From NCBI RefSeq assembly GCF_029888045.1, contig NZ_JARXRN010000025.1:278368-342367 (forward strand): 64,000 nucleotides of DNA, in the 5' to 3' direction. Below, one piece after another: positions 1 to 64,000 of the stretch (positions are counted from its first letter, which is position 1; the number at the start of each line of letters is the position of its first letter). Below the pieces are notes generated by a model. It saw nothing but the letters and a program-made list of their open reading frames with translations. It was not told where the DNA came from and did not search any database. Both the position numbers and the translations under genes were made by a program. Origin of the DNA: Luteimonas rhizosphaericola (GTDB lineage Bacteria; Pseudomonadota; Gammaproteobacteria; Xanthomonadales; Xanthomonadaceae).

Positions 1-20
1 GCGTCGGGGATGCGGGCCAT
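1..20 (-). CDS. dnaG: DNA primase, first codons only (runs off left edge)
   Basis: Only the start codon and five further complete codons are inside the window, reading MARIPD on the minus strand. A GGAGG ribosome-binding site lies eight bases before the ATG. Primases of xanthomonads typically begin MARIPDAFIDDLL, and dnaG belongs to the same macromolecular-synthesis group as rpsU and yqeY, which lie upstream in the same orientation here. The call rests on the N-terminal residues, the ribosome-binding site and gene order, not on a catalytic domain, which is outside the window. Confidence 0.65.
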
Positions 21-183
21 GGTCAGCGCCTCCGCATCACGGCGCGCGCGCGTGGGGTCGCCGCGCCGCCCGGGGCGGCGCCGCAGGGGCGGGCAGGTGC
101 GTCAGCGGTCAGGGCCACGCCGCCATGATCGCATCCCGGCGCCTGTCGGGGCGCGCCGGTCGGGCGCCCGCCAGGCGTGCGCG

Positions 184-1086
184 TCAGTCGGCGGTGTCCG
201 GGCGCGCGGCCGCCCGCGCGGCCGCGCGTTCCTCGCGCGCCCGCCGCGAGACCCGTTCGTCGATCAGCGCCGTGACCAGCGCCCCGGTGAAGAACACCAT
301 CGCCGCGTAGTACATCCACACCAGCAGGATCACCAGGGTGCCCATCGAGCCGTAGGCGCTGCCGGGCGCGGCCCGGGCGATGTAAAGCCCGATCGCCCAG
401 CGCCCGAGCACGAACAGCAGCGAGGTGATCACGCCGCCCAGCAGCGCCTGCTGCCAGCGCACGCGGCGGTCGGGCAGGTAGTGGTACATCAGCGCGAACG
501 CCAGCGAGTAGATCCCCAGGGCCGCGAGGTTGCCCAGCACGGGCAGGGTGGGCGATCCGGCGAACACCACTTCCAGGGCCGTGGTCAGCGCCGCCGACAC
601 CACCAGCAGGAAGCCCAGCGCCAGGACCACGCCGAAGGAGAACACGCGCTTGCGCAGCCAGGCCTGCAGCCCCAGGCGCCTGGCATCGGTATGGAACACC
701 AGGTTGAGCGTGTTCTGCAGCCGCGCGAACACCGCGGTGGCGCCGACGAACAGCAGCAGCGTGCTCCACAGCCCGGCCAGCGATCCCACGTCGGGCTGTT
801 CCTCGGCGTTGCGCAGCACGGTGGCCGCCACTTCCTGCGCGCCGCGGCCGGCGAGGGCGCCCAGCTGCTCCATCAGTTCGGCCTGCGCGGAGGGATACAG
901 CGAGGCGGTCAGCCACAGCAGCAGCACCAGCAGCGGCGCGAGCGACAGCAGGGCGAAGAACGACAGCGACGCGGCCTGGGTGAGCAGGTCGATCTCGATG
1001 AAGCGCTGCACCAGCTGGGCCGGCAGCGTGCGCTGGAGGCGGTCCAGGCGCGCCTGGAGCGAGGGGGGCAGCATCATGGCCGGCAT
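184..1086 (-). CDS. YihY/virulence factor BrkB family inner-membrane protein
   Basis: This 300-residue protein has the usual length and layout of the YihY (BrkB) family, once misnamed ribonuclease BN. Six or so hydrophobic segments are visible: about residues 38-65, 100-115, 150-170, 185-200, 215-235 and 248-275. The family hallmarks are the N-terminal amphipathic part followed by QAASLSFFALLSLAPLL and the LVWMYYAAMVFFTGALVTA segment near the C-terminus. The C-terminal tail is Ala/Arg-rich and charged. It lies between the GNAT gene and dnaG in the same orientation, so it is probably read with the rpsU-yqeY-dnaG group. Molecular function is not established for the family. Confidence 0.85.
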   Translation of the reverse strand: MPAMMLPPSLQARLDRLQRTLPAQLVQRFIEIDLLTQAASLSFFALLSLAPLLVLLLWLTASLYPSAQAELMEQLGALAGRGAQEVAATVLRNAEEQPDVGSLAGLWSTLLLFVGATAVFARLQNTLNLVFHTDARRLGLQAWLRKRVFSFGVVLALGFLLVVSAALTTALEVVFAGSPTLPVLGNLAALGIYSLAFALMYHYLPDRRVRWQQALLGGVITSLLFVLGRWAIGLYIARAAPGSAYGSMGTLVILLVWMYYAAMVFFTGALVTALIDERVSRRAREERAAARAAARPDTAD

Positions 1087-1203
1087 GATCGCGGCGACGG
1101 CGTAGCCGTGGCGTCATCGCGCCGTGGCGGTCGCGCGCCGACGAGAATCCCGGGGTGGCGGCGGGTACGCCGCTGCGCCATGACCTGGCGTGGCGTCAGG
1201 GCC

Positions 1204-1698
1204 TCAGGCGTCCTGCGCCAGCCGCTGCAGCGCCTCTCCGCTGACGCGCTGCACGGTCCAGCCGTCCATGCCGATCGCGCCCAGGCGACGGTAGAAGCCG
1301 ATCGCCGGCGCGTTCCAGTCCAGCACCGACCACTCGAAGCGCCCGCAGCCGCGCGCCACCGCGATCCGCGCCAGCGCCGCCATCAGCCGCCGGCCCACGC
1401 CCAGGCCGCGATGCTCCGGCTGCACGAACAGGTCCTCCAGGTACAGCCCGGGCCTGGCGAGGAAGGTCGAGTAGTTGTGGAAGAACAGCGCGAAGCCGGC
1501 GGCGGCGCCGCCGACCTCGGCGATCAGCACCTCGGCCGCGGGCCGCTCGCCGAACAGCGTCGCCTCCAGCGACGGGGCGTCGGCCCGGCACTGGTCTGCG
1601 AGCCGTTCGTACTCGGCCAGGGCGCGGATGAGGGCGAGGATCACGGGCACGTCGTCGCGACGCGCCGGTCGGATCGATACCCGGGTCTGCTGGGTCAT
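1204..1698 (-). CDS. GNAT family N-acetyltransferase, diamine/thialysine acetyltransferase-like
   Basis: The 164-residue product is a single GNAT domain. The acetyl-CoA binding motif A is visible as VQPEHRGLGVGRRLM (about residues 92-106), preceded by YLEDLF. It is followed by FEWSVLDWNAPAIGFYRRLGA, which is characteristic of the SSAT/SSAT2 group that acetylates small amines such as spermidine or thialysine. The substrate here cannot be read from sequence. The gene sits between yqeY and yihY on the same strand and is a passenger of the primase gene group rather than an obvious partner in replication. Confidence 0.85.
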   Translation of the reverse strand: MTQQTRVSIRPARRDDVPVILALIRALAEYERLADQCRADAPSLEATLFGERPAAEVLIAEVGGAAAGFALFFHNYSTFLARPGLYLEDLFVQPEHRGLGVGRRLMAALARIAVARGCGRFEWSVLDWNAPAIGFYRRLGAIGMDGWTVQRVSGEALQRLAQDA

Positions 1699-1825
1699 GA
1701 GCGGCTACTCCTGATGCGGGGCGCGCGCCTCGTCCCTGGATCGCCGCGGGGCGCGAGGCGGTGGGGCTCCCACTGTGCGGACACCCGCCGCGACGGCCGC
1801 GGCGCCCGGACCGGGGGAGGCGGGG

Positions 1826-2272
1826 TCAGCCCGCCAGCCGCTGCTTCACCAGCGCCGAGACCTGGCCCATGTCGGCCTGGCCCGCGAGCGCCGGCTTGAG
1901 CACGCCCATCAGCCTGCCCATGTCGGCCGGGCCGGTGGCCCCGGTCTGCGCAATGGCGGCGTCGATCGCGGCCCGGATCTCGGCCTCGCCCAGCTTGGCC
2001 GGCAGGTAGGCCTCGATCACCGCGATCTCGGCGCGCTCGACCGCGGCCAGGTCCTCGCGCGCGGCGGCCTCGTACTGGCTCACCGAATCGCGGCGCTGCT
2101 TGACCATCTTCTCCAGCACCGCCAGCACCGCGGCGTCGTCCAGCTCGACCCGCTCGTCGACTTCCTTCTGCTTGATCGCGGCGTTGATCAGGCGGATCAC
2201 GCCCAGGCGCTCCTTCTGCCCGGACTTCATCGCGGCCTTCATGTCGTCGGTGAGCTGTTGCTTGAGGGCCAT
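1826..2272 (-). CDS. yqeY: GatB/YqeY domain-containing protein
   Basis: A 148-residue protein matching the stand-alone YqeY family, related to the C-terminal tRNA-binding part of the GatB amidotransferase subunit. It begins MALKQQLTDDMKAAMKSGQKERLGVIRLINAAIKQKEVD and ends with the helical segment MGRLMGVLKPALAGQADMGQVSALVKQRL, both typical. I use the ATG at 2272. An in-frame start further upstream (2341) would translate through the rpsU terminator. Conserved linkage to rpsU supports the identity; its precise role is unknown. Confidence 0.9.
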   Translation of the reverse strand: MALKQQLTDDMKAAMKSGQKERLGVIRLINAAIKQKEVDERVELDDAAVLAVLEKMVKQRRDSVSQYEAAAREDLAAVERAEIAVIEAYLPAKLGEAEIRAAIDAAIAQTGATGPADMGRLMGVLKPALAGQADMGQVSALVKQRLAG

Positions 2273-2327
2273 GGGGCGCTCCGTGTGGGTCGGGTCGAAG
2301 GGATGGAAAACGGGGGTCCAGAAGCGC

Positions 2328-2359
2328 AAAAAGCCGGCCACGCTCGCGCGTGCCGGCTT
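2328..2359 (-). terminator. Rho-independent terminator downstream of rpsU
   Basis: On the minus strand the sequence folds as AAGCCGGC-ACGC, loop GCGA, GCGT-(G)-GCCGGCTT, followed directly by more T residues (five in a row in total). The stem is about 12 bp with one bulged G. It starts 20 bases after the rpsU stop and ends 55 bases before the yqeY start. It should separate the abundant rpsU message from the downstream genes, with some read-through. Confidence 0.85.
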
Positions 2360-2378
2360 CTGCGCGAAGCAACGCGGC

Positions 2379-2594
2379 TCAGTACAGGCGCTGGCGCTTG
2401 GTGACGTCGCGCGAGGTGCGGCGCGCCTGGCGCTTCACGGCCGCGGCGGCCTTGCGCTTGCGCTCCTGGGTCGGCTTCTCGTAGAACTCGCGCTTGCGGG
2501 TCTCGGCGAGCACGCCGGCCTTCTCGCAGGTGCGCTTGAAGCGGCGCAGGGCAAACTCGAACGGCTCGTTTTCGCGGACTTTGACGCTGGGCAT
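2379..2594 (-). CDS. rpsU: 30S ribosomal protein S21
   Basis: A 71-residue basic protein, the normal length for bS21. It starts [20 protein letters not shown] and ends in a very Arg/Lys-rich tail ([14 protein letters not shown], then TKRQRLY). It binds near the anti-Shine-Dalgarno end of 16S rRNA in the small subunit. It is divergent from tsaD with a 141-bp intergenic region, an arrangement conserved in many proteobacteria. A terminator follows it. Confidence 0.97.
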
Positions 2595-2735
2595 AGGAAT
2601 CTCGGTTCTGGGATCATCCGGCGGTCGACACCGGGCTCGTGCGAAGCAGCTTCGCCAAACGCCAGGTCCCCGGACCGGGCGAGCCGCGTATGATAACGGC
2701 CTGTTTCCCGACGACGCAAGCCGCCCCGCCCGCCC

Positions 2736-3782
2736 ATGAAGGTCCTCGGCATCGAATCGAGCTGCGACGAGACCGGCGTGGCCGTGTTCGACACGGCCCT
2801 GGCCGGCGCCGCCGGGCTGCGCGCGCACGCGGTCTACAGCCAGGTGGCCCTGCACGCCGAGTACGGCGGGGTGGTGCCGGAACTGGCCAGCCGCGACCAC
2901 GTGCGCAAGCTGCTGCCCCTGGTGCGCCAGACCCTGGCCGAGGCCGGCCTGGGCGTCGGCGAGCTCGACGGGGTGGCCTACACCGCCGGCCCCGGGCTGG
3001 TGGGCGCCCTGCTGGTGGGCGCCGGGGTGGCGCGCTCGCTGGCCTGGGCGCTGGACGTCCCCGCCATCGGCGTGCACCACATGGAAGGCCACCTGCTGGC
3101 GCCGCTGATGGAGGACCCCGATCCGGTCCATGGCGCGCCCGAGCCGCCGTTCGTGGCTCTGCTGGTCTCCGGCGGGCACACCCAGCTGGTGGCGGTGGAC
3201 GGCATCGGCCGCTACCGGCTGCTGGGCGAGACCCTGGACGACGCCGCCGGCGAGGCCTTCGACAAGACCGCCAAGCTGATGGGGCTGCCCTATCCCGGCG
3301 GCCCGCAGCTGGCCGCGCTGGCCGAGCAGGGCACGCCCGGCGCGTTCCGCTTCTCGCGGCCGATGACCGACCGCCCCGGACTGGACTTCAGCTTCAGCGG
3401 GCTCAAGACCCAGGTGCTGCTGGCCTGGCAGCAGTCCGACCAGTCGCCGCAGACGAAGGCCGACATCGCCCGCGGCTTCGAGGACGCGGTGGTCGAGACG
3501 CTCGCGATCAAGTGCGGGCGCGCGCTGGACGCGGCAGGGTGCGACGTGATCGTGGTCTCCGGTGGCGTCGGCGCCAACAAGCGCCTGCGCGCGCGGCTGC
3601 AGGACATGGCGTCCAAGCGCGGTGGCCGCGCCTGCTTCCCGCGGCCGTCGCTGTGCACCGACAACGGCGCCATGATCGCCTTCGCCGGCGCGCTGCGCCT
3701 GCAGGCGGGCCAGCACGACGATGCCGCGGTGCACGTGACCCCGCGCTGGGACATGGCGTCGCTGCCGCCGGTCGCGGCGTAG
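2736..3782 (+). CDS. tsaD: tRNA N6-adenosine threonylcarbamoyltransferase TsaD
   Basis: This 348-residue cytoplasmic enzyme transfers the threonylcarbamoyl group onto A37 of ANN-decoding tRNAs (t6A), working with TsaB, TsaE and TsaC. The ASKHA-fold start [13 protein letters not shown] (residues 5-17), the metal-binding HHMEGH (114-119, ligands His115 and His119), LLVSGGHT and the late [13 protein letters not shown] segment are all present. The start ATG is the first after the divergent promoter region and gives a standard-length N-terminus. folB follows after 11 bases. Confidence 0.97.
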
Positions 3783-3793
3783 GATCCCGGCCC

Positions 3794-4150
3794 ATGGACA
3801 GAGTCTTCATCGAAGGCCTCGAGATCGAGGCCCTGATCGGCATCTACGACTGGGAGCGCCGGATCCGGCAGACGCTCGTGTTCGACCTAGAGATGGGCTT
3901 CGACAACCGCGTGCCCGCCGCCAGCGACGACATCGCCGACACGCTCAACTACAAGGCGGTGAGCCGGCGCCTGGTCGAGTACGTCTCGCAGTCGGACTTC
4001 GGGCTGGTGGAGACGCTGGCCGAACGCTGCGTCGCGATCGTGCTCGCCGAGTTCGATGTGGCGCACGTGCGCCTGAAGCTGAGCAAGCCCGGCGCCGTGC
4101 GCGGCGCGAAGGCGGTGGGCGTGATCGTGGAGCGCACGCGCGCCGGCTGA
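3794..4150 (+). CDS. folB: Dihydroneopterin aldolase
   Basis: A 118-residue FolB-family enzyme that converts 7,8-dihydroneopterin to 6-hydroxymethyl-7,8-dihydropterin and glycolaldehyde in folate synthesis. It begins [22 protein letters not shown]; the conserved Glu of the IGIYDWE stretch, the [14 protein letters not shown] helix and the C-terminal [19 protein letters not shown] strand are typical. It starts 11 bases after tsaD on the same strand and is probably co-transcribed. Its product is the substrate of FolK, encoded 1.4 kb downstream. Confidence 0.95.
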
Positions 4151-4202
4151 GACCTTCGCGCGTCGCAACGGGCGTACGCAGGGCGTTTGTTACGATGGCG
4201 CC

Positions 4203-5474
4203 ATGCAATTCGACGACCGATGGCTCGCGTGGCTCGACCGCGTGCCGTATGGCGACACCCTGGCGGGCCTGCTGGCCCTGGTGGTCGTCGCACTCCTGGC
4301 GAACTGGCTGACCCATCGCGTGCTGCTGCGCGTGGTGCGGCGCCTGGTGCGCGCCTCGCCGATGTCCTGGGACGACGCGCTGATGGCGCGCGGCGTGCTC
4401 ACGCGGCTGGCCCACGTGGTCCCGGCGCTGGTGCTGTCGGCCGGCATCGGCCTGGTGCCCGACCTGCCGCCGGCGGTGGCGACCGTGGTGCGCAACGTTG
4501 CCCACGCCTACGTGGTGCTCACGGTGGCGCTGTCGCTGGGCAACCTGTTCAACGCCATCGGCGACCTGTACGCACGCGACGTGGCGCGCGCGCAGTCGCG
4601 CCCGATCAAGGGCTACCTGCAGGTGGCCAAGCTGCTGGTATTCCTGCTGGCCGGCGTGCTGGTGGTGGCGACCCTGATCGACCGCTCGCCGCTGATCCTG
4701 CTGTCCGGCCTGGGCGCGATGACCGCGGTGCTGCTGCTGGTGTTCAAGGACACCATCCTGTCGCTGGTGGCCAGCGTGCAGCTGTCGGGCAACGACATGC
4801 TGCGGGTGGGCGACTGGATCGAGATGCCCGCGCTGGGCGCCGACGGCGACGTGATCGACATCGCCCTGAACACGGTCAAGGTCCAGAACTGGGACAAGAC
4901 CATCACCACCATCCCGACCTATCGCCTGATCAGCGAGTCGTTCAAGAACTGGCGCGGCATGAGCGAGGCCGGCGGGCGCCGGATCAAGCGCGCGCTGCTG
5001 ATCGACCAGGCCTCGGTGCGGTTCCTGGAGAAGGACGAGCGCGACGCGCTGCGCCGGGTGGCGCTGATCGACGAGTACCTCGACGCCAAGCGCGCCGAGC
5101 TCGAGGCGTGGAACGCGCAGCTCGAGGCGGCGGGCAAGGATCCGGTCAACGCGCGGCGGGTGACCAACCTCGGCACCTTCCGCGCCTATGCGCTGGCCTA
5201 CCTGCGCGCGCATGCGGGCATCCGCGACGACATGACCCTGCTGGTGCGCCAGCTCGACCCGGGCCCGACCGGGCTGCCGCTGGAGATCTACTGCTTCACC
5301 GCGACCACCGCATGGGCCGAGTACGAAGGCATCCAGTCGGACATCTTCGACCACCTGCTGGCGATCCTGCCGCAGTTCGGGCTCAAGGTGTTCCAGAGCC
5401 GCAGCGACGCGCCGCTGGACGTGCGCCTGCACCGCGCCGCCGCCGACCCGGCGGACGTCACCGTTTCCGGCTGA
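4203..5474 (+). CDS. Mechanosensitive ion channel, MscS family (YbdG/MscM-like)
   Basis: A 423-residue membrane protein. Hydrophobic segments lie near residues 17-37, 75-92, 98-118, 140-160 and 165-185. The pore-lining helix and the start of the beta domain are seen in LSGLGAMTAVLLLVFKDTILSLVASVQL followed by NDMLRVGDWIEMP, the MscS signature. The soluble C-terminal domain carries the extra insertion found in YbdG-type channels (WDKTITTIPTYRLISESFKNW). It is expected to gate ion flux on membrane tension in the inner membrane. It sits between folB and folK with no visible functional link to them. Confidence 0.9.
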   Translation: MQFDDRWLAWLDRVPYGDTLAGLLALVVVALLANWLTHRVLLRVVRRLVRASPMSWDDALMARGVLTRLAHVVPALVLSAGIGLVPDLPPAVATVVRNVAHAYVVLTVALSLGNLFNAIGDLYARDVARAQSRPIKGYLQVAKLLVFLLAGVLVVATLIDRSPLILLSGLGAMTAVLLLVFKDTILSLVASVQLSGNDMLRVGDWIEMPALGADGDVIDIALNTVKVQNWDKTITTIPTYRLISESFKNWRGMSEAGGRRIKRALLIDQASVRFLEKDERDALRRVALIDEYLDAKRAELEAWNAQLEAAGKDPVNARRVTNLGTFRAYALAYLRAHAGIRDDMTLLVRQLDPGPTGLPLEIYCFTATTAWAEYEGIQSDIFDHLLAILPQFGLKVFQSRSDAPLDVRLHRAAADPADVTVSG

Positions 5475-5565
5475 GCCGGCCGGGGCGCAACGCACGGCTG
5501 CGCCACCTGCACGTCGCCCGATCGCGCCGCGATGCGCGATCATGGGCACCCGCCCGGAGCGCCCC

Positions 5566-6069
5566 ATGCCCACCGCCCACCTCAGCCTCGGCAGCAACCT
5601 CGATCCGGAGCGGCACCTGCGTGCGGCGATCGCGGCGCTGCGGGCGCGCTTCGGCCAGGTGCGGGTCTCGCGCGTGTACCGGTTCCCGGCGGTGGGGTAC
5701 GACGGTCCCGATTTCCTCAATGCCGCGGCGTCGCTCGAGACCGACCTGTCGCCGGATGCGCTCAACGCCTGGCTGCACGCGCTGGAGGATGCGCACGGCC
5801 GCGACCGCAGCGGCCCGCGCTACAGCGACCGCACGCTCGACATCGACATCGTGCTCTACGACGACCTGGTCGCCGAGGGCGCCGGCCACCTGCGCCTGCC
5901 GCGCGACGAGCTGCGCCATGCCTTCGTGCTCAAGCCGCTGGCGGAGATCGCGCCCGACGCCGTGCATCCCACCGCGCGGCGCACGGTGGCCGACCTGTGG
6001 CGCGCGCATGCCGACCACGACCGCGCGTTCGAGGCGGTGGCGCTGGAGCCGGTCACGCACGCGGGGTGA
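5566..6069 (+). CDS. folK: 2-amino-4-hydroxy-6-hydroxymethyldihydropteridine pyrophosphokinase
   Basis: A 167-residue HPPK enzyme that pyrophosphorylates 6-hydroxymethyl-7,8-dihydropterin with ATP. The start AHLSLGSNL and the signature GPRYSDRTLDIDIVLYDD (metal-binding Asp pair in the DIDI core) are clear, as is the LRLPRDELRHAFVLKPLAEIAP segment. I use the ATG at 5566. An upstream in-frame ATG at 5542 would add MGTRPERP, which is not family-like. It acts directly after FolB. Confidence 0.94.
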   Translation: MPTAHLSLGSNLDPERHLRAAIAALRARFGQVRVSRVYRFPAVGYDGPDFLNAAASLETDLSPDALNAWLHALEDAHGRDRSGPRYSDRTLDIDIVLYDDLVAEGAGHLRLPRDELRHAFVLKPLAEIAPDAVHPTARRTVADLWRAHADHDRAFEAVALEPVTHAG

Positions 6070-6235
6070 GCCCGGCGGGCGTGCGCCGGGCGCCGGCGTC
6101 GCGGCGCGTTGCAGCGACCCGCGGCCAGCGCCCCGGTCACATCCGGCGCGCCCGCGCGGTCGTGGACATGACATCCGTCAATTGCCGGCGCCGGGGCGCC
6201 GCGGCACGATGGCGGCCATCCACGGAGGCGACACC

Positions 6236-7066
6236 ATGTTCGACAAGTTCTCGCGCAGTTGGGACCTGGTCAAGGCCAGCGCTTCGGTGCTGCGCTCGGA
6301 CAAGGAACTGATGCTGTTCCCGGTGATCTCCGGCGCGGTCACCCTGGTGGTGCTGGCGACGTTCCTGCTGCCGGCGTTCGCGCTGCGGATCTTCGCCGAC
6401 GGCTTCGGCCTGGGCGGCGTAGTGTTCGGCTTCCTGTTCTACTTCGTGCAGTACGCGGTGATGATCTTCTTCAACTGCGCGCTGGTAGGCGCGGCGATGA
6501 TCCGCCTGGACGGCGGCGACCCGACCCTGGCCGACGGCTTCAACGCGGCGAAGGCGCGGATCCCCGCGATCCTCGGCTACGCGGCGATCGCCGCCACCGT
6601 CGGCGTGCTGCTGCAGGGGCTCAAGCAGAAGGACAACTTCCTGGTGCGGCTGATGGGCAGCGTACTGGGCGCGGCCTGGACGCTGGCCACCTTCCTGGTG
6701 GTGCCGGTGCTGGTCTCGCGCGACATCGGTCCGATCGATGCGCTCAAGCAGAGCGTGGCGCTGCTCAAGCGCACCTGGGGCGAGAACGCGGTCGGCCAGG
6801 TCGGCATCGGCGCCGCCTTCGGCCTGATCACCACGGCGGTGGCGATCGTCGGCGCGGGGCTGGCGGTGCTGGCGGCGCAGGTCTCGTTCGCGCTGGCCAT
6901 CGTGGTGGGCGCGCTGGCCCTGCTGGCGGCGCTCCTGGTGGGCGTGTACCAGGCGGCGCTGAGCGGCATCTATTCCGCGGCGCTGTACCGCTACGCGGTC
7001 TCGCACGAAACGCCCGCCGCGTTCCGCGGCGCGGACCTGGAGCACGCGTTCCTGCCGAAGGCGTAG
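6236..7066 (+). CDS. Polytopic membrane protein, DUF6159-like
   Basis: A 276-residue protein preceded by a good GGAGG ribosome-binding site at 6224-6228. After a short cytoplasmic start (MFDKFSRSWDLVKASASVLRS) there are about six hydrophobic segments (residues 25-45, 55-85, 115-130, 142-160, 195-215 and 220-245). The repeated pattern resembles families annotated DUF6159, which have no known function. Neighbours give no clear hint: folK upstream, then a repeat element and convergent folM downstream. Confidence 0.7.
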   Translation: MFDKFSRSWDLVKASASVLRSDKELMLFPVISGAVTLVVLATFLLPAFALRIFADGFGLGGVVFGFLFYFVQYAVMIFFNCALVGAAMIRLDGGDPTLADGFNAAKARIPAILGYAAIAATVGVLLQGLKQKDNFLVRLMGSVLGAAWTLATFLVVPVLVSRDIGPIDALKQSVALLKRTWGENAVGQVGIGAAFGLITTAVAIVGAGLAVLAAQVSFALAIVVGALALLAALLVGVYQAALSGIYSAALYRYAVSHETPAAFRGADLEHAFLPKA

Positions 7067-7095
7067 GACGACCATCGCCCGTGTCCGCCTGCACG

Positions 7096-7127
7096 GGCGC
7101 AAAACCGGGGTGGCGCAAAACCGGGGT
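7096..7127. repeat. 16-bp tandem duplication
   Basis: GGCGCAAAACCGGGGT is present twice, head to tail, at 7096-7111 and 7112-7127. The second copy runs into the left arm of the large inverted repeat at 7121-7195. Such a precise duplication at the edge of a palindrome suggests slippage or excision/insertion of a REP-type element. Confidence 0.9.
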
Positions 7128-7195
7128 CAGAGTCGACTTTTTTCCAGATGTGACGGGACGTCAGGTAAGGCGGGAAAAGTCGACTCTGACCCCGG
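7121..7195. repeat. Inverted repeat with perfect 21-bp arms (REP-type element)
   Basis: The arms 7121-7141 and 7175-7195 are exact reverse complements, reading CCGGGGTCAGAGTCGAC then T residues on the left. The 33-base spacer lies at 7142-7174. The GGGGTCAGAGTCGACTTTT core resembles intergenic repeats I associate with REP-associated tyrosine transposases in several proteobacteria; that association is from memory and untested here. No transposase gene is nearby. It lies between two convergent genes (the 6236 membrane protein and folM) and could also act as a two-way terminator. Confidence 0.8.
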
Positions 7196-7297
7196 GTTCC
7201 GGTTTCGCGGATCCCGGCTTGCGACCTGCACGCATTCCGGCGCCAACGTCCACACGCGTCGGCGCCGGCTCAGGTGCCGGATCCCGGGCCGCATCCT

Positions 7298-8035
7298 CTA
7301 TAGCGGCGAGCGTCCGCCGTCCACGGCCACCGTCGAGCCCGTGATGTAGGTGGCGTCGCGCAGCAGCCACAGCGCCGTGGCGGCGATCTCCTCCACCGTG
7401 CCGGTGCGACCGAGCGCGGTACGCGCGAGGATGCGGTCCTGCAGCGCCGCGTCGCCCGCCTCGTCCGGCCACAGGATCGCACCGGGTGCCAGCGCGTTGA
7501 CCCGCACATCCGGCGCGAGTGCCGCGGCCAGCGCGCGCGTCATCGCCTCCAGCGCGCCCTTGCTGGTGGCGTAGGCGACCAGGTCCGCGCGCGGCTGGCG
7601 CGCGTAGACGTCGCTGAGGTTGAGGATCGCGCCGCGGGTGGCGGCCAGGTGCGGCGCCGCCGCCTGCGACAGGAAGAACGGCGCGCGCAGGTTGGCGTCC
7701 ATCAGAGTGGCCCATTGCGCCGGGGTCACCGTGGCGACCGGGGTGGGGAAGAACGCGGCGGCGTTGTTCACCAGCGCGTCGAGCCGGCCGAAGCGGCCGA
7801 CGGCCTGCGCCACCAGTTCGGGCAGCCGGTCGAACTCGGCCAGGTCCGCCTGCAGCACCAGGGTGCTGCCCGCACGCCGGGCCTCCAGCCGGGCCGCCAG
7901 CGCGTCGGCTTCGGCACGCGAGCCGCGGCAGTGCAGGACCACCGCGTAGCCGGCCGCGTGCAGCTGCTGCGCGATCGCGGCGCCGAGGCGGCGCGCGGCG
8001 CCGGTGACCAGCGCTACGGGGGTCGGTTCTGGCAT
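7298..8035 (-). CDS. folM: Pteridine reductase / dihydromonapterin reductase-type SDR
   Basis: A 245-residue short-chain dehydrogenase. The NADPH-binding motif is TGAARRLG (residues 11-18), where the Arg after the loop is typical of pteridine reductases. The NNAAAFFPTP segment follows (residues 90-99), and the catalytic Tyr/Lys lie in VAYATSKGAL. FolM-type enzymes reduce dihydromonapterin or dihydrofolate, which fits the presence of folB and folK in the same 5-kb stretch. The start at 8035 gives MPEPTPVALVTG. It is divergent from the methyltransferase gene with 54 bases between them. A generic SDR remains possible. Confidence 0.8.
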   Translation of the reverse strand: MPEPTPVALVTGAARRLGAAIAQQLHAAGYAVVLHCRGSRAEADALAARLEARRAGSTLVLQADLAEFDRLPELVAQAVGRFGRLDALVNNAAAFFPTPVATVTPAQWATLMDANLRAPFFLSQAAAPHLAATRGAILNLSDVYARQPRADLVAYATSKGALEAMTRALAAALAPDVRVNALAPGAILWPDEAGDAALQDRILARTALGRTGTVEEIAATALWLLRDATYITGSTVAVDGGRSPL

Positions 8036-8089
8036 GGGAGCGCTCGCGATTGCCGGTATCCTGTGCATTGTCGCCGCTGACGCCGCACG

Positions 8090-9268
8090 ATGCCCGAAAC
8101 CCCGCTTCCCGACGATGCGCGCGCCCACAACGCGCGGCTGCAGGCGCTGATCCGCGAGCAGATCGCCGCCGCCGGCGGGGCGATCCCGTTCTGGCGCTTC
8201 ATGGAGCTGGCGCTGTATGCGCCGGGGCTGGGCTACTACAGTGCCGGCGCGACCAAGTTCGGCGCCGCCGGCGATTTCGTCACCGCGCCCGAGCTCGGCG
8301 CGCTGTTCGCCGAGTGCGTGGCCGAGGCGCTGGCGCCGGTGCTGCGCCAGCTTGGCCCGGATGCGCGCATGCTCGAGATCGGCGCCGGCAGCGGCCGGTT
8401 CGCCGCCGATGCGCTGTCGCACCTGGACGCGCTGGGCGCGGCGCCCGGGCGCTACGCGATCCTCGAACCCAGCGCCGACCTGCGCGAGCGCCAGCGCGCG
8501 CACCTGGCGCAGGCGCTGCCGCCCGCGCTGCACGCGCGCGTGGAATGGCTGCAGGGCCCGATGCCCGACGACTGGACCGGCGTGCTGTTCGCCAACGAAG
8601 TGGTCGATGCGCTGCCCACGCCGCGGTTCTCGATCCTCGGCGGCGAGGTGTTCGAGGAACACGTGGCCCTGGACGGCGACCGTTTCGTGCGCAGCGACCG
8701 CCCCGCCGACGCGCTGCTGGCGGCCGCCGTGCGCCATGTCGAATCGCAGCTGGACGCGCCGTTCGCGGACGGCTACCGCTCCGAACTGCTGCCGCAGCTG
8801 CCGTACTGGGTGCAGGCGGTGGCGGGCGGACTGAAGGCGGGCGCGCTGCTGTTCGTCGACTACGGCCATCCGCGACGCGAGTATTACGATCCGCGCCGGC
8901 CGGACGGCACCCTGCGCGCCTTCCATCGCCACCAGGTGGTTGCGGACGTGCTGGCGCGCGCGGGCCTGCAGGACCTCACCGCCTCGGTCGATTTCACCGC
9001 GCTCGCCGAGGCCGGCACCGGCGCCGGGTTCGGATTCGCCGGCTACTGCACGCAGGCCAGTTTCCTGATCGGCAACGGCCTGGCCGCGCGGGTGGACGCG
9101 CACGAAGCGCGCGCCACCGACGAGGCCGCGCGCTACGCGCTGCGGCAGCAGGCGAAGCTGCTGACCCTGCCCGGCGGGATGGGCGAGCGCTTCCAGGTGA
9201 TGGGCTTCGCGCGCGACGTCGATCTCGATGCCGCGTTCCTGTTCGGCGACCTGGCGTTCCGGCTGTGA
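8090..9268 (+). CDS. Class I SAM-dependent methyltransferase, MidA/NDUFAF7 family
   Basis: A 392-residue protein of the family formerly called DUF185. After IPFWRFMELALYAPGLGYYS (residues 28-47) comes the SAM-binding glycine-rich loop MLEIGAGSGRFAAD, then GVLFANEVVDALPTPRF, all diagnostic. In eukaryotes NDUFAF7 methylates an arginine of respiratory complex I; the bacterial substrate is not established. The last bases overlap the GTG start of the VanZ-like gene (GTGA), so the two are translationally coupled. Confidence 0.92.
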   Translation: MPETPLPDDARAHNARLQALIREQIAAAGGAIPFWRFMELALYAPGLGYYSAGATKFGAAGDFVTAPELGALFAECVAEALAPVLRQLGPDARMLEIGAGSGRFAADALSHLDALGAAPGRYAILEPSADLRERQRAHLAQALPPALHARVEWLQGPMPDDWTGVLFANEVVDALPTPRFSILGGEVFEEHVALDGDRFVRSDRPADALLAAAVRHVESQLDAPFADGYRSELLPQLPYWVQAVAGGLKAGALLFVDYGHPRREYYDPRRPDGTLRAFHRHQVVADVLARAGLQDLTASVDFTALAEAGTGAGFGFAGYCTQASFLIGNGLAARVDAHEARATDEAARYALRQQAKLLTLPGGMGERFQVMGFARDVDLDAAFLFGDLAFRL

Positions 9269-9681
9269 CCCGGCGCCGCGTCGGGCGTTCGCTCAAGCCG
9301 CTGCGGCATCCGCGGCTGTGGTGCGCGCTGTGGTGCCTGGCGATCGCGGCGGTGGTGGTGGTGTCGCTGATGCCGCCGCCGCCGATGCCCGACTTCGAGG
9401 ACAGCGACAAGTGGTCGCACTTCCTCGCCTACGCGGTGCTCGCCGCATGCGCGGTGCAGCTGTTCCGCAACTGGCCGGCGCTGCTGGGCGCGGGACTGGG
9501 CCTGGTGCTGCTGGGCGTGGGGATCGAGTACGCGCAGGACGCGTTCACCGCCGACCGCATGCTCGACATGCGCGACGGGCTGGCGAACACGCTGGGCGTG
9601 ATCGCCGGCCTCGGCACCCGCCTCACCCCGGCGCACGACCTGCTGCTGCGGCTCGACGGGCGGCGCGAGAACGCCGCCTAG
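9265..9681 (+). CDS. VanZ-like family membrane protein
   Basis: A 138-residue protein starting at a GTG that overlaps the stop of the preceding gene by four bases. Hydrophobic stretches lie near residues 18-36, 50-66, 73-87 and 108-118. The VanZ-like pattern is visible as DSDKWSHFLAYAVLA, then GVGIEYAQDAF and DMRDGLANTLG. VanZ of the vancomycin cluster confers low-level teicoplanin resistance, but most members including this one have no assigned role, and the context suggests a housekeeping gene. Confidence 0.85.
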   Translation: MTRRRVGRSLKPLRHPRLWCALWCLAIAAVVVVSLMPPPPMPDFEDSDKWSHFLAYAVLAACAVQLFRNWPALLGAGLGLVLLGVGIEYAQDAFTADRMLDMRDGLANTLGVIAGLGTRLTPAHDLLLRLDGRRENAA

Positions 9682-9698
9682 CGCAGCGCGCCCGCGCC

Positions 9699-12035
9699 TC
9701 AGCGCGGCACCAGCTCCATCCGGTCCAGCACCCACATCGTCGGACGCGTGTCGCCGGTGGCGATCAGGCACAGGTCGGCGCGTCCGACGTCGGCGCCCGC
9801 GTCGGGCAGCGGCAGGTCGAGTTCGATGAACCCGTCCGCGCCCGGCGCTTCGGGCAGGGGCAAGGACGCGACCGGCTCGCCCTCGCAGCCGCCGGTGCGC
9901 AGCAGCAGTTCGCCGTGCGGCGACTGCGCCGGCTCGAACCGGCGCGCCGGCTCGTCGTGCGCGAGCTGGAAGTAGTACGGCAGCCGACCCAGCCGCACCT
10001 TCGCCGAGGCGATGCCGTCCAGCTCGGCCCCGGCCCACAGCCAGCACGGGCGGAAGATGGTGACGTTGAAGATCGCGCGCTCGCCGTCGGGCGGACCGTC
10101 GTCCTCCAGCCGCAGCAGCAGCCGGCCGGTGTCCGGGCACGTCGCCATCTGCTCGTCGCTGCGCACGCGCAGGCGCGCGGCATCGAACGCATGGCGCGAG
10201 GCCGGCGCCAGCGCGGTGGTGCCGGCGAAGGCCGCGGCGCGGATCTCCACCGGCAGCGTCGCCTGCAGCGGCGCCTCGTACAGCGGCGCGTCCGCATCGG
10301 GATCCCGGCCGTCGGTGGTGTAGCGGATCGCGTAGCCGAGCGGGTTCTCCAGCGTCACCGTCGCCGCGTCGCCCTCGCCGGCCTCGGCGCTGGCCAGCAC
10401 CTCGAACGGCGTCTGCGCATGGGCGATGTCGAACGCGCGGTAGCGCGCCAGCTGTGCCGGCAGGCGGGTGAGGAAGTCGGCGTAGTCCCTGCGCCCGGCC
10501 GGCGACCAGGCCGTTTCCGCCAGCGCGGCCACGCGCGGGAACAGGGCGTGCTGCATCCGCGGCCAGGTGCCCAGGTGCTCGGTCCACAGGTTCGCCTGCA
10601 CGCCGAGGATGTGCCTGCGCTGCGCCGGCGTCAGCACGGCCGGCACCGGCTCGAACTCGTAGACGGTCTGCAGGGTGACCTGGGCCGGGCGGCCCGGCGG
10701 TTCGTTCGGCGAGCCGGTCTGCAGGTAGTCCAGGTACAGGCTTTCCGCCGGCGTCATCACCACGTCGTGGCCGGCGCGCGCGGCGGCGATGCCGCCCTCC
10801 GTGCCGCGCCACGACATCACCGTGGCCTGCGGCGGCAGGCCGCCGTCGAGGATCTCGTCCCAGCCCAGCAGGCGCTTGCCCTTGCCTTCCAGGTACGTCT
10901 CCAGGCGCTTGACGAACCAGCTCTGCAGCGCGGTCTCGTCGGCGATGCCGAGCTCGGCCATGCGCGCCTGCACGCGCTCGGACTGCTCCCACTGGTCCTT
11001 GACCGCCTCGTCGCCGCCGATGTGGACATAGGGCGCCGGGAACAGCGCGACGATCTCGTCCAGCACGTCCTCGATGAAGTCGAACGTCGGCTCGTCGACG
11101 TTGAACAGGTACTGGTGCACGCCCCATTCGTTCGAGACCGCCGGCGTGTCGCCCAGCGAGCCGTACTCCGGATACGCCGCGACCACCGCCTGCACGTGGC
11201 CGGGCATGTCGAACTCCGGCACCACGGTGATGTGGCGGTCGGCCGCGTAGGCGACGATGTCGCGGATCTGGTCCTGGGTGTAGTAGCCGCAGTATGGCCG
11301 CGTCTGCCCCGTCGCCGGATCGGTGCCCGCCTCGCCGGCGGGAATGCGGCAGGCGGCGACCTCCATCAGCTTCGGGTACTTCGGGATCTCGATCCGCCAA
11401 CCCTGGTCGTCGGTCAGGTGCCAGTGGAAGACGTTGAGCTTGTGCCAGGCCATCGCGTCGAGCAACTGCTTGATCTGCTCGACCGACTGGAAGTGGCGCG
11501 CGGAATCGAGCATCAGCCCGCGCCAGCCGAAGCGCGGCGCGTCCTCGATCAGCAGCGCCGGGATGCGCACCGCCTCGCCCTGCGCCGAGGACAGCAGCTG
11601 CCACAGCGTGACCGCGCCGTAGAACAGGCCGCGCTCGTCGGCCGCGGCCACGCGCACGCCCTGCGGCGCGACCTCGAGCACGTAGGCCTCGGGGGCGTCG
11701 GCGGGCATGGACGGGTCGAGGACGAACGCGATCGCCGGCGCGGTGTCGGCGCCCGCGAGCGCCGGCGTGACACCCTGGGTGGTGGCCACCAGCCCCGCGA
11801 ACGAGACCGCGACCCGGCGGGCGGCATCGCCCTCGGCGACCAGGTGCGTGCCGCGGTCGAAGCGGAAGCTGCCCTCCCGCGTCTGCACCGAGGCGGGTGC
11901 GGGGATCAGCGCCGGGCGCGCGGTCGCTTCGGCCACCGACGGCGCCGGCGGCGGCGCGGGCTCGCGGTCGCAGGCGGCCAGCAGGCAGAAGGACAGGGTC
12001 AGCGCGAGGCGCCACGGGCGGCGGATCGGGTTCAT
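9699..12035 (-). CDS. Beta-N-acetylhexosaminidase, glycoside hydrolase family 20, lipoprotein
   Basis: A 778-residue secreted lipoprotein. The signal peptide ends in a lipobox, LLAAC (Cys22). A GH20b-like domain spans about residues 38-165, then the catalytic barrel: HWHLTDDQGWRIEIP (205-218) and the catalytic pair Asp342-Glu343 in HIGGDEAV. C-terminal regions after about residue 540 look like chitobiase-type accessory domains. It would release terminal GlcNAc from chitooligosaccharides or muropeptides at the cell surface, feeding the receptor and nag genes upstream. A terminator lies between it and the TonB receptor gene, so it probably has its own promoter in 12036-12067, although I could not pick one out. 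Confidence 0.95.
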   Translation of the reverse strand: MNPIRRPWRLALTLSFCLLAACDREPAPPPAPSVAEATARPALIPAPASVQTREGSFRFDRGTHLVAEGDAARRVAVSFAGLVATTQGVTPALAGADTAPAIAFVLDPSMPADAPEAYVLEVAPQGVRVAAADERGLFYGAVTLWQLLSSAQGEAVRIPALLIEDAPRFGWRGLMLDSARHFQSVEQIKQLLDAMAWHKLNVFHWHLTDDQGWRIEIPKYPKLMEVAACRIPAGEAGTDPATGQTRPYCGYYTQDQIRDIVAYAADRHITVVPEFDMPGHVQAVVAAYPEYGSLGDTPAVSNEWGVHQYLFNVDEPTFDFIEDVLDEIVALFPAPYVHIGGDEAVKDQWEQSERVQARMAELGIADETALQSWFVKRLETYLEGKGKRLLGWDEILDGGLPPQATVMSWRGTEGGIAAARAGHDVVMTPAESLYLDYLQTGSPNEPPGRPAQVTLQTVYEFEPVPAVLTPAQRRHILGVQANLWTEHLGTWPRMQHALFPRVAALAETAWSPAGRRDYADFLTRLPAQLARYRAFDIAHAQTPFEVLASAEAGEGDAATVTLENPLGYAIRYTTDGRDPDADAPLYEAPLQATLPVEIRAAAFAGTTALAPASRHAFDAARLRVRSDEQMATCPDTGRLLLRLEDDGPPDGERAIFNVTIFRPCWLWAGAELDGIASAKVRLGRLPYYFQLAHDEPARRFEPAQSPHGELLLRTGGCEGEPVASLPLPEAPGADGFIELDLPLPDAGADVGRADLCLIATGDTRPTMWVLDRMELVPR

Positions 12036-12067
12036 CTCGTCTCCTGGATCACGGTCGGACGATAGCG

Positions 12068-12099
12068 AAAAAAAACGGGCCCGGACGAATCCAGGCCCG
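12068..12099 (-). terminator. Rho-independent terminator after the TonB receptor gene
   Basis: On the minus strand, CGGGCCTGGA and TCCGGGCCCG form a 10-bp stem (one T-G pair) closed by a TTCG tetraloop and followed by eight T residues. The UUCG loop plus long U-run makes this a textbook intrinsic terminator. It ends transcription of the receptor gene 43 bases past its stop. Confidence 0.95.
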
Positions 12100-12141
12100 C
12101 ATGGACAACGGCATCGATCTGGGAGGGGACGCCGCGGAACG

Positions 12142-14985
12142 TCAGAACTGCATGCGCAGCGAGGCCATGTAGCGGCGCCCGGTCCGGTACAGCCCGCGGA
12201 CCAGCTTCTCGGTGTTCGCCACGCCGGGAACGTCGGCGTAGGTGTAGTACTCCGAATCGAGCAGGTTCATGCCGTCCAGGGTGAGGCTGAGGCTGTCGTT
12301 GATCCGGAAGCCGATGCTCGCATCGAGCGACTCGTAGTCGCTGGTGACGAGGAAGTTGCCGCGATCGACCTGGGTGTAGTACTTCGAGCGCCACGAGTAG
12401 GTCACGCGCGCGCTCCAGCGGTCGTTCTCGAAGAACGGACTGATGTTGTACTGGTTCTCCGAGGTCCAGGGCATGGGATCGCCGTTGTCGGCCTCGGCGT
12501 CGGAGTAGGTGTAGTTCGCGAGGATGCCCAGGCCACCCCACAGGTTCTGCTGGTAGTTGAACGATGCGCCCTGGATGGTGGCCTCGCCGGCGTTTTGCGG
12601 ACGCGACACGGTGAAATCCATGAGCTGCCCGTTGCTCTCGTTGATGTGCTGCTCGATGCCGGTCGTGTACAGGATGTAGTTGCCGACGTCCTTGCGGAAC
12701 AGTGTGCCCGCCAGGATGCCGTTCTCGGCGAAGTACCACTCGGCCGACAGGTCCAGGTTGGTGGAACGGTAGGGGTCGAGTTCCGGGTTGCCGCCGCCGC
12801 CGGTGAGCGTCTGCGGGCCAAGCCACAAGTAGTTCGACATATCGCCGTAATTCGGGCGTGAGATCACCTTCGCTGCGGAGAAGCGCAGCACGAGGTCGTT
12901 GGCGAAGTCGTAGACCACGTTGATGTTGGGCAGGAAGTCGTTGTACTTCTTCTTGACGCTGACCTGCTCATAGGTGTGGACGCCGCCGTTGGCAGCGCTG
13001 TTGCAGTTGGCGCTTGCCGTGCACTGCCAGCCAAGACTGTCGGACTCCGTCTGCACGTAGCGGAAGCCGACGTTGCCACGGAGGCCGTTCCATGTGTAGT
13101 CCGCCTGCACGTAGCCCGCGTTGACGTCCTCTTCCACCACCCAGGTGTTCTGGACGAAGGACAGGTCGTTGAACGTTCCCGGCGTCGGCATGGTCTGCCA
13201 GGGAGCAAGCCATTCCCCTGCGAGGATCCAGTCGGCCAGTGCCCAGCCGTCGATCGTGAACCGGTTGGACAGGTCGCCGGTGTTGCCGAACCCGCTCAGG
13301 TAATTGCCCGGAAGCGGGCGTGGCGAGAACTCGGCCGCGGTGGCGTCACCGTAGCCGGCGACCGCGGCGACCGAGACGCCGGCCATGGTCTGTCCGGTCT
13401 CGTGCTGGCGCCGTTTCGCGCCGAACCGCACCTGGTAGATGGGCGATTCCAGGCGGATGCCGAAATCGACCTGTCCATACACCTCTTCGTCCCAGGTCGG
13501 CTTGGTAACGATGTTGCCGCCCCAGCCGGTGTTCCAGGTGGACGGGCCGCCATCGGGATCCGCGCCCCAGCCGCCGTCGATGCGGAAGGCGTCCGGGTCG
13601 GTGAACGGGCTGCCGGCGATGTTCGGACTGGTCGCGGGCGCCGAGCCGTAGTTATAGCCGGCGAAATCCAATCGTGGCGTACCGGTGAGATCGTAGCTGT
13701 AGTCCGCCCAGTTCAGGAACTCGCCGAACACCTGCCGGCCCGTGCCGCCGGTGGCCTCGGTCGTGCCGAAATGCCAGGTCGCGAACCAGCGCTCGTCGTT
13801 CCATGTGGCCTTGATGTCGTAGGAGTTGGTGTCCACGGTGGCCTGGCGGTTGATCAGGTCGTAGACGGTCAATGCATTGCTGAAGGAGGCCCGCGTGATG
13901 ACGCCGCCTTCGACGTCGAGGTCGGTCAGCCGCATCAGGCTGTTCCAGGCATTGCCGTTGAAGGCGAACATGGAGTGGCTGATGTTGTCGTAATGGGCAG
14001 TGACGTCGAGCGCATTGAACTCGACGTTCAACTTCTCGTGCGGCTTGAACTGCAGGGCCAGCGAGATCGTGTCGCGTTCGCGCTGCTGTTCGAAGTAGTG
14101 AGCGCTGATGGAGTTGGGCGCGATCGCGTCGAGGTTCGCCCGCAGCGTCGTCTCGCATTCGCCTTGGCACGCAGGCGGCACTTCCACACCCGCGCCCCAG
14201 TCCATGGTCGGGGTGAATGAATTGCCGCCGCCCTGACCCTCGGCGTAGTCCCGCCCTGTGACCGTCCCGTAGGATTCGACGCCGTCCCGGCGGATGCCCT
14301 CGTCCGCGCGCTGCGCGGCAACGATGAGGCCGAACGTCTCGGCATCGTTCTTCCAGCCGAACAGCAGCGAGGCCTGGGGATCGCCGCCCTCGATTCGGTC
14401 GTTGTACAGATAGCCGACGTGGCCGGCGATGGTGGTCTTGTCGAGGTCGAGCGGCTTTCGCGTGTGCACGATCACGGTGCCGCCGATCGAACCTTCGTCG
14501 ATGTGCGCCTCTGGCGACTTGAAGACCTCGACCTTGCCGACCAGCTGCGGGGCGAGTAGCGAGTAGTTGAACGTGCGGCCCGGCTGGTCGGTGATGAACC
14601 AGTCGGCGGAGGCCACGGTCTGGCCGTTGAGCAGGGTGCGGCTGAGCGCGGGATCGGTCCCGAGGATGCTGATCTTCTCGCCTTGGCCGAAGGCCTTGTC
14701 GATGGTCACGCCCGGCAACGAGGAAATCGCCTCGGCGACGTTGGTCGAGGGGAACTTGCCTACGTCCTCGGCGGTGATCACGTCGATGATGGCGTCGGAG
14801 TTGCGCTTGGTATCCAGTGCCTGCTGCAGGCTGGCGCGGATGCCGGTCACGACGACGCGATCGAGTTCGGTGGCGCTGTCGCCCGGCGCGGCGGCCGGGT
14901 CGACCGCGTCCTGCGCGTTCGCCTGCGCGGCGACCCCGAGGCACGCGGCGATGGCGGCCGACAGCATGGATGTGCGGTGCTTCAT
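12142..14985 (-). CDS. TonB-dependent receptor, probable chitooligosaccharide/GlcNAc uptake
   Basis: A 947-residue outer-membrane receptor. The signal peptide is MKHRTSMLSAAIAACLGVAA through about residue 25. The plug domain opens with ELDRVVVTGIRASLQQALDT and DVGKFPSTNVAEAISSLPGV, the Xanthomonas/Caulobacter-type pattern. The barrel ends in RMQF with the C-terminal Phe required for outer-membrane insertion. The start at 14985 follows GGAGAG and removes an unlikely 24-residue extension. It lies between the hexosaminidase and the sugar-kinase gene on the same strand, which points to GlcNAc oligomers as substrate. That substrate is inference from context. Confidence 0.92.
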   Translation of the reverse strand: MKHRTSMLSAAIAACLGVAAQANAQDAVDPAAAPGDSATELDRVVVTGIRASLQQALDTKRNSDAIIDVITAEDVGKFPSTNVAEAISSLPGVTIDKAFGQGEKISILGTDPALSRTLLNGQTVASADWFITDQPGRTFNYSLLAPQLVGKVEVFKSPEAHIDEGSIGGTVIVHTRKPLDLDKTTIAGHVGYLYNDRIEGGDPQASLLFGWKNDAETFGLIVAAQRADEGIRRDGVESYGTVTGRDYAEGQGGGNSFTPTMDWGAGVEVPPACQGECETTLRANLDAIAPNSISAHYFEQQRERDTISLALQFKPHEKLNVEFNALDVTAHYDNISHSMFAFNGNAWNSLMRLTDLDVEGGVITRASFSNALTVYDLINRQATVDTNSYDIKATWNDERWFATWHFGTTEATGGTGRQVFGEFLNWADYSYDLTGTPRLDFAGYNYGSAPATSPNIAGSPFTDPDAFRIDGGWGADPDGGPSTWNTGWGGNIVTKPTWDEEVYGQVDFGIRLESPIYQVRFGAKRRQHETGQTMAGVSVAAVAGYGDATAAEFSPRPLPGNYLSGFGNTGDLSNRFTIDGWALADWILAGEWLAPWQTMPTPGTFNDLSFVQNTWVVEEDVNAGYVQADYTWNGLRGNVGFRYVQTESDSLGWQCTASANCNSAANGGVHTYEQVSVKKKYNDFLPNINVVYDFANDLVLRFSAAKVISRPNYGDMSNYLWLGPQTLTGGGGNPELDPYRSTNLDLSAEWYFAENGILAGTLFRKDVGNYILYTTGIEQHINESNGQLMDFTVSRPQNAGEATIQGASFNYQQNLWGGLGILANYTYSDAEADNGDPMPWTSENQYNISPFFENDRWSARVTYSWRSKYYTQVDRGNFLVTSDYESLDASIGFRINDSLSLTLDGMNLLDSEYYTYADVPGVANTEKLVRGLYRTGRRYMASLRMQF

Positions 14986-15097
14986 GACGGTTCTCTCCAT
15001 TGCGAAAGTGTGGCTGTGGACGCCGGTGAAGGCGCGCCGGCGCCGGGGCAGTGCCATCTCCTCGCCGCCGGGGGCCGGCGTGGGCGTGGCGGGTGGG

Positions 15098-16135
15098 TCA
15101 GGTCAGCAGGCGGGCATCCGTTCGCTCGTTGTCGTTCTGGTCCTGGTCGAGGTACCAACCGGCGGCGCCGATCACGCCCAGTTGCCCGTGCTCGACCAGC
15201 GTCACGGGAATGCGGAGCAGCGCTTCGCGCATCGGGCCCTTGTCCAGGAACCGCTGCACGAAGCTGCTGTGGAGCAGGAAGTCGCGGATCTGCGGCAGGA
15301 TCCCGCCGGCCAGGGCGACGCCGCCGTGGGCGCCGTACAGCAGCGCCATGTCGCCGACCGCGCTGCCGAGCAGGCCGCAGAACAGCTCCAGCGTGTCGCG
15401 CGCGAGCGGATCGTCGCCGGCCTGGGCCGCCGCGGTGATGGTGTCGGGCGTGGAATGGGTGGGGCGGGTGCCGTGCACGCGCGCCAGCGCGTCGTGCAGG
15501 CGCACCAGGCCGGGGCCGGAGAGCGCGTGTTCGATCGAGACGTGGCGGCGCTCGCGCAGGAACTCGCGCAGGACCGCCATTTCGGCCTCGGTGGAGACGG
15601 TGAGCGAGGCCTGGCCCGCCTCGGTGGCCAGCACCACCGCGCCGCCACGCGAGGGAATGCGCACCGCGGCGCCCAGGCCGGTGCCGGGCCCCACGACCAG
15701 GGTCGGGCCCACGGGCGCGCGCTCGGGGCCGGACAGACGCAGCAGCGAATGCGCATCGGCCGAGGCCACGGCATGGGCGACGGCCTCGAAATCGTTCACC
15801 AGCCGCAGGTCCTCGAACCCGAGCTGCTCGCGGATGCGCGCCGGCGCCACCGGCCAGGGCAGGTTGACCGACAGCAGCGAGCCGTCCTCGAGCGGATGCC
15901 CGGCGCAGGCGATCACGCCACGGCGGACGAGGGCCGGCGCGGGCAGTTCGGCCAGGTAGGCCTCGAGAATGGCGGCCAGTCCGGGGAAGTCGGCACAGGC
16001 GAACTTGCGGTAGTGCGTCGGCGCCTCGGGGCTGGCGGTGACCAGGCCGACGCGGACGTGGGTCCCGCCGACGTCCGCGGCCAGGAACGGCGCGGGGATC
16101 GGACGGGGGCCTGCGGCGGGCAGCGGGCGGGTCAT
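15098..16135 (-). CDS. Glucokinase-family sugar kinase, probable N-acetylglucosamine kinase (NagK-II type)
   Basis: A 345-residue glucokinase (Glk, PF02685-type) protein. The N-terminal phosphate-binding motif is FLAADVGGTHVRVGL, and LVVGPGTGLGAAV and LAGGILPQI follow in the family order. In xanthomonads glucokinase-like NagK proteins phosphorylate GlcNAc, and the position beside lacI-nagB-nagA favours that over glucose. The ATG at 16135 is chosen because the preceding 28 residues would overlap the regulatory region. It is divergent from the lacI gene and precedes the TonB receptor gene by 112 bases. Confidence 0.85.
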   Translation of the reverse strand: MTRPLPAAGPRPIPAPFLAADVGGTHVRVGLVTASPEAPTHYRKFACADFPGLAAILEAYLAELPAPALVRRGVIACAGHPLEDGSLLSVNLPWPVAPARIREQLGFEDLRLVNDFEAVAHAVASADAHSLLRLSGPERAPVGPTLVVGPGTGLGAAVRIPSRGGAVVLATEAGQASLTVSTEAEMAVLREFLRERRHVSIEHALSGPGLVRLHDALARVHGTRPTHSTPDTITAAAQAGDDPLARDTLELFCGLLGSAVGDMALLYGAHGGVALAGGILPQIRDFLLHSSFVQRFLDKGPMREALLRIPVTLVEHGQLGVIGAAGWYLDQDQNDNERTDARLLT

Positions 16136-16204
16136 GGCGGCCAAACGGGCTCCTGCAGGGCTGCGCATCGGCGGCAGCGGCGTCGTCGCAGTGTCGGCAC
16201 GTCG

Positions 16205-16218
16205 TGACAACGATGTCA
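16205..16218. promoter_or_regulatory. Probable NagR operator, kinase side
   Basis: TGACAACGATGTCA is a 14-base palindrome broken only at one central pair. It matches 13 of 14 positions of the core TGACARCGYTGTCA that I recall as the nag box of xanthomonads and Shewanella. On the minus strand it begins TTGACA, which looks like a -35 box for the kinase gene, so repressor binding there would block the kinase and possibly the receptor. The regulator encoded at 16474 is the obvious ligand. Confidence 0.7.
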
Positions 16219-16438
16219 AGCCAGTCCCGGATGACCACGACGGACCGTCACAAATTCTTCACGTGCATGGGATGCCGGCTCGAGAAACACCGCGATCGTT
16301 GCCGATATCGCGTTATTCACGCGCTGATTCGCGCCGTGTCCAGTCCATGTCCGACGTCGAAATGCTGCAGGACAACACCATCGGCCGCCATTCGCGTCCC
16401 GGCCGGGACGCCCGTCGGTGGCATCCGCGCGCAAAGTA

Positions 16439-16453
16439 TGACAACGTTAGTCA
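16439..16453. promoter_or_regulatory. Probable second operator, just upstream of lacI
   Basis: TGACAACGTTAGTCA carries the same left half-site, TGACAACG, as the upstream palindrome. Its right half is displaced by one inserted base, giving a 15-base imperfect palindrome. It ends 20 bases before the lacI start codon, positioned for autorepression of the lacI-nag operon. Confidence 0.55.
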
Positions 16454-16473
16454 CCTTGTCCGGAAGGCAGGAC

Positions 16474-17562
16474 ATGAGGGGCGCAGCGGAAATGAGCGAA
16501 GCACCGGCCAGCCCGCGCAAGCCGACGATCCGCACCGTGGCCGAGCGCGCCGGGGTGTCGCTGAAGACGGTCTCGCGGGTGATCAACAACGAGCCGTCGG
16601 TACTGCCGGCCACGCGCGCGCGCGTGCTGCAGACCATCGCCGAGCTCGATTACGAGCCCGATCCCTCCGCGCGCAACCTGCGCAGCGCCAGCGCGTACGT
16701 GATCGGGCTGGTCTACGACAACCCCAACCCGTACCACATCATCGGCCTGCAGAACGGCGTGCTGGCCGCCTGTCGCGAGACGGGCTTCGGGCTGCAGATC
16801 CATCCCTGCGACGCGACCTCGCCGCTGCTGGCGGACGAGCTGCTGGAACTGGTCCAGCGCTCGCGCCTGGCGGGCCTGGTGCTGACCGCGCCCATCTCCG
16901 AGCGCCCGGAGCTGATCGACGCGCTGGAGAAGGCCGGCGTGCGCGCCACCCGCATCATCGCCGCGGCCGAGGACCCGAAGGACGGCCACCCCTGCGTCTA
17001 CGTCGACGACCGCGACGCCGCCTACGAGATCACCGAGCACCTGGTGCAGCTCGGCCACCAGCGCATCGGCTTCCTGTGGGGCGGGCAGGAGCACCGTTCG
17101 AGCTCCGAGCGCTACCTGGGCTACGAGCAGGCGCTGAAGGACTACGGCATCACGCTGGACAAGCACCTGGTGGTCCCGGGCGACTACACCTTCGACGACG
17201 GCTTCCGCGGCGCGCGCCGGCTGCTGGCGCTGCGCGATCCGCCGACCGCGATCTTCGGCTCGAACGACGAGATCGCCGCCGGCGTGCTGGCCGCGGCCAA
17301 GTCGGCCGGCATGAACGTGCCCTTCGACCTGTCGATCGCCGGCTTCGAGGACAGCCCGTTCTCGCGCCAGTCCTGGCCGGCGCTGACCACCGCCAAGCAG
17401 GCCACCGAGGAAATCGCGCGCCACGCCGCGCGCATGCTCATCGCCGGCCTGCGCCAGGATGCCGCCGCCGCGCACAACCAGGGCTTCGTGCCGCAGCTGG
17501 TGGTGCGCGGCTCCACCGCGCCGGTGCGGCCGCGCGGGACCCCCAACGCGAGCGAGGCATGA
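16474..17562 (+). CDS. nagR: LacI-family transcriptional repressor of GlcNAc genes (NagR-like)
   Basis: A 362-residue LacI/GalR regulator. The helix-turn-helix reads TIRTVAERAGVSLKTVSRVINNE near residues 18-40, followed by the hinge region and a periplasmic-binding-type effector domain to the end. The start at 16474 has GGAAGG six bases before it; the ATG at 16492 (MSEAPAS) is an alternative that shortens the tail before the DNA-binding domain. Its stop overlaps the start of the SIS-domain gene (ATGA). In relatives NagR responds to GlcNAc-6-phosphate or related sugars; the effector here is inferred. Confidence 0.88.
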   Translation: MRGAAEMSEAPASPRKPTIRTVAERAGVSLKTVSRVINNEPSVLPATRARVLQTIAELDYEPDPSARNLRSASAYVIGLVYDNPNPYHIIGLQNGVLAACRETGFGLQIHPCDATSPLLADELLELVQRSRLAGLVLTAPISERPELIDALEKAGVRATRIIAAAEDPKDGHPCVYVDDRDAAYEITEHLVQLGHQRIGFLWGGQEHRSSSERYLGYEQALKDYGITLDKHLVVPGDYTFDDGFRGARRLLALRDPPTAIFGSNDEIAAGVLAAAKSAGMNVPFDLSIAGFEDSPFSRQSWPALTTAKQATEEIARHAARMLIAGLRQDAAAAHNQGFVPQLVVRGSTAPVRPRGTPNASEA

Positions 17563-18617
17563 ACGCAGTGATCGAACCCGAGGCGCTGCACGCGCGCGCC
17601 GCCGCCACCCGCATGTTCCAGGAGGCGGCCGAGACGCCGTCGGTGGTCGGCGCGCAGTTCGTCGCCAACCGCGACGTGCTCGCCGCGCTCGCGGCCGACC
17701 TGCGCCGCCGTCCGCCGGCGTTCGTCGCCACCTGTGCGCGCGGCAGCTCCGGCCACGCCGCCACCTATGCCAAGGCGCTGTTCGAAACCCGGCTGGGCGT
17801 GGTCACCGCCTCGGTGTCGCCGTCGATCGGCTCGGTGTACGGCGTGCGCCAGCAGCTGCGCGACGCGCTGTTCATCGCCATCTCGCAATCCGGCAGGAGC
17901 CCCGACCTGCTGCGCAACGCCGAGGCCGCGCGCGAGGCCGGCGCGCGCGTGGTCGCGCTGGTGAACGTGGCCGACTCGCCGCTGGCCGGCCTGGCGGACG
18001 TGGTCGTCCCGCTGCACGCCGGGCCCGAGCGCAGCGTGGCGGCGACCAAGAGCTACCTCGCCTCGCTGTCGGCGCTGCTGCAGCTGGGCGCGCTGTGGAG
18101 CGACGACTTCGCCCTGCTCGATGCGCTCGACAAGGTGCCCGACGCGCTGCGGAAGGCCTGGGACTGCGACTGGTCGGCCGCCGGCGAGGCGCTGGTGCCG
18201 GCGCGCAACCTGTTCGTGCTCGGGCGCGGGCTGGGACTGGGCGCGGCGCAGGAGGCGGCGCTCAAGCTCAAGGAAACCTGCGGCCTGCACGCCGAGGCCT
18301 ACAGTTCGGCGGAAGTGAAGCACGGGCCGATGGCGCTGGTGGGGCCGGGCTTCCCGGTGCTGATCCTGGCCCAGCCCGACCAGACCGAGGCCGGCACCCT
18401 GGCCCTGGCCGGCGAGTTCCGCGCCCGCGGCGCCCAGGTATGGCTGGCCTCGCGCGAACCCGGCGCCGACCTCCCCGTGGCCGCGGCGCCGCATCCGGCC
18501 TGCGCGCCGCTGCTGCTGGTGCAGAGCTTCTACCGGATGGCGAACGCGCTGTCGCTGGCGCGCGGGCTGGACCCGGACACGCCCCCGCACCTGAACAAGG
18601 TCACCGAGACCCTGTGA
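17559..18617 (+). CDS. nagB-II: SIS-domain glucosamine-6-phosphate deaminase, NagB-II type
   Basis: A 352-residue protein with two SIS sugar-isomerase domains, about residues 38-180 and 205-345, like the isomerase half of GlmS but without its glutaminase domain. Signature stretches are FIAISQSGRSPD, SVAATKSYLASLSALLQLG and LKLKETCGLHAEAYSSAEVKHGPMAL. NagB-II enzymes convert glucosamine-6-phosphate to fructose-6-phosphate and ammonia, replacing classical NagB. The start ATG overlaps the lacI stop, and nagA follows two bases after its stop, so all are translated together. Confidence 0.9.
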   Translation: MNAVIEPEALHARAAATRMFQEAAETPSVVGAQFVANRDVLAALAADLRRRPPAFVATCARGSSGHAATYAKALFETRLGVVTASVSPSIGSVYGVRQQLRDALFIAISQSGRSPDLLRNAEAAREAGARVVALVNVADSPLAGLADVVVPLHAGPERSVAATKSYLASLSALLQLGALWSDDFALLDALDKVPDALRKAWDCDWSAAGEALVPARNLFVLGRGLGLGAAQEAALKLKETCGLHAEAYSSAEVKHGPMALVGPGFPVLILAQPDQTEAGTLALAGEFRARGAQVWLASREPGADLPVAAAPHPACAPLLLVQSFYRMANALSLARGLDPDTPPHLNKVTETL

Positions 18618-18619
18618 CG

Positions 18620-19780
18620 ATGGCCATGCTCGAAACCGCGCTGGTCAACGCCCGTCTCGTCGGCGACGACGGCATCCGCAGCGGCACCGCCGTGGTCCTC
18701 TCCGGCGACCGCATCGCCGCGGTGCTGCCGGCGCACGATCCACGCGTGGCCGCCGCGACCCGGCTCGACCTGGAAGGCGGCCTGCTGGCGCCGGGCTTCA
18801 TCGACGTGCAGGTCAACGGCGGCGGCGGGGTGCTGCTCAACAACACGCCGACCGCCGAGGGCGTGCGCGCGATCGCCCGCGCGCATCGCCGCTTCGGCAC
18901 CACCGGCCTGCTGCCGACGCTGATCAGCGACCGCGTGGGCGTGATGCGCGAGGCGATCGCCGCGGTGCGCGAGGCGATCGACGCGCGCGTGCCGGGCGTG
19001 CTCGGCATCCACCTCGAAGGGCCCTACCTGGCGCCCTCGCGCCGTGGCACGCATGACGCGCGCGTGTTCCGCGTGCCAGATGCCGACGAGATCGCGCTTG
19101 CCACCTCGCTGGGCAACGGCGTCACCCTGATCACGCTGGCGCCGGAACAGGTGCCGGTCGCCACGATCCGGGCGCTGGTCGCGCGCGGGGCGATCGTCGC
19201 CGCCGGACATACCGCCGCCAGCTGGCGCGAGGCGCGCGCCGGGCTGGAGGCCGGAATCCGCGGCTTCACCCACCTGTACAACGCGATGTCGCCGCTGCAG
19301 GGCCGCGAGCCGGGCACGGTCGGCGCGGCGCTGGAAGATCCGCACAGCTGGTGCGGGATCATCGTCGACGGCGTGCACGCGCATCCGGCCAGCCTGCGCG
19401 TGGCGCTCGCGGCCAAGCCGCGCGGCAAGCTGCTGTTGGTCACCGACGCGATGCCGATGGTGGGCGCGGACTCGCCCTCGTTCGAGCTTTACGGCGAAAC
19501 CATCACCGCGGTCGACGGCGTGGTGCGCAACGCCAGCGGCGCGCTGGCCGGTTCGGCGCTGGACATGGCGTCCGCGGTGCGCAACAGCGTGCGCCTGCTC
19601 GGCGTCCCGCTGGAGGAAGCGGTGCGCATGGCCTCGCGCTACCCGGCCGAATTCCTCGGCATCGGCGACCGGTTCGGACGCATCGCGCCCGGCTACGCGG
19701 CCGACCTGGTCCTGCTCGACGACACCCTGGGCGTGCGCGCGACCTGGGTCGGCGGCCAGCACGAGCGCCACGCGGCTTGA
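18620..19780 (+). CDS. nagA: N-acetylglucosamine-6-phosphate deacetylase
   Basis: A 386-residue amidohydrolase that removes acetate from GlcNAc-6-phosphate. Visible active-site residues are Glu133 in HLEGPYLAP, His197 in AAGHTAAS, His218 in FTHLYNAMSPL and the catalytic Asp276 in VTDAMP. The N-terminal LLAPGFIDVQVNGGGG is typical. Start choice is among ATG 18620, ATG 18626 and GTG 18614, the last overlapping the previous stop. The acetate and the fructose-6-phosphate made by NagB-II connect this operon to the acetate genes further right. Its final bases overlap the start of nagX. Confidence 0.96.
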   Translation: MAMLETALVNARLVGDDGIRSGTAVVLSGDRIAAVLPAHDPRVAAATRLDLEGGLLAPGFIDVQVNGGGGVLLNNTPTAEGVRAIARAHRRFGTTGLLPTLISDRVGVMREAIAAVREAIDARVPGVLGIHLEGPYLAPSRRGTHDARVFRVPDADEIALATSLGNGVTLITLAPEQVPVATIRALVARGAIVAAGHTAASWREARAGLEAGIRGFTHLYNAMSPLQGREPGTVGAALEDPHSWCGIIVDGVHAHPASLRVALAAKPRGKLLLVTDAMPMVGADSPSFELYGETITAVDGVVRNASGALAGSALDMASAVRNSVRLLGVPLEEAVRMASRYPAEFLGIGDRFGRIAPGYAADLVLLDDTLGVRATWVGGQHERHAA

Positions 19781-20844
19781 GCGCGCCGGTGCGCCGCTTC
19801 GCCTCGGTCGACGCCCTGCGCGGGCTCACCGTGGCGGCGATGCTGCTGGTCAACACCCCGGGCGACTGGGGCCACGTCTACGCCCCGCTGCTGCACGCGG
19901 ACTGGCACGGCTGCACGCCCACCGACCTGGTGTTCCCGTTCTTCCTGTTCGTGGTCGGGGTGTCGATCGCGCTGGGGATCGTGCCGCGCGTGGAGCGCGG
20001 CGACGACCTGCGCGCGCTGCAGCGCGACGCCATCCTGCGCGGCCTGCGCATCGTGGCGCTCGGCCTGGCGCTGCACGTGGTGGCGTGGTGGGCGCTCGAT
20101 GCCGCGCATTACCGCCCGTGGGGCGTGCTGCAGCGGATCGGCCTGTGCGTCCTGGTGGCCGCGCCGCTGGCGATGCGCACCTCGCCGCGCGCGCAGTGGG
20201 CCCTGGTGCTGGCGATCCTGCTCGGCTACTGGGCCGCGCTCGCGCCCGGGGGCTATGCGCGCTTCGACAACCTCGCCGACCGCGTCGACACCGCGCTGTT
20301 CGCGCCGCTGCTGTACGTTTTCGAGCCGGCGACCGGCCGCGGCCATGATCCCGAAGGGCTGCTGTCGACCGTGCCGGCGATCGCGACCGTGTTGCTGGGC
20401 GTGCGCGCCGGCGACTGGCTGCGGCGCGGGCAGGTGCGCCGGCTGTGCGCCGCAGGCGTGGCGATGCTGGCGCTGGGCGCGCTGTGGTCGCTGGCGGTGC
20501 CGGTGAACAAGGCGTTGTGGACGCCTTCGTATGTGCTGTGGACCGGCGGCTGGGCGGCGCTGGCGCTGGCGGCACTGCACGTGCTGGTCGACCGGCGCGG
20601 CTGGCCGGCCGTCGGACGCGTCTTCGGCGTCAACGCGATCGCCGCCTACGCCGGATCGGCGCTGATTGTGTACGGGCTGGTGGCGGTCGGCGTGTGGGGC
20701 GCGCTGTACCGACACGGCTTCGCATGGATGGCGCCGCATGTCGGCCCGCGGCTGCCGTCGCTGCTGTTCGCGCTGGCGTTCGTGGCGCTGTGGTGGGCGA
20801 TCGTGCGGGTGATGGATCGCCGCGGCTGGCACCTGAAGATCTGA
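19777..20844 (+). CDS. nagX: NagX, heparan-alpha-glucosaminide N-acetyltransferase-like membrane protein
   Basis: A 355-residue protein with about ten hydrophobic segments, starting RRFASVDALRGLTVAAMLLVN and then DLVFPFFLFVVGVSIALG, as in the NagX/DUF5009 family. I start it at TTG 19777, which overlaps the nagA stop (TTGA) and gives the family-like N-terminus MSAPVRRF; GTG 19789 is the alternative. No ATG precedes the first membrane segment. NagX occurs in GlcNAc operons of several proteobacteria and is thought to act in GlcNAc or chitooligosaccharide handling at the inner membrane. Its reaction is not settled. Confidence 0.85.
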   Translation: MSAPVRRFASVDALRGLTVAAMLLVNTPGDWGHVYAPLLHADWHGCTPTDLVFPFFLFVVGVSIALGIVPRVERGDDLRALQRDAILRGLRIVALGLALHVVAWWALDAAHYRPWGVLQRIGLCVLVAAPLAMRTSPRAQWALVLAILLGYWAALAPGGYARFDNLADRVDTALFAPLLYVFEPATGRGHDPEGLLSTVPAIATVLLGVRAGDWLRRGQVRRLCAAGVAMLALGALWSLAVPVNKALWTPSYVLWTGGWAALALAALHVLVDRRGWPAVGRVFGVNAIAAYAGSALIVYGLVAVGVWGALYRHGFAWMAPHVGPRLPSLLFALAFVALWWAIVRVMDRRGWHLKI

Positions 20845-20917
20845 CGCGGGGGCATGGCGACGTGTCGAGGCGGCGTCGATTCACCGCTCGATCACGGCCG
20901 CTGGTGACACTCCGCGC

Positions 20918-22006
20918 ATGCCCGCCTCCCGATCGATCCCTTCCGCCCGCGCCCGCCGTCGACAGGCACTGACCCCGGCCGAGCGCGACGCGATCGAGGC
21001 GGGGCTCCGCTACGTCAGCGACACCGCCCCCGGCATCTCGCGCGAGCGCCGCGGCCGCGGTTTCTGCTATCGCGACCCGCAGGGCCAGGCGGTGCGCGAT
21101 GCCGACACCCTGCAGCGCATCCGCACGCTCGCGATCCCGCCGGCCTACCGCCAGGTCTGGATCTGCAGCTCGCCCATCGGCCACCTGCAGGCCACCGGCC
21201 GCGACGCGCGCGGGCGCAAGCAGTACCGCTACCACCCGGACTGGCGGCCGCTGCGCGATGCCAACAAGTTCGACCGCATCGTCGAATTCGGGCGCGCGCT
21301 GCCGAAGCTGCGGCGGCGCGTGCGCGCCGACCTCGCGCAGCCGGGCCTGCCGCGCGAAAAGGTGCTGGCGGGCGTGGTCGCGATCATGGCCAGCACCCTG
21401 GTGCGCGTGGGCAACGAGGGTTACGCGCGCGACAACGGGTCGTTCGGACTGACCACGCTGCGCAACCGGCACGCGAAGTTCCTCAAGGGCGCGCTGCGGC
21501 TGCAGTTCGTCGGCAAGGGCGGGCGCGCGCACGAGGCGGGCATCCAGGACCGGCGCCTGCTGCAGCTGGTGCGACAGATGCACGAACTGCCGGGCCAGCG
21601 CCTGTTCCAGTACCGGGACGACGACGGCACCCTGGTGCCGGTGGATTCGGCCGACGTCAACGACTACCTGCGCGAGGCGATGGGCGCGTCGTTCACCGCC
21701 AAGGACTTCCGCACCTGGGGCGCGACCGAAGCCGCCTTCCGCCAGCTCGCCGGCACGGTCGTCGAGGAAGGCGAGCGCATCACCGTGGTCGGCGTGCGCA
21801 AACAGGTGGTGGAGGCGGTGGCGTCGATGCTCGGCAACACGCCCACGGTGTGCCGCAAGTCATACGTGGACCCACGCGTGTTCGACGGCTGGGAGGATGG
21901 GCGCCTGCAGCGGGCGGCGAAGCACGTCCGCGGGCCGCGCCAGTGGGAAGGCGCGCTGCTGCGGTTCCTGGCGCGCGCGTCGCGCACGCGCAAGGGCGCG
22001 GCCTGA
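20918..22006 (+). CDS. DNA topoisomerase IB (eukaryotic/poxvirus-like)
   Basis: A 362-residue type IB topoisomerase of the small bacterial class. The N-terminal domain has GRGFCYRDPQG and IPPAYRQVWICSSPIGHLQATGRD. The catalytic core shows LVRVGNEGYARDNGSFGLTTL, KGGRAHE and DFRTWGATE. The nucleophilic Tyr is most likely in VCRKSYVDPRVF near residue 317. It relaxes supercoils through a 3'-phosphotyrosine link and needs no ATP. The gene stands alone; its function alongside the essential type IA and II enzymes is usually dispensable. Confidence 0.93.
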   Translation: MPASRSIPSARARRRQALTPAERDAIEAGLRYVSDTAPGISRERRGRGFCYRDPQGQAVRDADTLQRIRTLAIPPAYRQVWICSSPIGHLQATGRDARGRKQYRYHPDWRPLRDANKFDRIVEFGRALPKLRRRVRADLAQPGLPREKVLAGVVAIMASTLVRVGNEGYARDNGSFGLTTLRNRHAKFLKGALRLQFVGKGGRAHEAGIQDRRLLQLVRQMHELPGQRLFQYRDDDGTLVPVDSADVNDYLREAMGASFTAKDFRTWGATEAAFRQLAGTVVEEGERITVVGVRKQVVEAVASMLGNTPTVCRKSYVDPRVFDGWEDGRLQRAAKHVRGPRQWEGALLRFLARASRTRKGAA

Positions 22007-22160
22007 CCGCGGCCGAGGTCGGTGGGCCGGAGGATCGCGCAGGATGGATGAGGCATGCCGGATGCCGGACGCTGGACGCCGGACGTCCGGTGAAAGAGGC
22101 GTCGGGATCGATGCGAAATCCGGATCGGGTCTGGCCCGGAGCGGGGATGCCGTTCCGGAT

Positions 22161-22185
22161 CCCGGGTGCGCTGCGCTTACCCGGG
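22161..22185. repeat. Hairpin element CCCGGGT...ACCCGGG
   Basis: Perfect 7-bp arms, CCCGGGT at 22161-22167 and ACCCGGG at 22179-22185, enclose GCGCTGCGCTT, which itself contains a short GCG/CGC pairing. The pattern TGCGCTTACCCGGGCTACG resembles a repeat widely seen in intergenic DNA of xanthomonads and pseudomonads (from memory). Confidence 0.65.
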
Positions 22186-22202
22186 CTACGCGAGGCGTGT
22201 TC

Positions 22203-22236
22203 GTAGACCGGATAAGGCCGCAGGCCGCATCCGGGG
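22203..22236. repeat. REP-like palindrome resembling the enterobacterial REP consensus
   Basis: The segment starts GTAGACCGGATAAGGCC and ends GGCCGCATCCGGGG around a GCA centre. The arms CCGGATAAGGCC and GGCCGCATCCGG pair with one internal mismatch region. It closely resembles the Escherichia coli REP unit (GCCGGATAAGGC ... GCCGCATCCGGC). It follows the 22161 hairpin by 17 bases. Confidence 0.65.
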
Positions 22237-22356
22237 GGCGGCGAATTTCCGGCCTGGAGGTCACGTTCGTCGCGACACGCGCACAGGCATGCCGGTGGCC
22301 TCGTCGCATCGCCCACCATCCATCATCTGCCGTCGGCTTCGAATCGTCCTGCGCGA

Positions 22357-23595
22357 CTAGCGTTCGCGCACCGGTGCGCCACGCGCGGCGTGGATCGCGG
22401 CGATCCGGGCCTTGCGCAGGGCCTCACCCACCGCGGGGCCGTCGAGGCCGTCGAGGGCGAGGTCGCGGGCGTTCACCGCGCACGCGGCGGCATGCAGGCG
22501 TCGCAGCGCGTCGGCCTGCGGATACGCAGCGTCCTCATGCCCGAGTCGCCCGCGCTTGTCGGCCTCGCACACGGTGGCCAGCCGGTCGATGCGCCCAGGC
22601 TTGCGAAAGCCGTCGCAGCGCAGCAGCAGGTCGTGCACGGTGCTGTCGCGCAGTTCGTCCAGGCGATGCACGTTGAGGTGTTCGCGGCACGCGGCCACCG
22701 CGAGGTCGCGGTGTTCCTGCGGCACCTTCAGGCGCGCGCACAGCGCCTGCAGCGGCGCCAGGCCGGCCTGTTCGTGGCCGATGTGGCGCGGCCACTGCGC
22801 CGGCGGCGTGCGTGCCTTGCCGAGGTCGTGCGCAAGCGCGGCGAAGCCGACCACGGCGTCGCCCGGTGCGAGGCGCGCGGCCATGTCGCTCACCAGTTCC
22901 TGGTGCAGGCCGGTGTCGACTTCCGGATGGAATTCCGCGCGCTGCGGCACGCCGTACAGCGCGTCCACCTCGGGCAGCACCGCGGCGAGTGCGCCGGCGT
23001 CGCGCAGCGTACGCAGGAAGGCCGACGGACACGGCGCGGCAAGCGCCTTGGCCAGCTCCTGCCACACGCGTTCCGGGACCAGCGTGTCGAGTTCGCCGCC
23101 GGCCGCCATGTCGCGCATCAACGCCAGCGTCTCCGGGGCGACGCTGAAACCCAGCGGCGCCAGCCGCGCCATGAACCGCGCCGCGCGCAGCACGCGCAGC
23201 GGATCCTCGACGAAGGCGGGGCCGACGTGGCGCAGCACGCGCGCCTCGAGGTCGCGCGCGCCGCCGAGCGGATCGACCAGGCGGCCGTCGTCGCGCTGCG
23301 CGATCGCGTTGATGGTGAAGTCGCGGCGTTCCAGGTCCTGCGCCAGCGTCACCGATGGATCGGCGTGCACCACGAACCCGCGATGGCCACGCCCGGACTT
23401 GCGCTCGGTGCGCGCCAGCGCGTACTCCTCGCCGGTCTCGGGATGCAGGAACACCGGGAAATCGCGCCCGACCGGGCGGAAGCCGGCGGCCAGCATCGCA
23501 TCGGGCGTCTGGCCGACGACCACGAAGTCGCGATCGCCGCCGGGCAGGCCGAGCAAGCGGTCGCGCACCGCGCCGCCGACGAGATAGGTCTCCAT
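22357..23595 (-). CDS. cca: Multifunctional CCA tRNA nucleotidyltransferase
   Basis: A 412-residue class II CCA-adding enzyme. The nucleotidyltransferase head shows [15 protein letters not shown] and DRDFVVVG (the metal-binding Asp pair), then [10 protein letters not shown] and the conserved [12 protein letters not shown]. The C-terminal half carries an HD phosphohydrolase domain with [11 protein letters not shown], so it is the long proteobacterial type with phosphatase and phosphodiesterase activities. It repairs or adds the 3' CCA end of tRNAs. The start at 23595 gives [12 protein letters not shown]; an upstream in-frame start would add an arginine-rich tail. Confidence 0.96.
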
Positions 23596-23687
23596 GCGCG
23601 CATGATGCCGCAATCGGCGTACGCGCCAGCCGCGCCGCAGCGACGGCCTCACGCGGCCACCGCTCATCGGGCGCCTATACTCGGGCC

Positions 23688-24944
23688 ATGAAGTCCTTCC
23701 GTTTACGCGCGTCCGCTCGCGGGTGCGCCGCCGCCGCCGTGCTCCTGCCGGCGGCGGCCCTCGCCGCCGGCGCGGCCCCGACCGCGGACGTGGCGCCGTC
23801 CGGCACGCCCGCCGACGTGGCGCTGATGCTGGCCTACCTGTTCGGCGCGATCGTGCTGTCGTTCCTGTGCTCGATCGCCGAATCCGCGCTGCTGAGCATG
23901 ACGCCGTCCTACGTCGCGGGGCTGCGCGCCACGCGCCCGGCGCTGGCGGACCGGCTGCAGACGCTCCGGGTGGACAAGATCGACCGCTCGCTGGCGGCGA
24001 TCCTCACGCTCAACACGATCGCCCACACGGTCGGCGCCGTCGGATCGGGCGCCAAGGCCACCGTGGTGTTCGGCAGCGCGTGGGTGGGCGTGTTCTCGGC
24101 GGTGGCGACCCTGCTGATCCTGTTCCTGTCCGAGATCGTGCCCAAGACGCTCGGCGCGCTGTACTGGCGCCGGCTGGCCGCGCCGGTGGCGTGGTTCATC
24201 CGCGCGATGATCGTGCTGCTGTATCCACTGATCGTGGTCTCCGAACTGCTGACCCGCCTGCTGGCACGTGGCCACCAGGCTGAGGGGTTCAACCGCCAGG
24301 AATTCCTGGCCATGGCCGGGATGGGCGAGGCCAGCGGCGACCTGGACCCGCGCGAGTCGCGCATCCTGCGCAACCTGTTCGCGATGGGCACGCTGCGCAC
24401 GCGCGACGTGATGACGCCGCGGCCGGTGGTCGCCGCGCTCGCGTCCGACACGCCGGTCGCCGACGCGCTGGCCGACGCGAAGGCCCAGCCGTTCTCGCGC
24501 CTCCCGGTGTACGCGAACGACATCGACGATATCGCGGGCTTCGTGCTGCGCGACGAACTGCGCCAGGCCGAAGCCGCCGGGCGCGGCGGCGAGGCGGTCG
24601 CGGACCTGGCGCGGCCGCTGGCAACCGTCGCCGACAGCATGCCGCTGGGCGCGCTGCTGGAGTTCCTGCTCGAGCGGCGCCAGCAGATCGCGCTGGTGGT
24701 GGGCGAATACGGCGACACCGTGGGCCTGGTGTCGATGGAGGACGTGGTCGAGACCCTGCTGGGCGACGAGATCGTCGACGAGCGCGACCGCGCCACCGAC
24801 ATGCAGCGCCTGGCCCGCGAACGCTGGCAGAGGCGCGCCGCGCGCCGGGGCGTGGTCTGGCAGGCGCACGCCGCGTCGCCGGTCGACGCGTCCGCCGCGG
24901 GGTCGCAGCCGCCTGGCGCGGACCAGGCGCCGCGCGACGACTAG
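23688..24944 (+). CDS. CNNM/CorC-like membrane protein with DUF21 and CBS pair
   Basis: A 418-residue protein. After a hydrophobic N-terminus (about residues 12-28, possibly a signal peptide) comes the four-segment DUF21 transporter domain (about 45-200), with [14 protein letters not shown] and [20 protein letters not shown] as hallmarks. A pair of CBS motifs follows (about 230-360), including RTRDVMTPR and [20 protein letters not shown]. The usual C-terminal CorC/HlyC transporter-associated domain is absent; the tail is short and disordered. Members are linked to magnesium or cobalt efflux. Its stop codon shares CTAG with the stop of the convergent transglycosylase gene. Confidence 0.9.
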
Positions 24945-26866
24945 GCCGGCGCCGGGCAGGCGAAGGCCTTGCGCGGCGTGCCCGCGACGCCGTGCATGCG
25001 GTCGCTCACCGGCGCCGCCTTGCCGAACATGCGCCAGTCGTAGATCACGCTGAAGGCGAGGATGCGCGCCACGTACTCGCGCGTTTCCTTGTAGCTGATG
25101 GTTTCGATCCACAGATCCGCGTCGTGCCCGGGCCGCTGCGCGAGCCAGCGGGAGGTGGGCGTGGGGCCGGCGTTGTAGGCGGCGATGGCCACGTAGGGCT
25201 TGCCGTACATCTCCTCCTTCTCGCGCAGGTATGCGGTGCCCAGGGCGATGTTCGTCTCCGGGTCGTACAGGCGCTCGGCGCCGCTCCAGGCCATGCCCAG
25301 GCGCCTCGCGACCGCGGCCGCCGTGGAGGGCAGTACCTGCATCAGTCCGCGCGCGTCGGCCGGCGAGCGCGCGCGCGGGTTGAACACGCTCTCGGCGCGG
25401 ATCTCCGCCGCCACCCAGGCCGGGTCGAGCCCGTTGCGGCGCGCCTCGCGCTGGATCACGTCGGCGTGGTGGATCGGGAAGCGCAGCGTGTACAGCCGGT
25501 TCTCGTCCGGCGACTTGCCCAGCCCGAACACGCCGCGGTCGAACCAGCCGTGCTCCTGCGCCACTTCCACCGCGATCCGGCGCTGGGCGTCGTCGAAGCG
25601 CGACAGCGCGTCGTTCCATTCGCGCACCGCCCAGGCCGCGCGCTCGGCGCGGTACAGCGCCAGCGCGCGCACCAGCGCCGGATCCTTCGCGACCGCGGCC
25701 TTCTGCGCCGCGGTCCAGTCGGGCATCCACGGGCACAGTGCGTAGGGCTGGTCGAGCCGGTCGGCGGCGAGGAAGCCGTGGAAGTCGGCGCTGCGCGCCG
25801 CGCGCGCGAACACCGTGCGGGCGCCGTCGCGATCGCCGGTAAGTTCCAGCATCCGCGCCTCGAACCACTGCCAGCGCGAATCGGCGCGCTGCGAGTCGGG
25901 CATCGCGCGCAGCGCCGTCAGCGCCGCCGCCCAGTCCGAGCGCGCCAGCGCATCGCGCACGCGCCATTCGTGCAGGCGCTCGTCGTAGGCGCTGGCGGGC
26001 ACCAGGGCGAGCAGGCGCGGGGAGTCCGGGAGGTAGGACGCAACCGTCCACAGCGCCGCCTGGTACAGCACGCGCCCGCGCTCGGTCTCGCCGAACGCCA
26101 GGGCGCGGGCGATCGCAGGCAGCTGGGCCTCGGCCGCGAGCGGATCGTCCTTGGCGAACTTCGCCAGTCCGTGCGAGGCCACCAGCCGGCTGCGCGCGGT
26201 CCTGGGCCACTGCGCGGCGCGCGGGTGCGGCGCCTGCACGAACGCGGCGTAGTCGTTCGCGAGCGCCAGCTCGCCGGCGGGCAGGCCGCGCGCGGCGGCA
26301 CGCATCACGCCCGGGTTCCACTCGGCGGCGGCCAGTTCCAGCCGCTCCCATCGCAGCGCATCGGTGAGGCCGCCGCGCGCGGCCAGCGCCGCGAACACCG
26401 GATCGCATTCGTCCGGCAGCGAGGCGCCGTTGCGCCACATCGCCTGCGCGTCGCGGGTCCATTGCGCGTCGGCGGCGCCGGTGCGCTGGCGGGCGTCGAG
26501 CTCGGCGCAGCGCAGCGCCGGCGTGCGCACGTCGTCCGACCAGGCGGCGCGATAGCCGCTCCAGTCCTGTCGCTTGAGCAGCGCGCGCAGCCAGGCTTCG
26601 CGGAACACGCCGGCCACCGCCTCGCCGCGGTAGCGGGCCAGGAAGGCCTGGGCCTGCGCGTTCGGCAGCGTGTCGAGGTTGCGACGCAGCACCGCCATCT
26701 CCACCCAGCGTGCGGCGGGATGGTCGGCGGCCAGCGCCGGCGCGGGCAGGCCGCGTTCGGCGGCCTCGAGTGCGGTGCGCAGTGCGGCGTCGGTGGGCTG
26801 CGCGCGCGCGGGCAGCACGGCCAGCAGCGCGGCGGCGAGTACGATGGTCAGGCGTGGAATCGACAT
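24941..26866 (-). CDS. slt: Soluble lytic murein transglycosylase (Slt70 type)
   Basis: A 641-residue periplasmic protein with a signal peptide (MSIPRLTIVLAAALLAVLPARA). An alpha-helical superhelical U/L domain runs to about residue 475. The C-terminal SLT domain holds the catalytic Glu in AAEIRAESVFNPRARSPADARG, followed by GLMQVLPSTA and YVAIAAYNAGP, as in Slt70. It cleaves the MurNAc-GlcNAc bond, making 1,6-anhydro muropeptides during wall turnover. The gene is convergent with the CNNM-like gene, overlapping it by four bases. Confidence 0.94.
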   Translation of the reverse strand: MSIPRLTIVLAAALLAVLPARAQPTDAALRTALEAAERGLPAPALAADHPAARWVEMAVLRRNLDTLPNAQAQAFLARYRGEAVAGVFREAWLRALLKRQDWSGYRAAWSDDVRTPALRCAELDARQRTGAADAQWTRDAQAMWRNGASLPDECDPVFAALAARGGLTDALRWERLELAAAEWNPGVMRAAARGLPAGELALANDYAAFVQAPHPRAAQWPRTARSRLVASHGLAKFAKDDPLAAEAQLPAIARALAFGETERGRVLYQAALWTVASYLPDSPRLLALVPASAYDERLHEWRVRDALARSDWAAALTALRAMPDSQRADSRWQWFEARMLELTGDRDGARTVFARAARSADFHGFLAADRLDQPYALCPWMPDWTAAQKAAVAKDPALVRALALYRAERAAWAVREWNDALSRFDDAQRRIAVEVAQEHGWFDRGVFGLGKSPDENRLYTLRFPIHHADVIQREARRNGLDPAWVAAEIRAESVFNPRARSPADARGLMQVLPSTAAAVARRLGMAWSGAERLYDPETNIALGTAYLREKEEMYGKPYVAIAAYNAGPTPTSRWLAQRPGHDADLWIETISYKETREYVARILAFSVIYDWRMFGKAAPVSDRMHGVAGTPRKAFACPAPA

Positions 26867-26951
26867 GCCCCGACTATAGCGAAGGCCCCATGAATTCATT
26901 GCCCGATCCGCGATGCTTCCCGTCCGCGTCGCGCGTGCGCGAGGCGCGCGC

Positions 26952-27746
26952 ATGATCGAGGGCTGGTGGGTGTTCCCGCTGCTGGGCGTGGCCGCGGGCG
27001 TGCTGGCGGGCCTGCTCGGCATCGGTGGCGGGCTGGTGCTGATCGGTGCGCTCGTGTGGCTGCTGCCGGCGTACGGCGTGCCGCAGGAGGCGGCGATGCA
27101 CGCGGCGCTGGCCAGTTCGCTGGCGAGCATCGTGCTGACCGCGGCGTCGTCCGCGCGCGCGCACCATCGCCGCGGCAGCGTGCTGTGGCCGACGGTGGCA
27201 TGGATGGTGCCGGGGCTGCTGCTCGGCGGCTGGCTGGGCAGCCTGGTGGCGGTCGCGCTCGCCGGCGACGTGCTGCGCTGGTGCGTCGCCCTGTACTGCT
27301 TCCTGGTCGCGGCGCAGATGGCCTTCGGTGGTCCACGCGCCGGCACGACCGCCACCGCCGGGGCGCCGACCGGCTGGCCGATGAGCGTGGCCGGCGGCGG
27401 CATCGGCGCGGTGTCGGCGGTGGTGGGCATCGGCGGCGGCAGCATGACCGTGCCGCTGCTGGTGTGGCGTGGCGTGGTGCCGGTGCGCGCGGTGGGCACG
27501 TCCTCGGCCTGCGGCATCTTCATCGGGCTGGCGAGTGCGGCCGGTTACGCGGCCCACGCACCCGCGGGCGCGTTGCCGGAGTACGCGCTGGGCTACATCT
27601 ACCTGCCCGCGGCGATCGGCATCGCGTTGGCGTCGGTCATGGCCGCGCCGCTCGGCACGCGGCTCGCGCATGCGATCAGCGGCCCGGCGCTCAGGCGCGT
27701 GTTCGCCGTGTTCATGGTGCTGGTGGGAGTCGGCATCCTGCTCTGA
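26952..27746 (+). CDS. Sulfite exporter TauE/SafE family permease
   Basis: A 264-residue integral membrane protein with about eight hydrophobic segments. The duplicated family motif is visible twice, LAGLLGIGGGLVLIGALV (residues 18-35) and AVVGIGGGSMTVPLLV in the second half. The family exports small organic sulfur or carboxylate anions, but the substrate here is unknown. I start at 26952 (MIEGWWVF); an ATG at 26913 would add a non-conserved Arg-rich leader. It is divergent from slt. Confidence 0.9.
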   Translation: MIEGWWVFPLLGVAAGVLAGLLGIGGGLVLIGALVWLLPAYGVPQEAAMHAALASSLASIVLTAASSARAHHRRGSVLWPTVAWMVPGLLLGGWLGSLVAVALAGDVLRWCVALYCFLVAAQMAFGGPRAGTTATAGAPTGWPMSVAGGGIGAVSAVVGIGGGSMTVPLLVWRGVVPVRAVGTSSACGIFIGLASAAGYAAHAPAGALPEYALGYIYLPAAIGIALASVMAAPLGTRLAHAISGPALRRVFAVFMVLVGVGILL

Positions 27747-27950
27747 GGGCGGGACAGGGCAGGCGGCGCGCCGGTGCGCCCGACGCCAGTCGATGCGACG
27801 CCGCGGCCGTCACAGCGCAGCCATGGCGCGCCACCCGGAAGTCGGGCAGGCCCACGCGCTCGGGGCTGTCGCCGCTGTTCGCTCCCTGCGAACGCCGCGG
27901 GCCACGCGGCCGCATTCCCCGCGCTGCGGCACGGGGGCAGATTCCGTTGC

Positions 27951-28814
27951 CTAGTCCGTCGCCACCGCCGCCTCGGCATGGCGCAGGAAATCGCTCACGT
28001 ACCACGTGCCGTCGCGGCGCTCGAGCTGGACGATGGTGTCGATGGGCGTGCCCGCCAGCGCGTACTGCATCCGCACGCGGGCCAGGTCGCCGGTCTGCGA
28101 GAGCAGCTGCACGTCGATTGCGCGCAGGTCCGCGTCCAGGTCCAGTCCGTACCCGGACAGGACCAGTTTGCCGGCCGCCAGTACCCGCGACATGCGCTGC
28201 AGGCCGGCGGCCATTCCCGCCTCGGCGAAGGCGGCGTCGCTGTCGAGCGCGGCCTCGCGCGCGGCCGCGGCCATGCGCGCGATCGTCGCGCGCGCCCGCG
28301 CCCGGTCGCCGATCGGAGCCCGCCCGGCCCAGGTGCCCAGGGCCTGGACCAGCTGCGGGTAGTGCTCGCGCTCGCCGACGCTGAAATCCCCTTGCTGGGT
28401 GATGTACTGCACCGTGAACACGGTGAGGAACTCGGCCGCCGAGGCGAGGCTGGCATTGGCCAGTTGGCGGTCGAACCCCTGCTGCAGCGTCTGCTCGGCA
28501 TCCGGCGCCGACAGCGCGGCCATCGCGCGCGGCAGGTGCTGGGCGAACGGCAGCTGGTCGAGCGGCCAGCGGGTGCGGCCCTCGCGCCAGGCCTGCTCGA
28601 GCTGCGCGTGCACCTGCGGGGTGACCGCGTCGCGGGCGAAGGCTTCGAGGTCGTTGGCGACCAGGTGCGCGGTCAGGCGGCGCACGGTTTCGCCCGGCGT
28701 GGCCGGCTCGGCCGGGGCCGCGGTCTCGGCGCCCGGACGCCGTTCGCACCCGGCCAGGCCCGCGGCGAGGGCGACCACCAGCACGCACAGCAGGGCCAGC
28801 GCCCGTGTCCCCAT
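27951..28814 (-). CDS. Predicted lipoprotein of unknown function
   Basis: A 287-residue protein with a clear lipoprotein signal: MGTRALALLCVLVVALAAGLAGC, lipobox LAGC at residues 20-23. The start at 28814 has GGAGAGG eight bases upstream. After a Pro/Ala linker the mature part is mostly predicted helix to about residue 200, followed by a beta-rich C-terminus (LVLSGYGLDLDADLRAIDVQLL, then VRMQYAL and WYVSDFLRH) that resembles a DUF4440/NTF2-like fold; that comparison is weak. I do not recognise the family. It lies on the minus strand with two other unknown genes, divergent from sctU. Confidence 0.75.
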   Translation of the reverse strand: MGTRALALLCVLVVALAAGLAGCERRPGAETAAPAEPATPGETVRRLTAHLVANDLEAFARDAVTPQVHAQLEQAWREGRTRWPLDQLPFAQHLPRAMAALSAPDAEQTLQQGFDRQLANASLASAAEFLTVFTVQYITQQGDFSVGEREHYPQLVQALGTWAGRAPIGDRARARATIARMAAAAREAALDSDAAFAEAGMAAGLQRMSRVLAAGKLVLSGYGLDLDADLRAIDVQLLSQTGDLARVRMQYALAGTPIDTIVQLERRDGTWYVSDFLRHAEAAVATD

Positions 28815-28922
28815 CGCCACGACCTCTCCCCGACCCGCGTCGCCGCATCTTGGCGACTGCGGCCACGGGCGGCAACCGCGCGCGGTGCGAATCGTGGCCG
28901 GGGTCGCGTCCCGCGCCCGCGG

Positions 28923-29603
28923 CTACAGGTCGCGCACCACCCAGCCCGGCGGCAGGTCGGCATGGGCGGCATCGAGCGCGGCCTGGGCCACCTCCTCGGG
29001 CGTGCGGCCGGCCTGCCAGGCCGCGGCGATCGCCGCCAGCCGGGTCCGCGTGGCGCGGGTGTAGGCGCCTTCGAGCTCGTTCTGGGCGTCGGCGGCCAGC
29101 TTCTGCGGATACAGCTGGCGCGCGTCCGGGCTGTGGTCGAGCAGGTCGACCAGCCGGGCGAGCTGGGTGCGGAAGGTGTCCACGCCCAGCGAGGTGCGCT
29201 GGGTGCGCTGCAGGTGCCAGACCAGCAGGTATTCCACCGGCCCGAGCATCCGCCGCGGCGAGGCACCGAAGAAGTGGCCCGACAGCGCGCCCGCGGTGAG
29301 CCCGGTGACGTCGTCCGGCAGGCGGGTCGCGCCCCAGGAACTCAGCGCGCCGCCGGGCAGGTCGGCGCGCCGCAGCGCGGTGGCCACGGTGTCGGCCAGC
29401 AGGCGCTTCGCCTCGCGGTCGTCGCTTTCGGCCACCACCCCGAGCAGGCGCAGGAACATCGGGTACTGGTCCTCGCCCAGGCGCCGGGACAGGCGCTTGA
29501 GCACCGCCAGGCGGTATTCGGGATCGTCGTGCGCACCCAGCGCCGCGACCAGCCGGCCGGCGGCATCACGCAGTTGTTCGGCGGTGGGTGGAGTGGTGGA
29601 CAT
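28923..29603 (-). CDS. Hypothetical helical protein, 226 residues
   Basis: A soluble, mostly helical protein beginning MSTTPPTAEQLRDAAGRLVAALG, without signal peptide or membrane segment. It contains LKRLSRRLGEDQYPMFLRLLGVVAESDD (about residues 40-67) and a mixed middle section with GATRLPDDVTGLTAGALSGHFFG, and ends GWVVRDL. I do not recognise it. Codon usage matches its neighbours. It lies 108 bases downstream-facing from the lipoprotein gene and 124 bases from the 100-residue gene on the same strand, so the three could form one transcript. Confidence 0.7.
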   Translation of the reverse strand: MSTTPPTAEQLRDAAGRLVAALGAHDDPEYRLAVLKRLSRRLGEDQYPMFLRLLGVVAESDDREAKRLLADTVATALRRADLPGGALSSWGATRLPDDVTGLTAGALSGHFFGASPRRMLGPVEYLLVWHLQRTQRTSLGVDTFRTQLARLVDLLDHSPDARQLYPQKLAADAQNELEGAYTRATRTRLAAIAAAWQAGRTPEEVAQAALDAAHADLPPGWVVRDL

Positions 29604-29727
29604 GTGGCGCTGCGACGGGAACAGGCGCCCATTATCGGCCCGCGCGTCGGACGCACGCTCACGCTGCTGCGGATGGCGACGCCGCGCGTGCGGACGACCC
29701 CGCCGTGGGGGCCGCCGGTGCGTGGAT

Positions 29728-30030
29728 TCAGAGCGCGGCGAGGATGCCGTCGACCGCGGCGTTCGCGGCCTCGGCGCGGTCCAGGCCGGCCAGCTGCGCA
29801 CCGAAGGCGTCCTGGCGGGGCAGCGCGCGCAGGCCGCCCTCGGGCCAGGCGGCATGGTTGAGCAGCGATTCGCCCGGATCCACCAGCGCCGCCGGAGCGG
29901 CATCGGCCTCGCCCAGCCCGCCATCCGCGCGCAGCAGGCCCTGCTGGCGGGCCTGGTCGAGCGAGACCTGCCCGCCCGGATCGAATCCGGCGGTGTTCAG
30001 GCCCGGGGGCGTGGAACCGATGCTGCTCAT
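29728..30030 (-). CDS. Small hypothetical protein, 100 residues
   Basis: A short Ala/Gly-rich, Cys-free protein starting MSSIGSTPPGLNTAGFDPGG and ending AANAAVDGILAAL. It lacks membrane segments and looks partly disordered at the N-terminus, with two short helices afterwards. The N-terminal composition (Ser, Thr, Pro, Gly) is compatible with a secreted type III substrate or regulator, but that is only suggested by its position 209 bases from the divergent sctU. A start at 30078 is possible. I do not recognise the family. Confidence 0.55.
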   Translation of the reverse strand: MSSIGSTPPGLNTAGFDPGGQVSLDQARQQGLLRADGGLGEADAAPAALVDPGESLLNHAAWPEGGLRALPRQDAFGAQLAGLDRAEAANAAVDGILAAL

Positions 30031-30239
30031 TGCGGCGTGCGAGGGGTCTGATAGGGCCGTTCCCGGCGATGGGCACACTCTAGCGAGCGTGTCATCCGAC
30101 TGTCACCTCGGGTCGCCCCTAGGCCCGTGGGCGCGCGCGGCGGACGTTCATGCGCGGATCGCGTGCGGCCTCGACCGGGGCGGGCGGGACGGCGTGCTAG
30201 CCTCGGCCGGCGCGACCTCCCCCAGCACGGGACACGGCA

Positions 30240-31343
30240 ATGGCCGACAAGGACCAGGGCGCCGACAAGACCGAAAAGCCCACCCCGAAAAAGATCCGCG
30301 ACGCGCGCAAGGAAGGCAACGTCGCCAAGAGCAAGGAGCTCACCGCGACCGTGCTGCTGCTCGGCTGGATCGCGCTCGGCGGCATGCTGGCCGCGTTCAT
30401 CTACGGGCGGCTGCAGGCGCTGTTCGACCAGAGCCTGGAGGCGATCGGCCAGCCGTTCCACATCGTGCTGCCGCGGCTGGGGCAGCTGGCGTTCGAGACG
30501 CTGATGTGGGTGTGCCTGCCGCTGATGGCGATGACGCTCGCGCTCGGGGTGCTGATCGAGTTCCTGCAGGTCGGGCCGGTCGCGTCGATCAAGAAGATCA
30601 CGCCGAACATGGACAAGATGAATCCGGTCGAGGGCATCAAGCGCATGTTCTCGATGGACAACCTGGTCGAGCTGGTGAAGTCGATCCTCAAGTGCGCGGC
30701 GATGCTCGGCATCGGCTACATCGTGCTGCGCGGGATGATGGAGTGGCTGCTCAAGCTCCCCTACGCCCCGCCGCAGGCGATGGCGGCGGCGTTCTGGCAC
30801 GGAGTGAAGTGGATCGCGGTGTGGACGATCGCGGTGTTCTTCTTCGTCTCGGCGCTGGACGTGTGGTACCAGAAGTTCTCCTACACCAAGAAGCTGCGCA
30901 TGAGCCGGCGCGACATCCGCCAGGAGGTCAAGGAGAACGAGGGCGACCCCTACGTCAAGCAGCGCCGCCGGCAGTTGCACCAGGAGTGGGCGCAGCAGAA
31001 CATGCTTTCGGCCGTGCGCAAGTCGAACGTCGTCGTGACCAACCCCACCCACATCGCCGTCGCCCTGCAGTACGAACCGGGCGAGACCGACCTGCCGGTG
31101 GTCGTGGCCAAGGGCGAGGGCGCGTTCGCCGAACTGATCAAGAAGACCGCGCAGGAGGAAGGCATCCCGATCCTGCAGAACGTGCCGCTGGCGCGCGGAC
31201 TCAACGAGCAGGTGGAGCTGGACGACTACATCGGCAGCGACTTCTTCGACGCCGTGGCCGAGGTGCTGCACTGGGCCGAGAACGTGCGCCGCGACCGCGG
31301 CGACGACATCGAGACGGTGTACCGGGAGCCGGACGCGGAGTGA
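30240..31343 (+). CDS. sctU: Type III secretion export apparatus switch protein SctU (YscU/HrcU family)
   Basis: A 367-residue inner-membrane protein. The N-terminus KTEKPTPKKIRDARKEGNVAKSKE (split here: residues 10-33) is typical of YscU-type proteins. Four hydrophobic segments lie near residues 35-55, 85-108, 145-165 and 190-207. The cytoplasmic domain has the autocleavage motif NPTH at 268-271 (cleavage after Asn268) within VVVTNPTHIAVAL, and ends with the YscU-like FDAVAEVLHWAE. FlhB of flagella is the main alternative, but the N-terminus and C-terminus fit the non-flagellar branch better. No other secretion or flagellar gene is in the window, so its partners must lie elsewhere. Confidence 0.85.
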   Translation: MADKDQGADKTEKPTPKKIRDARKEGNVAKSKELTATVLLLGWIALGGMLAAFIYGRLQALFDQSLEAIGQPFHIVLPRLGQLAFETLMWVCLPLMAMTLALGVLIEFLQVGPVASIKKITPNMDKMNPVEGIKRMFSMDNLVELVKSILKCAAMLGIGYIVLRGMMEWLLKLPYAPPQAMAAAFWHGVKWIAVWTIAVFFFVSALDVWYQKFSYTKKLRMSRRDIRQEVKENEGDPYVKQRRRQLHQEWAQQNMLSAVRKSNVVVTNPTHIAVALQYEPGETDLPVVVAKGEGAFAELIKKTAQEEGIPILQNVPLARGLNEQVELDDYIGSDFFDAVAEVLHWAENVRRDRGDDIETVYREPDAE

Positions 31344-31371
31344 TCGCCGCGTGCGCCGTCGCGCAACGGCG

Positions 31372-31911
31372 TCATTTCACCCGTTGCTTCTCCAGCTTGC
31401 GCGCCAGCGTGCGGCGGTGCATGCCGAGCTGGCGCGCGGCTTCGGAAATGTTGAAGTCGGCTGCGGCCAGCGCCTCGTGGATGTGCTCCCATTCCAGGGT
31501 CTTGATCGAGGTCTGGCGGCGGGTGAGCTCGACCTCCTCGTCGCCGCCCTCGCGCGCGAACGCGGCTTCGATGTCGTCGGTGTTCGACGGCTTGGCCAGG
31601 TAGTGGCGGGCGCCGAGCTTGATCGCCTCGACCGCGGTGGCGATGCTGGCGTAGCCGGTGAGCACCACGATCAGCATGTCCGGATCGCGCGCGTGCAGCG
31701 CCTTGACGCAGGCCAGCCCGGAGCCGCCACCGGCCAGCTTGAGGTCGACCACGGCGTGGCTGGGCGCGAACTGCTCGAGCAGCGGCTCGAGCGTGTCGAG
31801 TCCGGCCGCGGTGCGCACCTCGTAGCCGCGGCGTTCGAACGAGCGCGACAGCGTGCGCGCGAACGCGGCGTCGTCCTCGACGATCAGCAGGCGGCGCGGG
31901 TCAGCGTGCAT
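31372..31911 (-). CDS. regA: Response regulator RegA/PrrA/ActR family
   Basis: A 179-residue response regulator. The receiver domain has the acidic pocket VEDD (residues 11-14) and the phospho-acceptor Asp56 in HAVVDLKLAGGGSG; the Thr/Lys positions are in VVLTGYAS and YLAKPSN. The C-terminal Fis-type helix-turn-helix reads NISEAARQLGMHRRTLARKL. RegA-family regulators control respiration, photosynthesis and carbon or nitrogen fixation in response to redox. Its start overlaps the regB end by 11 bases, and it closes the cyo-surf1-regB-regA series. Confidence 0.94.
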   Translation of the reverse strand: MHADPRRLLIVEDDAAFARTLSRSFERRGYEVRTAAGLDTLEPLLEQFAPSHAVVDLKLAGGGSGLACVKALHARDPDMLIVVLTGYASIATAVEAIKLGARHYLAKPSNTDDIEAAFAREGGDEEVELTRRQTSIKTLEWEHIHEALAAADFNISEAARQLGMHRRTLARKLEKQRVK

Positions 31912-33253
31912 CGTCTTCCTCGTGTTCCAGCGACAGCGCCGGCAGCGGCAGGGTGATCGTCACCAACGCGCCCCCGGCGGGCTCGTTGCCCGCTTCGATG
32001 GTACCCCCGAGCGTGCGCGCAACGTTCACGGACAGGAACAGCCCCAGGCCGCGGCCGGGCGCGCCCTTGCTCGACTGGTAGGGCGTGCCCAGGCGTTCGA
32101 GCATCCCCTCGCTGAAGCCGGGGCCGTCGTCGCGGACCCGCAACACCACCGCCTCGGCCGTGCGCGCGGCTTCCAGCGTCACCCGCGAGCGCGAGGCCTC
32201 GAGCGCGTTGTCGAGAATGTTCCACAGCATCTGCTGCAGGCCGGCGTCGGCGACGATCGGGACGTCCTCGTCGATGCGGTCGTCGTAGCGGAACCCCCGC
32301 ACGCTGCGGCTGCGGTTCCACTCGTCCACCAGGCCGTCGAGGAAGGCGCGCAGGGTGGTGCCGCGCGGCGCTTCGCCGCGGGTCTCGCCGGCCGAGGCCA
32401 GGATGCCCGAGACGATCGCCTTGCAGCGCAGCACCTGCGCCTGCATCTCGCTCACGTCCTGCAGCAGCTCGGGGTCGGAGGTGAAGTGCGGCAGGTGCTG
32501 CCAGTCGCCCAGGATCACCGCCAGGGTCGACAGCGGCGTGCCCAGCTCGTGCGCGGCGCCGGAGGCCAGCAGGCCCATGCGCACGATGTGCTCCTCTTCC
32601 GCCGCGCGCTGGCGCAGCGCCGCCAGGCGCGCGTCGCGGGCGCGGATGATGCGGCCGATCCGGGTGATGAACACCACCAGCAGGGTCGCGATCAGCATGA
32701 AGCACAGCAGCAGGCCGAACACGTAGGGATCCGACAGCCCACCTTCCTCGCTGGCCGGCAGCGTCACCGGCCCCGGGAACAGCGCCAGTCCGACCACGCA
32801 GGCGCTGGTCAGCGCCACGATCACCCAGCTCGACCAGGGCTTGAGCAGGACCGCCGCCAGCACCACCTGCAGCAGGTACAGGAATGCGAACGGGTTGGCG
32901 ATGCCGCCGCTCAGGTACAGCTGCGCGGTGAGCGCGGCGACATCGGCCAGGAGGCCCAGCAGCAGCGCGGTGTTGGTGACGCGCCTGGGGCCGCGCCAGC
33001 GCAGCATCGCCAGCGCGTTGAACGTGGCCAGCGCCGCGAGGACCGCCAGCATCGGCTGCAGCGGCAGCGTGATCCCGAGCCCGGCGTGCACCACCACGAT
33101 CGTGAGCAGCTGGCCGACCACCGCGATCCAGCGCAGCTGGACCAGCTGACGCATGTTGTTGACCCCGGCGCTGTCGCCGGTCGCGCGCACGGCGACGCGC
33201 GGATCAGCGGCGATCGGGTCGGTCGGCGAGGGCGGCGTGGCGGCGTGCGGCAT
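31901..33253 (-). CDS. regB: Redox sensor histidine kinase RegB/PrrB family
   Basis: A 450-residue membrane kinase. Six hydrophobic segments lie at about residues 42-60, 64-82, 95-112, 122-138, 143-162 and 178-198. The RegB quinone-sensing motif GGIANPF (116-122) sits in the membrane part. The H-box is GAAHELGTPLS with the phosphorylated His235, followed by the ATPase domain with DNALEAS and DDGPGFSEGML. The listed start overlaps the 3' end of surf1 by 50 bases; a shorter start at 33154 (MRQLVQL) avoids that but drops the usual N-terminal tail. It would phosphorylate the adjacent RegA. Confidence 0.92.
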   Translation of the reverse strand: MPHAATPPSPTDPIAADPRVAVRATGDSAGVNNMRQLVQLRWIAVVGQLLTIVVVHAGLGITLPLQPMLAVLAALATFNALAMLRWRGPRRVTNTALLLGLLADVAALTAQLYLSGGIANPFAFLYLLQVVLAAVLLKPWSSWVIVALTSACVVGLALFPGPVTLPASEEGGLSDPYVFGLLLCFMLIATLLVVFITRIGRIIRARDARLAALRQRAAEEEHIVRMGLLASGAAHELGTPLSTLAVILGDWQHLPHFTSDPELLQDVSEMQAQVLRCKAIVSGILASAGETRGEAPRGTTLRAFLDGLVDEWNRSRSVRGFRYDDRIDEDVPIVADAGLQQMLWNILDNALEASRSRVTLEAARTAEAVVLRVRDDGPGFSEGMLERLGTPYQSSKGAPGRGLGLFLSVNVARTLGGTIEAGNEPAGGALVTITLPLPALSLEHEEDDAR

Positions 33254-33998
33254 CGGGGGGATCGGTGGGCGGAACCCGGCGCCGCGGCAGCGGCCCGGAC
33301 AGCACGCGCCACGCGGCGAAGGCCACCATCAGCGCCAGCGCGAACCAGGTCAGCGCGTACTGCAGGTGGTGGTCGCGGAACCGTACCACGGTCATGCCGC
33401 CGCGCGGCCAGGGCGCGGCGGCGGGGTCGAAGGCGGCGTCGATGAAGTACGGCGCCACGGCGCCGAGATCGCGCGCGGCGGCGATCGCGTGCACGTCGCG
33501 CGAATACCAGCGCTCCTGCGCCGGCACGTTGGCGCGCAGGATGCGGCCGTCGGGTTCGTCGAGCCGCAGCAGGCCCTGCACCCGCACCTCGCCGCCGGGC
33601 GCGGGCGCGGCGGTCTCGCCGGCCGGCACGAAGCCGCGGTTCACCAGCAGCGTATCGCCGTCGACGGTGCGCAGAGGAGAGAGGATCCAGTCGCCGGGGC
33701 CGAGTGCGGTGAGCGCGTCGACGCGGGTGTCGCGGCCGGGCAGGAACCGTCCGCGCGCCACCACGCGCCGGTACTCCGCGCTGGCGCGGTCGATCCCGCC
33801 CCAGGCCGCGCGCCCCGGCGCGGCCACCGGCTCGGCGCTCACCCGCGCATCCACCCGCGCGATCAGGTCGCGCTTCCACTGCAGCCGCTGCACCTGCCAG
33901 GTGCCGAGCGCGCAGAACATCGCGAACAGCGCCGCCAGCAGCGCCAGGAAGGCGAACTTGCGGGCGCGGCGCGGCGCGGGGGCGGGATGCGGGGTCAT
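33204..33998 (-). CDS. SURF1-family oxidase assembly protein (Surf1q-like)
   Basis: A 264-residue SURF1 homologue with the family's two membrane anchors, one near residues 15-35 (FAFLALLAALFAMFCALGTWQVQRLQWK) and one near residues 215-235. Conserved landmarks GTWQVQRLQWKRDLI, LLVNRGFVPAG, and HHLQYALTWFALA are present. SURF1 proteins help insert heme into subunit I of heme-copper oxidases. Placement directly after cyoABCD suggests a quinol-oxidase-specific member. The gene overlaps regB. Confidence 0.92.
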   Translation of the reverse strand: MTPHPAPAPRRARKFAFLALLAALFAMFCALGTWQVQRLQWKRDLIARVDARVSAEPVAAPGRAAWGGIDRASAEYRRVVARGRFLPGRDTRVDALTALGPGDWILSPLRTVDGDTLLVNRGFVPAGETAAPAPGGEVRVQGLLRLDEPDGRILRANVPAQERWYSRDVHAIAAARDLGAVAPYFIDAAFDPAAAPWPRGGMTVVRFRDHHLQYALTWFALALMVAFAAWRVLSGPLPRRRVPPTDPPDAARRHAALADRPDRR

Positions 33999-34100
33999 GG
34001 CGGCGGTGTGGCGCAAGGGCTGCGTGTCGCTTCGTGGCGCCGCGCTCCAGCCGCGCCGCGCGCCGGCGGACATCCGGCGCGTGGAGGCGGCGCGGCGACG

Positions 34101-34478
34101 CTAGAGCATGCGTTCCACGTCGTGCATCGACGGCATCATGTTCGTGTTCATGTGGTGCATCACCCACAGCGTGCCGATCAGCACGATCACGAGCAGCACC
34201 GCGGTGAAGATCAGGGCGAGCAGGTTCCAGCCGCCCTCGGACTTCGGGTTCATGTGCAGGAAGTACACCATGTGCACCACCACCTGCACCATCGCGAAGG
34301 CCAGGATCACCAGCAGGGTGATCGTCGGCGTCGGCAGCACCTTGGCCATCACCAGCCAGAACGGGATCGCGGTCAGCACCACCGACAGGCCGAAGCCGGT
34401 GGCGTACTCCTTCACGCTGACGTGCGGGATGCCGTCCTCGAGGAAGTCGTCGTGCGGATCGTGGGAATGGTCGCTCAT
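34101..34478 (-). CDS. cyoD: Cytochrome o ubiquinol oxidase subunit IV
   Basis: A 125-residue small subunit with three hydrophobic segments (about residues 28-48, 53-75 and 90-112), matching CyoD length and topology. The VHMVYFLHMN segment is typical. Its start ATG overlaps the cyoC stop by one base (TGATG), so translation is coupled. It assists assembly of the CuB centre in subunit I. The His/Asp-rich N-terminus ([11 protein letters not shown]) is usual. Confidence 0.94.
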   Translation of the reverse strand: MSDHSHDPHDDFLEDGIPHVSVKEYATGFGLSVVLTAIPFWLVMAKVLPTPTITLLVILAFAMVQVVVHMVYFLHMNPKSEGGWNLLALIFTAVLLVIVLIGTLWVMHHMNTNMMPSMHDVERML

Positions 34479-35104
34479 CACAGCACGCCCATGAGATAGA
34501 CGAAGGTGAAGACGCCGATCCAGACGACGTCGAGGAAATGCCAGAACAGCGACAGGCAGGCGATGCGGCGCGTGGTCGTGCGGTTCAGGCCCCAGCGGCC
34601 GACCTGCACGCACAGCACCACCAGCCACACCACGCCGAACAGCACGTGCAGGCCGTGGGTGCCGACCAGGGCGAAGAATGCCGACAGGTACGCGCTGCGC
34701 TGCGGCCCGGCGCCGAGGTGGATCAGGTGCTGGAACTCGTAGAGCTCGATCCCGAGGAACGCCAGCCCGAGCAGGCCGGTCACCGCCAGCCAGCCGATGG
34801 TGGCGCGCGCCTTGCGCCGGAGCATCGCGATCATCGCGAAGCCGTAGGTGATCGACGACACCAGCAGCACCGCGGTGTTGACCGCGATCAGCTTGAGGTC
34901 GAACAGGTCGCGGCCCGACGGCCCCGCGGCATAGCTCTGCGCGAACACCCCGAAGGTGGCGAACAGGCTGCCGAAGATCATCAGGTCGCTGAGCAGGTAG
35001 ATCCAGAAGCCCAGCAGGGTGCCGTTCTCGGGATGGTGGCGGCCGGCGGTGTCCAGGAACACCGGGCTGCCGTCGGCGTGGGACAGGGCGATGGACTCAG
35101 ACAT
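34478..35104 (-). CDS. cyoC: Cytochrome o ubiquinol oxidase subunit III
   Basis: A 208-residue membrane subunit with five hydrophobic segments, the form found in quinol oxidases. [20 protein letters not shown] near the start, [15 protein letters not shown]-type sequence (here [17 protein letters not shown]) and [18 protein letters not shown] at the end identify it. It overlaps cyoB by eight bases and cyoD by one base, within the cyo operon. Confidence 0.95.
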
Positions 35105-37106
35105 GGACGCTGCTCAGCTGCTGCGTGCGCGCGGCCTCGGTCGCGGCCACGGTCTGCGCGGGGATGTGGTAGTCGCGGTCGCGGTCGAAGCTGTGCCAGA
35201 TCGCGTACACCACGGTCGCCAGCAGCGACACCGCCGCCAGCCACCAGATGTGCCAGATCAGGGCGAATCCGCAGACCGTGCTCAACGCCGAGAGGATCAC
35301 GCCGGCGCCGGTGTTGCGCGGCATGTGGATCGGCACGAAGCCGCTCTCCGGGCGCCTGAAACCGCGCCGCTTCATGTCGGCCCAGGCGTCGTTGTCGTGC
35401 ACCACCGGGGTGAAGGCGAAGTTGTATTCCGGCGGCGGCGAGGAGGTCGACCATTCCAGCGTGCGCCCGTCCCAGGGGTCGCCGGTGACGTCGCGCAGCT
35501 GCTCGCGGCGGCGGAAGCTGACCGCGATGCACCACAGGAACGCGGCGATGCCGATCGCCACCAGCACCGCGCCCAGCAGCGCGATCTGGAACCAGATCTG
35601 CAGCGAGGGATCGTCGAAGTGGCTCATGCGCCGGGTCACGCCCATCAGGCCGAGCACGTACAGCGGCGTGAACGCGAGCCAGTAGCCGGCCAGCCAGAAC
35701 CAGAACGAGACCTTGCCCCAGAAATCGTCCAGCCGGAAGCCGAACGCCTTGGGGAACCAGTGCGTCATCGCCGCGAACAGGCCGAACACCACGCCGCCGA
35801 TGATCACGTTGTGGAAGTGCGCCACCAGGAACAGCGAGTTGTGCAGCACGAAGTCCGCCGGCGGCACCGCCAGCAGCACGCCGGTCATCCCACCGACCAC
35901 GAAGGTGACCATGAAGCCCATGGTCCACAGCATCGGCACCTCGAAGCGGATGCGCCCGCGGTACATGGTGAACAGCCAGTTGAAGATCTTCGCGCCCGTG
36001 GGGATCGAAATGATCATCGTGGTGATGCCGAAGAACGAGTTGACGCTCGCGCCCGAGCCCATGGTGAAGAAGTGGTGCAGCCACACCAGGTACGACAGCA
36101 CCGTGATGCAGACCGTGGCGTAGACCATCGAGCTGTAGCCGAACAGGCGCTTGCCCGAATAGGTCGAGACGATCTCGGAGAACACGCCGAACACCGGCAG
36201 GATCAGGATGTAGACCTCCGGATGGCCCCAGATCCAGATCAGGTTCACGTACAGCATGGCATTGCCGCCGAGGTCGCTGGTGAAGAAGTTCGTGCCCACG
36301 TAGCGGTCGAGCGTCATCAGCGCCAGTACCGCGGTCAGCACCGGGAACGAGACCACGATCAGCACGTTGGTGCACAGCGCGGTCCAGGTGAATACCGGCA
36401 TCTTCATCAGGCCCATGCCGGGCGCGCGCATCTTGATGATGGTCACCAGCAGGTTCACGCCCGACAGCAGCGTGCCCACGCCGGCGATCTGCAGCGCCCA
36501 GATGTAGTAGTCCAGCCCCACCCACGGGCTCTGGTTGCCGAGGTTGGACAGCGCCAGCCAGCCGGAGGTGGAGAACTCGCCGAAGAACAGCGACAGCATC
36601 ACCAGCATCGCGCCGGCGGTGGTCATCCAGAAGCTGAAGTTGTTGAGGAACGGGAACGCCACGTCACGCGCGCCGATCTGCAGCGGCACGATGTAGTTCA
36701 TCAGCCCGGTGACCAGCGGCATGGCCACGAAGAAGATCATGATCACGCCGTGGGCGGTGAAGATCTGGTCGTAGTGGTGGGGCGGCAGGTAGCCCATGCT
36801 GTCGCCGAAGGCCATCGCCTGGTGCAGGCGCATCATGATCGCGTCGGCGAAGCCGCGCAGCAGCATCACCAGGCCCAGCACCATGTACATGATGCCGATC
36901 TTCTTGTGGTCGATGCTGGTGAACCATTCGTTCCACAGCCAGCCCCACAGCCGGTACTTCGTGATCACCGCCACCAGCGCCAGGCCGCCGAGACAGGTGC
37001 CGACGAAGGTCGCGGCGATGATCGGGTCGTGCAGCATCGGGATCGCGTCCCAGGCCATGCGGCCGGTCAGCGGGGACGTCTCGACGGTGGAGGGATCGAA
37101 AGCCAT
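35097..37106 (-). CDS. cyoB: Cytochrome o ubiquinol oxidase subunit I
   Basis: A 669-residue heme-copper oxidase catalytic subunit with about fifteen membrane segments. The CuB/heme region is recognisable in [16 protein letters not shown] (His-Tyr crosslink site), [10 protein letters not shown] (the two CuB His) and [12 protein letters not shown] (heme ligands), and the low-spin heme His in [12 protein letters not shown]. It oxidises ubiquinol, reduces oxygen to water and pumps protons. The start at 37106 follows GGA-rich sequence. Heme O synthase (cyoE) is not adjacent and must be elsewhere. Confidence 0.97.
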
Positions 37107-37149
37107 CTGAAGGAATGTCCGGAAGAACGGGGTGTCGGCAGGGCGCGGG

Positions 37150-38220
37150 TCAGGGCGCCTGCAGGCCGCCGGCGAAGACGGGGCGGGACGGCGGCACCAG
37201 CGCGCGCGCCTCGTCCACGGTGCACACGCCGGCGCTGACGAACGGGCCGGCATCGAGGCGGCCGCGGCGTGGCATGGCCAGCGCGTCGATGCCCTCCAGC
37301 CCCAGCCCGCCCATCGCATCAAAGGCCATCATCTGGTCCATGCACAGCCGGTCGGTGTCGACGCAGCGGTTGACCACCGCGTCGAACAGGTCCGGCGCCA
37401 CGCTGGCATACAGGCGCGCCGGTTCGCGCGCGCTGGGCGCTTCCAGCGCGAGGTAGCCGGCGCGGTCGAGCGTCGCGCCGCCGGCGCGCGCGGTCTCGAT
37501 CCACTGCGCGAAGCCCGCGTCGTCGAGCGCGATGAAGTCGAAGCGCATGTGCGAGAAGCCCTCGCCGCTGTAGTGCGAGGAGAAGCCCTTGTAGGTGCCG
37601 GGCGCGTTCATCACCGCGTGCAGCGTGGTCTCCATCGCCGGCATGGTGTAGACCATGCCCGCCAGCGCTGGCACGTAGAACGCGTTCATCGTGGTCGACG
37701 AGGTGAGCCGGAAGCGGATCGGGCGGTCCACCGGGGCGGCCATCTGGTTGAGCGAGGCCACGCCGTACTCGGGATAGACGAACAGCCACTTCCAGTCCAG
37801 CGACACCACCTGCACCTCCAGCGGCTGCACGTCCTCGGGCACCGGGCGCCCGGGCGCGATGCGCTCCAGCGGCCGGTGCGGGTCGAGCAGATGGGTGCTG
37901 ATCCAGGTCACCGCGCCGAGCGCGATGATGATCAGCAGCGGCACCGCCCAGATCACCAGCTCCAGCTGGGTGGAGTGGTCCCAGTCCGGGGTGTAGGTGG
38001 CCTTGCGGTTGGAGGCGCGGTAGCGCCAGGCGAACAGGAAGGTGAGCGCGATCACCGGCACGATCACCAGCAGCATCAGCCCGGTGGCGACCAGGATCAG
38101 CCGCCCCTGCTGCGCCGCCACGTCGCCGGGCGGCGACAGCACGACGGTGCTGCAGCCGGACAGCAGCAGGACGGCGATGGGCAGCATCCACCGGGGCAGG
38201 GCGCGTGGGAAGGCGGGCAT
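37150..38220 (-). CDS. cyoA: Cytochrome o ubiquinol oxidase subunit II
   Basis: A 356-residue lipoprotein subunit. The signal ends with lipobox LLSGC (Cys near residue 23 from the ATG at 38220), followed by two membrane segments (about residues 40-62 and 85-105) and a periplasmic cupredoxin domain. The CuA cysteines of cytochrome c oxidases are absent, and [18 protein letters not shown] is the quinol-oxidase form. The C-terminus is longer than in E. coli and carries three Cys ([19 protein letters not shown]) of unknown role. It is the promoter-proximal gene of cyoABCD. Confidence 0.95.
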
Positions 38221-38243
38221 GGGGGCTCGAATCGGCATGGCGC

Positions 38244-38257
38244 TTGATCCGGATCAA
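38244..38257. promoter_or_regulatory. Anr/FNR-type box upstream of cyoA
   Basis: TTGATCCGGATCAA is a perfect 14-base palindrome matching the FNR/Anr consensus TTGAT-N4-ATCAA. It is centred 30 bases upstream of the cyoA start codon. Such a position near or downstream of the promoter favours repression of cyo when oxygen is low, as reported for Anr in pseudomonads. The transport gene at 38410 is divergent, so it could also be affected. Confidence 0.85.
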
Positions 38258-38409
38258 TGTAGTCAGCGCGCCGATGCCGGACCATTGGACGTTTTGTCCC
38301 ATCGCTTCGCACGCGCGTCGCTGCGACACTGGCGTCGCCGCCACTGCCACCGGCGGCCCGACCCCCTTCCGGCTGCGGCCGGCCGCCCCGCGAGACGAGC
38401 CACCCGACG

Positions 38410-39723
38410 ATGTCCGCCCATCCAGACGCCATCCATTCCGCCCACGACCACGGGACGCGGGCGCACAAGGACATCGCGCCGGGCGAGATCGCGGTCGGCG
38501 TGGTGGTGGGTCGCGGCTCTGAATACTTCGACTTCTTCGTCTACGGCATCGCCTCGGCGCTGGTGTTCCCGAAGGTGTTCTTCCCCTTCGCCGAACCGCT
38601 GACCGGCACCCTGTACGCGTTCGCGATCTTCGCCCTGGCCTTCGTCGCCCGGCCGCTGGGCACGGTGCTGGGCATGTGGCTGCAGCAGCGCTGGAGCCGC
38701 AGCACCAAGCTCACCGTGGCCCTGTTCCTGCTCGGCACCTCGACCGCGGGCATCGCGTTCCTGCCCGGCTACGGCGCCATCGGCGCGGCGGCGATCGTGC
38801 TGCTGGCGCTGTTCCGGGTGCTGCAGGGCGTGGCGCTGGGGGGCTCGTGGGACGGGCTGCCGTCGCTGCTGGCGCTCAACGCGCCCAAGGAGCGCCGCGG
38901 CTGGTACGCGATGCTCGGCCAGCTGGGCGCGCCGGTGGGCTTCATCGTCGCCTCGGCGCTGTTCGCGTTCCTGATCTCGAGCCTGTCGCCCGAGGACTTC
39001 TACGCCTGGGGCTGGCGCTATCCGTTCTTCGCCGCGTTCGCGATCAACGTGGTGGCGCTGTTCGCGCGGCTGCGGCTGGTGGTGGCCGACGAGTACCAGG
39101 ACAAGATGGGCGAGCTCGAACTTGAGCCCACGCCGGTGGGCGAACTGTTCCGCGGCCGCGGCCGGCACGTGTTCATCGGCGCGTTCGCGGCGCTGGCCAG
39201 CTACGCGATGTTCCACATCGTCACGATCTTCCCGCTGTCGTGGATCGAGCTGTTCACCGAGGACTCGGTCAGCGGCTTCCTGCTGCTGCAGGTGTTCGGC
39301 GGCGTGCTGGCGGCGGCGGGCATCGTCGCCTCGGGCATGATCGCCGACCGCGTCGGCCGCGCGCGTACGCTCGGCGGTACGGCGGTGGCGATCGCGATGT
39401 ACAGCGGCTTCGCGCCCACCCTGCTCGGCGCCGGCGGCCCGGGGCAGGTGGTGTTCGTGCTGTTGGGCTTCGTGCTGCTGGGCCTGTCCTACGGCCAGGC
39501 GGCCGGCGCGGTGACCGCCAACTTCGGCAGCCGCTACCGGTACACCGGCGCCGCGCTCACCTCCGACCTGGCCTGGCTGATCGGCGCCGCGTTCGCGCCG
39601 CTGGTGGCGCTGGGGCTGTGCGCGGAGTTCGGCCTGCCCTACATCGGCCTGTACCTGCTGTCGGGCGCGATCGGCACCCTCGCCGCGCTGGGCGTGAACC
39701 GGGCGCTGCGGCTGAAGAGCTGA
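38410..39723 (+). CDS. Major facilitator transporter, metabolite:H+ symporter (MHS)-like
   Basis: A 437-residue twelve-segment transporter. The N-terminal YFDFFVYGIASALVFPKVFF, the loop-2/3 stretch ARPLGTVLGMW, and VLQGVALGGSWDGLPSL resemble the MHS group (citrate, ketoglutarate, proline/betaine transporters). The second six-segment half begins near residue 245. Substrate is unknown. It stands 71 bases before the CBS/DUF294 gene on the same strand, at the left end of the acetate region, so a small carboxylate is a reasonable guess and no more. Confidence 0.85.
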   Translation: MSAHPDAIHSAHDHGTRAHKDIAPGEIAVGVVVGRGSEYFDFFVYGIASALVFPKVFFPFAEPLTGTLYAFAIFALAFVARPLGTVLGMWLQQRWSRSTKLTVALFLLGTSTAGIAFLPGYGAIGAAAIVLLALFRVLQGVALGGSWDGLPSLLALNAPKERRGWYAMLGQLGAPVGFIVASALFAFLISSLSPEDFYAWGWRYPFFAAFAINVVALFARLRLVVADEYQDKMGELELEPTPVGELFRGRGRHVFIGAFAALASYAMFHIVTIFPLSWIELFTEDSVSGFLLLQVFGGVLAAAGIVASGMIADRVGRARTLGGTAVAIAMYSGFAPTLLGAGGPGQVVFVLLGFVLLGLSYGQAAGAVTANFGSRYRYTGAALTSDLAWLIGAAFAPLVALGLCAEFGLPYIGLYLLSGAIGTLAALGVNRALRLKS

Positions 39724-39743
39724 CGCCCCGCGGCGCACTCGAC

Positions 39744-39751
39744 CTTGGTCG
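39744..39751. promoter_or_regulatory. CTTGGTCG element upstream of the DUF294 gene
   Basis: CGACC-TT-GGTCG forms a short palindrome (39740-39751) 43 bases before the start codon. Its right half, TTGGTCG, is the same heptamer found in the acs-porin intergenic region. It is a candidate binding element for the CrbR-type regulator, on position and recurrence alone. Confidence 0.3.
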
Positions 39752-39794
39752 CGGTCGCCCGCCGCGGCCGCGCGGCGGCGCTACCATCGCCGCC

Positions 39795-41648
39795 ATGGAC
39801 AGCCCGCTCGCCGATGTCGAAGGCTTCCTCGCGCAGACGCCGCCGTTCGACGGCCTGGCGCCGCCGCAGCTGCGGCGCGCGGCCGCGGCGTTCGAGGCGG
39901 TGTACCGCCGCAGCGGCACCGAGGTGCTGCGCATCGGCGAGGCCAACGACACCCTGTGGCTGGTGCGCCGCGGCGCGGTCGAGACCCGCGACGGCGCCGG
40001 CAACCTGGTCGGTCGCTACGGCGAGGGCGAGAGCTTCGGCCTGCAGTCGCTGCTGGGCGCACGGCCGGTGCGGTTCCGCGCCGTCCTGATCGAGGACAGC
40101 CTGCTGTGGTGCATGCCGCGCGCGGCGTTCGACGACCTGCGCGCGGCCTCGCGCGCGTTCGACGACTTCTACATCCGCAGTCTGGAACAGCGCCTGGTCG
40201 GTGCGCTGGAGGGCAGCGCGGCGGGCAAGCAGACCGCGACCCTGTTCCTCACCCCGCTGTCGCAGCTGGCCCGGCGCGCGCCGATCTCGGTGCCGCGCGT
40301 CACGCCGGTGGCGGAGGCGGCGCGGGCGATGTCCGCGCACGGCGTGTCCTCGCTGCTGGTGGGCGAGGGCGGCGAACTCGAGGGCATCCTCACCGACCGC
40401 GACCTGCGCAACCGGGTGCTCGCGCAGGGCCGCGATCCGTCCACGCCGGTGTCCGAGGTGATGACCTCCGCGCCGCTGACGCTCGACGCCGACAGCCCGG
40501 TGCTCTCGGCCATCGTGGCCATGGCCGGCCGCGGCATCCACCACCTGCCGCTGGTCCGCGAGGGCGCGGTGGTGGGCATGGTCACCACCCGCGACCTGCT
40601 CAGCCTGCAGACCCACCATCCGCTCTACCTCGCGGCGCAGATCCAGAAGCAGGACACCCGCGAAGGCGTGGTCGACGTGTGCCGGCGGATCCCGCAGCTG
40701 TTCGAACTGCTGCTGGCCTCGGGCCTGCGCGCCGAGGAAGTGCCCAAGGTGATGAGCACCCTCGCCGATGCGGTGACCCGGCGCCTGATCCACCTCGCAC
40801 AGGCGCGCCTGGGCCCGGCGCCGGCGCCGTGGGCGTGGCTGGCCTTCGGTTCGCAGGCGCGCGAGGAGCAGAGCCTGCGCACCGACCAGGACAACGGCAT
40901 CGTCTACGCCGACGATGCGCCCGCAGGTGCCGACGCCTGGTACGCGGCGCTGGCGCGCGAGGTCAGCGACGGCCTCGACGCCTGCGGCTACGTGTACTGC
41001 CCGGGCGGCATCATGGCCACCACGCCGGAATGGCGGCAGCCGCTGTCGGGCTGGCTGCGGCATTTCGCGCGCTGGGCCACGCTGCCGGACCCGACCGCGG
41101 TATTGCGGGTGAGCATCTTCTTCGACCTGCGCGGGATCGACGGCGACGCCGGCCTGGTGGCGCGCATCCGCGAGGCGATGGCCGACTGCGCCGGCGGCCG
41201 CGGACGCGCCGTGTTCCTGAGCGCGCTGGCGCGGCAGGCCGCGCAGTACGACGTCCCGCTCGGGTTCTTCCGCCAGTTCGTGCTGCAGCGACAGGGCGAG
41301 CACCGGGACACCCTCGAGATCAAGGCCGCCGGCCTGCTGCCTCTGACCGACCTGGTGCGCGTGCGCGCGCTGCAGGGCGGGGTGACCGTGGCCTCGACCC
41401 GCGAGCGCATCGCCGCGCTGGTCGCGCGCGGGGCGATGGACCGCGCCGAGGGCGACCGCCTCGACGGCGCCTACCGCCTGCTGTGCGGGCTGCGCGTGCG
41501 CCTGCACGCCGACCTCGCGCGCCGCGGCGAGGCCCCACACAACCATCTCGACGTGCGTCGCATCGGCCACGCCGAGCGCAGCGCGCTGCGCGACGCCTTC
41601 CTGGTCATCCGCGAAGCGCAGGACGCGCTGAAGCAGGATTTTCCGTGA
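39795..41648 (+). CDS. cNMP-binding/CBS/DUF294 nucleotidyltransferase-like signalling protein
   Basis: A 617-residue cytoplasmic protein. In order: a Crp-like cyclic-nucleotide-binding fold (about residues 10-135), two CBS motifs (about 165-285, with GILTDRDLRNR and GMVTTRDLL), a DUF294 nucleotidyltransferase-like domain (about 310-450, with FGSQAREEQSLRTDQDNGIVY), and DUF294_C (about 480-610). The Gly-Ser and Asp-x-Asn/Asp pattern resembles GlnD-type active sites, so nucleotidyl transfer is possible but unproven. Genes of this type recur beside DnaQ-like exonucleases and solute:sodium symporters, as here. Its stop overlaps the exonuclease start (GTGA). Confidence 0.9.
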   Translation: MDSPLADVEGFLAQTPPFDGLAPPQLRRAAAAFEAVYRRSGTEVLRIGEANDTLWLVRRGAVETRDGAGNLVGRYGEGESFGLQSLLGARPVRFRAVLIEDSLLWCMPRAAFDDLRAASRAFDDFYIRSLEQRLVGALEGSAAGKQTATLFLTPLSQLARRAPISVPRVTPVAEAARAMSAHGVSSLLVGEGGELEGILTDRDLRNRVLAQGRDPSTPVSEVMTSAPLTLDADSPVLSAIVAMAGRGIHHLPLVREGAVVGMVTTRDLLSLQTHHPLYLAAQIQKQDTREGVVDVCRRIPQLFELLLASGLRAEEVPKVMSTLADAVTRRLIHLAQARLGPAPAPWAWLAFGSQAREEQSLRTDQDNGIVYADDAPAGADAWYAALAREVSDGLDACGYVYCPGGIMATTPEWRQPLSGWLRHFARWATLPDPTAVLRVSIFFDLRGIDGDAGLVARIREAMADCAGGRGRAVFLSALARQAAQYDVPLGFFRQFVLQRQGEHRDTLEIKAAGLLPLTDLVRVRALQGGVTVASTRERIAALVARGAMDRAEGDRLDGAYRLLCGLRVRLHADLARRGEAPHNHLDVRRIGHAERSALRDAFLVIREAQDALKQDFP

Positions 41649-42328
41649 ACCCCTGGCGCACGTGGCGGCTGGCCCGCGCGCGTGCGCGCTGCCGGCTGCC
41701 GGCGCAGCGCGAGGCGCTCGCGGTGGCGCTTCCGTCGCCGGCGACCCCGTTCGAGGCGCTGCCGGTGCTGGCGCTGGACTTCGAGACCACCGGCCTGGAT
41801 CCGGCGCGCGACCAGATCCTCTCCGCCGGCTGGGTGCCGATCGACCGCGGCCGCCTGCGCATGGGCGAGGCGCGCGAGGTGCGGGTGCGGCCGCGCGGCG
41901 AGGCGGGCGTCGGCCAGAGCGCGACCATCCACGGCCTGTTCGACAGCGACCTGGCCCAGGCCAGCGACGAGGCCGCGCTGCTGCAGGCGCTGCTGCCCGC
42001 GCTGTCCGGGCGCGCGATCGCGGCGCACGCGGCGGGCATCGAGCGCGGTTTCCTGCGCGCGCTGCTGCGGCGCCATGGCGGCGTCGCGCTGCCCAACCCC
42101 TTCATCGACACGCTGGTGCTTGCGCGCACCGTGCTCGAGGGCGGCGGCGGGCGGGTCGACGAACACGGTGGTGCGCTCACCCTGGCCGCGGCGCGCGAAC
42201 GGCATGGCCTGGCGCCGCATGCGCAGCACTCGGCGGTGTCGGACGCGCTGGCCTGCGGCGAGCTGCTGCTGGCGCAGGTGGAGGCGCTCGGCGGCGGCGC
42301 CCGCGTGCGCCTGCGCGACCTCGACTAG
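41645..42328 (+). CDS. DnaQ-like 3'-5' exonuclease, DEDDh family
   Basis: A 227-residue exonuclease starting at a GTG that overlaps the previous stop by four bases. Its catalytic residues are readable: Asp and Glu in ALDFETTGLDP, the middle Asp in HAAGIERGFL/FIDTLVLAR region, and HSAVSDALA carrying the His and last Asp (H-x4-D). The fold is that of the DNA polymerase III epsilon proofreading subunit, but this one is stand-alone. Coupling to the DUF294 gene is conserved in several gammaproteobacteria, suggesting a joint regulatory role, possibly nucleotide second-messenger or RNA turnover (inference). Confidence 0.9.
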   Translation: MNPWRTWRLARARARCRLPAQREALAVALPSPATPFEALPVLALDFETTGLDPARDQILSAGWVPIDRGRLRMGEAREVRVRPRGEAGVGQSATIHGLFDSDLAQASDEAALLQALLPALSGRAIAAHAAGIERGFLRALLRRHGGVALPNPFIDTLVLARTVLEGGGGRVDEHGGALTLAAARERHGLAPHAQHSAVSDALACGELLLAQVEALGGGARVRLRDLD

Positions 42329-42380
42329 TGCGCCGGCTTCGGTCACAGTCCATGTCCCGACGGCAGGATGTCCGCGCGCA

Positions 42381-43049
42381 ATGACCCAGCCCCACGACAC
42401 CGGCGGCGCCCGCTCCCGCATCGCCGGCTTCCTCGACACGGCCCGCGACTACCTCGGCATCGGCGGCCGCGTGCGCCGCGAGCCGGTGCGCGATCCCGAG
42501 GCGCTGCGCGGCTTCGTCTCCTCGCGCGCGAGCTTCATCGCCCAGACCAGCCTGTACGGCTACATGCGCACGCGCGCCGGCCAGCGCTACCCGGAACTGT
42601 TCGAGAACGACGGCTTCGTCGAACTGCTCAATGCCGCGAAATGGCACATGTGGCTGGCCAGCCTGTCGGACCTGAGCGTCTATGCCGGCGGCCTGCTGGC
42701 GCGCGGCGGGATGGCCGAGGACCGCGTCGGCGCGATGATGCGGGGCCAGCTCGAGCGCACGCTCGACGAGACCGGCGTGCCGGCCGAGGCCGACGACGGC
42801 TTCGTCGAACACGCCGGACGGGTGCGTGCGCGCATCGCGCTCACGCCGTGGAGCCAGGTCGGTGACGACGAAGGCTGCTTCCACGAGAGTCCCGCGGCCC
42901 TGGTGCGGCATGCGCCGATCGTCGAGACCCTGATGCGGCTGGACGAGGAGGTGGTGCGCAATTCGGTGCGCTACCACTGGCAGGAGGTTCGCCGTGACCT
43001 GCGCGCCTTGCTGGATGCGCAGGCGGTCGACCGCGCGTTCGCGGACTGA
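42381..43049 (+). CDS. Conserved hypothetical protein, 222 residues
   Basis: A soluble protein with no signal peptide. Recognisable stretches are FVSSRASFIAQTSLYGYMRTRAG (about residues 49-71), AKWHMWLASLSDLSVYAGGLL (about 93-113) and NSVRYHWQEVRRDL near the end. I know no function; similar proteins appear to be conserved near the DUF294/exonuclease/symporter group. It starts 52 bases after the exonuclease stop and probably ends this plus-strand operon. Confidence 0.75.
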   Translation: MTQPHDTGGARSRIAGFLDTARDYLGIGGRVRREPVRDPEALRGFVSSRASFIAQTSLYGYMRTRAGQRYPELFENDGFVELLNAAKWHMWLASLSDLSVYAGGLLARGGMAEDRVGAMMRGQLERTLDETGVPAEADDGFVEHAGRVRARIALTPWSQVGDDEGCFHESPAALVRHAPIVETLMRLDEEVVRNSVRYHWQEVRRDLRALLDAQAVDRAFAD

Positions 43050-43109
43050 CGACCGCGCGCGGCGGGCGGCATCGCCCCCGCCATGCCGACAGCGCGATAG
43101 CCGTCCGCC

Positions 43110-43469
43110 TCAGCTGCCCAGCAGCTTCGACACGATCCAGTACAGGCCCTGCGCGATCTGGCCTTCGAGCGGGAACGAGAGCATCCCCATCACCGAGTAG
43201 CCCAGCGCCCAGGGCAGCACGTAGAAGCGGGCCATGAAGAAGAACCAGGCCACGTACAGCGGCACCATCGCCGGCACCAGGAAGCCCGGCGTGATCGGCT
43301 TGAACAGCTTGAGCAGCGGGTCGGTGACGCGGACGAAGAAGCGGCTGAAGAAGAACCTGCTTTCCTCCGGCAGGAACAGGCGCATGCCGAAGCGCCCGAT
43401 CAGCGTCCACATCACCATGCCCAGCAGGTAGTCGATCACGACCGCGTACAGCGGAACTCCGGTCACCAT
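43110..43469 (-). CDS. Small inner-membrane protein of unknown function
   Basis: A 119-residue protein with three hydrophobic stretches: VPLYAVVIDYLLGMVMWTLIG (about residues 5-25), LVPAMVPLYVAWFFFMARFY and WALGYSVMGMLSF. The spacing PLLKLFKPITPGFLVP between segments resembles YggT-like proteins. The start is uncertain between 43469 and 43508, neither with an ideal ribosome-binding site. It lies between the 222-residue gene (convergent) and the symporter gene. Confidence 0.7.
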   Translation of the reverse strand: MVTGVPLYAVVIDYLLGMVMWTLIGRFGMRLFLPEESRFFFSRFFVRVTDPLLKLFKPITPGFLVPAMVPLYVAWFFFMARFYVLPWALGYSVMGMLSFPLEGQIAQGLYWIVSKLLGS

Positions 43470-43574
43470 GCGTCGTCGCGGCTCCCCATCTACGGCCTTC
43501 GCGGCCATGCTCTCACAAAGAAAAGATGCCGGGGGAGTCGCCTCGCCCCGGCATCCGGTTGCACCGCGGGTCCG

Positions 43575-45395
43575 TCAGTGGTGGCGCACGAGGGCGTCGC
43601 CGCGCGGGATGCGCACCTCGTCGACCATGCGCTGGATCTCCTCGTCCGGCGCCGGCGTCAGCAGCGAGACGGTGATCATGGCGATGAAGCTCGCCACCAC
43701 GCCGACCACGCCGAAGCGCAGGTGGTCCAGGCCCAGCCACGGCGTCATGCCGTTGCGCACCGCGAGCAGGTAGCCCCAGCCCGCGATCAGGCCGACCACC
43801 ATGCCGGCGACCGCGCCGGCGCGGTTGGCCCGTTTCCACCACACGCCCAGGACCAGCGGCGCGAACAGGCCCGACATCGCGAAGCAGAAGGCCCAGGCCA
43901 CCGCGCCGAGGATGCCTTCCAGCCGCATTGACGCCACCGCCGCACCGGCCGCACCGATCACCAGCAGCAGGACGCGGGCGGTCAGCAGGCGCTTCCGGGT
44001 CTCGGCCTTCGGGTCGATGATCTTGTAGTACAGGTCATGCGACAGGGTGTTGGCCATGGCCAGCAGCAGGCCGTCGGCGGTCGACAGCGCCGCCGCCAGG
44101 CCACCCGCGGCCACCAGGCCCGAGATCACGTAGGGCAGGCCGGCGAACTCCGGCGTGGCCAGCACGATGATGTCGGGATTGAGGAAGAACTCGTTGATCT
44201 GCAGGATGCCGTCGCCGTTGGAGTCGCGGATCGCCACCAGGCCGATCTCGCCCCAGTTGCGCACCCAGCTGAGCGCTTCGACGTCCGCGATCGCCTTGCC
44301 GAAGATCGAGCTGGCCAGGTTGGGATCGAACAGCGACAGCTTGCTCAGCGTGGCCAGGGCCGGCGCGGAGAAGTACAGCAGGAAGATGAAGAACAGCGAC
44401 CAGGCGACCGAACTGCGCGCGGCCTTGACCGAAGGCGTGGTGAAGTAGCGCATCAGGATGTGCGGCAGCGATGCGGTGCCGACCATCATGCAGAACGCCA
44501 GGGTCACGAACTGCCACGCGGCCAGCGCGCCGTCCGCCGGCGAGGCGTGCAGCGTGGTCAGGGCCGACAGCCCGGTCACGGTGTCCACCGGCGCGGTGCC
44601 CACGCCCAGCAGCGGCTCGAGCTCCTGGATGCGTTCCACCGCCGGGCCGTACTGCAGCTGCGGGAACCAGCCGAAGCCCTGTGCGCCGGACATCCACACA
44701 ATCGGCAGGATGTAGGCCACGATCAGCACGATGTACTGCGCCACCTGGGTCCAGGTCACCGCGCGCATGCCGCCGAGCATCGAGCACACCAGGATGCCGA
44801 TCAGGCCCAGCCAGCAGGCCAGCTCGAACGGGATCAGGAACGCTCTCGCCGCGATCGTGCCGGTCGCCGTGATCTGCGCGGTGACGTAGGTGAACGACGC
44901 CACCATCAGCACCACGATCGCGCAGAACCGCGTCAGCTTGCCGCCGTAGCGGGTGCCGATGAAGTCCGGCACCGTGTAGCAGCCGAACTTGCGCAGGTAC
45001 GGCGCCATCAAAGTGGCCACCAGGATGTAGCCGCCGGTCCAGCCGACCACGAAGGCCAGGTACGGGTAGCCGGACATGAAGATGCCGCCGGCCATCGCCA
45101 CGAACGAGGCGCCGGACATCCAGTCGGCCGCCGTCGCCATGCCGTTGAACACCGGCGGCACGCTGCGGCCCGCCAGGTAATACGCGTCGGCCGCGGCCGT
45201 GCGCGAGATCACGCCGATGAAGGCGTAGATGGCGATGGTGAAGGCGACGAAGCTCAGGCCGATCGCGCGCGCACTGAGCCCGAACTGCTCCAGTACCGCC
45301 ATCAGCGCGAAGAACGCGAGGAACCCGCCGGTGTAGATCGCGTAGATCTTCGGCAGGCTTTGGGTGAAGGACTTGCCTTCGAATTGCAGTGCCAT
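43575..45395 (-). CDS. Sodium:solute symporter, VC_2705/ActP-like, probable acetate uptake
   Basis: A 606-residue SSS-family (SLC5) transporter with about thirteen membrane segments. YLAGRSVPPVFNGMATAADWMSGASFVAM is the family signature region (residues about 73-101), and GTRYGGKLTR and SKLSLFDPNLASSIFGKA follow. Together with the DUF4212 small subunit encoded just upstream, it forms the two-gene set of the VC_2705 subfamily often found near acs. Acetate or a related short carboxylate is the likely substrate, by context. The C-terminal tail ends in EEIQRMVDEVRIPRGDALV. Confidence 0.92.
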   Translation of the reverse strand: MALQFEGKSFTQSLPKIYAIYTGGFLAFFALMAVLEQFGLSARAIGLSFVAFTIAIYAFIGVISRTAAADAYYLAGRSVPPVFNGMATAADWMSGASFVAMAGGIFMSGYPYLAFVVGWTGGYILVATLMAPYLRKFGCYTVPDFIGTRYGGKLTRFCAIVVLMVASFTYVTAQITATGTIAARAFLIPFELACWLGLIGILVCSMLGGMRAVTWTQVAQYIVLIVAYILPIVWMSGAQGFGWFPQLQYGPAVERIQELEPLLGVGTAPVDTVTGLSALTTLHASPADGALAAWQFVTLAFCMMVGTASLPHILMRYFTTPSVKAARSSVAWSLFFIFLLYFSAPALATLSKLSLFDPNLASSIFGKAIADVEALSWVRNWGEIGLVAIRDSNGDGILQINEFFLNPDIIVLATPEFAGLPYVISGLVAAGGLAAALSTADGLLLAMANTLSHDLYYKIIDPKAETRKRLLTARVLLLVIGAAGAAVASMRLEGILGAVAWAFCFAMSGLFAPLVLGVWWKRANRAGAVAGMVVGLIAGWGYLLAVRNGMTPWLGLDHLRFGVVGVVASFIAMITVSLLTPAPDEEIQRMVDEVRIPRGDALVRHH

Positions 45396-45413
45396 GACGT
45401 ATCCCCTCGGTTG

Positions 45414-45671
45414 TCAGACTTCGTCTTCTTCGTGGACGCCGTACTTCACGTCGATGGCGTGCTGCTGCCGGCTGAACAGGAACAGCTGGACCACGAACAC
45501 GGCCAGGGACCCCTGCGCGGCCATGTAGTAGCCCAGTGGCCAGCCGAGGAAGCGGATGTTGTTGATGTCGTGGGCGAACCAGTGGATCAGGAACGCGAAG
45601 ACGAACCAGACGAGCAGGTGGGCGATCGTCAGGTTGCGCGTCTTGCGCCAGTGTTCGGTGTCTGCACTCAT
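45414..45671 (-). CDS. DUF4212 small subunit of a solute:sodium symporter
   Basis: An 85-residue membrane protein with two hydrophobic segments (about residues 15-35 and 50-70). WRKTRNLTIAHLLVWFVFAF and HDINNIRFLGWPLGYYMAAQG are hallmarks of DUF4212 proteins, which occur only beside VC_2705-type symporters. It starts at 45671 with GGAGG ten bases upstream and ends 18 bases before the symporter start. Confidence 0.93.
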   Translation of the reverse strand: MSADTEHWRKTRNLTIAHLLVWFVFAFLIHWFAHDINNIRFLGWPLGYYMAAQGSLAVFVVQLFLFSRQQHAIDVKYGVHEEDEV

Positions 45672-45732
45672 GGGTGACATGCCTCCGTGGATCTGCGGGA
45701 ACGATTGCCGGAACGGGCCCTGGAACGGAACC

Positions 45733-45767
45733 GGCCGGGCCGCCACCAAATCGGCGGCGACCCGGCC
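45733..45767 (-). terminator. Strong GC hairpin between porin and DUF4212 genes
   Basis: GGCCGGG-CCGCC (45733-45744) pairs with GGCGG-CGA-CCCGGCC (45753-45767), a 12-bp stem with a three-base bulge. There is no T-run on the minus strand, so it is more likely a partial terminator or an RNA-stabilising element lowering expression of the symporter genes relative to the porin than a full intrinsic terminator. Confidence 0.5.
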
Positions 45768-45776
45768 CGGACGCGG

Positions 45777-47180
45777 CTAGAACGAATACTTGACCGTGGT
45801 GTGGATGCGCTTGAGGTCGCCCTTGCGGTCGTCCTCCAGCGCACGCTCGCCCCAGCTGACCTCCGCGCCGATGTCCAGCTTCGGGAACGGCGAGTAGATC
45901 AGGTTGGCGTGGAACGACTGCGCGCGCTCGATCGCCGCCCAGCTGCCCGGCCCCCACCCGGCCAGGCCGCGGTCGTTGTCGAACTCGGCCACCGAATACA
46001 TCAGGTTGCTGCGCAGCTGCGGCGTGAACGCGTGCCGCCAGGCCACGAAGCCGCCGGCACCGGTCTGCGAGTGCAGTTCGCCATTGGCGTCGAGCACCGC
46101 ATCGGCGCCGAGGCCGAAGGCCAGGTAACGGCCGATGCCCGAGCCGTAGTTCGCCATCCAGCGGATGTCGTCGCTGTCGCCGAGGTTGAAGCGGCCCGAC
46201 AGGCTGACCGCCGCGCCGCTGGTGCTCTCGTCGCCGCTCTTGAGCTGGCGCAGCAGGCCGGCGACGCTGAAGTGGCCCCAGTCGCCCTTGCCGACCCAGC
46301 GCGCGGTGACGTCCGGCATCAGGTTGCTGCCGCCGGCGCTGTTGCGCGCGGCGGTGTCGACGCTGCTGACGGTGGTGAGCGGGTTCTCCAGGGCGATGGA
46401 GAACGGGCCGCTGGTGTAGCGCACCTGCGCCTGGCGCACGAAGGTGGTGCCCTCGGTGACGCCGACGAAGTCCACCGCCTCGGGCAGGGCCGCGACGTCC
46501 TGGAAGTTCGACCAGGTCTGGCCGGCCAGCCATTTGTTCCAGGTCACGTAGGCGTGCCGGAGCGTGACGCCATGGGTGTTGGTGGCGACCTCGTTGCCGA
46601 GGTTGGCGCTGCCGCCGCCGAACATGTCGGCCTCGATGAAGCCGCGGAACTTGTCGCCGCCCTCGCTGGTCCAGTCCGCCGCCAGCCAGAAGCGCGAGAA
46701 TGCGGCGTGGAAGTCGGTGTACGGATCGGTGTCGGGCTCGGCGCCGTTGGCCACCACCGGGATCGTGGCGGGCACGTAGAACAGGCGTCCGGCCGAGCCC
46801 TCCGCGATCGCCCCGTCGCTGGTGTCGGTGGTCATCGCGTCGAGCTTGATGAAGCCGCCGTACGAGAACACGCTGCCCGGGTTGCCGCCGGTCAGGATCG
46901 GCGCGGACTGGATGCGCGGCTTGCCGTCGCCCGGAGCCCCCTGCGCCACGCGGACTTCGTCGAGCTGGGTCTGGGTGGCGGCCACCGACGCCTGCGTCTG
47001 TTCCACCGTGGCCTGGGTCTGCTGCTGGCCCTGCAGCAGCGCCTGCACCTGCGCCTCGAGCTGGGCGATGCGCGCCTCGAGTTCGCGTTCCTTCGCGGTC
47101 TGCCCGAACGCCACCCCCGGCGCGATCAGGGCCAGCGTCAAAGCGGCCGCAAGCGGCCGGATCGGCCTGCGTCTAGTCAT
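45777..47180 (-). CDS. DcaP-like outer-membrane porin
   Basis: A 467-residue protein with a signal peptide (MTRRRPIRPLAAALTLALIAPGVAFG). Residues about 30-80 form a coiled coil (KERELEARIAQLEAQVQALLQ), the trimerisation segment of DcaP-type porins. The rest is a beta-barrel that begins near FSYGGFIKLDAM and ends TTVKYSF with the terminal Phe. The start has GGAGGGG upstream. DcaP porins take up small carboxylates and dipeptides; here it is the first gene of the porin-DUF4212-symporter series, a plausible outer-to-inner-membrane acetate route. Confidence 0.88.
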   Translation of the reverse strand: MTRRRPIRPLAAALTLALIAPGVAFGQTAKERELEARIAQLEAQVQALLQGQQQTQATVEQTQASVAATQTQLDEVRVAQGAPGDGKPRIQSAPILTGGNPGSVFSYGGFIKLDAMTTDTSDGAIAEGSAGRLFYVPATIPVVANGAEPDTDPYTDFHAAFSRFWLAADWTSEGGDKFRGFIEADMFGGGSANLGNEVATNTHGVTLRHAYVTWNKWLAGQTWSNFQDVAALPEAVDFVGVTEGTTFVRQAQVRYTSGPFSIALENPLTTVSSVDTAARNSAGGSNLMPDVTARWVGKGDWGHFSVAGLLRQLKSGDESTSGAAVSLSGRFNLGDSDDIRWMANYGSGIGRYLAFGLGADAVLDANGELHSQTGAGGFVAWRHAFTPQLRSNLMYSVAEFDNDRGLAGWGPGSWAAIERAQSFHANLIYSPFPKLDIGAEVSWGERALEDDRKGDLKRIHTTVKYSF

Positions 47181-47389
47181 GAAGTTCCCCTCCCAGAGAA
47201 TGTTGGTCACACACCCGCACGGCGAGGCTGCGCGCCGGGGGCGGCGGTGCCTATTCGTCTTTGGTCGAGGGTGGCCGCCGCGTGCGACCAAAGTCCAAGC
47301 GCGCTGTTGCGTCGCAACACGCACGCGATGCGGCACACTGGCGCATGGACGCCGGTCGGTGGCTGGCAACACTGCCTCGGGAGGGCGAC
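47181..47389. promoter_or_regulatory. Divergent porin/acs control region with TTGGTC repeats
   Basis: This 209-bp region holds TTGGTC at 47203-47208 and a pair of inverted elements, CTTTGGTCG at 47259-47267 and CGACCAAAG at 47285-47293, exact reverse complements 17 bases apart. A further palindrome, GTTGCGTCGCAAC, lies at 47306-47318. These are candidate sites for the CrbR-type regulator encoded at 49541. I could not assign -10/-35 elements. Confidence 0.5.
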
Positions 47390-49333
<1,944 letters not shown>

Positions 49334-49540
49334 CCGTGGCGCGCCGGGCGACGTGCGCGCTGGAACGGCGGAGCCTGGCGCCGGCTCGGCAGCGGCGGCG
49401 AACCGGCGATCGCGCCCGGAGAGCGCATGCGCAAGCGTCGGGCACCGCCCGCGGATCGCCGCGTCACCCCTGACCGCTCACCGGGCCGGCACCACCGATC
49501 GCCATTCATCCCCCCTGACCCCTGACCCCATCACGGACCG

Positions 49541-50209
49541 ATGCCCACCATCCTCGTCGCCGACGACCACCCCCTGTTCCGCGAGGCCCTGCGCGGCGCC
49601 GTCGTCCGCGTCATTCCCGACGCGCGGCTGCACGAGGCCGAGAATGCCGAAGGCCTGTACGCGATGGCCGATGCACATCCCGACGCCGACCTGCTGCTGC
49701 TCGACCTCAACATGCCCGGCGCGCAGGGCTTCAGCGCCCTGGTGCACCTGCGCGGCCTGCACCCGCAGCTGCCGGTGGTGATGGTGTCCGCGCGCGAGGA
49801 GCCGGCGGTGATCCGTCGCGCGCTCGACCACGGCGCCATGGGCTTCATTCCCAAGTCCTCCAACGCCGAAACCCTGGGCACCGCGCTGCGGCGCGTGCTC
49901 GACGGCGACCGCTGGGTGCCCGACAGCGCCGATTCCGCGCCGCGCACCGGCACGGACGAACAGGACGTCGCGGCGCGCGTGCGCGAGCTCACGCCGCAGC
50001 AGTTCCGGGTGCTGCAGATGCTCGGTTCGGGCAAGCTCAACAAGCAGATCGGCTACGAGCTGGGCGTATCCGAGGCCACGATCAAGGCCCACATGAGCGC
50101 GATCCTGCGCAAGCTCGGCGCCTCCAACCGCACCCAGGCGGTGCTGATGGCGGGCAAGCTGTCGGTCGACCCCGAGAAGGTCGTGGCGCCGGACGAGACC
50201 GACGACTGA
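49541..50209 (+). CDS. crbR: LuxR/NarL-type response regulator, CrbR/ErdR-like
   Basis: A 222-residue regulator. The receiver domain has ADDH (residues 7-10) and the phospho-acceptor Asp55 in LLLLDLNMPG. The C-terminal GerE-type helix-turn-helix spans about residues 148-208, with LTPQQFRVLQML and YELGVSEATIKAHMSAIL. CrbR (ErdR) proteins activate acs and carboxylate-transport genes. The neighbouring acs, and the convergent kinase gene with a transporter domain, support that assignment. It ends 12 bases from the kinase stop codon. Confidence 0.9.
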   Translation: MPTILVADDHPLFREALRGAVVRVIPDARLHEAENAEGLYAMADAHPDADLLLLDLNMPGAQGFSALVHLRGLHPQLPVVMVSAREEPAVIRRALDHGAMGFIPKSSNAETLGTALRRVLDGDRWVPDSADSAPRTGTDEQDVAARVRELTPQQFRVLQMLGSGKLNKQIGYELGVSEATIKAHMSAILRKLGASNRTQAVLMAGKLSVDPEKVVAPDETDD

Positions 50210-50221
50210 ATCGCGCGGCGA

Positions 50222-53200
50222 TCAGGCGTCGGCGTCGATCCGCCGCCGCTGCGCGGTGAGGAAGGCGCGCAGCGAGGCCGGCTTCACCGGCTTGGTGAGC
50301 ACCCGGTAGCCGCGTTCGCGCGCGGCCTGCTTGAGCGCGTCGCTGCCGTCGGCGGTGAGCAGGGCGCCGGGGATCGGCTGGCCGGCGGCGGCGCGCAGCG
50401 CGTCGAGGGTATCCAGGCCGTCGAGCCGGTCGTGCAGGTGGTAGTCGACCAGCAGCACGTCGGGCTGCTCGGACAGGCGCTCCAGCGCCTCGTCCACGGT
50501 GGTGGCCGGCACCGTGCGCACGCCCCAGCGCGGCAGCAGCGCCTGCATGCCGGCGAGGATGTCGCGGTCGTTGTCCACGCACAGCACGGTCAGCCCGTGC
50601 AGGGCCTGGTCGATATCCACCCGCGGCGCGTCGGACTGCGCCGGCCCGAGCTGCGCGCCGGCCGCTCCACGCGGCACCACGATCGAGAACATGCTGCCGT
50701 GGCCGACCCGCGAACGGGCATCGAGCGCGTGCCCGAGCAGGCGCGAGATGCGCTGGCAGATCGACAGCCCCAGGCCCAGCCCGCGGCCGTCCCAGTCGAA
50801 GGGCTGCTCGTAGCGGTGGAATTCGTCGTAGATCTGGCGCATGTGGTGCTCGGGGATGCCCGGGCCGGTGTCCCACACCTGCAGCGCGACGCCGTCGCCG
50901 CGCCGGCGCGCGGCGAGCACCACGCGCCCGCGCGGGGTGTAGCGCAGCGCGTTGGCGATGAAGTTCTGCAGCACGCGCCGCAGCAGGCGGCGGTCGCTGC
51001 GCACCGGCAGCGGCGGCGCGTGCACGTGCATGCTGATGGTGCGCGCCGCGGCCATCGGCGCGTACTGCGCGGCGAGTTCGCGCAGCAGGGCGCCGGCGTC
51101 GAAGTCGGTGATCTCCGGCTTCAGCTTGCCCGCATCCAGGCGCGAGACGTCCAGCAGCCCGTCGAGCAGTTCCTCGGCCGCGCGCAGGGCCGCGTCCACG
51201 CGTTCGGCCAGGTGCGCCTGTTCCTGCGGCGCGGTGCTCTCGCGCAGCGCCGAGGTGAACAGCCGCGCGGCGTTGAGCGGCTGCAGCACGTCGTGGCTGA
51301 TCGCGGTGAGGAAGCGCGAGCGCGTCTCCTGCGCGATTTCCGCCTCGCGCGTGCGCTCGGCGACGCGCTGCTCGAGGTGCTCGTTGATCTCGCGCAGCTC
51401 GCGCTCGGCGCGCTTGTAGTCGGTCACGTCGCTGTAGCTGGTGGCGTAGCCGCCGCCCGGCAGCGGCTGCCCGCGCAGCTCCAGCACCTGGCCGTTGCCG
51501 CGCACGCGTTCGCTCACGTGCGGCGAGCCGGCCCGCATGTAGTCGATGCGCTTGTCGACCTCGGCCTCGATCTCCTCCGGCCCCAGCGGGCCGAGTTCGC
51601 CACGCTGCGCGTTGTAGCGGATCAGGTCCGCGACCGGCCTGCCGACGTAGAGCATGCCGTCGGGATAGCCGAACAGCTGCTGGTAGCGCCGGTTCCAGGC
51701 CACCAGGCACATGTCGCTGTCCACGACGCTCACGCCCTGGTCGATGTTCTCCAGGGTGTTGGACAGGATCTCGCGGTTGAAGCGCAGCTCCTGCCCGGCC
51801 TCGTCCAGCACCGCGACCACCTCGCCCACCTCCATGCCCGAGCCCTTGAGCACGCTGGTCAGCACCAGTCGCGCCGAGGCCGCGCCGACCGCGGCGGCCA
51901 GCAGGCGCTCGGTGAACTGCACCCACTTGCGGTCGGCGCGCGCCTGCGGCGCCAGTTCCAGCGACTGCTCGCGCGCGTAGTCGGCGAACGCGCGCTGCGC
52001 GGTGCGTTCGCCGACGATGCGGCTGGCCAGCGTGAGCAGGTCGCCGATGGTGACGTTGCCCTTCCACTCGCCCGCGGCCAGCGCGCTGCGCTCGGCATAG
52101 GGTTCCAGGAACGGCGCGGCGCGCAGGCGTTCGTCCAGGCTCGGGCGCCAGCGCGCGGACACCAGCAGCAGCGCGCCCACGTTCGCCAGCAGCGACCAGA
52201 ACGTGCCGTGGGTCAGCGGGTCCCAGCCCCACAGGCCGAACAGCTGCCGCGGCCGCAGCCAGTGGATGCCGAAGGGGCCGTCGCGCACCCAGGCCGGGTC
52301 GAACCAGCCGGCGTCGGTCAGCGTGGGCAGCAGCAGCGTGTACACCCAGACCGCGAAGCCGATCAGGAGACCGACCTCCGCGCCGCGACGGCTGGCGCCG
52401 TGCCAGTACAGCCCGCCGATCAGCGCCGGTGCGAACTGGGCGACGGCTACGAACGCCATCAGGCCGAACGAGGCCAGCGAGGCGTCGCTGCCGCTGGTGC
52501 GGTAGTAGCCCCAGGCCAGGCCGGCGATGCCGACGATCGCCACGCGCCGGATCCACAGCACCGTCGAGGCCACGTCGCCATCGTGGCTGTCGGCCCAGCC
52601 CCGGCGCAGCAGCAGCGGCATCACCAGGTCGTTGCTGACCATCGTCGCCAGCGCCACGCTGGCCACGATCACCATGCCGGTGGCCGCGGAGAACCCGCCC
52701 ACGTAGGCCAGCAGCGCGAGGGTGTCGCGTTTCTCGGCCAGCGGCAGCGCGAGCACGAAGCTGTCGGGCGCCACGCCCGAACCCTGGCCGAACAGGGCCA
52801 TGCCGGCGGCGGCGATCGGCACCACCATCAGGCTCACGATCACCAGGTAGGCGCCGAACAGCCAGCGCGCGCGGCGGATGTCGTCGACGTTGCCGCATTC
52901 CACGATCGCGACGTGGAACTGGCGCGGCAGGCAGATGATGGCCACGAACGCGAGCAGCGTCTGCGCCACGAAGCCCACCGGCGGCGCGACGTCCATCAGC
53001 GAGCGGGTGGCCGCGACGTAGTCGAGCTGGCGCTCGCCCAGCCAGTTCGAGGCGAACAGCCCCACCGCCACCAGCGCCACCAGCTTGACCAGCGACTCCA
53101 GCGCCACCGCCAGCATCATGCCGGGCCGGTGCTCGGTGGCGTCCACCTGGCGGGTACCGAACAGGATCGCGAACAGCGCCATCAGCGCGGCCACGTACAG

Positions 53201-53680
53201 TGCCGGGTCGCCCAGCGCGGGCCCGGATGGATCCTGGCCGCCAAGCACGCCGAGGCTGATCGCCACCGCCTTGTACTGCAGCGCCAGGTACGGCACCGCG
53301 GCGATCAGCGCGATCGTCGCCACCAGCGCCGCCAGCGGCTGCGAGCGGCCGTAGCGCGAGGCGATGAAGTCGGCGATCGAGACCGTGTTCTGGGTCTGCG
53401 CCACCCGCGCCATGCGTTCCAGGATGCGCCAGCCGAACAGCAGCAGCAGCAGCGGGCCGACGTAGATCGGCAGGTAGCCGATGCCCGAGCGCACCGCGGT
53501 GCCGACCGCGCCGTAGAACGTCCACGACGAGCAGTACACCGCCAGCGCCAGGCTGTAGACCAGCGGGCGCAGCCACGGCCGCTGCGGATACAGCGGATAG
53601 CGGTCGCCGATCCACGCCACCGCGAACAGCAGCGCGGCGTAGCCGACCGACACCAGCAGCAGGACCCATCCTGGCAGCAA
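50222..53680 (-). CDS. crbS: Hybrid sensor histidine kinase with N-terminal SSS transporter domain, CrbS/MxtR-like
   Basis: A 1152-residue sensor. Residues about 1-500 form an SLC5/SSS-like transporter with some thirteen membrane segments (YCSSWTFYGAVGTAVRSGIGYLP near the start). A linker that may be a STAC domain follows (about 530-630), then a PAS domain (about 665-740), HisKA with SHDVLQPLN and phospho-His about 796, HATPase, and a C-terminal receiver with Asp about 1079 in LLVDYHLHD. The start is TTG 53680, preceded by GGGGGGAGG; the next upstream frame-open start (53770) gives an unlikely leader. It should phosphorylate the adjacent CrbR-like regulator. Confidence 0.9.
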   Translation of the reverse strand: MLPGWVLLLVSVGYAALLFAVAWIGDRYPLYPQRPWLRPLVYSLALAVYCSSWTFYGAVGTAVRSGIGYLPIYVGPLLLLLFGWRILERMARVAQTQNTVSIADFIASRYGRSQPLAALVATIALIAAVPYLALQYKAVAISLGVLGGQDPSGPALGDPALYVAALMALFAILFGTRQVDATEHRPGMMLAVALESLVKLVALVAVGLFASNWLGERQLDYVAATRSLMDVAPPVGFVAQTLLAFVAIICLPRQFHVAIVECGNVDDIRRARWLFGAYLVIVSLMVVPIAAAGMALFGQGSGVAPDSFVLALPLAEKRDTLALLAYVGGFSAATGMVIVASVALATMVSNDLVMPLLLRRGWADSHDGDVASTVLWIRRVAIVGIAGLAWGYYRTSGSDASLASFGLMAFVAVAQFAPALIGGLYWHGASRRGAEVGLLIGFAVWVYTLLLPTLTDAGWFDPAWVRDGPFGIHWLRPRQLFGLWGWDPLTHGTFWSLLANVGALLLVSARWRPSLDERLRAAPFLEPYAERSALAAGEWKGNVTIGDLLTLASRIVGERTAQRAFADYAREQSLELAPQARADRKWVQFTERLLAAAVGAASARLVLTSVLKGSGMEVGEVVAVLDEAGQELRFNREILSNTLENIDQGVSVVDSDMCLVAWNRRYQQLFGYPDGMLYVGRPVADLIRYNAQRGELGPLGPEEIEAEVDKRIDYMRAGSPHVSERVRGNGQVLELRGQPLPGGGYATSYSDVTDYKRAERELREINEHLEQRVAERTREAEIAQETRSRFLTAISHDVLQPLNAARLFTSALRESTAPQEQAHLAERVDAALRAAEELLDGLLDVSRLDAGKLKPEITDFDAGALLRELAAQYAPMAAARTISMHVHAPPLPVRSDRRLLRRVLQNFIANALRYTPRGRVVLAARRRGDGVALQVWDTGPGIPEHHMRQIYDEFHRYEQPFDWDGRGLGLGLSICQRISRLLGHALDARSRVGHGSMFSIVVPRGAAGAQLGPAQSDAPRVDIDQALHGLTVLCVDNDRDILAGMQALLPRWGVRTVPATTVDEALERLSEQPDVLLVDYHLHDRLDGLDTLDALRAAAGQPIPGALLTADGSDALKQAARERGYRVLTKPVKPASLRAFLTAQRRRIDADA

Positions 53681-53887
53681 GGCGCCTCCCCCCGGACCAG
53701 ACCGTGCGGGGCAGTGTACGCAAATCGCCGCGGTCGCCCCGCACCGTGTCCCGCGACCGGATGGCCGCAACCGGTCCGGCGATGCCGCCGTGGTGCCGCG
53801 TCGCGGACCGGCCGGTCGCTGCGCCCGGCCGGATCGGCCGGCCGCGACGCCGCGCCGCCGCGCCGCCGCTCGGTGGACTCCGCTGCG

Positions 53888-55309
53888 CTACAGCAGCGGA
53901 TCGGCCAGTCGCGCGATGCCTTCGCGGCTGCGCTGCCAGGCGGGGCGGCGGGCCCACGTCGCGGCGTCGAGGTGGTCGGCGTCGGCCAGGTAGTCCGCTT
54001 CGATGCCGCGCATCCTCGCCACCACGTCGCGGTCGTAGCAGAGCATGCCGATCTCGGCGTTGAGCGCGAACGAGCGGATGTCGAGGTTGATCGAGCCGAC
54101 CAGGGCGATCTCGTCGTCGACGCTCAGATGCTTAGCGTGGAGGAAGTGCGGCCGGTACAGCGCGATCCGCACGCCCGCCGCCAGCAGTTCGGCGTAATAG
54201 GACGCCTGCGCCCACGCGCTCAGACGCTGGTTGTTGCTGCGCGAGAGGATCAGCTGCACCTCGACCCCCGACAGCGCCGCGATCCGCAGCGCGCTCAGGG
54301 TGGCGTCGTCGGGCACGAAGTACGGCGTGACCAGCACCAGCCGGTGGCGCGCGAGGTGGATCAGCGCATTCACGGCGTCGCGGGCGTTGGCGAACGGATA
54401 GGCCGGCCCGCTGGGCAGCAACTGGGTGGCGATGTCGGCATCGTGCACCGGCGAGGTCGGCGCCACATCGAGCCGTGCGCCGGTCTCGATGAACCAGTCG
54501 CTGGCGAACACGCCCTCGAGGTGGCCGACCACCGGGCCCTGCACGCGGGCCACCAGTTCGCGGTTGGGGACGCCGCGGATGAAGTCGGCGTCGGCCAGGT
54601 TCTGCGAGCCGATCCAGCCGGCGCGGTTGTCGATCACCGCGACCTTGCGGTGGTTGCGCAGGTCCATGCGTCCGCTGCGGCGCCAGCGCAGGCCACCGGG
54701 CAGCATGTCCTGCACCTGGACTCCGGCCGCGGACAGCGGCTTGCGATAGCGCCGCAGGCCGCGCTTGGCGCCGACCGCGTCGAGCAGCAGCCGACACTGC
54801 ACGCCGCGCGCCGACGCACGCGCGAGCGCGGCCGCCACCACGTCGCCGACGGCGTCGTCGAACATCAGGTAGTACAGCAGGTGCACGCGTTCGCGCGCGG
54901 CGTCGATGTCGGCGACCAGCCGCCGCAGCGCGTCGTCGTAGCCGTCGAGCAGCTCGACCTGGTTGCCGTGCGTGGCCATGAAATCGCCCAGGCATTCGAC
55001 CAGCGGCACCATCTCGGTGTCGGCGCCGCCGGGCGCGGGCGTCCAGCGCTGGTCGGCCAGCGGCGCCTGCTCCTCGCGGATCACCTGCGAGGCCAGCCGC
55101 TGGCGCGCGATGCGCTCGCGCGACAGCCACGGATGGCCGAGCAGCAGGTACAGCGGCAGGCCCAGCAGCGGCAGGAAGAACACCAGCAGCAGCCAGGCGC
55201 GCGCGGCGCCGGGCGTGGTCCGGGTGGGGATCCAGGCGAGCGCGACGATCCGCACCAGCCAGTCGACGACCAGCAGCCACAGGCCCAGGTTGAGATCGGG
55301 CAGCGTCAT
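53888..55309 (-). CDS. cls: Cardiolipin synthase (phospholipase D superfamily)
   Basis: A 473-residue membrane enzyme that condenses two phosphatidylglycerols, or uses phosphatidylethanolamine, to make cardiolipin. Two N-terminal hydrophobic segments (about residues 8-25 and 37-57) precede two PLD motifs: NHRKVAVIDNRAGWIGSQN and HAKHLSVDDEIALVGSINLD, both with intact H-x-K-x4-D. The start at 55309 gives MTLPDLNLGLWLLVVDWLVR. Cls A-type architecture fits best. Confidence 0.93.
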   Translation of the reverse strand: MTLPDLNLGLWLLVVDWLVRIVALAWIPTRTTPGAARAWLLLVFFLPLLGLPLYLLLGHPWLSRERIARQRLASQVIREEQAPLADQRWTPAPGGADTEMVPLVECLGDFMATHGNQVELLDGYDDALRRLVADIDAARERVHLLYYLMFDDAVGDVVAAALARASARGVQCRLLLDAVGAKRGLRRYRKPLSAAGVQVQDMLPGGLRWRRSGRMDLRNHRKVAVIDNRAGWIGSQNLADADFIRGVPNRELVARVQGPVVGHLEGVFASDWFIETGARLDVAPTSPVHDADIATQLLPSGPAYPFANARDAVNALIHLARHRLVLVTPYFVPDDATLSALRIAALSGVEVQLILSRSNNQRLSAWAQASYYAELLAAGVRIALYRPHFLHAKHLSVDDEIALVGSINLDIRSFALNAEIGMLCYDRDVVARMRGIEADYLADADHLDAATWARRPAWQRSREGIARLADPLL

Positions 55310-55465
55310 CGGCCGATTGTGCCGGCTCGGGTGCGGGTGCGTCAGTGGCGATCGCCCTGATGCCGGGGCCGCGACCGGGTGGAGCCATGCGCCGCCATGC
55401 ACCTGGATCTGCGCTCTGGCGGCGGTTCCGCCGCCGAAGGCAGTGGAGGACCGAAGGGATGAGCC

Positions 55466-55692
55466 GTGCCGTGCGGCCGGGGGCCGAGGCGAGCGCGCAT
55501 GGATGGCGCGCGCCCGAGTCAGGGCAGGAGCCCTGACCGAGGGAGAGCGGCCCCCGGCCGCCACGGCACAGCGTCCGTCCGACGCCTTCGTCTTCGCTTC
55601 CTCAGGGATGGAGCTTCCGAAGACGCGACTAGGCGGGCGCGCGCGGGTCGATGACGGCCGACCCGTGGATGGACCTCGGCACACCCCTCGAC
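55466..55692 (+). ncRNA. Candidate structured RNA with GGA-exposing loops
   Basis: Arms 55466-55486 and 55548-55569 pair over 21 bp with one bulged C, closing a three-way junction. Inside are hairpin A (GCGCGC at 55493-55498 with 55506-55511, loop ATGGATG) and hairpin B (TCAGGGC, loop AGGA, GCCCTGA at 55519-55536). Hairpin C follows (CGTCTTCG 55589-55596 with CGAAGACG 55618-55625, inner CTC-AGGGATG-GAG), then hairpin D (GTCGA 55647-55651/TCGAC 55688-55692 and GCCGA/TCGGC inside, loop with GTGGATGGA). All four loops show GGA on the plus strand, the CsrA/RsmA target. No promoter or terminator on this strand is clear, so a repeat element is equally possible. Confidence 0.4.
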
Positions 55693-55752
55693 AGGCGGAC
55701 GCATGCAATGGGGGCGCGGGATGGCCGTGTTTCAGCCACTGACTCGGCTACG

Positions 55753-55776
55753 AAAAGGCCCGCCTTGCGGCGGGCC
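55753..55776 (-). terminator. Rho-independent terminator after rpmG
   Basis: On the minus strand GGCCCGCC, loop GCAA, GGCGGGCC is followed by TTTT. The 8-bp GC-only stem is perfect and the GCAA loop is a stable GNRA tetraloop. It lies 62 bases past the rpmG stop and should end the rpmB-rpmG transcript. Confidence 0.85.
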
Positions 55777-55838
55777 CCTGGACCCCGGCCTGCGCGGGGG
55801 TGACGCGATGTCGGCTGCGCTGCGCGCAGGTCAATGCG

Positions 55839-56003
55839 TCACTTGATCTTGCCTTCCTTGTACATCACGTGCTTGCGGACGACGGGATCGTACTTCTTGA
55901 TCTCCATCTTGCCGGGGGTGTTCTTCTTGTTCTTGTCCGTGGTGTAGAAGTGGCCGGTGTTGGCCGACGAAATCAGACGGATCTTGTCGCGCTTGGTTGC
56001 CAT
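55839..56003 (-). CDS. rpmG: 50S ribosomal protein L33
   Basis: A 54-residue basic protein beginning [20 protein letters not shown] and ending [11 protein letters not shown], the full length of bL33. It has no cysteines, so it is the zinc-independent (C-) form. It follows rpmB by 13 bases on the same strand, the usual rpmB-rpmG pair. Too short for most automatic frame listings but unmistakable. Confidence 0.97.
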
Positions 56004-56016
56004 GACTCTCTACTCC

Positions 56017-56253
56017 TCAGACCTTCTCGCCGCGCTTGCGCAGGTCGGCGAGCACGGCGTCGATGCCGTTCTTGTCGATGGTGCGCAGGGCAGCCGTGGA
56101 AACGCGCAGCTTCACCCAGCGGTTCTCGCTGGCGACCCAGAACCGGCGCTCGTGCAGGTTGGGCATGAAGCGGCGGCGGGTTTTGTTCATCGCGTGCGAC
56201 ACGTTGTTGCCGGTCGTCGTACGCTTGCCGGTGACTTGGCAGACTCGGGACAT
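56017..56253 (-). CDS. rpmB: 50S ribosomal protein L28
   Basis: A 78-residue protein starting [20 protein letters not shown] and containing [14 protein letters not shown], typical for bL28. Only one Cys (residue 5) is present, so the zinc ribbon is not formed. It is the first gene of rpmB-rpmG, with a predicted promoter about 190 bases upstream. Confidence 0.97.
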
Positions 56254-56630
56254 TGCACACCTCGAAAGTGTCATGGTGCCCCCCTTGGCCAGGGAGGCGG
56301 CGGCCCCGGCGGGCGCTGGCCACCAGGGCCGGCACCTGCCACGCAATACGGGTGTTCGGGCTCGCCGGACGGGGGGCGGGATCGCGTTCCCGGCCGGTCC
56401 GTGCCAGGGACACGACGGTCCCGGGCGCAGCGAGCCGGGCATTATGCCCGGCAGCGGGGCTGTGGACAAGTCGACCCCGGGACAGGCATCGGCGGCCCGG
56501 CGGCGGCCGTCGGCCGTCGCCCCGGGCCTGGCCTGCCGCCGGGGTGGGCGATGCCGGTGCGGTCCGCGTCCGCGGGACCCGGACCGGCGTCCCATGCGGT
56601 GGACGGCGCAGCCCGGGCGGCCCGGTCGCC
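56254..56630. other. 377-bp leader and control region upstream of rpmB
   Basis: There is no protein gene here. The promoter and palindrome at 56434-56469 lie in the middle, giving rpmB a leader of about 180 bases. The rest (56470-56630) follows the stop of the CoA-ligase/GNAT gene and is GC-rich with no clean terminator that I could identify. Confidence 0.65.
56434..56469 (-). promoter_or_regulatory. Predicted sigma-70 promoter of rpmB-rpmG overlapped by a 19-bp palindrome
   Basis: On the minus strand a TTGTCC -35 (56464-56469) is separated by exactly 17 bases from a CATAAT -10 (56441-56446). The -10 sits inside the perfect palindrome GCCGGGCAT-T-ATGCCCGGC (56434-56452). The promoter match is 4 of 6 and 5 of 6. 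The palindrome could be a repressor site or form a hairpin at the transcript start. Confidence 0.65.
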
Positions 56631-59330
56631 TCAGCCCCGGGCCGTCGGCACCGGCAGGCGGACCCGCATCAGCCCGGGTTCGTCCGGGTCGGGCGCGATG
56701 TCGAAGCCGAGCTGTGCGCACATCGCCAGCATGCCGCGATTCTGGCGCAGCACCTGGCCCTCGACCTCGCGCAGGCCGAGCCAGCCGGCGACCTCGATCA
56801 TGATCGTCATCAGCTGCCAGCCCAGGCCCTGGCCCTTGAGGTCGCTGCGCACCAGGATCCCGTACTCGCCGGCGGCGTAGTTGGCGTCGGCGTGCAGGCG
56901 CACCGCGCCGAGCATGGCGCCGCCCTCGTCCAGCGCCAGCAGCGCGATCGAGCGCGCGTAGTCCATCTGCGTCAGCCGGGCGATGAACTCGTGGCTGAAG
57001 TGCTTCACCGCCTGGAAGAACCGCAGCCGCAGGTCCTCCTCGGTGACATGAGTGAAGAACTCGCGGAACAGCGCTTCGTCCTCGGGCCGCACCGGACGCA
57101 CGAACGCGGGGGCGCCGTTGCCGAGCTCGATGCGGCGCTCCCACTCGCTGGGATAGGGCAGGATCGCGAAGCGCGGATGGCCGCGGCCGCGGTGCAGCGG
57201 CTCCACCGGGCCGACCAGGATGCGCGCATCCACCGCGAGCACGCCGTCGGCGTCGGCCAGCAGCGGGTTCACGCTCAGCTGGCGGATCTCCGGCACGTCG
57301 GCCGCCAGCTGCGCCAGCTTCACCAGCGCCAGCGCCACCTCGTCCACGTCGGCGGCCGGCTGGTTTCGGTGCGCCTCGAGCCGCCGCGCCACCCGCGTGC
57401 GCGCGATCAGTTCGTGCGCCAGGCGCAGGTCCAGCGGCGGCAGCGCCAAGGCCAGGTCGTCGATCACGCGCACCGCGGTGCCGCCGCGTCCGAACACGAC
57501 CACCGGGCCGAACACCGGATCGTCGGCGATCGCGGCGATCAGTTCGCGCGCGTCGGGGCGCGCGGCCATCGCCTGCACGGTCACCCCGCGCACGCGCGCG
57601 TCCGGGCGCCGTTCGCGGGCCAGGCGCAGCACGTCGTCGGCGGCATCGCGCACCGCCTGCGTGCTGGCCAGGTTCAGGCGCACGCCATCGACCACGGTCT
57701 TGTGCGCCACGTCCGGCGAATCGAGCTTGACCGCGACCGTGCGGCCGGCGGCCAGCAGCGGCTCGGCGGCGCGCACCGCGGCGTCCGCATCGGGCGCGGC
57801 GAGTGGCGGCTGGCAGTCCAGTCCGTAGGCGCCGAGGATGCGCGCGGTCGCCTGCGGATCGAGCTGCACCTCGCCGCGCGCGATCGCGTCGTGCACCAGG
57901 CTGCGCGCGGCGGCGGCATCGACGGCGAAATCCGACGGCAGGCTGGGCGGCGTTTCCATCAGCGCCTGCTGCGCCTCGCGATAACGCACCAGGTGCATGA
58001 AGCCGTTCACCGCCTCGGTCTCGGTCGCGTAGCTCGGCACGCCGGCGGCATGCAGGGTGGCGTGGGCGTCGTCGTCGTCGGCCAGCCACACCGCGAACAC
58101 CGGCTTGCGCGCGGCCGCCCCGCCGCGGCGGGCGAGCGCGTCGGCCAGCGCTTGCGCCGAGTCCAGCGGCGCCGAGAACGCGGTGGGCACGTTGATCACC
58201 AGCAGCGCGTCGACCTCGGGATCGGCCAGCAGTGCGTCGACCGCGGTGGCGTAGCGCGCGCCGTCGGCATCCACCACCAGGTCGACCGGATTGGCGTGCG
58301 ACCAGCCCCCGGGCAGCAGCGCGTCGAGCGCGTCGACCGTGGCCTGCGACAGGGTCGCCAGGGTGCCGCCCAAGCGCTGCAGCCGCTTCGCGGCGAGCAA
58401 CCCGACGCCGCCGCCGTTGCCCAGGATCGCCAGCCGCCGACCGGGGAAGGTGCGCAGGTTGGCCAGGGTTTCGGCCGCGGCGAACAGTTCGTCCAGGGCG
58501 TCGACCTGCAGCAGGCCGGCGCGGCGGAACGCGGCCGCATGCACCGCGTCGGCCGGGGCCAGTGCGCGCAGGCCGACCTCGGCGATGCGTGCCGGCGGCT
58601 GCGGGCGCGCGGCCCGCACCACCACCACCGGCTTGGCGCGCGCCGCCGCGCGGGCGGCGGACATGAACTTGCGCGCGTTGCCCACGTGCTCGACGTAGAG
58701 CAGGATCGCGCGGGTATGGCGGTCGGTGGCGAGGTGGTCGAGCAGGTCGGCGAAGTCGACGTCGAGCGCGTCGCCGAGCGAGACCACCTTGGAAAACCCG
58801 ATCGAGCGCGCCACGCCCCATTCCACCAGCGCCGCGGCGATCGCGCTCGATTCGGACACCAGCGCCAGGTCGCCCGGCTGCGGCGCGCGCGCGGCGATGC
58901 TGGCGTTGAGGCCCGCGTGGGCCGACAGGATGCCGAGGCAATGCGGCCCGAGGATGCGCATGCCGTGCGGGCGCGCGGCCGAGACGATCGCGGCGTGCAG
59001 GGCGTCGCGTTCCGGCGCCGGCGCGGCCGTGAGCAGCACCGCGGCACCGACGCCCAGTTCCGCGGCCTCGGCCACCAGCTGCGGTACCACCGCGGCGGGC
59101 GCCGTGATCACCACCAGGTCCGGCACCCAGGGCAGGTCGCGCAGGCGGCGCACGGTGGCGATGCCGTCGATCTCGCGGTGGCGCGGGCTGACCCAGCCGA
59201 CCCTGCCGGCATAGCCGCCCTCGCGCAGGTTGCGCATCACCGCGCGCCCGGCCGAGCGCTCGCGCGGGCTGCCGCCGACCACCGCGACCGCGGCGGGTGC
59301 GAACACCGATTCGAGGCGGTAGGTGCTCAT
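56631..59330 (-). CDS. Pat-like protein: acyl-CoA synthetase (ADP-forming) domains fused to GNAT acetyltransferase
   Basis: An 899-residue fusion. It has a CoA-binding Rossmann domain (about residues 5-130, with [12 protein letters not shown]), two succinyl-CoA ligase-like domains (about 145-460), an ATP-grasp domain (about 490-700, with [17 protein letters not shown]) and a C-terminal GNAT domain (about 735-890, with [18 protein letters not shown]). This is the layout of Salmonella Pat/YfiQ, which acetylates and inactivates Acs at its active-site Lys; the ligase part is usually catalytically dead. Since acs is 7 kb away, control of Acs is the leading hypothesis. Confidence 0.9.
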
Positions 59331-59586
59331 GCGGAGATCCGGGCGTGATGGCGGCCATGGTAGCGGCGGAGCGTCATCGGGACGTGCGCCCGGTCCCTCC
59401 CGGCGCTGGGCGACGCGGCGGGCTCGCGCGCGGAGACCGTGACCGGCATCGCCGGGCTTGCGCGGACCGCATGGGCCGGCGCGCGACTGAGGCACCGCAC
59501 TTGTCCGCCCGTTGGCGCAAGCGCTGGATCGTCGCGATCGGACTGCATGGGGCGCGCAGCGAGCGCCCAGGCGCTCGCGCGTGGCC

Positions 59587-59973
59587 TCAGGCGCGACGCA
59601 GGTGCATCGTCATCGACTGCGAGGCACCGCCCTCGTCGGTCCAGCGTTGCACCACCTCGATACGGCCGTCGGCCAGGCGCGTCCAGGAGAATGCGCTCGG
59701 TGCGTCGACGGGCTCGAAGCGTGCGTGGCCATCGTCCAGCGCAACCGCTCGCCAGCGGAACACGTTCCACTGCGACAGCACCTCGCCCTCCAGCAGCGTG
59801 ACGGTGCTCGTATCCACGGGCTCGGCGAAGGCTGCGGTCGCGTGGCGGGTGCAGGCCAGGGCGCCGGGCGCGGTGAACGCATATTCCTCGTGGAATTCCG
59901 CACCATCCGGGGCGGTGCCGATCCAGCGCCCTTCCAGGAAAGCCAGCCGGTGGAACTGTTCGAGGCTGAACAT
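59587..59973 (-). CDS. Small soluble protein, DUF6265-like
   Basis: A 128-residue protein starting MFSLEQFHRLAFLEGRWIG, with an alternating beta-strand pattern throughout (HEEYAFTAPGALACTRHAT, VTLLEGEVLSQWNVFRWRAV). This resembles lipocalin-like proteins grouped as DUF6265. There is no signal peptide. It lies 29 bases upstream-facing of parB on the same strand. Function unknown. Confidence 0.7.
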   Translation of the reverse strand: MFSLEQFHRLAFLEGRWIGTAPDGAEFHEEYAFTAPGALACTRHATAAFAEPVDTSTVTLLEGEVLSQWNVFRWRAVALDDGHARFEPVDAPSAFSWTRLADGRIEVVQRWTDEGGASQSMTMHLRRA

Positions 59974-60002
59974 GGGGGCGCCTGTGCGTCGGGCGGGGCG
60001 CG

Positions 60003-60914
60003 TCAGCGCCGGCGCAGCCGTTCCAGCACGCCGTCGAGCGCGTCCAGGCCGGTGTAGTGGATGACCAGCTTGCCCTTGTTGCCGCGACCGTTCTGGATCG
60101 CCACCTTCGCGCCCAGCGTTTCGGACAGCTCGTTCTCCAGCGACGCCAGGTCCGGCGAGGCGGCGTGCTTCGCGGCCGGCTTCTTCTTCGCCGCGCCGGG
60201 CAGCTTGCCGGCGGCGAACTGGGCCGCGCGATGCTCGACCTCGCGCACCGACCAGCCCTGCTCGGCGGCCTCGCGCGCGAGCTTCGCGGCGAGTTCGGGC
60301 GAGAGCGTGAGCAGCGCGCGCGCGTGCCCCATCTCGATCCTGCGGGCCTCGACCAGGGCGCGGATCGCCGGCGGCAGCTCCAGCAGGCGCAGCAGGTTGG
60401 AGACCGCCGCGCGCGAGCGGCCCACCGCTTCGGCGGCCGCGGCGTGGGTCAGGTCGAACTCGTCGATCAGCCGCTGCAGCGCCTGCGCCTCTTCCAGCGG
60501 ATTGAGGTCCTCGCGCTGGATGTTCTCGATCAGCGCCATCGCCACCACGGTGCGGTCGTCGACCTCGCGCACCACGGCCGGGATCTCCGCCAGGCCGGCT
60601 TCCTTCGACGCGCGCCAGCGGCGTTCGCCGGCGATGATCTCGTAGGTGCGGTCGGCCAGCGCGCGCACCACGATCGGCTGGATCACGCCCTGGGAGCGGA
60701 TCGATTCGGCCAGTTCGGTGAGCTTCTCGCCGTCCCAGTGCTTGCGCGGCTGGTACTTGCCGGGGCGCAGCGCGTCGACCGGCAGCGTGCGCAGCACGTC
60801 GTCGGGGGCCGCCTCCAGTTTCGGCGCTTCGGCCGCGCCCTTGGGGCCGAGCAGGGCCTCGAGCCCGCGCCCCAGGCCGCGCTTCTTGGCGGGCGTGGAC
60901 TTCGCGGTGCTCAT
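60003..60914 (-). CDS. parB: Chromosome-partitioning protein ParB
   Basis: A 303-residue protein beginning KKRGLGRGLEALLG. The ParB/Sulfiredoxin CTP-binding domain carries LRPGKYQPRKHWD, IVRALADRTYEIIAGERRWRAS and IENIQREDLNPLEEAQAL. The helix-turn-helix domain includes THAAAAEAVGRSRAAVSNLLRLLELP, and the C-terminal dimerisation domain ends ALDGVLERLRRR. It binds parS sites near the origin and spreads as a CTP clamp. Its start overlaps the parA stop by four bases. Confidence 0.96.
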   Translation of the reverse strand: MSTAKSTPAKKRGLGRGLEALLGPKGAAEAPKLEAAPDDVLRTLPVDALRPGKYQPRKHWDGEKLTELAESIRSQGVIQPIVVRALADRTYEIIAGERRWRASKEAGLAEIPAVVREVDDRTVVAMALIENIQREDLNPLEEAQALQRLIDEFDLTHAAAAEAVGRSRAAVSNLLRLLELPPAIRALVEARRIEMGHARALLTLSPELAAKLAREAAEQGWSVREVEHRAAQFAAGKLPGAAKKKPAAKHAASPDLASLENELSETLGAKVAIQNGRGNKGKLVIHYTGLDALDGVLERLRRR

Positions 60915-61732
60915 GCCTGGGTCTCCGTCACGTTCGGTTCCTTGTCGGTCTGGCGCGCGGCCTGTTCGCGTTCGCGCTGGCGCCGCACCACTTCGCCGGC
61001 CAGGCCCAGGTAGGCGATGCCGCCGCGCGAGGCCTTGTCGTAGCCGATGATGCTCTGGCCGTGGCTGGGCGCTTCGGCCAGGCGGACGTTGCGCGGCACG
61101 ATGGTGCGGAAGACCTTGTCGCCGAAATGTTCGACGAGCTCGGCCGACACCGCGTTGGCGAGGTTGTTGCGCACGTCGAACATGGTACGCAGCACGCCCT
61201 CGATCTCGAGCGCCGGGTTCAGCCGCTGTTTGAGCGCGTCGATGGTCTGCAGCAGCGCGGTCAGGCCTTCCAGCGCGTAGTACTCGCACTGCATCGGCAC
61301 CAGCACCGAGTCGGCCGCGGTCAGCGCGTTGAGCGTGAGCAACGACAGCGCCGGCGGGCAGTCGACGATGATGTAGTCGTAGCGCGGGCGCAGCGGGTCG
61401 AGCGCGCGCTTGAGCCGCTGCTCGCGCGCATCCTCGTCCATCAGTTCGATCTCGGCCGCGGTCAGGTCGGTGTTGCCGGGCAGCAGGTCGTAGCCTTCGG
61501 CGGTCTCCATGATCGCGTCTTCGGCGCGCAGCTCCTCGAGCAGCACGTCGCAGGTCGAGGCGTGGAGGTCGCGCTTGTCGATGCCGCTGCCCATGGTGGC
61601 GTTGCCCTGGGCGTCGAGGTCGATCAGCAGCACCCGCTTGGGGGACGCGGCCAGCGCCGCGGCCAGGTTGACCGCGGTGGTGGTCTTGCCGACGCCGCCC
61701 TTCTGGTTGGCAATGGCGATGATGCGGGCCAT
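60911..61732 (-). CDS. parA: Chromosome-partitioning ATPase ParA (Soj)
   Basis: A 273-residue Walker-type ATPase. The deviant Walker A motif KGGVGKTTTAVNLAAAL (residues 11-27), LIDLDAQGNAT and IIVDCPPALS are visible. It moves ParB-bound origin regions to the poles. The order rsmG-parA-parB is a conserved near-origin arrangement. ATG overlap with parB implies translational coupling. Confidence 0.97.
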   Translation of the reverse strand: MARIIAIANQKGGVGKTTTAVNLAAALAASPKRVLLIDLDAQGNATMGSGIDKRDLHASTCDVLLEELRAEDAIMETAEGYDLLPGNTDLTAAEIELMDEDAREQRLKRALDPLRPRYDYIIVDCPPALSLLTLNALTAADSVLVPMQCEYYALEGLTALLQTIDALKQRLNPALEIEGVLRTMFDVRNNLANAVSAELVEHFGDKVFRTIVPRNVRLAEAPSHGQSIIGYDKASRGGIAYLGLAGEVVRRQREREQAARQTDKEPNVTETQA

Positions 61733-61892
61733 GGGGTCCGGGTGCCTCGGTTGCGGCGGGGGAGCGGCCGCAGCGGGCGGTCCGGACGGGGGATTATGCC
61801 GCGCCCGGCCGGGATCTTCCCGCGCCGGGGTGAAAACCGCGTGGCGCGCCGGCCGGGTGGCGCGTCCGCCGGCACCCCGCGTGGCCGCAGGG

Positions 61893-62534
61893 TCAGGCGT
61901 CGCGCGCCACCACCACCAGGTGCCGCTCCGCCGCCAGCCCCGGCACCTGCAGCGGATGGATCGACTCCACCCGCCAGCCGGCGGGCAGGGCCGCGATCTC
62001 GGACTCGGGCAGTACGCCCTTCATCGCCAGCAGGCGGCCGCCGGGGGCCAGCAGGTGGCCGCCGACGGCGATGATGTCGGCCAGGGTCGCCAGCGCCCGG
62101 GCGGTGATCGCGTCGAACGCACCCGGCAGGTCGAGCGCTTCGGCCCGCGATTCGGCGACCCGTGCGTTGGGCAGCGGCAGCTGGCGCACCGCCTCGCGCA
62201 GGAAGCGGGCCTTCTTGCCGTTGGACTCGACCAGGGTCACCTCCAGCGCCGGGCAGGCGATCGCCAGCGGGATGCCGGGCAGTCCGGGCCCGGTGCCCAG
62301 GTCGGCGAGCCGGGCGACGCCGGCCACGTGCGGCGCCAGCGCCAGCGAATCGAGCAGGTGCAGGGTCACCATCTGCAGCGGATCGCGCACCGCGGTGAGG
62401 TTGTAGGTCGCGTTCCAGCGCACCAGCAGCGCCAGGTAGGCCAGCAGCGGCTCGGCCAGCGCGGCTGGCTGCGCAAGCGCCGCGAGGCCGGCTTCGAGCG
62501 CCGCGCGCAGGGGGTCGGGGGACGGTGCGGTCAT
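61893..62534 (-). CDS. rsmG: 16S rRNA (guanine527-N7)-methyltransferase
   Basis: A 213-residue methyltransferase (GidB). The N-terminal [23 protein letters not shown] and SAM-binding [17 protein letters not shown] are diagnostic, followed by [14 protein letters not shown] and [11 protein letters not shown]. Loss of this methyl group gives low-level streptomycin resistance in other bacteria. It is 160 bases upstream of parA. Confidence 0.96.
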
Positions 62535-62571
62535 CGCGCCATTGTAGGAGGGCGCGCCGGGGGCACCGGCG

Positions 62572-63189
62572 CTACGGCGCCGCGTCGCCGGTGTGGCCGA
62601 CATGCCCCGTCCGCCAGGCCAGCGTGGCCAGGTAGCCCGGCGCGGGCGTGAACGCGTGCAGGTGCCAGTCGCCCGGGGCGCCGAGGGCGGGATCGCAGGC
62701 GGCCAGTCGCCAGCCGTCGCCCTCGTGCGCGAACTCCAGCTTCTCCAGCCCGAAGGCGATGCCGCGCCCGTGCGCCTTGAGCACCGCCTCCTTGGCGCAC
62801 CACAGACGCACGAACCAGCGCTCGCCGGCGTCGCGCGGCAGGTCCGCGAGCTGCGCGGACTCGTGGGCGGTGAAGAAGCGGCGGGCCAGGGTCATCGCGT
62901 TCGGACGCGGACGCAGCCATTCGATGTCCGCGCCCACGCGCGCGCCGCGCGCCAGCGCCACCAGCAGCCGCCCGCCGCTGTGGCTCCAGTTCGCGTCCAG
63001 CCCCGCGTACGTGGCGTCGAGGTGGGGACGGCCGTAGGGGTCGCGCCACAGGCCCAGCGCGGGTTCGGGCACGCCCAGCTGGTCGGCCAGCCAGCGCCGG
63101 GCCAGCGGCTCGGCCGGTTCGCCGCGACGGTACGGGCCCCAGGCGCAGCGCACCGGGCCGAGGTCGAGGCTGTCGTGCACGGTGAGCAT
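62572..63189 (-). CDS. 4'-phosphopantetheinyl transferase (Sfp-type)
   Basis: A 205-residue transferase that attaches the phosphopantetheine arm to acyl-carrier proteins. The magnesium-binding GADIE (residues 86-90) and the later [12 protein letters not shown] (130-141) are the two family motifs. NWSHSGG precedes them as usual. It is divergent from the aryl-polyene AMP-ligase gene with 82 bases between, so carrier proteins of that pigment pathway are its likely clients (inference). Confidence 0.93.
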
Positions 63190-63271
63190 GAACAGTCGGT
63201 TCGGCCGGCGGGGGCGGGCCAGCGTAAGCTAGCGGCCGGGCGGCGTGAACCTTCGCCGCCGGTCGGGGACG

Positions 63272-64000
63272 ATGTCGGCAGTCATCCAGCACAGCACGGC
63301 ACTAGGACACGGGGCCTTCCTGCTACCCGGGGGCGGGGGCGCGGACGCGTTCGCCTTCGACGCCGGCGGCAGGGTCAGCCGGGCGCAGTTCGCCGCGCAA
63401 GTGCGCGCGCTGGCCGCGCGACTGCCGGCCGCCGCCTACGCGGTGAACCTGTGCGAGGACCGCTACCGGTTCCTGGTCGCGTTCTGCGCCGTCGCCGTGC
63501 GCGGGCAGGTGAACCTGCTGCCGCCCACGCGCACCCGCGCCGCGATCGACGAGGTGCGCGCGCGCCATCCCGACAGCTACTGCATCGGCGACGGCGAGGC
63601 CTGCGGCTGCGACGCCGAACTGGCCGCGCCCGACGCGCACTTCGTGCACTTGGCGGCCGAACTGATCGCGGTCGAGGGCGCGCCGCTGCAGGTCGACGAT
63701 GCGGCCGTGGTCGCGATCGGCTTCACGTCCGGCAGCACCGGCACGCCGGTGCCCAATGCCAAGACCCTGGGTTCGCTGCGCACCAGCACCGCGCAGAACC
63801 TCGCCGCGCTCGCGAGCCTGTGGCCGCCCGGCGCGGTGCCGCACGTGGTCGCGACGGTGCCCCCGCAGCACATGTACGGGCTGGAGCTGTCGGTGATGCT
63901 GCCGCTGCTCACGTCCGTCGCGGTGCACCGCGCACGCCCGTTCTTCCCCGACGACATCGCGCGCGCGCTGCACGACGCCGCGGGCGCGCGCGTGCTGGTG
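63272..64000 (+). CDS. AMP-ligase of aryl-polyene/xanthomonadin biosynthesis, partial (runs off right edge)
   Basis: The first 243 codons of an adenylate-forming enzyme. The P-loop-like motif FTSGSTGTPVPNAKT (near residue 150) lacks the usual Lys-Gly and has Pro-Val instead, as in aryl-polyene ligases. ATVPPQHMYGLELSVMLPL is the characteristic segment. These enzymes activate the 4-hydroxybenzoate-type starter for aryl-polyene pigments such as xanthomonadin. The window ends within the gene; the acyl-carrier, ketosynthase and other pigment genes are expected to the right. Confidence 0.8.
   Translation, partial: MSAVIQHSTALGHGAFLLPGGGGADAFAFDAGGRVSRAQFAAQVRALAARLPAAAYAVNLCEDRYRFLVAFCAVAVRGQVNLLPPTRTRAAIDEVRARHPDSYCIGDGEACGCDAELAAPDAHFVHLAAELIAVEGAPLQVDDAAVVAIGFTSGSTGTPVPNAKTLGSLRTSTAQNLAALASLWPPGAVPHVVATVPPQHMYGLELSVMLPLLTSVAVHRARPFFPDDIARALHDAAGARVLV

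Follow-up and report, generated by a model that had tools for sequence, protein, structure and literature searches.

Does the gap between cls and rpmG hold an RNA that binds CsrA/RsmA, or does it hold a copy of an undescribed repeat? Both possibilities were raised by a sequence-only reading of the window, the whole 64,000-nt stretch of Luteimonas DNA analysed here, which lies on contig G000:C17 of a 3.9-Mb genome. The two genes, named from a reading of their translations, are on the minus strand (rpmG at 55839-56003 and the cls start codon, as read from the sequence, at about 55307-55309), and the copy described below sits between them. The analysis suggests that its hairpins are one half of a spreading, often paired repeat and not a lone RNA.

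Structure of the copy between cls and rpmG

The core, 55458-55584, is real and goes beyond chance. In the MFE fold a 21-bp stem (55466-55486 with 55548-55569) encloses two hairpins, HP1 and HP2 (Table 1), just as had been described from the letters. The fold of 55440-55600 has a z of -6.5 and none of 200 shuffled sequences was equally stable. The two GGA are spaced 23 nt apart. On the plus strand, 55458-55586 contains two GGA hairpins with a stem of at least 6 bp, compared to a shuffled mean of 0.14, and 4 of 300 shuffles reach this number; the whole of 55400-55776 contains three (reached by 8 of 300 shuffles). In 55587-55776 there are three GGA hairpins with stems of at least 4 bp (62 of 300 shuffles reach this), one with at least 6 bp (73 of 300) and one with at least 8 bp (18 of 300), the last being an additional hairpin around 55719. 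Compared to the consensus, the HP1 stem of the window copy is short of one C, which makes its loop one base longer.

Table 1. Features of the repeat copy in the window
Feature	Position	Strand	Basis
Type A unit of the dispersed repeat	55458..55584	+	R1 match of 102.8 bits; own-genome blastn matches; GGA loops on + strand
Outer stem, 5' arm	55466..55486	+	MFE fold; helix covariation, double changes in 19/22 pairs
Hairpin 1 (HP1), loop ATGGATG (consensus ANGGAU hexaloop), GGA 55501-55503	55493..55511	+	Fold, alignment
CGAG ... CGAG on either side of hairpin 2, perhaps a tandem sheared G.A motif	55514..55541	+	Reading of letters; conserved columns 88-91 and 196-199; tandem GAs reported for a TwoAYGGAY stem (PMC4333381)
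Hairpin 2 (HP2), loop AGGA, GGA 55527-55529, A-GGA type without N	55518..55537	+	Fold, alignment
Outer stem, 3' arm, one bulged base	55548..55569	+	MFE fold; covariation
3' tail AGCGTCCGTCCGACG (family consensus GGCGTCCnTCCGAAG), outer end in paired copies	55570..55584	+	Alignment

Four GGA-loop hairpins had been counted in this gap. HP1 and HP2 stand, but the third (AGGGATG) and the fourth (GTGGATGGA) have contiguous stems shorter than 6 bp. Nor do these two belong to the same array, as they are outside the repeat; the blastn matches in the own genome cover 55456-55586 only. No sigma-70 promoter was found on either strand of 55300-55900 in a strict consensus scan, which agrees with the earlier statement that the GGA strand has none (0 sigma-70-like sites). 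The companion statement, that this strand has no U-run terminator, is nearly but not wholly right because the scan of 55300-55900 gave one weak terminator-like site on the plus strand, at 55571-55585, in the 3' tail of the repeat. In the window copy this tail has a 5-bp hairpin followed by CTTCGTCTTC; other copies have TCCGAAG in the tail and need not form the hairpin. The rpmG terminator is a clear U-run hairpin followed by TTTT at 55757-55776 on the minus strand.

Copies, covariation and the strand that folds

A blastn search with 55380-55800 gave 15 matches in the own genome, the query itself and 14 others within query positions 77-207 (55456-55586). Among the loci compared, 55587-55745 matched at its own locus only. 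The repeat unit is about 130 nt, with a long outer stem that closes hairpins with ANGGAU and AGGA loops. Model R1 is based on an alignment (A1) of 11 copies, two of which are type B, a form with ANGGA-type loops in both hairpins. At E 0.01 R1 gave 18 rows in the own genome, two of them the reverse strand of others, and thus 16 places; this is a lower bound (150 candidates were scored), and a long-form copy, L006 998-1206, was missed. The E-values of R1, and of model R2 below, are rough as calibration was short. R1 matches were found in 25 of 61 genomes. Counting the own genome, 24 of these are among the 37 genomes of the genus, and the remaining one is among the 24 that represent further genera of the order. 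Thirteen genomes of the genus had no R1 match and the highest count was 35 rows. A degenerate type-A core pattern, with 81 stretches listed, also occurs in records named Pseudoxanthomonas, Silanimonas, Vulcaniibacterium, Thermomonas and Lysobacter as well as in Luteimonas. With at least 16 places in the own genome and 24 of 37 genomes of the genus, the repeat half of the "undescribed repeat" alternative is confirmed, and the search for copies elsewhere in the genome and in relatives, which had been proposed to separate RNA from repeat, came out on the repeat side. For 35 of 93 copies the nearest relative was another copy of the same genome (8.3 expected), which indicates repeated amplification; best within-genome identities reach about 0.96 and no copy is shown to be fresh.

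The stems of these copies covary. RNAalifold on 11 own-genome copies gave 45 pairs, 26 with compensatory double changes. In 35 type-A copies (alignment A4, 35 of 108 rows picked as type-A high scorers) 97.8% of cells were paired versus 81.7% after shuffling, and double-changed cells numbered 197 versus 50.1 +/- 5.8. Both sides had changed in 27 of 40 pairs. Slid versions of the type-A structure never exceeded 12 pairs or 30 cells. The loops are kept. The letters of the HP1 loop in 105 distinct copies are A (103/105), N, G (104/105), G (104/105), A (103/104) and T (102/105), and the N and the inner stem letters vary. The GGA of HP2 is conserved in 92/102, 100/102 and 94/100 copies, letter by letter. 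These counts come from alignment A3. Having been aligned to R1, it is biased towards the structure of that model, and one reverse-strand row and one partial row are among its 105 distinct rows. Scattered copies without conserved loop GGA had been named as the case that would speak against a CsrA/RsmA-binding RNA. The copies are indeed scattered, but this case does not hold because GGA is kept in the loops of both HP1 and HP2.

Which strand folds? Mismatches in the outer stem were counted in 98 copies, after one reverse-strand row and six copies without CANGGATG had been dropped. The copies from other genomes have 140 G-T and 10 A-C mismatches in an alignment that scores mismatches alike; 66 of 83 have more G-T and 2 of 83 more A-C. 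The own-genome copies have 22 G-T and 3 A-C. The excess belongs to the outer stem, the counts being 9 versus 5 for HP1 alone and 8 versus 3 for HP2 alone. Since G-T far outnumbers A-C, and the counts would swap on the opposite strand, the GGA strand is the one that folds single-stranded. The asymmetry fits RNA and ssDNA alike and does not discriminate between them.

Inverted pairs, sites and neighbouring genes

Many copies lie close to another. Among 137 copies in six genomes (two reverse-strand rows of the own-genome R1 search left out) there are 29 neighbour pairs less than 600 nt apart, and 58 copies are in close groups. Of these neighbours, 28 are arranged minus-then-plus, with 5' ends facing and 3' tails outward, and one pair runs in the same direction. 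The gaps of the 28 inverted pairs are 9-345 nt, with a median of 67. Many pairs have outer ends like CTTCGGA...TCCGAAG, the partner is often type B, and the fuller paired form spans about 320 bp or more. An autonomous copy with a gene between two units would show as successive R1 matches 600-8000 nt apart, and the six genomes gave none.

The site itself differs among relatives. G065 is identical (100%) over 55838-56260 and 90.6% identical over 54200-55446, and it lacks the core; all that is left is GGCACGGCGTCCGTCCG, a stretch that resembles the end of the stem and the tail. At the cls-rpmG site G075 has a full pair, B(-) and long-form A(+), and G029 has a single copy in the opposite orientation. 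R1 units were found in 4 of 29 relatives' loci tested (L104, L110, L124, L125), with the cls side matched only for L104 and L110. Given these differences in presence and orientation, the element seems to come and go at this site, and the window copy seems to be a remnant standing alone, probably a slightly decayed solo half. At another locus, L060, the pair has one orientation in G030 and G011, is inverted in G008 and is another mosaic in G024; all four have some form of the element, and this locus gave no target duplication or clean empty site. The repeat is thus present in some genomes and absent from others and has copies at non-orthologous sites, as is general for a mobile element.

A CsrB/RsmZ-like sRNA gene specific to the gap between cls and rpmG would have explained two ANGGA-type loops in a stable structure. 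It is very improbable given at least 16 places in one genome, a near relative (G065) without the core, R1 units in just 4 of 29 relatives' loci, no promoter found and hairpins 3 and 4 not included. On the multiple copies and the missing core in G065, a single-locus sRNA was ruled out.

Some further observations concern these loci. A hairpin-rich module of about 80-90 nt (GGGTGAGC...GAACGCC-hairpin...GGACCGC) lies exactly at the GGA loop of HP2 (that of HP1 in L186) and points the same way as the unit around it. It is found at L188 868-951(-) and 1158-1241(+), L186 831-924(-) and 1074-1156(+), L005 1962-2044(+), L006 1053-1135(-) and L104 1031-1105(+). In G011 a module of about 80 nt is in both HP2 loops of a pair that G030 has without it. 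Parts of the module are also dispersed alone in the own genome (14 matches), a repeat nested in the loops of a repeat. Compared to L060 of G030, an orthologous site, the whole pair of L187 (G008) is flipped relative to its flanks, by in-place inversion or independent insertion. In L067, at about 600-1000 (G022), a pair is seemingly within a palindrome, with GTGTGGGCT before and AGCCCACAC after it (by eye), perhaps a terminator split by insertion. Relatives without the element at the window site (L100, L102, L107, L116) have other repeats beside rpmG, e.g. GGATCCCCGC..TTCGCGGGGATGAC units (by eye), as if this were a general landing zone.

Gaps that hold the element are 31 convergent, 26 tandem and 2 divergent, compared to 4, 17 and 6 among the remaining gaps of these loci and 3, 20 and 6 among those of the window, with genes called by GC3-based guesses of our own. 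Of 105 copies, 12 overlap a called ORF; for the window copy, one of the 12, the cause is a cls ORF called too long at its start. A 3'-end stabiliser role has been proposed for REP sequences. Could the element likewise stabilise RNA at the 3' end, or end transcription, so that the strength of the stem counts and the loops do not? The bias away from divergent gaps and the very stable folds are in line with this. Such a role is nevertheless unlikely, as stem letters are replaced pairwise and the loop GGA stays, the strand asymmetry is unexpected for a stem used from either side, and no U run follows the stem except at the one weak site of the window copy.

The copies could also have no role as RNA. 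A purely DNA-level mobile element, REPIN/BIME- or MITE-like, would have ssDNA hairpins recognised by a transposase or HUH enzyme, with GGA as the recognition bases of the enzyme and the likeness to CsrA sites coincidental. This account is seriously possible, if a little short of probable. Dispersal, inverted pairing and mosaic structure are all expected from it, the strict scan of 55300-55900 found no promoter, the G-T excess fits ssDNA too, and solo copies show no sense bias: in tandem gene order 9 are sense and 11 antisense (by the same gene calls), which gives no sign of selection for sense transcripts. Two points count against it. One is that the loop pattern (A fixed, N free, GGA fixed, then U, directly on the stem) is the high-affinity Csr/Rsm rule given in print. 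The other is that Y1_Tnp (PF01797), the sole enzyme family examined, does not track copy number: seven genomes of the genus with 8-35 repeat matches have none (G008, G009, G011, G016, G018, G024, G029), and seven with PF01797 have no R1 match (G001, G004, G007, G010, G023, G034, G035). A RAYT/Y1 transposase was therefore rejected as mobiliser. The family would have been spread as DNA by an enzyme not found in this search for the one family PF01797.

Known REP, REPIN and BIME sequences (GTAG- or CGTC-tagged, RAYT) are similar to the repeat in being intergenic, dispersed and palindromic, with inverted pairs and mosaic forms. However, the repeat is a unit of about 130 nt with three helices, in contrast to one short hairpin, and its copies do not follow Y1_Tnp. 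According to PMC3733652 CGTC REPs have an 8-9 bp stem and a loop of 4-5 bases. The tail of the repeat has CGTC, but an outer stem of about 21 bp and two hairpins misfit these sizes, and a CGTC-tagged REP was discarded.

TwoAYGGAY and a possible role of RsmA

To our knowledge, TwoAYGGAY has been an orphan RNA since 2010. Like the repeat, TwoAYGGAY (RF01731, clan CL00106) encloses two A(N)GGA-loop hairpins in an outer stem and has a CGAG-type internal loop, and its matches are multi-copy and often in inverted pairs. In contrast, type A has a short AGGA hairpin 2, and the window copy has no score in RF01731. Rfam also types TwoAYGGAY as "Cis-reg", whereas copies of the repeat avoid divergent gaps. 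The ATGGAT of HP1 fits AYGGAY, the AGGA of type-A HP2 has no Y, and in type B both loops fit. PMC2864571 gives TwoAYGGAY as RNA "y" and cis-reg "n", from human gut, gamma-Proteobacteria and Clostridiales, and PMC4333381 describes it as a predicted CsrA-binding sRNA with tandem GAs in the stem. No account of TwoAYGGAY as a dispersed inverted-pair repeat was found in titles, abstract openings and passages (without the supplement of PMC2864571), and none of this Luteimonas repeat in titles, abstract openings and passages.

At gathering score Rfam has no match anywhere in the window. RF01731 gave no match to 55380-55800 up to E 10; two type-B copies score 28.6 and 30.1 bits, below its gathering score of 43 bits. 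The RF01731 threshold is exceeded in 6 of 61 relatives (three from the genus) and in 15 of 369 genomes of the class, for which copy numbers are lower bounds (7 candidates scored per genome). The wider repeat family is nevertheless similar to RF01731 by model. Of 40 RF01731 loci, R1 matches 17 in both place and strand. R2, built from the 35 type-A copies only, does so for 21 at E 0.01 and misses 19; among the 21 are 14 of the 30 loci from the class sample, which are outside the order. The best R2 matches outside the order are L153 (3.9e-9), L130 (4.3e-9), L150 (1.2e-8) and L151 (1.8e-7).

TwoAYGGAY loci are paired as well. An Rfam rescan of ten loci found five with two RF01731 matches over threshold, with 5' ends facing in L127, L131, L151 and L154 and 3' ends facing in L150. 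Among RF01731 neighbours in the class sample, 4 have 5' ends facing and 1 has the same direction; in the relatives 4 have 5' ends facing, 4 have 3' ends facing and 2 have the same direction (one overlapping). Inverted pairing is thus common and the 5'-facing rule is not universal. In two genomes of the genus (L031-L033; G031:C34, G031:C1, G031:C12, G021:C15) RF01731 inverted pairs have 3' ends facing and gaps of 222-304 nt, the reverse of the type-A rule.

Could RsmA bind such a unit? According to PMC4005645, affinity is high for an ANGGAX hexaloop placed directly on a stem and falls when the N is left out or bases are added to the loop. PMC7652899 gives RUACARGGAUGU as the SELEX sequence and CAGGA(U/A/C)G as the CsrB motif, and states that very stable stems may disfavour CsrA. 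HP1 fits both ANGGAX on a stem and the SELEX sequence at the level of its letters. By these rules HP1 is the stronger predicted site and HP2 the weaker, and the HP1 of the window copy would be weakened by its extra loop base. The own genome has an intact rsmA/csrA with a normal-looking RsmA sequence (MLILTRRVGETLMIGD...). The presence of csrA hardly discriminates: 39 of 39 genomes with the element have the gene, as do 14 of the 16 others that were sampled. Among known RNAs, the CsrB/RsmZ/RsmY-type sRNAs are like the repeat in their A(N)GGA hairpin loops, and RsmY is in the same Rfam clan as RF01731. The repeat differs from them: each unit has two sites, the copies are dispersed and paired, the scan gave no promoter and Rfam has no match in the window. 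Part of the original suggestion of a CsrA/RsmA-binding RNA survives, as models from the repeat match TwoAYGGAY loci, whose CsrA binding is predicted in print; a CsrB/RsmZ-type sRNA gene with its own promoter does not.

The best explanation, and a probable one, is a non-autonomous dispersed element that is structured as a single strand and whose RNA would offer two RsmA sites. The unit at 55458-55584 would be a half-unit of a non-autonomous repeat on the TwoAYGGAY design, with its outer stem, two A(N)GGA hairpins and CGAG/CGAG internal loop. In the fuller form two units make up an inverted pair, 5' ends facing, mostly downstream of genes. Because the pairs are inverted, read-through from either side would put one unit in sense. 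An RsmA dimer could then grip HP1 of the sense unit (ANGGAU on a stem, the high-affinity type) together with its HP2 (AGGA, the lower-affinity type), going by the letters and the published rules. The window copy is antisense to both neighbours, which, like the lack of a promoter in the strict scan and the 9 sense and 11 antisense solo copies, is neutral or weighs against an RsmA role. With one sense unit in a transcript from either side, the reading preferred here is a DNA-dispersed element with RNA that RsmA may grip. An RsmA role is favoured by the loop identity (N free, A and GGA fixed), the two sites 23 nt apart and the normal-looking RsmA; as predicted from sequence, this step is the least certain part of the explanation and is put forward tentatively. 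If it is right, the scattered copies would work as decoys for RsmA or as tags of 3' ends.

For TwoAYGGAY, multi-copy and often inverted-pair occurrence shifts the question from one sRNA gene to copy number and spread. The family is an unusually rich natural data set, with tens of copies in some genomes, compensating stems and fixed loops, and the strand-asymmetry comparison shows that the GGA strand folds, as RNA or ssDNA. A more speculative and rather doubtful idea is that TwoAYGGAY may be, instead of a lone sRNA, the working half of a self-spreading inverted-pair element across Gammaproteobacteria, which would place ready-made RsmA/CsrA sites 3' of many genes and serve as a CsrA decoy that is mobile and distributed. 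If this were true, a global regulator could be retuned by copy number. If RsmA binds, the number of repeat copies would tune a global post-transcriptional regulator in a heritable way.
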